Shown one piece after another: positions 1 through 64,000 of a stretch of 64,000 bases of DNA. Numbering within the stretch: position 1 is the stretch's first letter; each line of letters begins with the position of its first letter. Under the pieces are notes generated by a model, which had not been told where the DNA came from, searched no databases, and was given only the letters and a program-made list of their open reading frames with translations. Made by a program: the position numbers and the translations under genes. The stretch comes from Chondrosia reniformis (taxonomy: Eukaryota > Porifera > Demospongiae > Chondrillida > Chondrillidae): assembly GCA_947172415.1 (NCBI GenBank), contig OX359193.1, positions 7,372,501-7,436,500 of the forward strand, in the 5' to 3' direction.

Positions 1-413
1 ATCAATCAAGTGTACACTAATGTTCTAAAGCCTCCTGGTACAAGGGAACTGTATGACCAGCTTTGTTCCTTCAGAAAGGTCAGTAGCTAACTGAATTATC
101 CAAGTAACTAGCTTGCTAGCTGGTAGAAGGTACAATTCTAGTATAGTGTGCTTTACACCTGCCACACAATAGCAACTAACTTTAGTATCCAGTTGGATAT
201 CCATGCATACTTTGCTTCTAATTGCTGCATCGGTTTGTCTATTAATTCTAGAGTTATGGAAAGTTTGCTTCTCAAGATATTGCTAAACTTAATATTGCCA
301 AAGCTAGGCTACTGAGTCTAAAGGCAAGTTTAAAGAAGTCTTCAGTTCCTCAAGCCCTACTCCATGAGATTGAATCAGCTATAGAAATTATTGATTTACG
401 ATTGGATACCTAA
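1..413 (+). CDS. 3' end of an unrecognised protein-coding gene
   Basis: Two terminal exons are visible, 1-78 and 252-413, separated by a GT-AG intron (donor GTCAGT at 79, acceptor AG at 250-251) in phase 0. Together they give the last 79 residues, ending in TAA at 411-413. The tail is helical and rich in Lys, Leu and Ser (for example SLKASLKKSS), without Cys, transmembrane segments or a motif I recognise. The gene begins left of the window, so its start, length and domain content are unknown. The call as coding rests on the matched splice phase and on the open frame running through both exons to a stop. Confidence 0.6.
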
Positions 414-969
414 CTAAGGGTGAACCATTATAGTATTTATTAGACTCTTTGTTAATATACATTCTATATATTTTGTAGTATTTTGTGAATATATTTTAAC
501 TAATTGTACTATGTTTCATTGCATGCCTTACTAAAGTGTGCATTTGTTACAATATATGTACGTATATACATACATAAAAAAATTATGGAAAATATGCTTA
601 TCAGTGCAAGCCAATTGACCAATGTCCTATCTTGGCTGAGGGGAGGGGGGGTAATGTCCTATTAAATGGCAACTAATGATCACCTCCCGTCATTCAATAT
701 GAGATAAATTATCAAAGAATCACCGAGAGTTATTTTATAATATCTTACAGTGATTATTCACTTTTTCATCATAAGTATAGCTTCTGCACAAGCTTAAAGT
801 AGTTAGATGTTAAATAGGAAAGATTAATTAGCAGAATGTGTGTGTATTATATTCAAAAGGAAATTGAAGGTTAAGCATGTAAAGTGTGTATATATACATG
901 TGTATTAAGATTCTATATTACAAGACACTACTGTTACTGCCTAATTGTTTTCAAACAGTTAAACAAGTT
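414..969. other. Intergenic AT-rich spacer
   Basis: This spacer lies between two genes on the + strand. It is AT-rich with a short G-rich tract near 640-655. I see no open frame with matched splice sites, no RNA gene and no clear repeat. It presumably holds the 3' UTR of the left gene and the promoter of the next. Confidence 0.6.
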
Positions 970-2658
970 ATGTTCCTGCTCCTAATTTACCTGTTTTTAG
1001 TAGTACCACTCTGTTGTGAATGTTCTAGCAAAACTTGTGGTCTCGAGTTCTCCTTTGATGGAGCCTCTGAAGATTGTATCACTGAGTTTTGGAAGTTTGA
1101 ACGTTGTAACATTTTGAAGAATCAAGAAAACTTGAAAGAAATATTCAATGCTTTCTATCCTGTCAACGAAATATTTCCACTGTCAGTCCAGGTTTCTTTT
1201 CTCCAGCAAAATGGAAAGCCTATTACAAGCAAATGTGAGCAGGAGATTTTTCTATGGGTTCCATATTCACTGTTTGTTATCATGGAGCCAACCAAATGGA
1301 ATGCCTGGGGATTAAATATGCTATCATTTTTCACTCCCTGGCAACCTAGAAGGCTGACTTTAAAATTGCACTCACCCTATCCTTGCAAGAATAGCACATT
1401 TGAATTTTTTACTGAAGTTATTAAAAAGGTAAAACTTCCACTTACCTACCATTTACATAATATGATAGGGGCTCATTACTATAGACAGTAATAGTCAATG
1501 ATTTCCAGTTGTTTATATATTAATAAAACCTTTTATACTTCCCATATTTAGTTGCAAATTTATGCACTCTCGCAGGACAGATCTGACAGACACTTAGGAT
1601 TTGTTTTGAGAGGGTGTGGGAGATCAGTTGAAAGCACATTGATGGAAGGGGTCAAAATTGATGCATCACCATCTTGGAGTAGGGTGACTCTAGACAGTGT
1701 TTCAGAAATTTTTATAAGCTTACTGCTGGTAGGTTTGTGTTTTCAAGCTGTGTTCCTGATAATTGTGCAAATCCTACTCCTCAGACAAAAGCATAACCTA
1801 GAAATATTTGCTCTACAAATAAAATCTGATGCACATGGCTACTATGGACTCATCTGGAGCTTTGCTACCATGGCTACCCTTAGCAACATCTTTATCCTGG
1901 GACGTGAAGCATGGATTATCAGGAACATATATATGGTATCTGGCAGCTACAAACTTATAGTGACTGGTATCTTTGCGGCACTGACAATATTAGGAGTCGT
2001 TGTTAGTGAATTTATTGTTGCAGTAATGTTTGCAGCTAAAGTGAATGTAGAAACACCGTTACTTTATCTCATTTTGGGACAAATGATTTGCTGTTGTAAC
2101 AAGAAGAGAGCTCAGTATTTAGTTCAGATATTGGCTCTCTGGAACGTGCTATTATTCTTACAATTCTTTATTGGTCATGGAACTGTTATTCTGTTTGGTC
2201 TTTGGGTCAGTCCAGGAACAGTCATTCCTACTAGTATGATTTGCATTTTTGGCTTCTTCTCTATAACGCACTGCCTTGCAGTTTTCTTTACATTTGGCAG
2301 ATTGAACAGGAAAAGAAAAAGATCTCAAAATAGTCTTGCATGTGTCATTATCCTGGGGACAGCTGAAACAATTGCATTTTCTATTCTGTCCATTTGCACT
2401 CTCTGCTTTGGAATAGTGATTGCTGGTATAGGCGTAATGAACAATTATGGAGCACAAGATCCTAGAGCATTTCCCTACCTCTCCAGCCTGTTTACGCCCT
2501 TCCTGTTGACTGGTCTTTGCTACATATTGAAACGAGTGGGTACAGAGTGGCTCAGATCTTACAAAGCCAACACAGATCTAGAAGAAGCTATTGCAGAGCA
2601 ATTGCAAGTAACAGCTGATGTAGCTAAAGATGAAGTTCTTAATTATGAAGAAATATGA
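970..2658 (+). CDS. Multi-pass (about seven TM) membrane protein with a Cys-containing ectodomain, family unknown
   Basis: CDS join(970..1428,1552..2658), 521 aa. The start at 970 is chosen because it opens directly on a signal peptide (MFLLLIYLFLVVPLCC); upstream in-frame ATGs would bury it. Exon 1 encodes the signal peptide and a ~130-residue ectodomain with several Cys. Exon 2 carries about seven hydrophobic stretches (first near residue 205, last ending near 475) and an acidic cytoplasmic tail. The single intron (GTAAAA...TAG) is phase 0. The layout recalls a receptor with an extracellular ligand domain, but I do not see class A GPCR hallmarks such as DRY or NPxxY, nor Frizzled or adhesion-GPCR signatures. 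It may be a lineage-specific family. That it is a gene is well supported; any function is unknown. Confidence 0.7.
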
Positions 2659-3102
2659 TATAGAAAGCTGCTAGACTTACATCTTTAAATTAGTAATTAA
2701 TTAATTAGGGTGTGCCAATGTTGTGATTTGTTAATAACATTTTTTATAGGGTGAACTAACAGAATTAGCAATGATTATTAATTTGGTATGTGTGATTTGA
2801 GACTCTAGATTATTGTTCAGGAACATTTATATTTCTATTAAATTTTAACTACATATGCTCACAACTTTCATTAGAAATATTATCATAGTTAATAGAAATA
2901 AGATTAACTATGACATCATGAACATGAAAATTACTGGTAACATGACCTAGCTGTTTATCATCATAAACATTAACGTCTTGAGTTTCCTTTCAGCTTCTCT
3001 CTTAGTAGAATAATATTATGAAACCGAGCTATAGCTACCAAAATAACAATCATTTTGAATCATAAAAATGGCTGACTCGTCTACTTGCAGCTTGCAATTG
3101 GA
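2659..3102. other. Intergenic spacer
   Basis: AT-rich spacer between two + strand genes. It probably contains the 3' UTR of the membrane protein gene and the XRCC2 promoter and 5' UTR. An ATG at 3068 opens only a 12-codon frame ending in TGA just before the XRCC2 start. Nothing else is supported. Confidence 0.5.
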
Positions 3103-4230
3103 ATGACAACGCCTCTCGGCTTTAAAAGTGAATCTGCTGCCCAAGTTAGTAATGATAACCTGCAGTTATTTATGGCATAGTGCTCTCAAGCTAATTGTAT
3201 TCTGACTCTCTTACAGTTGTTTGCTAGACTTGGTGCTCGAAGATTAGGTACGTACAGTTTGCGTTTCTTTGCCGATGTACCCCTTATTCACGGAAGCCTA
3301 GTAGAGGTTTGTGGCGCAGATGGAGTGGGAAAATCGCAGCTGCTGTACCATATGGCCGCGTACCACGTATTGCAGAGCTCTTTTGGCGTACCATCCACCA
3401 GTTCGGTTACGGATCCAGAGGTAGTGTTTATCTGCACAAACTGCAAATTTGATGCACAACGCATTGCTGACATTATGAAGGAAATGTTTTTAACAACATT
3501 CTCAAATGGATCTATTAACCAGCAAAATGAATCAATTAGATTTCCATCCTCATTCGATGTAAATACTTCACCTCTAACTGTCTCAGAAAATATCTGTCAA
3601 GCATTAGAGAAAATTAAAATATTTCAATGTTCTTCAAGTAGTGAACTCATCTGTACATTAGTGTACCTAAGAGAGTTTATAGGGGAATACCCTTCAGTCA
3701 GTCTGGTACTGATTGATGATATTGGTGCATACTACTGGAGAGACAGACACGAACATAGCACTACAAGGGCTTCAGGGAACTATTATCCGGAAGTTATCCT
3801 AAAATCACTATCTGCTGCTATGGGAGAAATAAAACAGATGCATTTAGTAGCTGTTATTGTTGTGAAGCCATCCCTTCTTGGCAGCAAACAAAAGTCTTTA
3901 TCTACCTCTGGATCCTCTTCTTTGCCGGATCTTACTTCTGAAGACCCAGTTGAGTATTTAGGGTCTAGCTGGCAGAGACTGGTTACACAGCGTCTCACGC
4001 TGACAGCAACAGAGAGATTCATCAGCTCAGATACTCTGGTACAGACGAGATTGTCTGTACCACACATCATTGATAGGCAGCAGAAGTCACTGAAACAACA
4101 GAATCCTGTTAAAGCATTTTCTAAACATCTCTTATCCAATAAAAATAGACTATATGTTTTGTTTATGAACTCCAGACACTACAATTTTGTAATACTTCAA
4201 GAAGGCATTGTATGCATTGATCATATATGA
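3103..4230 (+). CDS. XRCC2: DNA repair protein XRCC2 (RAD51 paralogue)
   Basis: CDS join(3103..3144,3217..4230), 351 aa, one phase-0 intron. XRCC2 belongs to the BCDX2 RAD51-paralogue complex, which supports RAD51 filament assembly in homologous recombination. Seen here: an N-terminus of the XRCC2 type (ESAAQLFARLGAR), Walker A GADGVGKS near residue 48, a Walker B-like hydrophobic strand ending in DD (LVLIDDIGAYYW), the SWQRLVTQR segment and a C-terminal FVILQEGIVCI strand. All follow the order of vertebrate XRCC2. It is longer than human XRCC2 (280 aa) because of low-complexity Ser-rich inserts. The start at 3103 is chosen since the ATG at 3068 hits a stop. It converges on the CTC1 gene with about 100 bp between stop codons. 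Identification is confident. Confidence 0.9.
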
Positions 4231-4327
4231 TATCTGCTAATGTTGATTCAATATATTAAAAATTGTACAATAATAAATATCCAATTGGTGTGTTCTTACA
4301 GAGTGAGTATAATTAGCTCAATGAATG

Positions 4328-7300
4328 TTAATGGAGGATGAGTGTAGCTGTTGCAGTTGGACATAAGGTGTTGCCTTCTACTGTATGTTTCATAGAAACA
4401 GGGTGTAAGTCCTTAACTGTGACTAAAAGGCAGTTTGGATCAACTGCATCCCACATCGATCTGTCAGAGTCATTCTCTTGTGTCTCCTTCACAGCTTCTG
4501 TGTCACCCTCGTTAAGTGGTGAATTCAAAACTACAATATCCTTTGGAGAAGCCGACACACATGAATGAAGTGTTTGCATGGTGTTGGGTAAGCTTATCTT
4601 TTCTACAACAATAACAAATTTCTTCAAAAGAATCACATCTCCGATGTGCAAGGAGATTGGACCTGGAATGACTAATTCTAAACTAAAATGATTGTCTCGA
4701 AGCATCAAGGTTCCCCTTTTTGGATGACCATCTACAACTCCAATTAGAATCTACAATTTTGGTATGGGAATGCACAACAATTGATATAGGTCCTTACAGA
4801 CATAGGCTAACCATTGCTGGGGTGCTTGAGGTGGAGTCCAGTCTACTGAAACACCAATTTGGTGCTGTCTGATTAGTGCCATCTTTAACTGTCTCCTGTG
4901 ATCCATCCCTCCAACCAACAAGAGATGTGTGATCCTTCATTAGTTTGCCAACATCACCAGCCAGCAAAACGTGAGGTGGAGCTGCTTGATGACAGGTATG
5001 GGAGAAGAGACACAAGTGAGGATCTGAGAAGATCTCACACAGAGGGTCTCTCTTCCTTGCTAGTCCTTTTAGAGGAAGAACAGAGAGAAGGCATTCTAGA
5101 GAGGTCTGTAGTACCTTTAAGGAAGGACACCTACAGGTAAGGAGCAGAGACGACATTGTAATTAGTACAGACCCTCCATCACCATGGTTACTGACTGATC
5201 ATTAATGTAGGACAGTCCTTCTCTCAATTTTTTGTACAACCTCAGAAGCCATACCATACCGGACCCAGTCAGTCTCTGTGAATACTGTAAGAGAGGCATT
5301 CTTCTCGGAATAAATGGCTAAAGTCAAGAAACAAAGCACATGGTCACATCCATTTCCTGAAGCATGAAGACTACTATACAAGGTCAAACATACAGTGTAG
5401 GCAGTTGGTGTCCTTGAGGAAAACTGTGTAATCCTAAATGATGACAGACTGCAGACAGCCACTTCCTTTTGCTATATGAAGAAGAGGAGACCAGATAGTA
5501 CACAGTGTCTGTAATGTTACTAGTGCTCGCTCACTCCTTCCCTATCCAGCAAGTGAACATTGTAAAGCTCCAAGATTGCTCCATCCCTAATTCCCAATAC
5601 AGCTCCCAGCCATGGTACAGTACTCAAGTACAGACTACATTATATTATAGAGATGACCTCTTGGATATAATCTAGCTAATAATAACTCCAACGCACAATC
5701 TACCTCAATCGCCCATCCATCTCATACATTCCTGCCTCTGGGAAGACACACCTACTAACGGTTCCCTACAGTAGCGGGTGCACCATAAATACAGTACCTG
5801 ATTCTGTATACTACATCTTGATACATGAACAGACACTACTACTTCAATGGACATGCATACAATTGCAACCTAGGTACTCACTCTGTAGTTAATAAGGATA
5901 TCAGAGGGGATAGTGTTATGTTTCTGATCAGCTATGTCTACATTTTGGTTGGGTGTTGTGTTTCTATGGCAACTGTGTGTTGAAGCTTCACAAGATGGCT
6001 TGTCTTTGTCCACAATGGCTGCTTCATCTTGCATGATCCAACTAGTGATGGGAACACTTTGCTGAGTCACTTTCCTCCTCTTTCCTTTCCTCAGCTCCTC
6101 TTCACCACTGCTGGCTGATAATTCTCCCTGCCTCTTCTCAGGGACTTTCATCTGCTCTGTGGAACCAAGGACTAAAGAGGCAAAATTCATAACTCGAGGT
6201 TGAGTGTCAGATGCTCTCTCATCTAAAGTGAGTTTGTGCTCTGGAACTTCACTGCACTCCAGATCAAACGCATTGCTGTTCCTAGTAGCATAAAGTACTC
6301 TTCTTCCCTTATCACTGGAGCTGCCCTATATTGATGTTGATGTTATATGTATGATTGAGATGCAACCAATAAAACATGTACATTCGGCCTCATACACATA
6401 TACATATACGTACATCACTTAGAACAGGTTGGTATATAATTTATATATATTATTAACAGTAGCAGTATTGTTAGTATATATCTTTGAAAGGGATCATCTT
6501 TTGAGCATCTAAAGACAGTTTTAGTTGAACTTCTTGTCGCTGGATGTTTCAACTGTGTGAGTCTTCCTTAGCAATTTATGAACCCTTTCAAAGATAGGTT
6601 TGATGTAGCTAGAAGAAACTCAAATTGGCATATGCTTTGCATATTACAATCATAATAAATAGACCATCATTTGTGGTTCTAAGTCACATCTAATTAGTGG
6701 CCAAATTAATGGTTTGCAACATTTGAGCAAGACTGGATGCTTATGAGCGCAGCCTTTGGTATCCACTCACTCCATCCAGTACCTTCATGATATTGATTCT
6801 CAGTCTTGTGAACAGGTACTGGTGATGCAATGTCAGGACATGTGACCAGTGTAGGAGTGCAGGATGGTGAACAGTAATCTCACAAGACAAGGAGTTCCCC
6901 CCTTCTTGGAGCTGAATGAAAAACAGCTTTTCTCCTTTAAGGGTCCTTGTAGAGGAGGATATATATCAGATGAAATATAATATATAGCTTGCTTGTAGAC
7001 GATCTTACTTTTGGATAGAACTGATGGCTGCTATTCTTCCCTGAATGCTAAATTCCTTTTTAGACTTTCCGGCCTCTCTAATAGCCTCCCTACAGAGGAA
7101 CACACAGAAGTAACACAACAAGATTCTTCATTGATCCAATATCAAGGGACACATAGATGAGTAAAGCATATTGTGTCCTGTATGCCATATATAACAAAAT
7201 AGGAGTCCTCCAGTCCAGTGACACACTAGAGGCTTTTATTACCATTAGAAGTATGGCACACATATTTCATTGCAGTACCACAGCAGAGATGACTTGCCTT

Positions 7301-8168
7301 GGCAAGGTACTGAATGCTTTGACTGACAGTGTATCTGGAGCTACTGAAGGTGAACTGGTACTGGATCTGTGGCCACAGGATATGATCCACCCAATCTCCA
7401 GATATCCATATGGTGCGAGCTTTAGACAACCATGACTGGCTGCAGGTCAGAGAATGGAAAATGGACACAAGTGCTAAAGTGATTGTCTGGTTGTTCAAAT
7501 GTCTTGAGACAGATGCATTGCTATATATGTACCTGGTAAATAGGCAGGCAATATTGTACTTTTAATATGATTCCATTTGATCACCACAACCAACTGATCC
7601 ATAAGTGAGTGAGGTATATCACTAGCCTAAAAACAGGAAGTGATAATATCAACAGGAAGTAACAATAACTCTAAAAACAGGAAGTGATAGTAATTCTAAA
7701 ACAGGAAGTGATAGTATGCATTATCATTACCAGAACACAGGGAAGTGCTCCTGTACTGTCACACCAGTATAGAGTGTCATCCATATTTGTTATCGCATCC
7801 AGACAACTGCACAGCTCAGCAGGAGCCCTTGGACATGCTGTTATGACACCAAAGAGAACAATGTTGCTCATTTTCAGCTGCAGCTCATTGCTAGAAACAG
7901 TGGAGTCTTCAGTAAGATTGCTAAATATGCATTCTTGTTGGATTGCAAGGTTTCTGACTGACATATAGGAGAGTCTACCCTCCTTCAGTTTCTTCATTAT
8001 TGTGCCCAGTTGCAACTCGGAGGCTGATAAATCCCTTTGTCTGGAATGGTCACAGGTACTGGTTAGGTGTCTAGTCAGCAGTAGCTGTGTGTCAGAGTCC
8101 AAGTAGAGTGACAAGTTGCTTATCAAGCTTGCTATGCAGGACTCGCTGGACTTTGAACTGCTAGCCAT
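4328..8168 (-). CDS. CTC1: CTC1-like subunit of the CST complex, apparently C-terminally short
   Basis: CDS complement join, 5'->3': 8168-7731, 7435-7298, 7085-7009, 6945-6771, 6325-5882, 5765-5704, 5634-5535, 5471-5260, 5130-4812, 4750-4328; 795 aa, all phases consistent. CTC1 is the OB-fold scaffold of CTC1-STN1-TEN1, which binds single-stranded DNA and recruits Pol alpha-primase at telomeres and stalled forks. Colinear matches to human CTC1 that I recognise: LSYMSVRNL, the OB strand YWCDSTGALPCVL then SWLSKA, KLFFIQLQ, GMYEMDGRL, ELYNVHLL, and the later OB fold ILIGVVDGHPKRGTLMLRDN. The frame stops at 4328, whereas human CTC1 has about 1,217 residues, so the C-terminal OB folds that contact STN1 seem absent. 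Intron 2 uses a GC donor (AAG|GCAAGT at 7298). The exon 3 start and the exon 8/9 junction are the least certain. Head-to-head with RBMX2. Confidence 0.8.
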
Positions 8169-8294
8169 GGTCCATGCGTATTACGCAATCGAACAAAATG
8201 GCCCCTTCACGAGCGCTTGATCAACTCTTCAATTAAACTGCTGTAACATAATTAAGTGAACAAGTAAAACGTTTTATTGGATCGAGAGGTTTCA
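8169..8294. promoter_or_regulatory. 126-bp bidirectional promoter region, CTC1 / RBMX2
   Basis: Only 126 bp separate the divergent start codons, so both core promoters and 5' UTRs must lie here or overlap the coding exons. No TATA box is obvious. The role follows from geometry alone. Confidence 0.5.
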
Positions 8295-9969
8295 ATGAAG
8301 TAAGTTGGTCACTTGTAGCATTGTGATTGGTCTAAAATATTTCGCTTATTTACTAGCAACGTAAAGGCTATCAGAAGACTAAACGAAACAGAAATAAATC
8401 TTGGTATAAAGGAAGGAGCATCATGGCACAAGCGATACAAAGAAAGTGCTTACATCTTTATAGGTGATCACTGGGATATACATGATGCTGCAACCATTAA
8501 GTTAATCTTCACAATCTCGTTAGCATTTTGTATTTTTATTCTATTTCCATCGATTTAATAATTAATACAGAATAGTTGTCTATCTATTGTGAATTTTAGT
8601 ATACTCCTCATTTTGCAGTTAGTAATGGATTGATGTTCTATAAGTTCATTGTTATTCACGTAATCTGCTCAGTGTCACTGCATGATTGTGGTTGCCGTGC
8701 TGCAGGTGGTTTGGACTATGATTTAACAGAAGGTGACATAATAGCTGTATTCTCACAGTAAGTACAGGATCAGTAGCTGAATGGAACATGGAGAACATTC
8801 ATATTTTAAATCTCTCATAAATCTCCTAAAAATGAGCTTTTAGCTTTGACTTCATAAAGTCCACCTTACCGCTGATGTCTTTACAACCTGTATCATGCAC
8901 CTCTTCCACAGGTATGGAGAGATTATAAACATCAATCTTGTCAGAGACAAAAAGGGTGGAAAATCCAAAGGTTACTGTTTTTTAGCATATGAAGATCAGA
9001 GAAGTACAACTTTGGCTGTCGATAACCTCAATGGTATAAAGGTTAGCTACTCTGTCTCCTAGCTATGTGATAGAACTACACCTGCTGTAATCTACTCTGT
9101 CTCCTAGCTATGTGATAGAACTAGACCAAGCTGTAATCTACTCTGTCTCCTAGCTATGTGATAGAACTAGACCAAGCTGTAATCTACTCTGTCTCCTAGC
9201 TATGTGATAGAACTAGACCAAGCTGTAATCTACTCTGTCTCCTAGCTATGTGATAGAACTACACCAAGCTGTAATCTACTCTGTCTCCTAGCTATGTGAT
9301 AGAACTTTACGAGTGGACCATGTGAGACAATATCGTCGGCCAAAGGATGAAAATGGAGAAGAAATTATAGAAAAAGGATGTGCACCTAAAACTCCTTCAC
9401 CATCTCCTGAACCCCCTACTAAGCAGAAAAAGAAAAAGAAGAAGAAAGATGCAAGTAAAAGCCATAAAGAGAAAAAGAGTGACAAGTTGTATACAAAAGT
9501 TCAAAGCCATTCAATGGTAAGTTCAAAACAACACTTCAGTGAACAGGGGATACAAGAAGTTGTAAGGTCTAAAAGTCCTCAAAGAAGAAGGTCTAAAAGT
9601 CCTCAAAGGAGAAGGTCTAGAAGTCCTCAAAGGAGAAGGTCTAAAAGTCCTCAAAGAAGAAGGTCTAAAAGTCCTCAAAGGAGAAGGTCTAGAAGTCCGC
9701 AAAGGAGAAGGTCTAAAAGTCCTCAAGGAAGGAGGTCTAAAAGTCCTCAAGGAAGAAGGTCTAAAAGTCCTCAAGGAAGAAGATCTAGAAGTCCTCGAAG
9801 AAGAAAGTCTAGAAGTCCCCAAAGAAGAAGGTCTAAAAGTCCTCAAAGAAGAAGGTCTAAAAGTCCTCAAGGAAGAAGGTCTAAAAGTCCTCAAAGAAGA
9901 AGGTCTAGAAGTCCTCGAAGAAGAAAGTCTAAAAGTCCCCCAAGAAGAAGGTCTAGAAGTCCTCGTTGA
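8295..9969 (+). CDS. RBMX2: RNA-binding motif protein RBMX2 (yeast Ist3/Snu17-type RRM)
   Basis: CDS join(8295..8299,8357..8463,8706..8757,8912..9041,9292..9969), 323 aa, phases consistent. RBMX2 is a spliceosomal B/Bact-complex RRM protein, counterpart of yeast Ist3 of the RES complex. Seen: the 5-nt first coding exon, SWHKRYKESAYIFIGGL (RNP2 strand), LTEGDIIAVFSQYGEI, then KGYCFLAYEDQRST (RNP1) and LRVDHV closing the RRM, each close to the human protein. The C-terminus is a Lys-rich stretch followed by about 17 copies of an S-K/R-S-P-Q-R/G-R-R octapeptide, an RS-like domain. The exon 5 start at 9292 is chosen because CTA TGT GAT AGA ACT continues the RRM in phase; five upstream copies of the same acceptor lie in the preceding intron. 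The stop is TGA at 9967-9969. Confidence 0.9.
9048..9307 (+). repeat. 46-bp tandem repeat duplicating the RBMX2 exon 5 acceptor
   Basis: Six consecutive units, with acceptor-plus-exon starts at 9063, 9108, 9154, 9200, 9246 and 9292 (spacing 45 then 46 bp). Each contains the pyrimidine tract, the AG (TCTCCTAG) and the first ~15 nt of exon 5 (CTATGTGATAGAACT). Only the last copy continues into the RRM coding sequence. Since 46 is not a multiple of 3, use of an upstream acceptor shifts frame and soon meets TGA. Confidence 0.9.
9568..9966 (+). repeat. 24-bp coding minisatellite (SR/SPQ octapeptides of RBMX2)
   Basis: About 17 near-identical 24-bp units encode the S-K/R-S-P-x-R/G-R-R repeat at the RBMX2 C-terminus. 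The complementary strand is also open through the array, but that follows from the periodicity. Confidence 0.9.
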
Positions 9970-10135
9970 CACGAAAAACAAAACTATGCATAGACAAAGC
10001 CATGCATATGGTTCAACTAGACATTTCAGATTTCCTGTTCATTAAATAGATATTTGTGTACATTACATCTCCTGGAACTCTACCAAGTGGACTCTGTTGG
10101 CAGCAGCACTTTGATTACCGGAAATAATTTACAAA

Positions 10136-11916
10136 ATGGCTGCTGTACCCAAGGTAATATACCATCCTATCCTATTTTGTACGAGTAGCAGCTTATCCTT
10201 TAGCAATAAATTATTAGTGTATGTGCAATAATATGAATTCAGGAAGTTACAAAGAAGAAGTTAACCACTTTTCTTGCCGAACTCCTGAAGATTGGATGCG
10301 TAAAAGTAAGTCATTATTAATAAGTGACTAATCTTGCTGATTGTTTAAACTGCTAACTACTTAACTTGGTTGTAGGGATTTAAGCATTTTGCAATGCACT
10401 TACGAGGTAGAGAAGAGCTTATATGCAGTATCGTTAATAAGCCTTCGGTAGGTAGGAAGTGATCTAGATCTGTTACGGCGGGAAGATTTTGTTTGTTAAT
10501 CGCTATGATGCCCTCTAGGTTCCAATATTACTGTCTGCAAGTAACTCGCCTGGCGTTTCCATGAACCGCAACACACTACAAATGTTGTTACCAAGAGACG
10601 GGTAGGAAGTCATCCTGTCTCATATATGTTGCTGATGCTCAAATATATTTACCTACATTTTCATTATGAATACAACAAATACCCTCATATTGTTTCAAAT
10701 CATTAGCTGTATATATGCCTTAGACATACCTGTAATCACATCCCACCATTTTGTAATAAGCCAATCTAGTGTCTATATAGTGGATTACTGTCACAATAAT
10801 CATATCTATATCTAAATACAATACTGTATGTATATATGCATAACATGTAAGCATTCACTCTCTTGGTAATAGTGCTCCGAGAACACTCAACCAGAAATTA
10901 CAAAGAAGGTACGTAACTATCAAAACACTTGTTGGTAAGTGAAAATATGAATTTGTTTATATCCTAGGCTCAGTGGATATGGCTTCATTAATGTGGGACT
11001 TCCCCCTGCCAGTCCCTCAGATGAAGAGGTAGACCATGTGAGTTGCTAGGTCAAACAAAGGGAGTGTAATACACACAGTTCTGTCTTCCTGTCATAGGAC
11101 GAAAATACAACCATGTTTCTAATAGCTGGTTACTCCAAGTACAGCTGCCCGTATGTATGGGTGAGGTCAAACCATGAAAGAATCATACTATGTGACCCAA
11201 AGATGGCCCCCGAGAAGGATTTTCCTCTTAATCTCATAACCACATCTGAATGGAGAGAGAAAGGTACCCATGCATCTATCTAATTACCTGCTCATGTCTA
11301 TGCATAGTCCTATACACCTATCCACCCTTCTACCCATATTCCCACCCATCTACCCATATTCCCACCCATCTACCCATATTCCCACCCATCTACCCATATT
11401 CCCACCCATCTACCCATATTCCCACCCATCTACCCATATTCCCACCCATCTACCCATATTCCCACCCATCTACCCATATTCCCACCCATCTACCCATATT
11501 CCCACCCATCTACCCATATTCCCACCCATCTACCCATATTCCCACCCATCTACCCATATTTCCACCCATCTACCCATATTTCCACCCATCTACCCATATT
11601 TCCACCCATCTACCTGTCCATTTACCACTACATACATCTACTCATCCGTCCTCCAATCTGTCTACTCCTACTCCCCATCCTCACATCGGTCCCAGCCTAC
11701 TCATTGGTCTATTCTTCAGATATAAAAGTGTGGGACGTCATTGCAGAACTAGTAAACATATGTGCAGATCCATGTCCAGCAAATCCCTTTGAAGTAGACT
11801 TTGACTACTTTGAGGCTCTACCTCTGGTTGAGAAATATCTAGCCTCTGGTGCCATGGTGAACATCCTGAGGAAAATTATTTCCACTGGACCACATGGCTA
11901 CGACAAGAGAAGTTAG
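10136..11916 (+). CDS. Unrecognised 234-aa intracellular protein
   Basis: CDS join(10136..10153,10243..10305,10376..10447,10519..10601,10873..10908,10968..11037,11098..11263,11720..11916). Eight small exons have fully consistent phases, which is strong support for a real gene. The protein opens MAAVPKEVTKKKLTTFLAELLK and contains GFKHFAMHLRGREELICSI, GYGFINVGLPPASPSDEE, VWVRSNHERIILCDPKMAPEKDFPL and KVWDVIAELVNICADPC. There is no signal peptide, transmembrane segment or familiar catalytic motif. It looks like a compact globular alpha/beta protein with an acidic loop near residue 110. I could not assign it to a family, though its regular non-repetitive sequence suggests wider conservation. The last intron (11264-11719) contains a 20-bp minisatellite. 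Confidence 0.75.
11326..11614 (+). repeat. 20-bp minisatellite in an intron
   Basis: About 14 head-to-tail copies of CCCACCCATCTACCCATATT; the last few change CCC to TCC. It lies wholly in the last intron of the 234-aa gene. Long open frames across it, repeating Pro-Ile-Tyr-Pro, come from the repeat length and are not genes. Confidence 0.95.
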
Positions 11917-12300
11917 CCCTACATGGCTGGTGTGAAATAATAGATATAGATAAAATTGTATTTCTTTCTTTCTTTTGCACTTATTGAAGTATTGAAGAAT
12001 CTTCAGACAATTTCTTCACTTCATTTCCATTCTCTTGGAGAACTCTCTGAAGAAGGTAGATTGCCACTCTTTCAAGAATCTTTAAGTACTACCAAATGAC
12101 TGAATTGGTTAGCTTTTTAATTCTGCATTCTGTAATTATAATTTTTGTAAACTGTCATTCTTTATTATCATTGATTACATATTAAATTCAATCAAATAAT
12201 TCTGCATCATAATTCAAGAATCTAGATTGTTTTGATAACTATTTAACTTGAAGCCTTCACTGTTATGAGCCAATTTATTCTGTTTCTCAAATTTGATAGT
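11917..12300. other. Intergenic spacer between convergent genes
   Basis: AT-rich sequence between the stop of the 234-aa gene (+) and the stop of the FN3 protein gene (-). It should hold two 3' UTRs. No further feature seen. Confidence 0.5.
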
Positions 12301-14506
12301 CTACTGCTTTATTGCAAGTGTGTCTTTGAAGATGTAATGAGTGTCAAGGATGTCACAAATCAATATTGGTTTGTATCTGATAGTGGCTTTCGGTCTTCTC
12401 TTTGTATAATAGAGAAGTACAATGCATATTGTTACCATGACAGCCAAAACAGCTATTCCACCTGATATGCTACATCCTATAACTATCAATGTGACACTTG
12501 TATCATTAAAGGTTGGCCATGGGTTGCTTGGCAACACCACTGCTGAAGTGACTTGCACAGTTCCTGCTAGTAAGTAGCTGTGCAGTGGAATGGAACAGTA
12601 GCGTTGTGGACCTGAAATAGTGTAACAGCTATACAAATGGTCGTGATCAATTTTACTGTCTCTCTGAATTACCATATTAGCTGCTACCTATAAATGTGAG
12701 ATATTGAGAGAATTAGATCTGAAATTGGCAATTCATCAGTTTACTTACTTTGATATTGATGTGAGCTCCTTGAGGGATAGCAGCTTTAAAAGTCAGTTGT
12801 GTTCCATTCTGTATATACGTATAATATAAATTATATACGCTAACAGTTATATTTGAAGAACTATATATATATATATATACTTTACTGTAAAATGTGACAA
12901 ACGTACGTACATGACAATCTATCCAGAAAATAGTCTTGTTAACATCTACTCTAGGTCTCTCTAGAACAGCTCTAATGTGGTATCCATGAAGTGGGGTGTT
13001 GTTGTAAAGGGGTGGATCCCAGCGGACCGTCACAGTGACATTGCCTGATGGTAACATCACAGCAGTAGCGGTCAGATTGACTGGCTGTGAAGGAACTGAG
13101 AGTAAAGAATATATGTTTGTCTGTTCCTGTATGTTTATTAGGATTGTATTATACAGTGTATATAACACAATAGCAGCTATTCAGAATTTGCAGCTGTTTC
13201 TTGTACAAGTGTATACAGAAAGGGAACAAATTTGTACACTTTGTACAAGAAACAGCTGAAAATGACCTAAATTCTGAATAGCTTTTATAAGGGTTTATAC
13301 CAGATTGTTTTTATATGTACGTATGTATGATGGATACTTGTATTATATTAATGTTATGTACAAATCACATGTATTGGATGCATGGGTACACACTTTGAGA
13401 GCCACATCTAGTAAGAGATTTGTTTCCACTATCTGTCCAGCAATCTGCAAATGAGAAGTCTTTATATATTAAGTCATAGGTTTTTTGACCTCTCTGCTTC
13501 CGTACCTGAAGTTATTGGTAAATAAATTTGAAGCATCTATAATATATACATCTTGGAGTTTATGTATAGGGCAGTGTTTAAGCCATCCCTTACTTAGAGA
13601 GTATATACCATAATACTCTCTGACAACTCACATTAACTCTGACATTAGTGCTACTCGGCTTATAGGCACACATACGGAAGCCTTCATTCCTTTGGACTTT
13701 ATATCTTGCCACAACTCGTGTAGTGTTCTGTGTAAATCAAACTAGACCATCTGAGTAATATTTACAGGTGTACAGTAGGGGTGTATAAGAAGAACTCACT
13801 GGGGGTAGACATATGCAGTATTGTTCAAACTCTGATATTGTCAGATAAAACCAGATTGAACTTGTAAAGGAACCTACGTATAGGGATTATTTATGTATAT
13901 ATCCGTATGAACATTTATATGCTAAATGATTAAATATAAACTTAAAATTCTTTTGTGTGAATGTACCCTTAATTTTCCAATTTGAAGTTAGCTCTACTAA
14001 TTCAGGATGGATGTATTGAATGCTAACATTCAGTGAGTTTCTGACAAATTCACTAAACCCCCTTCCTTTCCCCTCTTGATTGTATCTTCTGGATATACAG
14101 GATTCATATGTACTCACATAGCAACCTAAATTAGTGTATATATATATATATATATATGAAATGAGCATTACAAAGAGAAGTATATTGAAGTATAGTATGT
14201 AAAACTTAAGTCAGGTAACTATATATGAAGGGAAGTAGTCAATTATGCTCTTACAGGTGTCATGATATTGTGCAAAGTCCACAAAGCATTCTCCTTGTGA
14301 GGCATCTGTACAATCAAAGTACAAAATACCCGGTTGCATTAAGCCACTAGAGTTATATATCTATATATTATAGGATCAGAATTAAACTTACTGCAAAATC
14401 TACCTCCATAGCAGGTATTCCCTTCATGTGTTGTGTCCAGATGTTTAGCTGTCACATCTCTGAGGACTAAGAGTGTCAGCAGTGGGAGTGGAAATAGCAT
14501 CACCAT
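12301..14506 (-). CDS. Type I membrane protein with a fibronectin type III domain
   Basis: CDS complement, exons 5'->3': 14506-14392, 14305-14255, 13873-13800, 13727-13632, 13444-13390, 13095-12911, 12808-12749, 12687-12301; 340 aa with consistent phases. It begins with a signal peptide (MVMLFPLPLLTLLVLRDVTA). A Cys-containing N-terminal region of about 110 residues follows, then an FN3 domain starting VPSQPVNLTATA with the core Trp and Tyr (VRWDPPL, LHGYHIRAV), further extracellular sequence, one TM helix (IAVLAVMVTICIVLLYY) and a short basic-start cytoplasmic tail. Several N-x-S/T sites lie in the ectodomain. Architecture suggests a small cell-surface receptor or adhesion protein; cytokine-receptor kinship cannot be shown (no WSxWS). 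The donor of exon 5 (GTACCC) is weak and was chosen to keep phase. Confidence 0.75.
13175..13283. repeat. Imperfect inverted repeat (MITE-like or hairpin precursor) in an FN3-gene intron
   Basis: The left arm 13175-13213 and right arm 13233-13283 are near-perfect complements. Both ends read AGCTATTCAGAATTT inward, and the inner ~22 bp (CAGCTGTTTCTTGTACAA and neighbours) pair across a ~20-nt loop. There is one asymmetric bulge of about 9 nt. It is either a tiny inverted-repeat element or a transcribed hairpin on one strand. Confidence 0.75.
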
Positions 14507-15385
14507 GTCTCTCCTTTGTAGAGTAGTAGAAGTATAATTTAGTGTTTATTAGATTGCAGCCACTTATATACACTTTGTTATGTGGTCAGTGAAATGAAGC
14601 CATACTATATTGCAGAGCAGCCATGTACTGTTCAATTTCGACTAATTGACCAATAGCAAACAATAGCAAGGTATAGATTATATATTGAGTGTACCTATAT
14701 AGCATCTTTAGCTGAGGTATATCAGGCGAAACAAACAGCTGTCTGTGGTTCTTTGATGATTTTTTCCATCTTGCATGACTGGGAGCAATCACTGTTTGCC
14801 AATTTAATAGAACTTTGGTCCCCCAGCCAAGATAAGACTGTGGACACTTAGCTGGTTTGGCATAATACCTACGTTCTAGTAATTGTTATGCTAATCATAA
14901 ATACCATATAAATGTATATACATATAAAGTACACTTATATCTTATATACAATATATAAAAACAATAGTTTTTTTTCATCTTGGATTACTGGGAGGTGATC
15001 ATACTCATAGATTACCACTTTAAAAGGTTTTGGATTCCACAGGAAAGATATAAGACTTTGGTCACTTGACTGGTTTGGGTATTATATACGTATACATGTA
15101 TAAAATTATCAATATATCTATGTCTATACATATATAATAATATAGAGCGAAGATCTAGACCTGTGGTATCTAATAACATAGCCACTGACTGAAAATGTTG
15201 ATGCACACATGTAGAGCTTCTGATACCATAAAGAGGGAAAAATATTTTCACTATAACTTTCATCTGGTGTACACAAACACATTTAAATTTCCGGACAGTC
15301 TGAACAATCACCAGAAAATGAGATTACAATCTTAGAAGATACGACAAAAAGAAAAAAATTAAAATGGGTTGAGCAGAGGCATGTT
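14507..15385. other. Intergenic region with degenerate dispersed repeats
   Basis: AT-rich spacer between the 5' end of the FN3 gene and the 3' end of IWS1 (both -). Two diverged copies of one sequence occur near 14795-14875 and 15015-15085. Both contain a 'GGTC/CA...AAGATA(T)AAGACT...ACTT(A)GCTGGTTTGG' pattern, and a third copy is at about 16288-16360 inside an IWS1 intron. They look like old fragments of one mobile-element family; no intact frame remains. Confidence 0.4.
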
Positions 15386-18300
15386 TTAGATTTCCATTTT
15401 GTTTCCAGAAATGCTCAACTTTGCAGCTTTAGATGAACCCTTGGTCTTCTTAGTTTCCCTCCATCGTTGGAGCTGCTTATCATAGCGACCCATTGTCTTC
15501 TTACTTGACTATTACAGTAGAGAGAAAGTATGTAACTTTTTTATTTACACATTTACAAAAAATTTAATGGTGTGGCAAAATGCAGAGTTGCATGTTTATT
15601 TACGTACTTCACAAGTTTCATGCTCACCTTTACAAATTCCATTTCAACATTCCACTTGGGACGTACTACATAATCCTTGTTAGATGGCATTGGCACTCTG
15701 GCCCTGCCTATCCATCCCTGGTCTCCTGGCTTTAGGGCTCTGAATTGGGAGAGATAATATGACATACTTATGCTCAACAAACATTTTATTAATAAAAGAG
15801 GATACATACATGTACAGTATACTGCCTAATTTGAAATGCCTTACCCATCCATTTCCATGCCAGTTTTACTTTGACCTTCTTCAGTAGACCTATTTCAAAA
15901 TAAGCCAAGTACGTATATGATAATTGAGTTACAAGGTAAAGTGTAAAATGGTGTACAAGACACACCCTAATCTTTTTCTTGCTGAGCTAGACAAATTTGA
16001 GTAATCTCTCTTTTCTCGATCTTCTTTACTAAGTGTTTTCAAGTTTGTTGCTAATCCAAATATTGGTCTGGCCCATTCCTCTGTATAGAACAAGCTCAGT
16101 GCATAGCAGCATTGCGTAACAGGCAAAATAACAGGAAATGGCAAAACACATGATGGCTTTCCAGCTATGTATGTAGTAATTACTGCCCAATCCAATCAGG
16201 TCTCAGCAATTGCACAATCCCCAATAAATTGATACTACTGGACTTACGTATTAATGATAAGTAATTACGTATGTAGTATCCATTTAATAGGACTTCAGTT
16301 CCCAAGCCTAGATAGAATTCAGTCACTAGGCTAGTCTGGCAATAAGCTCCAGTGATTATATGTTTATTTATGAACATAGGTTTTGCATACAATTAAATCT
16401 CTTTGGCTCACTTACGTATTAACTTTCCAGCCTTTTCCTTCAATTTTCTTGTTTCCTTTGGATGTTTGTACAAAAGCATGACAGCCTTACCAATCCTACT
16501 TACTTTTAAGGCATGGTTGTCAACTGGAGGGAACTACACAAATGACAACACAAGCTGCAGTAACAGAAATTTAAATTTCATAATCAACACAACTAACAGT
16601 CTTCAACAAATCGAGCAATGTTTCTCTAATCTTCATATTTGGCAGAGAGTGATCTGGCAGTGGTCCTAGCCACTCCTAAAGCATTAGACACAAATTACTA
16701 GGATCAACATACTCGTGCGGTCACATTGCTGACATGTAAAATAATACGGATGACCACTTACACTGAATGCTTCTAGTCCGCCCAAATCTATAAAGGATAT
16801 TGCCACATCTGGTCTACAGAGGACAGAGTAAAAGTCAGTTAAATATTAGTTAAGTAAGGAAGAAGTAACTCACTTCTTTAGAGCTGTAGAAACAGTGGTT
16901 AGGTAAGTTAACTTTTTAGTAGCTGCTCTTTCTGAAAGGTTTAATCTCCTGTCTTCCTCGGCACAGTGTTTCATCTTCTGAATCATGTCACTCACTACGT
17001 CATCACTTGCTGTAATGTTAATGTCACGGTTACGACGCTTACGGGAACGACTCATGGCTTTCTTCCGGCGCTCAAGCATCATGTCAAAATCAGATACAAA
17101 GGTCCTGTTTTGTGAAATTGCAGGAGAATTATTTAATGAATTGCTTTGACATGATACACAAGCAGGCACACTACTAGTATTACTAAAGACTGATATGGAG
17201 ATCCTTATCTCCATACTAATGGAGATCCTTATCTCCATACTAATGGAGGTGTACTTGATTAATTAATTAGGGCACTGATTGGTGGTCATAGGGCTTTTCC
17301 CACAACTAATTGCATACAACCCATGCAGTTTCACTTATAACACCTAGTATACCACACTCCTCTGAGATAACAATCAGTAAACAACAACTAAGGCTCCAAT
17401 TCTTTCACAAACACACAGCTTCCTTTTTGAGGAGGTACTTCACTCTCTTTGAGAAGACACTATTCTACATTAACACTCACTTGCTTTGTGATGGCTCATC
17501 ATCTACAGGATATTCTTCTACATCTTCCTCTTCCACCTCTTGAGAGCTAGTCCTCTTGGAGTCTTCTTCCAGATCTGCCAGCTCTGCAACTAACTCCTCT
17601 TCTTTGTCTTCGTCTTCAGATGACCTGGCCTCATAATCCTCATCCTCACCTTCCTCCCGAGAGCCACCAAATATGTTACCTTCTAAATTGCCTATTTCTT
17701 CATCTACAGAGGCTTCACACTGAGTGACTTCCTTTAGATCATCTTCTTTGAGCACTACCTGATCTTGATTAACCTCCTGTAAATCTTTCATGTCAACTGG
17801 CTTTACAGATGTGTAATTCTTGTTACTATCTACAACACTATCTTCTTCATCTGATATAAGCCTTTTCCGTTTGGGATTAGGTGCTTCTGCATCTCTTTCA
17901 TCTTCTTCAAAAAGGTGCAAAATTTTGTGATGTGAAAGTGTTGGGTTTGGTTGATCATCAACTTGCAAAGGAGATTCCGGAGGCGACAAGGGTTCATCCA
18001 CCTGCACTGGAGATTGTGGAGGTGACTCCTGAGGAAACAAGGGTTCATCCACCTGCACTGGAGAGTGTGGAGGTGACTCCTGAGGCGACAACGGTTCGTC
18101 CACCTGCACTGGAGATTGTGGAGGTGACTCCTGAGGAAACAAGGGTTCATCCACCTGCACTGGAGAGTGTGGAGGTGACTCCTGAGGCGACAACGGTTCG
18201 TCCACCTGCACTGGAGATTGTGGAGGTGACTCCTGAGGCGACAACGGTTTGTCCACCTGCACTGGAGATTGTGGAGGTGACTCCTGAGGCGACAAGGGTT

Positions 18301-19003
18301 CATCCACCTGCACTGGAGAGTGTGGAGGTGACTCCTGAGGCGACAACGGTTCGTCCACCTGCACTGGAGATTGTGGAGGTGACTCCTGAGGCGACAACGG
18401 TTCGTCCACCTGCACTGGAGATTGTGGAGGTGACTCCTGAGGCGACAAGGGTTCATCCACCTGTACTGGAGAGTGTGGAGGTGACTCCTGAGGAAACAAG
18501 GGTTCATCCACCTGTACTGGAGAGTGTGGAGGTGACTCCTGAGGAAACAACGGTTCGTCCACCTGTACTGGAGATTGTGGAGGTGACTCCTGAGGCGACA
18601 AGGGTTCGTCCACCTGCACTGGAGATTGTGGAGGTGACCCTTGTGAAGACGAGGGTTCATCTACTCGTACAATTGGTGGTTCCTCAGGAAAAGAAACAAA
18701 TAGATTGCCCTATAAAACAGATAATAACATCAGCCATGTTCGTATACAGGTTTTAATAGGACCTACTTTGTTCTGAATGTCTCTAGTACCCTCTTCATAT
18801 TCCCCAACTTCCACCCATTCGCTTGGAGTGTCCTCACTATCAGTAAAATTCTCATTATCTCCATCTACTGGAATTTCTTTATCTTCGTCAAAATACGACT
18901 CCTGTTCATCGTCTTCTAGTCCTTCATGTTCCGTTTTTTGACGAAGCTGTCCTTCCTCTGGCTCTGTGTCGTAGTAATCAAGTACTTCTTCTCCGATGTC
19001 CAT
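15386..19003 (-). CDS. IWS1: IWS1 (SPN1) transcription elongation and RNA-processing factor
   Basis: CDS complement, exons 5'->3': 19003-18767, 18709-17481, 17104-16874, 16813-16762, 16675-16594, 16523-16416, 16080-15966, 15889-15845, 15739-15628, 15508-15386; 777 aa, phases consistent. IWS1 binds SPT6 and couples Pol II elongation with chromatin and mRNA export. The N-terminal half is acidic and disordered, with a 17-residue repeat. The C-terminal half is typical: [23 protein letters not shown], a TFIIS N-terminal-like (LW) domain ([44 protein letters not shown]), then [16 protein letters not shown], the hallmark [18 protein letters not shown], and the SISGNKMEI end. The exon 5 donor (GTTGTG) is weak but forced by phase. 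It shares a 120-bp divergent promoter with an RRM protein gene. Confidence 0.93.
17185..17246. repeat. Short palindromic tandem repeat in an IWS1 intron
   Basis: Two tandem units of TGGAGATCCTTATCTCCATACTAA-like sequence. Each holds an internal inverted repeat (GGAGAT/ATCTCC), so it can form two adjacent hairpins. Confidence 0.8.
17960..18645 (-). repeat. 51-bp coding minisatellite in IWS1 exon 2
   Basis: About 13 units of 51 bp encode [17 protein letters not shown] variants (S/F at position 8, Q/H at position 15), with degenerate ends. The period is a multiple of three, so the array stays open in other frames and on the other strand. Those frames are not genes. Confidence 0.95.
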
Positions 19004-19123
19004 GTTTTTGCCACCTACAATGGTCTGATTCCCGATTCAAATTTGAGATTTGGAACCCTGATCGTGACGTAGTGTTCGTCAATTTGATTGGATACTGAAT
19101 TTACACGCGTGATTTCGTTCGAG
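19004..19123. promoter_or_regulatory. 120-bp bidirectional promoter region, IWS1 / RRM protein
   Basis: Divergent start codons at 19003 (-) and 19124 (+) leave 120 bp for both promoters. No TATA box is evident. Confidence 0.5.
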
Positions 19124-20272
19124 ATGGCAACTGGGAGACCACCTCCTATTCCAGGTAAGCTCGTCGTTCGAGGCTATCCTTTAGGAACTAAAGATGAAGA
19201 AATTCGATCTTGGTTTGAACCATTTGGAGAACTCGAAGAAGGTGATCGATCGGCTAGGATAAAAGTTTCTATGAAAATGTTCATCTCTTCTGTTTTCCTT
19301 TAGTGGCTAGTCCTCCTGATCGTATAACCAGGTTGCCACGAGGATACACTTTTGTTCGATACAAGCATCCAATGGATGCCGATGCGGCTCTTAAAGCAAT
19401 GAGTGATAAGGTAGGCGTGTAGTCCTACACGTCTCTTCACACTTGGAAGTTAATGTACGATTTCTTTTAGGACATTAATGGGTGCAAGTTAAGAGTGGAG
19501 CAAAGCAGATACGCCAAGGGAGATGGAGGAACTAAAAGTACTAGAGGAATGAGGAGACCAGAAGAGGGAGGAAGAGGAAGATGGCCGGAAAGAGATTATT
19601 GGGAGAGTAGAAGGCCTAGAAGTCGTAGCCCACCTGGTCATCGTCGTGACGACTACTTTTATCGAGATCGCTATGACGAATATTATCGCGATCGACTTTA
19701 TGATGATTATTACAGGGATTATTATCGAGGTGAGATATCGATGATTACGTAGAGCGTTGTCTAAATGAGTAGATATAAAAAGGTGATAAGATTCGCTTCT
19801 AAAGTAATGTCTACGTTATACATTTACTGTATCATCCCTAGTAGCAAGACACACTTGTCACTGAATATTTTTCACTCTAATAGAACGGTATCCTCCGCCG
19901 CCGCCTCGTCGAGATTACTATGATAGGTATGATGAAAGATATGACCGAGGTCCGCACCCGCCATCATCGCGGCGTTACTCTGAAGAAAGCTATAGTAGCC
20001 GTGATCCCTACTATGATAGTTATGACGATTACTATGGATATGATAGGAACGCTCCAGTTCGGAGACCTCCCCCGGCCACGGGCACTGAGGATAGTACAGT
20101 CTTTTCACAGCCTAGTACTTCAACTGAAGTACGACGGCCGGCAAATAATTATGCGGATGACCGTTTCGAGAACACTGCAGCAAATCGAACCCAAGTCTCC
20201 GATATGAGTGGCATGTGTGTGGCCAGCCAGCAACCTGTTACCTACCCCATGCCAACCAACTACCGCCTCTAA
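19124..20272 (+). CDS. RRM protein with a short RS element and Tyr/Asp/Arg-rich tail (SR-like splicing factor)
   Basis: CDS join(19124..19241,19304..19410,19471..19729,19884..20272), 290 aa, phases consistent. One N-terminal RRM: RNP2 KLVVRGYP near residue 12 and RNP1 RGYTFVRY near residue 50, ending LRVEQSRYAKG. It is followed by an RS-like element (RRPRSRSPPG), a tail dense in Tyr, Asp and Arg (for example YRDRYDEYYRDRLYDDYY) and a Gln/Pro-rich end (VTYPMPTNYRL). The arrangement fits an SR-family or hnRNP-like splicing regulator. It is not close enough to one SRSF member for a symbol. The Tyr/Arg-rich low-complexity tail is of the type that drives RNA-protein condensates (family-level inference). 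Its partner across the promoter, IWS1, also acts in mRNA processing. Confidence 0.85.
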
Positions 20273-20699
20273 GTGCATGCTTTACTAGCTGGTATTACCC
20301 CTAATAACATACCAATATCGATATACCTAGAACTAATGTAGACGTTTTATAGCGTTCGCATATGTAGTTCGATGTCTGTTATTTTTGATTAAATTGCATG
20401 TTGGGACGATCTATTGCATGTTGAGCAAGAAGTTAAATGTATTGGAGAACTATTTTTATATATTGCATGAATATGCCCTTTTGGAATACATGTTTCATTT
20501 ATGCTTTATGACAACTTTCAGTGTTATTGAAATAACCGCCCACATATATAGCATTCATTGAATGGAGAACAAAAAACAAGTCTATAATATTTAAAAATAT
20601 GGGAACTCTATATATGCACACACATGCAATTAGTTAAGATGCTGCAGGAATACAAAAGCTGTGGTATAATAACTCGTGGTTTGTTTCAGTTAAGATGTG
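20273..20699. other. Intergenic spacer between convergent genes
   Basis: AT-rich sequence between the stops of the RRM gene (+) and the beta-lactamase-like gene (-), presumably two 3' UTRs. No other feature seen. Confidence 0.5.
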
Positions 20700-23306
20700 C
20701 TACCCTGGTAGTTTGGACCACTTATCACCATAGCTTTGACCTGGTACCTCAAAATAGTCAATTTTACCTTCAGCATCTCTGTGAAAGTACATCCATGCTC
20801 CATCAATGCCAACGGACAATCTCCGGCATGTGTTACCACTCATTCCATTCATTGACATCTGAAATACATCTTTCTCCCCATACCATCTCAGCTCTACGTT
20901 ATCCCCAGTGTAGTATGTGCCATAGTAGGCAGTTAGGCGATCAAAAAAATAGAAAATAACTGCCATATTCTGAGTTCCCTGAGAATAAGGAAAAAGGTAA
21001 CAGATTAGTTGTTTTCATAGTGCTACAACAACATATATAGCATGCATATACAGTAACAAATAATATAGGCATAAGGAAGGACCTCAGGGTCACAAATGAA
21101 GGGTGGTATTTCTGGAATAGCTGTCGCGCACGTAAAATACTTACCCTGATAGAAAAGTTACCAATATATTCCTCAGCATTAGGAGGATGATAAGGCTTTG
21201 GTTGTTTCTCCCACATTTGGTTGCTAACAGCACCAATGAGGTTAGTGAGGTCTTGTGTGATTGCATTATGAGAATATGGCTCCTCGGAGCTCTGAAGCAG
21301 GATGACACCAGTCTTTATTTGTGGCTACAAACAAAAATCCTCGTGTTACCATCAGCTTGTTACCATAGTTATTTAAAAAAAACAATGGATATCCTGAGTT
21401 GTTCATCAGTGCATGTGGATTAATTACGAAAGCATGTATAATGTCAACATCCTAAAGCTGTTTATTTGAGATGAGTACTCCAAATCAATATTCTCTTCAC
21501 TCTTTTTATGATCTATGAAATATTATTACATACATATGATATGCATAACAATAAATCTTACTGCCATCCTGTATTCTGTGAGATATCCATTGATAGCACC
21601 GTCCTTAGTTACCAAAGTGTAATTACTATATGGTAACAGTTCCCAAGGATGCCCAAATCCAAATTGGTCAAAATACATGTAAGCTGGATGCATCCATTCT
21701 CTGATAGTCACAGCATCTAGGATCTGTACATTTTAGTAAATAAACCTGTAAATACTGTACTATATAGTAAACTATACAACCCAAACATTCATAGGATTCA
21801 GTTCTTTACTGAATAGGGTCCTTTGTGTGACTGTAATGAGATTAAACTAGCAAAGCTGTTCAGTTTGTAGAGAACTCAATACAACCACTGAGTTTTCTGT
21901 TTAGAGATGCTTTACTGCAACCAGTAAGCACTGAGGTCACATTGTAGTTTGTAGATAGACATTACCCACACGGCACTCTTTGGGATAAACATACATTTGT
22001 ATGCATAACATGTCACATTAGTATTCAGAGTATCAAGTCACAAAGGAATCTGATGAGTATGGCTGGCTTGGCTCAGTGCCAAGTGTATACTAACACAAGA
22101 CATATTAACTCCTTTTCTACACCATTATATCAATATAAAAGTTTAGACTATACCTATACCTGTCCTGCAGATGGATTATATGTTTGATTGTCTCGAAAGA
22201 CTAGCATCATTAGCTGAGCTAGGTCATACACACTGGAGTACATCTGACCAGCAGGGGCCTCAAACCCCATATCAACATAGCCTGCAAAGGGTGACAGCCA
22301 AATAAACCTTAAAGTAATTTTACCTATAGAATTGTCTCTTGCTCACTTGCCACGCTGCCATCCTCAAGGTAACCTACAGCCATTTGAGTGGAAGCTTTTG
22401 GTGGCATCTTACTTCCTGTGTCTTTCATGCCTAATGGGTCAACTATTTCTCGGATCACATAATCCTCCCAAGTGTCAACTTGTTCAAGTACCTTTTCCAA
22501 GGTCCTCCCAAGGAGGCCAATGCCTAGGTTAGAATATGATGGGCGCCATCCTGGTGGATAATCAAGCCTTGATTCAGACAACCTCTTATAGATTTCACTG
22601 TAGGATACATTACAACCAGGCCCATAGATCCCAGCACATGGCATTTCTCTCTGCAGTCCACTCAGGTGACAGGAAAGTTGTTGAAATGTGATCCCTCTCC
22701 TAGTCTTTCCAAAAGGATTGATTATTGAGAATTCATTATTATATTGCGTTATGTCCATGTCGAGAGATGGTAAAATACCAGCATCTCGTAACTGATACAT
22801 CATAATGTCAGTAAAAACTTTAGACACTGATCCGATCCGAAATCCAGTTGTCTCCGTTGGCGCACCCAGCTGAGGATCTAAGAGAACAAATTAAAAGACT
22901 TAAATATTAATCTCATTTACAGTGTTACAGGAATTACAGGAGAGGCAGCAATAAATTATTAATTGTACTACAGACTTTTTGAAAGTGAAAAAAAAAACCA
23001 GCGAGAGTATAGCCTACCTGAATCGTTTATTTTTCCAAATCCCTTGGCCCAAATAAGCTTCTGGTCGTATACCAACCCTACGGCTACACCACCAGGAGCA
23101 TTGTACCGCTTCAAGTAGTAGGTTATGTTATTCGATAATTCATTCAGGGTTTTCTCCAAATCCCTCGCCGTCAAGGGTACGACAGCAGGAATGCTGGGAC
23201 AGTCGCTGTTAGATCTCACATGAGGAGGATACCTCCAGCGACTCATTACTGCCTCAGCAAATGCTAAGGTAGCCACCAAACCGAGCAGCAAATTCAATGA
23301 CGCCAT
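20700..23306 (-). CDS. Secreted beta-lactamase-fold serine hydrolase (class C/LACTB-like)
   Basis: CDS complement, exons 5'->3': 23306-23018, 22877-22347, 22281-22160, 21723-21562, 21324-21145, 20978-20700; 520 aa, consistent phases. It opens with a signal peptide (MASLNLLLGLVATLAFAEA). The domain begins GGVAVGLVYDQKLIWAKGFG, carries the active-site S-x-x-K as SVSK (Ser ~113, Lys ~116) and the second motif Y-S-N (~211-213, PSYSNLG), then FEAPAGQMYSSVYDLAQLM. This is PF00144 serine beta-lactamase/transpeptidase-like architecture with both first motifs intact, so it is probably an active hydrolase. Animal members act on peptides, esters or unknown substrates; antibiotic resistance should not be assumed. 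A C-terminal beta-rich extension of ~150 residues (from PQIKTGVILLQ) follows. Start codons of this gene and the GH31 gene are 85 bp apart. Confidence 0.85.
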
Positions 23307-23391
23307 CTTAACTTCTGCAAATATCGTACGGGGGGTCATATGATCCGCAATGGCTACAATATTCGTAAGCCCCGTACGACTGGTGCTTATA
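23307..23391. promoter_or_regulatory. 85-bp bidirectional promoter region, beta-lactamase-like / GH31
   Basis: The divergent start codons of two secreted hydrolases are 85 bp apart, so the transcripts' 5' ends must be very close or overlap. No TATA box is obvious. Confidence 0.45.
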
Positions 23392-26300
23392 ATGGAATTC
23401 TTGGCAGCTGTGTCGATGGCTTTCTTACCTATGAGCAATGCTACTAAGGGACAAATCTCAAGCATAAAAGTACATGTACGTATGGTATATTTTCTAGTCA
23501 CACAGTCAACATGATGATAGTCACTGGAAATATAATATGTCGAAACTAGTGATTAGTATAATGTCATCATAGCCTTTGTACAGTTAATTCGCTTTCCAAT
23601 ATCATGGTAGTGAATTTTTAATGACATGAATTTTCTTCACTAGGCTTCTCTTGATCAGATCAATATAACCCTTGGTGATGCACTTGTGGTGATCAATAAG
23701 TCACCATGGCAACTAACTACCTATGATGTCACCACAGGTCAGGTAGTGTTAAATGAAGTCTCAGAGGAAAAGCACAGACTAGTATGTACCAGTGAGGTTA
23801 TGGTACTTGCAAGAGCCATCCTATATCTCATGACTTTCATTTTTAGGGCTTTGGCAAATGGGAAGGAGAATACTTGAACATCTACGAAGGCTACCTCTTT
23901 CGTATCGGTGCTATAATAGAGTGGCATTATGCTAAGGATGTCCTCCATTATACTACTTCCCCCAACAGTGTATCACTGAATGTGTCCACTAGTGACCCGA
24001 AGGGGTGTTACCTTAATGTTAACATTAGTGCAGAAGGAGATAGACAGTTTAGGATAGATGTTTCAGTTGAGGGAAAGGATTCTATTGAGAAGTATAATAA
24101 TTCAAGTGTAGCTATGGCAATAACTGTATATTTAATGCATATTCTATTGCTGTAGTAATCGTGTTGGTATGGCCTTTATAACTCCAGATAATGAGGGATT
24201 TTATGGGTTTGGGGAGAGGTTAGTTTGTATGCATTTGAAGGCTGTTTGACTAAATAGATTTATGCATGTATTTGTAGGTTTAATGATGTAAACCAGAGAG
24301 GCCATGTTGTAGGCTCTTGGCTTGAAGATGGTAACTGGGGATTGGGTGTATTTGAGCCAGATACTTGGAAACTAAGAGTATGGGTGTATTAACCTCATTA
24401 GCTTACAGATTCCTGCTTCAAGTGTTTAAAATTATTAGGTACCCAAAGGGGAATTGAGTACCTACTGTCCAATGCCATTGCTGATTTCCACAGGAGGCTA
24501 CGGTCTTCAGATGGACACATTCTTCAGGTAATTTTTAAGCCTAAACTATTATATATAATAGAATTCATTGGGAAGGAATTCTTTAGTCTACAAATTATTC
24601 CTTAGAACTGTGTTTGATTTGGCAAAGTCGACACAGAATGTAATGAGTCTTTTGCAAGAAACTAACAAGCTCAATTTGATAGTCTACCTTGGCAGAACAC
24701 CATTGGTAAGTCAAGTTGACAAATTATTGCAATACTCTTCCTTTTATGACAGCAGTGCCAAATGATAGGAAACCTTTACAATGCAAGTCAAAAGGAACGG
24801 ACAGTCACTGATTCCCCCTCCATGGGTGGTAAGTAAAAACTTCTTAATGACAGTAAAGTAGTCATCTTGCTGCTTGTCCATAGTTTGCACCATGGAATCA
24901 GCTAGCTTCGGAAAAGCAAGGTGTGAGCATAGTGGACAGAGCCAAGTATGTTGCCTAGCAACATGCACCTGCACCTCTGAATATAGAGTATGAATGATTT
25001 GACATCTTTAGACAGTTATTGCTAGAAGAAGACATTCCTTGTTCACATTGTGTTGACACAGTCCACTTCTTTCCATACGGTGGACAGAAGGGTAGAGAGG
25101 AACAGCTGAAGGTAGTTCTGTTGTATATCTTCCAACCTTGTTTGTTTATTAATATACTATACATATTCTTCAGACACAAAATAAAAATCTTAGCACCTTG
25201 GGAATAAAAGTTGGTAAATGTTGGTCTAGTTCTGTAGTATTGTATGTATATATACGTATACATGTATGTATTTATGTACAGAGTACAGCATACTTCAATG
25301 CAATGCTGGAGACCAGTTATTCTGAGCTTTATGATGTGGCTGCAAATAAAGGCTACTTTGTAAAAAACAAAAATGGACAACCATACAATTTTTCTTATAT
25401 AGGAGCTTCGTAAGTCAACTTGCACTTGGAAATTAATGTATTTTGGCAAAGGTCATAATAATTGTAATTATAATTGTTGTAAATCTTCTTTAGTTCCTTC
25501 CGTGTCTCACAAATGGACTATACAAATGCAGAAGCTGTAAAATGGTACCAAAGCCAACTCCAGGGAGCTCTTGACATTGGCTACCATGGCTGGATGTACG
25601 ACTATGGAGAATATACTCCTCCCTACTCTACATCCAGTGACGGTTCAACAGGTTAGGGAGAAGCTCTAGTGTGCAATCTAATAGCTTCCATTTACCAAAT
25701 CATTGCTTCTATAGGACTTGAAATGCACAACAATTTTCCACTTTTGTACCAAAAAACTGCTTTTGATTTTTTCAAGAAATTTGATGGCAATCCTACTGAT
25801 CAATATGCCGCTGATTACATGTTTTATGTTAGGTTGGTTGCCTGTACAAATGTATATATATGTATATTGTATGTCATGAAGTTACATATAAATGTAATAC
25901 TGTTACTCTATTCAGTTACACTGTTGAGAGCCATCTTCCTTTAAATTGGTAGGTCTAGCTACACGGGATCTCAGAGGTACACATGGGCTCATTGGACAGG
26001 TGATCCTTCCAGTGATTGGTGGGTCACTAGGCTGGTTGCTAGGGGAATTTCCTTAGCTCAACAAAAAGGCTGCATGTTCACCTGGGCACGCCTCTCCATT
26101 TGCACAGGTCTTACGCATCTGGTTTACCTGCTCAAATTGTAGCTAGTATCAACATAGGGTTATCAGGCATGCCATTCTCTGGATCTGATATAGGTAGGCC
26201 TTGTACGGATGTTGCTATGGCTACAGCACTGTATTGCCCCTTCAGGAGGGTTTGAGTGGTATGTAGACCCTCCCCCAGACCTGGAACTGTGGAGTAGATG

Positions 26301-27956
26301 GACGCAGGCTGGCTGCTTCAGTGGACTCATGCATGAACAAGGTAGTAGATCTCCTGTAATGGATAAATCTGCTAAGGAACTGACTTGATATCTCTTAGCA
26401 ACTTAGGAAAGATACTAGAAATGTAGCTATATTCTTCACTTTATCCATTTCCTTTGCTCAGGAGGCGGAAAAGGAGAAGGTGCAAAGACTCACATCTTTG
26501 ACTGGGCAGAAGGAAGTGCTATTTGGAGGAAATTTGCTAAATTGAGAATGCAACTGTTTCCTTACATCTATACTCAAGCTCATATAGCACACAATGTATG
26601 GAGAATACAGCTGATATACCTTCTGATTGGCATACAATGACTCTGCTTCCTTGTAGACCGGTCTTCCAATTATGAGGCAACATATCTTACACTTTCCTAA
26701 TGACAGTAAAGCTATTATGCAATCACAACAGGTATTTGCTTGTAATGTATCTTGTGGATGCCACAATATATATATTATATACAGTATATATATAATATGT
26801 AATATATATATTATAAATTATTACAGTACATGTTTGGAGAGTCGATACTGGCAGCTCCGGTTGTCAAGGAAGGTGCCACAAAATGGGATGTCTATCTACC
26901 CACGTATGGGGACACAAGGGGACCAACATGGCTGGATGGAGGGTCTACCACACTGGTATGTAACCAAGGCATTCGTATCAATGCAAGTGATCAGAGAAAG
27001 TTGAAAATAATTTCTCCAATATGTACATATGTATGTAGTATGATGAAAAAGATGGCCGCTTTAGAATTGGGTTTAACAAGTACTATAAAGGTGGACAGTG
27101 AGTCAATAATTATATATTAAATTACTTGATATAGGTATCTGTGAATTATTCGCAAGGACTGTGACAGTGGATGCTCCACTGGATATATCACCCTGGTTTG
27201 TATTAGCTGGGACAATTGTACCAGCTATGGATCCCACTATAATGACACTTAACAATGCAACCAACCCGGCTATCATTACCTGGCAACAGATGAAGGTACG
27301 TATGGCAGTCCTGCCTACTTGTATGATGGATGTGGTTCATTTCTGTCTTTGTATGTAGAACCTAAGTTATTTGTGGGTGTGGTCAGATGAAAATCTTTCT
27401 GCTAGTGGACACACCTACAGTGGGTGTGTCTACTCAATGATGAGGACCACCACAAATCAAGGTACGTATATTATTTATAGATGTAAAATTAAAAATCTAT
27501 CTTTATTATTATCTTTTTTACTCTCTACAAAAGTTGACTTTCATATTGACGTGGCTAAGGGTGTCAAAGTAACACATATAATACAAATTGCTGCAAACTG
27601 GCAAGGTAACATATAGATGTATCAGTATATATGTACGATAACATCCACACAATGTTGTGTTATTAAATATAAAGTATGCCTATATGGTGTATCTAACAAC
27701 ATACGGCCTATATCCATCCTTAGTTACACACCATCTAGCAGCATCAACTTCTTTCAATAATGCATTGTTCTATTGATTAGAATATGGGGGTAAACCTAAA
27801 GAAATCTACACAGGAAGTAGTATTCTTCCATTTTTCACTTCATGGGGTGATGTTGTCTTCAACACAACCAAATCTTCTTGGAGTTTTGATGGTAACCAGA
27901 ATGTGGTGTGGGTTAGATTAACCCCAATTGATACATCATTTAAAATGACTCTTTGA
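23392..27956 (+). CDS. Secreted glycoside hydrolase family 31 enzyme (alpha-glycosidase)
   Basis: 25 exons: 23392-23475, 23644-23781, 23847-24091, 24156-24218, 24278-24377, 24439-24527, 24606-24705, 24769-24828, 24884-24945, 25012-25111, 25174-25209, 25282-25409, 25494-25651, 25715-25832, 25953-26018, 26108-26193, 26246-26341, 26462-26595, 26657-26731, 26827-26955, 27039-27090, 27135-27295, 27359-27461, 27534-27605, 27781-27956; 876 aa, phases consistent. It starts with a signal peptide (MEFLAAVSMAFLPM). GH31 hallmarks in order: GFYGFGERF, MPLLISTGGYGL, the nucleophile Asp in GWMYDYGEY, the acid/base Asp in HWTGD, GLSGMPFSGSDIGGF and PIMRQHILHFPND. The GWMxDxGEY and SYTGSQRY motifs resemble bacterial-type GH31 more than lysosomal GAA or ER glucosidase II. 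The substrate cannot be told. The donor of exon 11 (GTTGGT) is phase-forced and weak. Confidence 0.9.
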
Positions 27957-28144
27957 ATTTGTACAAGAATACAATTTTAAGTGGCAAAGTGTTTTTGAGA
28001 ATTTATTTTTTGTTACGAATAGAAAAAATAAAAGGTACAAGAGATTCAAATTCAAATTATATACATGCATCACAGCTCTACAATTCAAATATTAAAAGAA
28101 TTATACTTTATAGGGGAATAATAAATTGCCAAAGTTAAAAGGAT

Positions 28145-29244
28145 TTATAGTCCTAATGACTTCCGCACAAGTCGATCTGCAATTTCCAGAAACTTGGGTC
28201 GATTGTTTCTCCACAATTTCTACATAAACACCATATATGGTATATACATCTCATAAGTAATGAATAATCTAACACCATTTTATACATGCTACATCTATTT
28301 TAGAGTAAAGACCTATTGGAAACTGAGAGCTTTGGATGAGGATACAAGAGTTTTCTCCTTCTACCTCTCTTCTTCTCCACTGGGCCAGACAGCTGTTTCT
28401 GGGAATTCGACCCTTCATCAGTGACCCTGGGAATCTTTGTCTTCTGGATCTTTGAGTCCTGTCAATATACTTCTCATTATTAACACATGATAACTACATA
28501 CTCACAGCAGCATCAACGTTGGCAGGACTTTCATCATTTGGTTCTGACAGCATACTGACAACAGATAACAACACTTTCTCAACAGATTGTACTGGACTCC
28601 ACCTCTCATTAGGAGACTCGTAACCAAGAGGGTCATCCCCAGGCGTGTGAAGAATACTTATGCAAACTCTCCCATCACGATACACTATAAAACATAACAA
28701 AGAAAGACAATAAATGTGGTCATATTGCCAGTGAATGTCATCCTTGTACTAACCATTTGGATGGAATATCTCTGAAATAAACTTCATTTTTGGTGGGCTC
28801 ATGGGATAATCGGTGGGAAACAGGAGTTGCGCAACAAAGACACCATCCTCAAACGGGGTACCATCTGGTCCTCTGCCGGCCAGCACAGCGAAAGAACAGA
28901 TGGTTTCCATATGTAATTACAATGTACACAGTAACAGACATACACCACAACTTACAATATGCACGCTTCCCATTCAAAGAAATTTTCATCACTTTTCGGG
29001 CCTGCACAAATGAACAGCAAACAGACAATAAACTGTAAGCCAAACTTAGTCAGGAAAGGTCTGATTTCATGAGACCAGCCTATTTCGAAAACTCTTACAC
29101 TAACCGGCGATGATGCCATCAGGAGGGTTGTTGGTGAGTTCTGGTAAAAAAGATGATAAAAAGAATTACAAGTAATCTCTCTTAAAATAGTTTACACATA
29201 CGTCTATATTCAGCCATCAGCCTTTTCAATGCTGAGCCAGCCAT
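28145..29244 (-). CDS. UBE2G2: Ubiquitin-conjugating enzyme E2 G2
   Basis: CDS complement, exons 5'->3': 29244-29202, 29140-29105, 29001-28956, 28872-28754, 28684-28506, 28219-28145; 165 aa, the same length as human UBE2G2, phases consistent. UBE2G2 is the E2 of ER-associated degradation, building K48 chains with gp78/HRD1-type E3s. Seen: [46 protein letters not shown], the catalytic Cys in [16 protein letters not shown] followed by the G2-specific acidic loop, [33 protein letters not shown], and the C-terminal helix ending RKSLGL. The last intron carries a dispersed repeat (about 28305-28465). Its start codon lies 37 bp from that of NSMCE4. Confidence 0.95.
28305..28465 (-). repeat. Dispersed repeat copy in the UBE2G2 intron, related to 63085-63220
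   Basis: On the minus strand this segment shares TATCCTCATCCAAAGCTCT and the adjoining '...AGGTCTTTA' block with 63085-63220 in an intron of the sushi gene. It translates to a basic peptide ending [13 protein letters not shown], but it lies between UBE2G2 exons whose phases already match without it. It is likely a short mobile-element remnant. Confidence 0.45.
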
Positions 29245-29281
29245 TTTTCAGTAATTTATCGGCCTTTGGCGGGAATAAAAA
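29245..29281. promoter_or_regulatory. 37-bp bidirectional promoter gap, UBE2G2 / NSMCE4
   Basis: Only 37 bp separate the two divergent ATGs, so the core promoters must overlap each other or lie within the 5' UTRs and first exons. No TATA box. Confidence 0.5.
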
Positions 29282-31121
29282 ATGGCAGAAAGGAATGAAC
29301 AAGAAAGTGGTGCACACTCGGATTCTTCGGATACTGATTACAGACGTAGCGTCAGACAGGTCTACAGAGATCTACATCAAATGATAGAAGGTAGGTAGTT
29401 GCCCAAATAGGCTACTCATTTTTGCTACTAGGAGCATTGTCTGCTCCTGTTGGTGTATATGCCGTATCTAATTTGCTTATGTCCATTAGACAACCATACC
29501 TTGCTGATCAACCCTAGCAACACTAAACTCCCAGATTTGATGGCACAGCTGAATGATGAAATCGGGAAGAGTGAGTTTGTACGTATCAAGTGGATGTATA
29601 CCCATCGAGTAATTACAACAACGTACTAGTGGATTGAAGCTCGGCCATTTTTCCTTTAGTAACTATTGTCTTAGTGTATCAGTCTGAGTAATGTGATGGG
29701 TGTTTGTTTACGTCCAGTTGTTCATCCCCGGGAGTGTGCTATGGATGCTGCCACTATCAGGCGTATCAGTGAACTGGCGGTGGAACAAGCTGAGCAAATT
29801 CGAATTGATGCCTTTGACCCTGAAAAATACATAGAACGGATTGTAAGTTGCATGCTAAATGCCCTTCTGTATTGTACCAGAAAATTTTATGATGTAATAG
29901 CTAGAGTAAGTAGGTATAGACTGACAGTGTGTCTATGGGGGAGGTTATCAGGAGAAGAAGGGGAAGGAGAAAGGCATGCCAATTTTTAAATATTAAACAA
30001 ACATACTGAACTAAGTTATCCCTGAAATTGTATTTCGTCTCTCCCTCGTGACATGTTCTAAGGAAACCATGTCATTGTTTAGTTATTTCTCCTAATCCCT
30101 TTCCAGTATACGCTGATTGGAGGACGAAGGAGAAATGAATCCCCACTTGATTGGTCTGGTCTTGGTAATAAAGTTATGCATGTTTTTAATTCCACTCCCA
30201 GTGTCAAATTCATGTAAGTTGTTTAGACTCTTAGTCAATCCTATTTGATAGCATTCCAATTTCAAATTTAGATATGGGTCCTTGGACATAGCTCCAAAAC
30301 GAATAGTTCAGCGTTCAGGTAAATCTAAACGTCCCTCAGCAGCTGATACAGTCACACCTAAGGAAGTGCGGGAGGTGGGTGGGGGAGAGGAGGTTACAAC
30401 CAAAGATGTACAGCACTTGCTCAAGATGGTGAAGAGTGCGGTTAAGACTACGTCCAACCAGAGAGTCCATTACTTCAAATTCCTCATTCATCCTACATCC
30501 TTTGCGCAATCTATTGAAAACATATTTCATTTTTCCTTTCTAGTCAAGGTAATGATATATAGGTATTTTTGTTTTGGCATGATTTAAATTTACCTAGGCC
30601 ATTGATCTATTGTACAAATACAGAATGCCTATTCACTCTGTAATTTTAATTTCAATGTTTGTTGTGTATAGTTACTAAATCAATCATTTTTATAATTAGA
30701 AGTGAGCAATATGTTGGTTTTGCATGTTATATGCCCTTTCATGTAGGATGGCAGAGCAGGAGTAGAGATCTACGATGGGCAGCCCTTCATTGTCTTTCCA
30801 CAGAATATTGATGAACAAAGCAAGCAATCAACAAGAAAGACAAGAAAGCAGTCAATTGTTTCCCTTAATCTTCAGACCTGGGAGGTATGTAAGTATGCAT
30901 ATAATTCAATTTGTTGCCTGTGGTGTGCTGTCCCAATCATAAGTAACTGGTTTGTTGGATTACCTACCTATGAACATATACTTAGCTGATGTCTTATACT
31001 GTTTCTTTGGTTATCAGTTAATAACTATGCTTTGTGATTTTTGTTGTCATAGGAACTAAAAGCTCTCTACAAGATTAAAAAGCCAGCATTTGAACCAAGA
31101 GTTCCGATTGGTCAATATTAA
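29282..31121 (+). CDS. NSMCE4A: NSE4 kleisin subunit of the SMC5/6 complex
   Basis: CDS join(29282..29390,29490..29570,29718..29842,30107..30213,30272..30548,30747..30884,31053..31121), 301 aa, phases consistent. NSE4 bridges the SMC5 and SMC6 heads and, with NSE1/NSE3, holds the complex on DNA during repair and replication. Seen: the N-terminal helix region RRSVRQVYRDLHQMI (SMC6-neck binding part in the family), ISELAVEQAEQIR, DWSGLGNKVMHVF, and the diagnostic C-terminal winged-helix segment [29 protein letters not shown], then GQPFI and SIVSLNLQTWEEL, all colinear with human NSMCE4A/EID3. A basic linker (SGKSKRPSAAD) precedes the C-terminal domain. Converges on a small minus-strand gene. 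Confidence 0.9.
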
Positions 31122-31214
31122 CAATCAGCCAAATAGAAAAATCTCATTTTTATTACATATTTTAAATAATAAAGAAATGATAATTTTAATTTACAGTACA
31201 TTTAGCTGTTTGGG

Positions 31215-31571
31215 TTAAGGAGATTCAACCAGACTGTAATGTTCTGATTCAAGGAAAGGGGAGACAAGAGCAGTTAAACTTGATGATATTCTGTCCAACT
31301 TTAAAGCCAAACCTTGCTCTCCTAAATTCACACTTTCTTCTGCCAGGCTCCTGACACTCACCTGTTGGGTCAATATGGGGTTGTTGTTACTCAGCAGTGT
31401 CGCAGCACCATCTACTATCTCTTTTTCAATTAGCTGAGAATGACTATATCTGGCCTTCCTTAAGTGGAAATGTCTCAATAGCAAACAAATTCCAACACCG
31501 AGTAGCGAAAGTATGATCAGTCCAATACAAGCAGAAATGTTAATAAAGACTGGAGAATCATGGTGGGACAT
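31215..31571 (-). CDS. 118-aa single-pass membrane protein, unknown family
   Basis: An intronless frame of 118 aa. A short N-terminus (MSHHDSPVFINIS) precedes one clear TM helix (ACIGLIILSLLGVGICLLL), then a basic stretch (RHFHLRKARYSH) and a Ser/Leu-rich cytoplasmic tail. By the positive-inside rule the N-terminus is outside. It lacks a cleavable signal and known domains. It may be the terminal coding exon of a longer gene, but 31572-32000 offers no convincing upstream exon. Its stop lies 93 bp from the NSMCE4 stop. Real but uncertain. Confidence 0.5.
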   Translation of the reverse strand: MSHHDSPVFINISACIGLIILSLLGVGICLLLRHFHLRKARYSHSQLIEKEIVDGAATLLSNNNPILTQQVSVRSLAEESVNLGEQGLALKLDRISSSLTALVSPFLESEHYSLVESP

Positions 31572-32000
31572 TGTTTGTCACTAAGTCTTTGTGAAGAAGT
31601 CTAAATATTCTAGGACAAACAACACTGCACAGCTAAATAAGTACTCTTAGACTTGAAAGCAAATTTATAGGCACTCTGGCTTGAAATACTTTGGTCCGGA
31701 TGTCCGTGTACATCTTCCTATTTCCTTTTTTCTTGTTTGTTCTTTCTATTCCCTTTTTTCCTTTATTCTTGTTCGTTTTTCTAATCCCTTTTTTCCTTTT
31801 TTCTTGTTCGTTTTCTCCATTCCCTCTTTTCCTTTTTTTCCTTACGTAAATTCCCTTTATAAATGTGACATGCAAGCAATTTAATTTACTGTTAAGTGGA
31901 TGAGCATGCAGGACTATAAACATACATAAGATAAGCAATATACAACAACACCACACAGCTTGCAAGGTGGACTTACTTGGTCAAGTTGGTGTTACTATAG
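31572..32000. other. Intergenic spacer with a pyrimidine-rich tandem repeat
   Basis: Spacer between the small membrane gene and the satellite block. About 31715-31850 holds three diverged ~45-bp units of a T/C-rich repeat (TTCTTGTTCG...CCCTTTTTTCC). No gene seen. Confidence 0.6.
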
Positions 32001-32395
32001 TATACACAGACATCTATAGAGCATGTCCTAAGAGATTTGAAATTTTGATGGATAATAATAATTTGCCCCATGGGTTTTTGAAATTTTCATGAAACTTAAC
32101 ATTTGCCCTATCTCTCACCATACATTAACTTTCTATACCAGAATTTAATGTACATTGAGGGCTGTCACTTTATCACATGGAGAGATATGAAGTTAAATCT
32201 TTGTGTCAGCATTCACAGACATCTATAGATCATGTCTAATGGGTTTTTGAAATTTTGATGAAACTTAAAATTTGTCTTATCTTTCACCATACATTAACTT
32301 TGTATACCAGAATTTAATGTACATTGAGGGCTGTCACTCTATCAAATGGAGAGATATGAAGCTAAATCTTTGTGTCAGCATTCACCGATATCTAA
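32000..32395 (+). repeat. Satellite monomers (forward), left outpost
   Basis: Two to three diverged copies of the ~169-bp satellite monomer (landmarks GACATCTATAGA, TTTTGAAATTTTGATGAA, TTTAATGTACATTGAGGGCTGTCAC) abut element copy 1. Confidence 0.85.
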
Positions 32396-33330
32396 TATAA
32401 CGGGCCTAGTTGAAATATCGATCATAGACATTAATATCGTGCAGGCGATAAATATCGGACCTCTCACTATATCTAGTTTTCTGTATAATGAAAAGTCGCT
32501 CTCCTCCCTCCACCAAGACACATACAGGCTTTTATCCATTTGCCACAGTTTTGAGATGTATTGGAAATACTGCGTATGTGTGTAAAATTGCTTGCAACGA
32601 TTCACTGGTCTGGAATTAAAGTGGAATAAATTGACGATTTCTCGAAAATAATTGGGATCAGAAAAGTCGTTCTCCTCGGCCCATCAAGACACTTAGAGGA
32701 TTTTTTCGCTTTTCCCAGTTTTCAGGTGAACCACTAATACTGCCTATGTCTTTAAACTTGCTTGAAACAATTCACTGATCTGCAAAAAACGAGAAATATA
32801 TTAAAAATCGTCCCAACCACAACCGTTTTCTTTGGACAAAACTTCATATAAATAGGAGCGAAAAACCTTATATAGTAGGCCTACCTGGACACATCTCTAT
32901 GGTGGTTGCGGTTCCCATAGAGGTTGGTAGCGCTTAGACTCTGAAGCTGTCTCCTAATCGGTTGGTGCCATAGAGACGTGCTCACCAATAATCCGGATTT
33001 CGGGGGGGTTCCACGTAATGTGGGATTGGCATCTGATATCTTAGGATTCATATGAGTCGGCCATATCGAGAAGAACTGGTTCTTCTCACGCAAGTGACAC
33101 CCAAAGCTCAACTCGGCAGAGCGTTACCACCGATCCCGGCCTATGAGCGTCGTGGATGGTAGCGTTCGGTATGGTCCAACTTTTTTTCTTTGGAGTTTCG
33201 TTGGCTGTCGATTGACGAAATTTCACTTTAACGAGATCCATATAAAATATATGGATAGGGAGTACCTCAATAACAATCAAGTACTACACAGTGCATATCC
33301 ATATGTATAAAAAATTGGAAAGTATTCTAG
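32396..33330 (+). mobile_element. Satellite-associated element, copy 1 (diverged)
   Basis: This copy aligns with 39530-40545 and 42075-43038. Its left half is strongly diverged (recognisable blocks: AGAAAAGT.G.TCTCCTC, ATCAAGACACTTA.AGGATT, CCAACCACAA). The centre is nearly identical, and the right end shares CAAGTACTACACAGTGCATATCCAT and GTCGGCCAT.TATAGTATTACGCAAT. No transposase, no clear terminal inverted repeats and no target-site duplication were found. Calling it mobile is inference from repetition. Confidence 0.5.
32866..33187 (+). ncRNA. Candidate Pol III-type RNA gene, copy 1
   Basis: A ~300-nt core differs from the other two copies at only about 2-3 positions while its flanks differ far more. 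It is preceded by a TATA-like TATATAG (32870-32875) and TATAAATA (32847), and ends at T7 (33181-33187). It contains stable inverted repeats: CTCTATGG (32895) with CCATAGAG at two later sites, and an 8-bp hairpin GAGAAGAA/TTCTTCTC at 33068-33087. It matches no RNA class I know. Confidence 0.3.
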
Positions 33331-33450
33331 ATATTTTAGATATAGTATGGAATTTCTGTCTTTATTATAATATACCTTCTAACGGTCGGCCATATATAGT
33401 ATTACGCAATTTTCTTTAACAAAAGAGTACAATTAACTGTAGTTCTGTAA
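33331..33450. other. AT-rich junction between element copy 1 and the main satellite array
   Basis: Unique AT-rich sequence, including the element's right edge (GTCGGCCATATATAGTATTACGCAAT at about 33385-33410). The satellite resumes at about 33450. Confidence 0.5.
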
Positions 33451-36400
33451 CTCTATCAAATGGAGAGATATGAAGCTAATTCTTTGTGTCAGCATTCACA
33501 GACATCTATAGAACATGTCCAATGGGTTTTTGAAATTTTGATGAAACTTATAATTTGCCCTATCTCTCACCATACATTAACTTTGTATACCACATTTTAA
33601 TGTACATTGGGTGCTGTAACTCTATCCAATGGAAAGATATGAAGCTACTACTTTGTGTCAGCATTCACAGACATCTATAGAGCATGGCCATTGGGTTTTT
33701 GAAATTTTGATGAATCTTAAAATTTTCCCTATCTCTCACCATACATTAACTTTGTATACCACATTTTAATGTACATTGGGTGCTGTAACTCTATCAAATG
33801 GAAAGATATGAAGCTACTTCTTTGTGTGAGCAATCAAAGACATCTATAGAGCATGGCCATTGGGTTTTTGAAATTTTGATGAAACTTATAATTTGCACTA
33901 TCTTTCACCATACATTTACTTTGTATACCACATTTTAATGTACATTGGGTGCTGTAACTCTATCAAATAGAGAGATATGAAGCTACTTCTTTGTGTGAGC
34001 AATCAAAGACATCTATAGAGCATGTCCAGAGAGGTTTTGAAATTTTGATGGAATTTAAAATTTGCCCTATCTCTCACTATACATAAACTTTGTATACCAG
34101 AATTTAATGTACATTGAGGGCTGTCACTCTATCAAATGAAGAGATATGAAGCTAAACCTTTTTGTCAGCATTCAGAGACATCTATAGAGCATGTCCAATG
34201 GGTTTTTGAAATTTTGATGAAACTTAAAATTTGCCCTATGTCTCACTATACATTAATTTTGTATACCACATTTTAATGTACACTGGGTGCTGTAACTCTA
34301 TCAAATAGAGAGATATGAAGCTACTACTTTGTGTCAGCATTCACAGACATCTATAGAGCATGGCCATTGGGTTTTTGAAATTTTGATGAATCTTAAAATT
34401 TGCCCTATCTCTAGATCTCACCATACATTTACTTTGTATACCAGAATTTAATGTACATTTAGGGCTTTAACTCTATCAAATGAAAAGTTACGAAGCTACC
34501 ACATTGTGTGAGCAATCACAGGCATCTATAGAGCATGTCCAAAGAAGTTTTGAAATTTTGATGGAATTTAAAATTTGCCCTATCTCTCACTATACATAAA
34601 CTTTGTATACCAGAATTTAATGTACATTGAAGGCCGTCACTCTATCAAATGAAGAGATATGAAGCTAAACCTTTGTGTCAGCATTCACAGACATCTATAG
34701 AGCGTGTCCAATGGGTTTTTGAAATTTTGATGAAACTTATAATTTGCCCTATCTCTCACCATACATTAACTTTGTATACCACATTTTAATGTACATTGGG
34801 TGCTGTAACTCTATCCAATGGAAAGATATGAAGCTACTACTTTGTGTCAGCATTCACAGACATCTATAGAGCATGGCCATTGGGTTTTTGAAATTTTGAT
34901 GAATCTTAAAATTTGCCCTATCTCTCACCATACATTAACTTTGTATACCACATTTTAATGTATATTGAGGGCTGTCACTCTATCAAATGAAGAGATATGA
35001 AGCTAAACCTTTGTGTCAGCATTCACAGACATCTATAGAGCGTGTCCAATGGGTTTTTGAAATTTTGATGAAACTTATAATTTGCACTATCTTTCACCAT
35101 ACATTTACTTTGTATACCACATTTTAATGTACATTGGGTGCTGTAACTCTATCAAATAGAGAGATATGAAGCTACTTCTTTGTGTGAGCAATCAAAGACA
35201 TCTATAGAGCATGTCCAGAGAGGTTTTGAAATTTTGATGGAATTTAAAATTTGCCCTATCTCTCACTATACATAAACTTTGTATACCAGAATTTAATGTA
35301 CATTGAGGGCTGTCACTCTATCAAATGAAGAGATATGAAGCTAAACCTTTTTGTCAGCATTCAGAGACATCTATAGAGCATGTCCAATGGGTTTTTGAAA
35401 TTTTGATGAAACTTAAAATTTGCCCTATGTCTCACTATACATTAATTTTGTATACCACATTTTAATGTACACTGGGTGCTGTAACTCTATCAAATAGAGA
35501 GATATGAAGCTACTACTTTGTGTCAGCATTCACAGACATCTATAGAGCATGGCCATTGGGTTTTTGAAATTTTGATGAATCTTAAAATTTGCCCTATCTC
35601 TAGATCTCACCATACATTTACTTTGTATACCAGAATTTAATGTACATTTAGGGCTTTAACTCTATCAAATGAAAAGTTACGAAGCTACCACATTGTGTGA
35701 GCAATCACAGGCATCTATAGAGCATGTCCAAAGAAGTTTTGAAATTTTGATGGAATTTAAAATTTGCCCTATCTCTCACTATACATAAACTTTGTATACC
35801 AGAATTTAATGTACATTGAGGGCTGTCACTCTATCAAATGAAGAGATATGGAGCTAAACCTTTTTGTCAGCATTCAGAGACATCTATAGAGCATGTCCAA
35901 TGGGTTTTTGAAATTTTGATGAAACTTAAAATTTGCCCTATGTCTCACTATACATTAATTTTGTATACCACATTTTAATGTACACTGGGTGCTGTAACTC
36001 TATCAAATAGAGAGATATGAAGCTACTACTTTGTGTCAGCATTCACAGACATCTATAGAGCATGGCCATTGGGTTTTTGAAATTTTGATGAATCTTAAAA
36101 TTTGCCCTATCTCTAGATCTCACCATACATTTACTTTGTATACCAGAATTTAATGTACATTTAGGGCTTTAACTCTATCAAATGAAAAGTTACGAAGCTA
36201 CCACATTGTGTGAGCAATCACAGGCATCTATAGAGCATGTCCAAAGAAGTTTTGAAATTTTGATGGAATTTAAAATTTGCCCTATCTCTCACTATACATA
36301 AACTTTGTATACCAGAATTTAATGTACATTGAGGGCTGTCACTCTATCAAATGAAGAGATATGAAGCTAAACCTTTGTGTCAGCATTCACAAACATCTCT

Positions 36401-37550
36401 AGAGCGTGTCCAATGGGTTTTTTGAAATTTTGATGAAACTTATAATTTGCCCTATCTCTCACCATACATTACCACATTTTAATGTACATTGGGTGCTGTA
36501 ACTCTATCCAATGGAAAGATATGAAGCTACTACTTTGTGTCAGCATTCACAGACATCTATAGAGCATGGCCATTGGGTTTTTGAAATTTTGATGAATCTT
36601 AAAATTTTCCCTATCTCTCACCATACATTAACTTTGTATACCACATTTTAATGTATATTGAGGGCTGTCACTCTATCAAATGAAGAGATATGAAGCTAAA
36701 CCTTTGTGTCAGCATTCACAGACATCTATAGAGCGTGTCCAATGGGTTTTTGAAATTTTGATGAAACTTAAAATTTGCCCTATCTCTCAACATACATTAC
36801 CACATTTTAATGTACATTGAGGGCTGTAACTCTATCCAATGGAAAGATATGAAGCTACTACTTTGTGTCAGCATTCACAGACATCTATAGAGCATGTCAA
36901 AAGAGGTTTTGAAATTTTGATGGAATTTAAAATTTGCCCTATCTCTCACTATACATAAACTTTGTATACCAGAATTTAATGTACATTGAGGGCTGTCACT
37001 CTATCAAATGGAGAGATATGAAGCTAAACCTTTGTGTCAGCATTCACAGACATCTATAGAGCATGTCCAATGGGTTTTTGAAATTTTGATGAAACTTAAA
37101 ATTTGCCCTATCTCTCACTATACATTATCTTTGTATACCACATTTTAATGTACATTGGGTGCTGTAACTCTATCCAATGGAAAGATATGAAGCTACTACT
37201 TTGTGTCAGCATTCACAGACATCTATAGAACATGTCCAATGGGTTTTTGAAATTTTGATGAAACTTGAATTTTGCCCTATCTCTTACAATACATAAACTT
37301 TGTATACCAGAATTTAATGAACATTGAGGGCTGTCACCCAATCAAATGGAGAGACATCAAGCTAAATCTTTGTGTCAGCATTCACAGACATCTATTAAAC
37401 ATGTCCTATGGGTTTTTGAAATTTTGATGAATCTTAAAATTTGCCCTATCTCTCACAATACATTAACTTTGTATACCACATTTTAATGTACATTGAGGGC
37501 TGTCACTCTATCAAATGAAGAGATATGAAGCTAAATCTTTGTCACAGACA
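33450..37550 (+). repeat. Main satellite array, forward orientation, 169-bp monomer with higher-order structure
   Basis: About 24 tandem monomers with period 169 bp; TCTATC occurs at 33452, 33621, 33790, 33959 and 34128. A higher-order period of ~1,190 bp (7 monomers) is visible: the block at 33959 recurs at 35149, and a variant with an inserted TAGATC near 34411 recurs at 35600 and again 513 bp later near 36113. Neighbouring monomers therefore differ more than monomers one higher-order unit apart. Confidence 0.95.
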
Positions 37551-39529
37551 TCTCATTGGAAATGTTTCATACATGTCTGTGAATGCTGACAGCAAGTTTG
37601 AGCTTCATATCTTTCCATTTGACAGAATTAGAGCACCAAATGTACATTCATATACTGGAATACCAAATTAATGTATAGTGAGAGATAGGGCAAATGTAAA
37701 GATTTATGAAAATTTCAAATTGTCATTGGAAATGTTTCATACATGTCTGTGAATGCTGACAGCAAGTTTGAGCTTCATATCTTTCCATTTGACAGAGTTA
37801 GAGCACCAAATGTACATTAATATACTGGAATACCAAATTAATGTATAGTGAGAGATAGGGCAAATGTAAAGATTTATAAAAATTTCAAAAACTCTTTGGA
37901 AATGATTCAATCATGTTTGTGAATGCTGACACCAAGGTTTAGCTTATTAACTTTCCATTTTACAGAGTTATAGTACCAAATGTACATTAAAGTATTGGTA
38001 TACGAAATTAATGTATGGTGAGAGATAGGGCAAATGTAAAGATTTATGAAAATTTCAAATTGTCATTGGAAATGTTTCATACATGTCTGTGAATGCTGAC
38101 AGCAAGTTTGAGCTTCATATCTTTCCATTTGACAGAGTTAGAGCACCAAATGTACATTCATATACTGGAATACCAAATTAATGTATGGTGAGAGATAAGG
38201 CAAATGTAAAGATTTATGAAAATTTCAAATTCTCATTGGAAATGTTTCATACATGTCTGTGAATGCTGACAGCAAGTTTGAGCTTCATATCTTTCCATTT
38301 GACAGAGTTAGAGCACCAAATGTACATTAATATACTGGAATACCAAATTAATGTATGGTGAGAGATAGGGCAAATGTAAAGATTTATGAAAATTTCAAAT
38401 TGTCATTGGAAATGTTTCATACATGTTTGTGAGTGCTGACACCAAGGTTTAGCTTATTAACTTTCCATTTTACAGAGTTATAGTACCAAATGTACATTAA
38501 AGTATTGGTATACCAAATTAATGTATGGTGAGAGATAGGGCAAATGTAAAGATTTATGAAAATTTCAAATTGTCATTGGAAATGTTTCCTACATGTCTGT
38601 GAATGCTGACAGCAAGTTTGAGCTTCATATCTTTCCATTTGACAGAGTTAGAGCACCAAATGTACATTAATATACTGGAATACCAAATTAATGTATAGTG
38701 AGAGATAGGGCAAATGTAAAGATTTATGAAAATTTCAAATTGTCATTGGAAATGTTTCATACATGTTTGTGAGTGCTGACACCAAGGTTTAGCTTATTAA
38801 CTTTCCATTTTACAGAGTTATAGTACCAAATGTACATTAAAGTATTGGTATACGAAATTAATGTATGGTGAGAGATAGGGCAAATGTAAAGATTTATGAA
38901 AATTTCAAATTCTCATTGGAAATGTTTCATACATGTCTGTGAATGCTGACAGCAAGTTTGAGCTTCATATCTTTCCATTTTACAGAGTTAGAGCACCAAA
39001 TGTACATTAATATACTGGAATACCAAATTAATGTATAGTGAGAGATAGGGCAAATGTAAAGATTTATGAAAATTTCAAATTGTCATTGGAAATGTTTCAT
39101 ACATGTTTGTGAATGCTGACACCAAGGTTTAGCTTATTAACTTTCCATTTTACAGAGTTATAGTACCAAATGTACATTAAAGTATTGGTATACGAAATTA
39201 ATGTATGGTGAGAGATAGGGCAAATGTAAAGATTTATGAAAATTTCAAATTCTCATTGGAAATGTTTCATACATGTCTGTGAATGCTGACAGCAAGTTTG
39301 AGCTTCATATCTTTCCATTTGACAGAATTAGAGCACCAAATGTACATTAATATGCTGGAATACCAAATTAATGTATAGTGAGAGATAGGGCAAATGTAAA
39401 GATTTATGAAAATTTTAAATTCTCATTGGAAATGTTTCAAACATGTCTGTGAATGCTGACGTTAAGTTAAAGCTTCATATCTCTCCATTTGACAGAGCTA
39501 CAGCACTCTAATGTACATTAAATTTCTAG
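37551..39529 (-). repeat. Satellite array, inverted orientation, 170-bp monomer
   Basis: About 12 monomers in reverse orientation relative to 33450-37550. AGCTTCATAT falls at 37601, 37771 and 38111, with the AGCTTATTAA variant at 37941, giving period 170. Two alternating subtypes are present (GACAGCAAGTTTGAGCTTCATAT and GACACCAAGGTTTAGCTTATTAA). The switch at about 37550 is abrupt. Confidence 0.95.
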
Positions 39530-40545
39530 TAAACGACCTTAAATGGGTGTAGCATATATATCGTGCGATACTATTTTGCAAATTATCGGCATACGAAGTT
39601 AAAATGTTTTGACATGAATGGGGCAACTAGAAACACGCAGGGACAGTCCAGAACGCAGCTGTCAGAAGGTCTTTACATAGAGGCAGGTAGCCATTATGCT
39701 ATTACTGCAATTGAGATTGAGTGTGGCTGGTTATACCAGTTTACGTTCATATCGGAACACCTCTCGCTAAAATCGTTTCTACATGGGACCAGAAAAGTTG
39801 GTCTCCTCCGCCAATCAAGACACTTACAGGATTCTATCCATTTTTCCCAGTTTCTAGATGAACCACGAATACTGGATATACCTTTAAAATGGCTTGGAAC
39901 GATGCACTCATCCCGAATTAACTTGATATAATTTGACTACATTTTTCTCGCAAATACCCTATTCTTAAGTATGGAATAGCGCCAACCACAATCGTTTCCT
40001 TTTGAAATTTTCTTGTTTAAATAGAAGCGCAAAACCTTATAAAGTAGGCCTACCTGGACACATCTCTATGGTGGTAGCGGTTCCCATAGAGGTTGGTAGC
40101 GCTTAGACTCTGAAGCTGTCTCCTAATCGGTTGGTGCCATAGAGACGTGCTCACCAATAATCCGGATTTCGGGGGGGTTCCACGTAATGTGGGATTGGCA
40201 TCTGATATCTTAGGATTCATATGAGTCGGCCATATCGAGAAGAACTGGTTCTTCTCACGCAAGTGACACCCAAAGCTCAACTCGGCAGAGCGTTACCACC
40301 GATCCCGGCCTCTGAGCGTCGTGGATGGTAGCGTTCGGTATGGTCCAACTTTTTTTCTTTGGAGTTTCGTTGGCCGTCGATCGGCAAAATTTCACTTTAA
40401 CGACATCCATATAATATATGTGGATAGAAACTGCTTCAACAACAATCAAGTACTACACAGTGCATATCCATGTGTATAAGAAATCTTTCAAAGAGTTCTA
40501 TTTTTTCAGAAATATATACAGTACGGCATGTTCACTCTTACACCG
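39530..40545 (+). mobile_element. Satellite-associated element, copy 2
   Basis: Nearly identical to copy 3 (42075-43038) over ~0.95 kb, starting at AAACGACCTTAAATGGG. It carries 10 bases near 39560 that copy 3 lacks, and a longer right end (to GGTCGGCCATTTATAGTATTACGCAAT). Flanked by inverted-orientation satellite on both sides. A frame of 105-122 codons (39563-39931) is kept in both copies, but they are too recent for this to mean coding. Confidence 0.55.
40036..40356 (+). ncRNA. Candidate Pol III-type RNA gene, copy 2
   Basis: Same core as at 32866. Here the upstream box is a perfect TATAAAG (40038-40044), about 25 nt before the CTCTATGG stem (40064), and the T7 tract is at 40350-40356. 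An upstream block CCAACCACAA (39982) is shared with copy 1 although surrounding bases are not. Confidence 0.3.
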
Positions 40546-42074
40546 ACTCAAGGTCGGCCATTTATAGTATTACGCAATTAGGGTTAGTTAATGTATGATG
40601 AGAAATTTATGTAGAAATCAAAATTTCTAAAACTGTTTGGAAATGTTTCATACATGTCTGTGAATGTAGACACAAAGTTTAAACTTCATATTTAGCCATT
40701 TGACAGAGTTACAGCACTAAGTGTACATTGTATTAAGAAAATGTATGGGGAAAGATAGGGTAAATTTATGTAAAAATCAAAATTTCTAAAACTGTTTGGA
40801 AATATTTCATACTTGTATGTGAATGTGGATACCAAGTTTAAGCTTCAAATTTACCAATTTGACAGAGTTACATCACTAAATGTACATGTAAGTTAATGTA
40901 TGGTGAGAGATAGGGCAAATGTAAAGATTTATGAAAATTTCAAATTGTCATTGGAAATGTTTCCTACATGTCTGTGAATGCTGACAGCAAGTTTGAGCTT
41001 CATATCTTTCCATTTGACAGAATTAGAGCACCAAATGTACATTAATATACTGGTATACGAAATTAATGTATGGTGAGAGATAGGGCAAATGTAAAGATTT
41101 ATAAAAAATTCAAAAACTCTTTGGAAATGATTCAATTATGTTTGTGAATGCTGACACCAAGGTTTAACTTATTAACTTTCCATTTTACAGAGTTATAGTA
41201 CCAAATGTACATTAAAGTATTGGTATACGAAATCAATGTATGGTGAGAGATAAGGCAAATGTAAAGATTTATGAAAATTTCAAATTGTCATTGGAAATGT
41301 TTCATACATGTCTGTGAATGCTGACAGCAAGTTTGAGCTTCATATCTTTCTATTTGTCAGAGTAAGAGCACCAAATGTACATTCATATACTGGAATACCA
41401 AATTAATGTATGGTGAGAGATAGGGCAAATGTAAAGGTTTATGAAAATTTCAAATTGTCATTGGAAATGTTTCATACATGTCTGTGAATGCTGACAGCAA
41501 GTTTGAGCTTCATATCTTTCCATTTGACAGAGTTAGAGCACCAAATGTACATTCATATACTGGAATACCAAATTAATGTATGGTGGGAGATAAGGCAAAT
41601 GTAAAGATTTATGAAAATTTCAAATTCTCATTGGAAATGTTTCATACATGTTTGTGAGTGCTGACACCAAGGTTTAGCTTATTAACTTTCCATTTTACAG
41701 AGTTATAGTACCAAATGTACATTAAAGTATTGGTATACGAAATTAATGTATGGTGAGAGATAGGGCAAATGTAAAGATTTATGAAAATTTCAAATTGTCA
41801 TTGGAAATGTTTCCTACATGTCTGTGAATGCTGACAGCAAGTTTGAGCTTCATATCTTTCCATTTGACAGAATTAGAGCACCAAATGTACATTAATATAC
41901 TGGAATACCAAATTAATGTATAGTGAGAGATATAGGGCAAATGTAAAGATTTATGAAAATTTCAAATTCTCATTGGAAATGTTTCAAACATGTCTGTGAA
42001 TGCTGACGTTAAGTTAAAGCTTCATATCTCTCCATTTGACAGAGCTACAGCACTCTAATGTACATTAAATTTCT
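40546..42074 (-). repeat. Satellite array, inverted orientation, between element copies 2 and 3
   Basis: About nine monomers of the 170-bp unit. The first two (about 40580-40880) are strongly diverged variants; the rest match the subtypes of 37551-39529, including the alternating TTTAGCTTATTAA form. Confidence 0.9.
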
Positions 42075-43038
42075 AGTAAACGACCTTAAATGGGTGTAGC
42101 ATATACTATTTTGCAAATTATCGGCATACGAAGTTAAAATGTTTTGACATGAATGGGGCAACTAGAAACACGCAGGGACAGTCCAGAACGCAGCTGTCAG
42201 AAGGTCTTTACATAGAGGCAGGTAGCCATTATGCTATTACTGCAATTGAGATTGAGTGTGGCTGGTTATACCAGTTTACGTTCATATCGGAACACCTCTC
42301 GCTAAAATCGTTTCTACATGGGACCAGAAAAGTTGGTCTCCTCCGCCAATCAAGACACTTACAGGATTCTATCCATTTTTCCCAGTTTCTAGATGAACCA
42401 CGAATACTGGATATACCTTTAAAATGGCTTGGAACGATGCACTCATCCCGAATTAACTTGATATAATTTGACTACATTTTTCTCGCAAATACCCTATTCT
42501 TAAGTATGGAATAGCGCCAACCACAATCGTTTCCTTTTGAAATTTTCTTGTTTAAATAGAAGCGCAAAACCTTATAAAGTAGGCCTACCTGGACACATCT
42601 CTATGGTGGTAGCGGTTCCCATAGAGGTTGGTAGCGCTTAGACTCTGAAGCTGTCTCCTAATCGGTTGGTGCCATAGAGACGTGCTCACCAATAATCCGG
42701 ATTTCGGGGGGGTTCCACGTAATGTGGGATTGGCATCTGATATCTTAGGATTCATATGAGTCGGCCATATCGAGAAGAACTGGTTCTTCCCACGCAAGTG
42801 ACACCCAAAGCTCAACTTGGCAGAGCGTTACCACCGATCCCGGCCTCTGAGCGTCGTGGATGGTAGCGTTCGGTATGGTCCAACTTTTTTTCTTTGGAGT
42901 TTCGTTGGCCGTCGATCGGCAAAATTTCACTTTAACGACATCCATATAATATATGTGGATAGAAACTGCTTCAACAACAATCAAGTACTACACAGTGCAT
43001 ATCCATGTGTATAAGAAATCTTTCAAAGAGTTCTATTT
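42075..43038 (+). mobile_element. Satellite-associated element, copy 3
   Basis: Recent duplicate of copy 2 at an offset of 2,535 bp, including the last satellite monomer before the element (GACGTTAAGTTAAAGCTTC variant). It is cut at TTCTATTTTTT and joined directly to forward-orientation satellite. Confidence 0.55.
42571..42891 (+). ncRNA. Candidate Pol III-type RNA gene, copy 3
   Basis: Core identical to copy 2 apart from a few substitutions, such as TTCTTCCC in the hairpin near 42790. TATAAAG lies upstream (42573), the CTCT stem at 42599 and T7 at 42885-42891. Confidence 0.3.
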
Positions 43039-43563
43039 TTTATAGAACATGTCCAATGGGTTTTTGAAATTTTGATGAAACTTAAAATTTGCCCTATCTC
43101 TCACCATACATTAACTTTGTATACCACATTTTAATGTACATTGGGTGCTGTAACTCTATCCAATGGAAAGATATGAAGCTACTACTTTGTGTCAGCATTC
43201 ACAGACATCTATAGAGCATGTCCAATGGGTTTTTGAAATTTTGATGAAACTTAAAATTTGCCCTATCTCTCACTATACATTAACTTTGTATACCACATTT
43301 TAATGTACATTGGGTGCTGTAACTCTATCAAATAGAGAAATATGAAGCTACTTCTTTGTGTGAGCAATCAAAGACATCTATAGAGCATGTCCAAAGAGGT
43401 TTTGAAATTTTGATGGAATTTAAAATTTGCCCTATCTCTCACTATACATAAACTTTGTATACCAGAATTTAATGTACATTGAGGGCTGTCACTCTATCAA
43501 ATGAAGAGATATGAAGCTAAACCTTTGTGTCAGCATTCACAGACATCTATAGAGCGTGTCCAA
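43039..43563 (+). repeat. Satellite monomers, forward orientation
   Basis: About three 169-bp monomers matching the main forward array, ending abruptly inside a monomer (AGCGTGTCCAATG) where the microsatellite begins. Confidence 0.9.
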
Positions 43564-44470
43564 TGTATACGTAGACACACGTAAACATACGTAGACACAC
43601 GTAGACATACGTAGACATACGTAGACATACGTAGACATACATAGACATACGTAGATATACTTATAGACTTACTTATATATGTCTACGTATGTCTACGTAT
43701 GTCTACGTATGTCTACGTATGTCTATAAGTATGTCTACGTATTTCTATACGTGTGTCTACGTATGTCTACTTGTGTCTTCGTATGTCTAGGTATGTCTAT
43801 ACGTATGTCTACGTATGTCTACGTGTGTCTTCGTATGTCTACGTATGTCTATAAATATGTCTACGTATGTCTGCGTATGTCTACGTGTATCTACGTATGT
43901 CTACGTGTGTCTACGTATGTCTACGTGTGTCTTCGTATGTCTACGTATGTCTATAAATATGTCTACGTATGTCTGCGTATGTCTACGTGTATCTACGTAT
44001 GTCTACGTGTGTCTACGTATGTCTACGTGTGTCTACGTATGTCTACGTGTGTCTACGTATGTCTACGTGTGTCTACGTATGTCTACATATGTCTATAAGT
44101 ATGTCTACGTATGCCTATTCGTATGTCTACGTATGTCTACTTATGTCTACGTATGTCTACGTATGTCTATAAGTATGTCTACGTATGTCTATAAGTATGT
44201 CTACGTATGTCTACGTATGTCTACGTATGTCTACGTATGTCTATTCGTATGTCTACGTATGTCTATTCGTATGTCTACGTATGTCTACGTATGTCTACGT
44301 ATGTCTATACGTATGTCTACGTATGTCTACATTTGTTCACCCATGTCTCCGTATATATGTCTATGTATTTATGTCTACGTATGTCTACATTTGTTTACGT
44401 AGGTATACGTATGTCAACGTTTGTCCACCTATGTCTACCTATATGTCTACGTATGCATATGTCTACGTAT
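43564..44470. repeat. Decanucleotide microsatellite TACGTATGTC, with an inverted left arm
   Basis: About 90 units of GTCTACGTAT and close variants (GTCTACGTGT, GTCTATAAGT). The first ~100 bp (43564-43665) run in the reverse sense (GTAGACATAC) and the rest forward, so the left end forms a large palindrome centred near 43670. It sits within one satellite monomer: the satellite is interrupted at CCAATG and resumes at ATTTGCCCTATCTC (44471). Long open frames of Ser-Thr-Tyr-Val repeats here are artefacts. Confidence 0.95.
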
Positions 44471-44875
44471 ATAATTTGCCCTATCTCTCACCATACATTA
44501 ACTTTGTATATTAGAATTTAATGTACATTGAGGGCTGTAACTCTATTAAATGGAAACTAGTTGCTAGGAATTTTGGCTCTATAAATGTCTGTGATTGCTG
44601 ACACAAGTATTAGTTTCGTATCTTTCATGGCAACAAATCTAATTAAGCATGTGTCATGACACTCAGTGACACACCTCATGGACACTCTGTTTTAATTAAA
44701 GAAATTCAGAACATTTAATAAAACTATGTCCTGAGATGTCCTGTTAAGAACTTAATCAAATAGAGCTACAATATTGTATAAGGTAATCCTTATCTAGCTT
44801 AACTTAGTAAATTACAGTATTCACATTTGACTACATTAAACATCCAACTGTGGAGAAAGGTGTTCCTTGAAAGAC
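44471..44875. other. Last partial satellite monomer and 3' flank of the sushi-tyrosinase gene
   Basis: 44471-44560 is the remainder of a satellite monomer and the rest is AT-rich unique sequence, probably the 3' UTR and flank of the minus-strand gene ending at 44876. Confidence 0.6.

Positions 44876-64000
<19,125 letters not shown>

Follow-up and report, generated by a model that had tools for sequence, protein, structure and literature searches.

Results

A near-invariant core repeated in a satellite

The stretch of Chondrosia reniformis DNA analysed here (64 kb; hereafter the window) contains three copies of a core of about 310 nt that appears to be a repeated gene of this sponge. Copy 1 is located at positions 32866–33187, copy 2 at 40035–40356, and copy 3 at 42570–42891; an earlier note on this DNA had placed copy 1 correctly and the starts of the other two one nucleotide off. 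Compared with copy 1, copy 2 differs at 3 of 322 positions (99.07% identity) and copy 3 at 5 of 322 (98.45% identity), which bears out the description in that note of an almost invariant core in three satellite-embedded copies. The family proved to be far larger. A 24-mer from the core, searched with up to three mismatches, was found at 893 places in the genome (440 + 453), whereas the reversed 24-mer gave none in the same search, indicating that the core block is no chance match. This number is about a hundred times that of the matches for U1 (at least 7), U5 (at least 8), or SRP RNA (at least 1). Among the 40 best-scoring copies of a DNA search, a sample biased by the ordering of the list by score, 38 were 100% identical across the full 322 nt. 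When 30 loci were picked via the similarity of their 3′ flank (40 scored), 27 carried a full or near-full core with 97.8–100% identity; L041 and L054 matched only part of the core, and the core of L065 was 91.6% identical because of an insertion. Damaged copies exist, with L041 being devoid of the promoter and L054 and L076 disrupted. A 5-nt deletion is common to two adjacent copies on contig C1 (L037, L038, L047, and L048).

For the comparison of copies, we used 88 fragments from 82 different places in the genome, spread over 10 contigs; 70 of the fragments are distinct and come from 69 places. Some were chosen by their match to the core, others by a flank match or by their genome place as given in the core list. 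L054 and L076, with no BLAST piece of the core of at least 271 nt, are absent from the alignment, as are cores found only in part at the ends of loci. L041, L080 (offset −21), and L037 (offset −14), whose 5′ end is cut or replaced, did not enter the counts of variants, distances, and trees. Across the 70 distinct fragments, the 20-nt bins between 32886 and 33185 showed a per-column diversity of 0.000–0.028, versus 0.05–0.36, in most cases above 0.14, for the bins outside the core. Thus, the whole element of about 1 kb is not equally conserved, a point that the earlier note had asked to be checked. Near-invariance begins at 32875, and the flanks of different lineages differ by 21–58% on average. 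The observed/expected ratio of CpG is 0.885 in the core and 0.362 in the window.

Putative promoter and terminator

Upstream of the core lies a PSE (proximal sequence element), CAACCACAANCGTTT, followed by the TATA-like box TAAATAG 35 nt past the PSE start. In copy 1, the PSE (CAACCACAACCGTTTT) occupies 32814–32829 and the box 32849–32855, at about −28. Copy 2, a member of lineage B, carries the PSE CAACCACAATCGTTTC at 39983–39998 and the box at 40018–40024, again 35 nt past the PSE start. In copy 3, also of lineage B, reading of the sequence in register with copy 2 places the PSE at 42518–42533 and the box at 42553–42559. These features, like the start-proximal sequence, the terminator, and the predicted RNAs described below, lie on the plus strand. 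The PSE had been missed in the earlier note, which took TATATAG/TATAAAG for the TATA box. That sequence belongs to a start-proximal element (CCTTATATAGT, 32866–32876 in copy 1) adjoining the predicted start, and TAAATAG is the better candidate. Thirteen of 14 displayed copies, all but L068, retain the start-proximal CCTTATA, and some further copies deviate from it.

A PSE matrix built from four of the seven U1 and four of the eight U5 genes of the same genome gave scores of 18.6 for copy 1 and 16.3 for copy 2, compared with a null maximum of 9.7 (414 windows). The U6atac and RNase P genes scored 20.4 and 16.7, respectively. This PSE is missing from the U6, MRP, and SRP genes of the genome (scores of 3.3, 0.3, and −2.7), all of them established or presumed Pol III genes, and is therefore no marker of all Pol III genes here. 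The exact PSE together with the exact start region occurs at 827 places in the genome. Of the 68 distinct fragments having upstream sequence, 67 contain TAAATAG and 66 the PSE, the latter arguing against a SINE. The spacing from PSE to box was 35 nt in all 66 distinct fragments with both boxes. It is likewise 35 nt in U6atac and 28–30 nt in U1 and U5 (counted by eye); for RNase P, 35 nt is one of two readings, as TTTAAAT is also found at offset 24. The U6atac gene (G000:C13:6345854–6345975) shares with the core gene a close PSE, the same TAAATAG, an external promoter, and a T-run end, but encodes a different RNA of 122 nt and gave only one genomic match. Judged by its boxes and their distance, the promoter layout is that of the U6atac (Pol III) gene of the sponge, unlike that of its U1/U5 genes. 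A Pol II snRNA gene of the U1/U5 type, or a spliced-leader RNA, does not fit the spacing of 35 instead of 28–30 nt and the T6–7 end.

As stated in the earlier note, the core ends in a run of seven T residues (33181–33187 in copy 1), presumably the Pol III terminator. According to a script, the longest T run comprises 6 or 7 residues in 68 of the 70 distinct fragments; the remaining two (L065 and L070) have an insertion, and alignment shows T7 in them as well. In lineage C, the run is displaced by one base and is still T7. The consensus sequences of lineages A, B, and C differ at 3–4 of 313 transcript positions and by 53–72% in the upstream region, gaps counted. Between the same lineages, the PSE differs at 1–2 of 18 positions and the TATA-like box at 0–1 of 12, with 7–9 differences in the 16 positions of the spacer between them (about 50% diverged). 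Such islands around a diverged spacer would not be expected from a single conversion tract.

A predicted structured RNA

With the start set 63 nt past the PSE start, after U6atac, the predicted RNA of copy 1 spans 32877–33187 (305–311 nt) and consists of three structural domains followed by U7. This assignment draws on the start, the near-invariance, the fold, and the variant test. The predicted RNAs of copies 2 and 3, at 40046–40356 and 42581–42891, include the respective T7 runs (40350–40356 and 42885–42891). The predicted fold covers the whole transcript, with −109.5 kcal/mol and a z score of −1.97; equally good energies were obtained for 5 of 100 shuffled sequences, so the fold is only modestly better than these. 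In a test that scores changes singly, without any indels and without three types of T-tract substitution, 3 of 21 substitution types on the plus strand disrupt the fold versus 10.1 expected (P = 0.00025). The minus-strand control gave 7 disrupting types versus 7.5 expected (P = 0.50). Of the changes falling on a pair, 6 of 9 keep pairing, which is weakly above chance (P = 0.036). According to this model, natural variants spare the predicted fold on the plus strand only. The earlier note had envisaged a bistable fold involving two CCATAGAG sites. Such a fold is disfavoured by copy L078, in which a U–A to C–G change at 32896/32921 is compatible with the first CCATAGAG site only.

By eye, a string resembling a tRNA D-arm is seen near 33106–33123.

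Because of the U6atac-like promoter, the constant 35-nt spacing, the T6–7 end, and the strand-specific result of the structure test, the core is best read as a type-3 Pol III gene. The proposal in the earlier note of a new RNA of this class is thus supported at the sequence level, including by the promoter comparison with RNase P, U1, and U5.

Satellite setting and exchange between copies

Tandem Repeats Finder detected a 169-bp satellite array after copy 1 (33445–37533) and a 170-bp array, broken by the copy 2 cassette, at 37553–42068. By eye, both arrays consist of the same satellite in opposite orientations, and the opposite orientation was measured around the fetched lineage B copies. Satellite is present on at least one side of all 86 core matches examined and on both sides of 81. 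Inverted repeats in two units are weak (71–81%), and no convincing terminal repeats, as transposon ends, were found.

Exchange between copies is visible in a non-trivial TA insertion of 2 nt that is found in both lineage A and lineage B. On the flank trees, it needs 9–10 changes, which may be an overestimate, as these trees lack support values. The insertion and the variant at 33143 occur in all four possible combinations. Furthermore, uniformity shifts sharply at the 5′ end of the core and within about 45 nt of its 3′ end. These features, together with the constant satellite neighbourhood, would also suit a selfish satellite gene, i.e., a Pol III cassette that spreads for itself with no gain for the host and whose transcript or cDNA templates conversion. 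With templating of this kind, uniformity would be expected to end where the transcript does. Templating does not account, however, for the conservation of the PSE and the TATA-like box, which lie outside the transcript, and the possible overcount on the flank trees weakens the case further. We regard a purely selfish element as rather unlikely.

Comparison with known RNAs

At the gathering score, Rfam gave no match in the whole window. A cmscan of 32780–33260 against all 4,227 Rfam families with E values up to 10 returned solely mir-981, a chance match at 33180–33235 over the T run and the 3′ flank. Variant copy L070 matched frnS weakly over the 3′ part of its core (E = 0.19; 26.8 bits versus a cut-off of 60). 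In loci L070 and L080, Rfam also reported a tRNA with an overlapping weak match of the mascRNA type. There is no convincing Rfam family match for the core RNA, in accordance with the earlier note, which had seen no likeness to known RNAs. The Metazoa_SRP model does not match the core, and one SRP RNA (7SL) gene was found at C6:5012651–5012946. RNase P and RNase MRP were rejected likewise (RF00009 and RF00030, no match in the core; genes at C6 and C13), and the U1, U5, U6, and U6atac genes sit elsewhere in the genome. A blastn comparison of the core with U1, U5, U6, U6atac, SRP, MRP, and RNase P gave no match with E up to 1. To see whether the core is antisense to another repeat, as 4.5SH is to B1, it was compared by blastn with the remainder of the window, which yielded matches of 11–12 nt only. 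ARAGORN (bacterial code) found no tRNA in the whole window. A protein-coding function was rejected: the longest open reading frame in the core encodes 76 aa on the minus strand with a TTG start, and 2-nt insertions recur among the copies. An 18-mer of the core matched three prokaryote contigs, the exact match ending at 18–19 nt, with about seven chance matches calculated; viral contigs gave no match. A literature search over titles and the openings of abstracts retrieved none describing this RNA, which is no proof of absence.

A further reading is that the core RNA belongs to an established family (7SK, telomerase RNA, Y, vault, or a U-RNA), from which it has diverged strongly while its gene became multicopy. 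7SK fits the core RNA in size and promoter class. For telomerase RNA, there is a precedent in Hymenoptera, in which the genes moved to type-3 promoters and are presumably read by Pol III (PMC9841428). Besides the cmscan and frnS results and the separate location of the SRP, RNase P, MRP, U1, U5, U6, and U6atac genes, the following observations speak against such an origin. The Rfam model of 7SK does not match the core up to E = 10, telomerase RNA gave no Rfam match to the core, and by eye the core contains no TTAGGG/CCCTAA-type template and only one GATC. Divergence from a known family, a diverged sponge 7SK included, is very improbable.

Discussion

The core is probably the transcribed part of a new multicopy family of type-3 Pol III RNA genes, shaped by purifying selection and by exchange between copies, as far as genomic sequence allows this to be judged. 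In this view, RNA polymerase III would transcribe each intact copy as a small gene, with the snRNA-activating complex bound to the PSE at about −63 and TBP/TFIIIB to the TAAATAG box at about −28. Transcription would begin near 32877 and stop in the T7 run. The product would be an RNA of about 305–311 nt with three stable domains and an oligo-U tail. The 169-bp satellite houses roughly 890 copies, many of them clustered, which unequal exchange probably multiplies together with the satellite. Purifying selection on the promoter boxes, the RNA fold, and the terminator may then, together with copy exchange, keep the gene uniform while its flanks drift. As selection on each of about 890 copies would be weak, homogenisation must contribute. 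The earlier note had offered purifying selection or core-limited gene conversion as alternatives; both components are retained, and both appear to act. Gene conversion alone, with the core as a functionless hot spot, would account for the visible exchange but not for conserved islands around a diverged spacer at a fixed 35-nt distance, an equally long T run in a shifted register, or strand-specific preservation of the fold, and is extremely improbable.

A more specific version of the gene family reading can be put forward only tentatively. The RNA might be an unrecognised, abundant, structured sponge RNA with rDNA-like copy number in a satellite. RNA- or cDNA-templated exchange across chromosomes might restore uniformity within the transcript limits, with selection guarding the promoter boxes.

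Parallels exist among other multicopy Pol III genes. 5S rRNA genes are uniform Pol III genes in diverged spacers that undergo concerted evolution, but 5S rRNA is universal, has about 120 nt and an internal type-1 promoter, and, unlike it, the core RNA has no Rfam match. Human snaR RNAs are clustered, lineage-specific Pol III RNAs as well, derived from Alu and with an internal promoter. The rodent 4.5SH RNA genes are lineage-restricted and number in the hundreds, every copy lying within a long tandem repeat unit (4–5 kb; PMC10137851). 4.5SH RNA comprises about 100 nt, derives from 7SL, and has internal A and B boxes. The core RNA is about three times longer, its PSE promoter is external, and no parent of it is known.

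Most likely, the product of the proposed gene family would be a structural RNP RNA made in large amounts, with gene number determining its level as it does for 5S rRNA and rodent 4.5SH. If expressed, it may be one of the cell's major non-ribosomal RNAs. The comparison with U6atac, U1, and U5 suggests a spacing rule in a sponge, with 35 nt for Pol III and 28–30 nt for Pol II snRNA-type genes. Moreover, the satellite here carries a gene that looks functional. The family comprises hundreds of gene copies whose flanks have diverged strongly and represents a natural experiment on concerted evolution, allowing the effects of selection to be told apart from those of sequence exchange at each position.

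Copy number and conservation of the core

The earlier note had proposed three copies of a near-invariant block of ~300 nt (the core) as a putative type-3 Pol III RNA gene. All three (copies 1 to 3 at 32866-33187, 40035-40356 and 42570-42891) are real and belong to a larger family. We searched 117,379,552 bases in 15 contigs, of which C1 was the longest seen (10,409,357 bases) and C5 carries the window (7372501-7436500); the published assembly of Chondrosia reniformis, the kidney sponge, is described as 117.37 Mb in 14 chromosomes plus the mitochondrion, with a longest scaffold of 10.41 Mb (PMC12181767). A 24-mer of the core, allowing up to three mismatches, matched 893 places genome-wide versus none for its reversed control. 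The family thus comprises about 890 copies. The exact proximal sequence element (PSE) combined with the exact start region occurred at 827 places. On C1, 67 of the 70 places of the 24-mer were also in this second list (counted from both lists), which is not nested in the first and holds C1 places absent from it. Some copies are broken: L076 carries one core in two pieces more than 1 kb apart, and other sequence replaces the promoter in L041.

Conservation was examined in an alignment of 70 distinct fragments, representing 69 genome places. The mean diversity per 20-nt bin was 0.000-0.028 within 32886-33185 and 0.05-0.36 outside the core, where the majority of bins exceeded 0.14. The upstream edge is marked by a sharp drop in diversity at 32875. 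At the other end, ~43 nt 3' of the terminal T run (33188-33230 and equivalents) are intermediate, with 4-7 differences in 43 between lineage consensuses, and are better kept than the remaining flank. The flanks define three lineages, A, B (including copies 2 and 3) and C, represented by 49, 7 and 9 of the 70 fragments; the other five, cut or altered, were left unassigned. Of the composite promoter matches, the first 100 in the list were sorted by eye: 63 belonged to A, 23 to B, 12 to C and 2 to a fourth type, D. Mean pairwise differences upstream were 42% (A-B), 56% (A-C) and 58% (B-C), and those downstream 21-24%, compared with core differences of 1.1-1.4%. On average, copies of lineage A differed from one another by 4.9% upstream and 0.5% in the core. 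Thus, the contrast between core and flanks holds both between and within lineages. The observed/expected CpG ratio of 0.885 in the core, versus 0.362 in the window, would fit strong constraint or an unmethylated state.

Predicted promoter and terminator

Upstream of the core, two islands are near-constant among copies, while the DNA between them varies. The first, CAACCACAANCGTTT (32814-32828 in copy 1, + strand), resembles the PSE of the U1 and U5 genes of the same genome; of eight such PSEs read, four were exactly CAACCACAAGTGTTTT and four differed from it at 1-4 positions. The second is the TATA-like box TAAATAG (32849-32855, + strand). Their spacing was 35 in all 66 distinct fragments carrying both boxes. 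U6atac is transcribed by Pol III, and its gene in this genome ends in a T run; its PSE starts at -63, with TAAATAG 35 nt after the PSE start. The start predicted from the U6atac distance, 32877, adjoins the conservation step at 32875. The genes for U1 and U5 are usually read by Pol II; there the PSE sits at -58, and the box follows at 28-30. RNase P has TAAATA at 35 from the PSE start, but also TTTAAAT nearer, at 24. The offsets of U6atac, U1, U5 and RNase P were counted by eye. For land plants, polymerase choice is reported to be set by the USE-TATA distance (PMC9841428). A simple rule is, however, challenged by the upstream regions of U6 (L084), MRP (L095) and SRP (L086), in which no such PSE was found. 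The sponge may have two upstream element types, with the PSE in U1, U5, U6atac, RNase P and the new element and absent from U6, MRP and SRP.

The 3' end of the conserved block is a T7 run (33181-33187 in copy 1). In lineage C, two substitutions move the run by one base and its length is still T7. Our script found T6 or T7 in 68 of 70 distinct fragments; in the other two, L065 and L070, an insertion pushed the run beyond the scripted range, and the alignment shows T7. This insertion, 19-25 nt in the third domain of the predicted fold near 33118, is accompanied by further shared changes close by, and L054 likewise has a core match rich in gaps; these copies may represent a separate variant of the RNA. 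The copy in L070 is isolated and has a tRNA gene (55 bits; 656-728, - strand) in its vicinity.

Predicted fold

For 32875-33186 (312 nt), the predicted energy was -109.5 kcal/mol (z -1.97; 5 of 100 shuffles were as good). Three domains close in succession: the first pairs the 5' end with GGUAGCGCUUA, the second is closed by GACUC/GAGUC, and the third finishes directly before AACUUUUUU. On this fold we placed, each singly, 21 substitution types among copies, which are data independent of the prediction, if not all independent events. Twelve were unpaired, six pair-keeping and three pair-breaking, versus 10.1 breaks under random placement of the same changes (P = 0.00025); the complementary-strand fold gave 7 breaks versus 7.5 expected. 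The keep rate at paired positions (6/9, P = 0.036) is weaker evidence alone. Locus L078 carries a change on both sides of a pair, from U-A to C-G at 32896/32921, and L069, L073 and L077 carry the U-G intermediate. Of the two alternative partners that the earlier note suggested for CTCTATGG, the first is favoured by this pair change.

Apparent exchange between copies and satellite setting

A 2-nt TA insertion at 33042 is present in both lineages A and B, needing 10 changes on the upstream and 9 on the downstream flank tree (trees without support values); the insertion and a variant at 33143 are found in all four combinations. Copies therefore seem to exchange sequence, but exchange on its own does not account for two preserved islands on either side of a diverged spacer.

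A 169-bp satellite was present on at least one side of all 86 core matches examined (from fetched loci, some being the same place seen twice) and on both sides of 81. Among these 81, the satellite on both sides had the gene's orientation in 76 and the opposite one in 4; the remaining 1 was mixed. Of the five matches with one satellite-free side, the locus end truncates three (L037 and, twice, L080) but not the other two (L012, L041). Upstream of the core, the distance to the satellite is ~473 nt for most A copies, ~512 nt for four of five fetched B copies and 146 nt for C, so about 100 nt of promoter sequence would seem to be enough. The upstream flank of copy 1 (32490-32802) contains an internal duplication of ~170 nt (72-78%), near the satellite period, and 10-bp repeat arrays of ATACGTAGAC and TATGTCTACG at 43567-44470 adjoin the last satellite block.

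Identity of the element

The core does not look protein-coding. The PSE upstream of 66 of 68 distinct fragments speaks against a SINE. Rfam searches of the window, the core region and loci L070 and L080 gave no convincing match for the core; seven named RNAs were found at other places in the genome. The genome sequence predicts a new family of RNA genes whose type, type-3 Pol III, is already known. The closest architectural precedent is the rodent 4.5SH RNA genes, described as numbering in the hundreds within tandem repeats of 4-5 kb and reported to counter toxic exonization of antisense B1 (PMC10137851); they differ from the sponge element in promoter and origin. With its rDNA-like copy number, satellite-borne location and external promoter, the element would represent an unusual form of type-3 Pol III gene.
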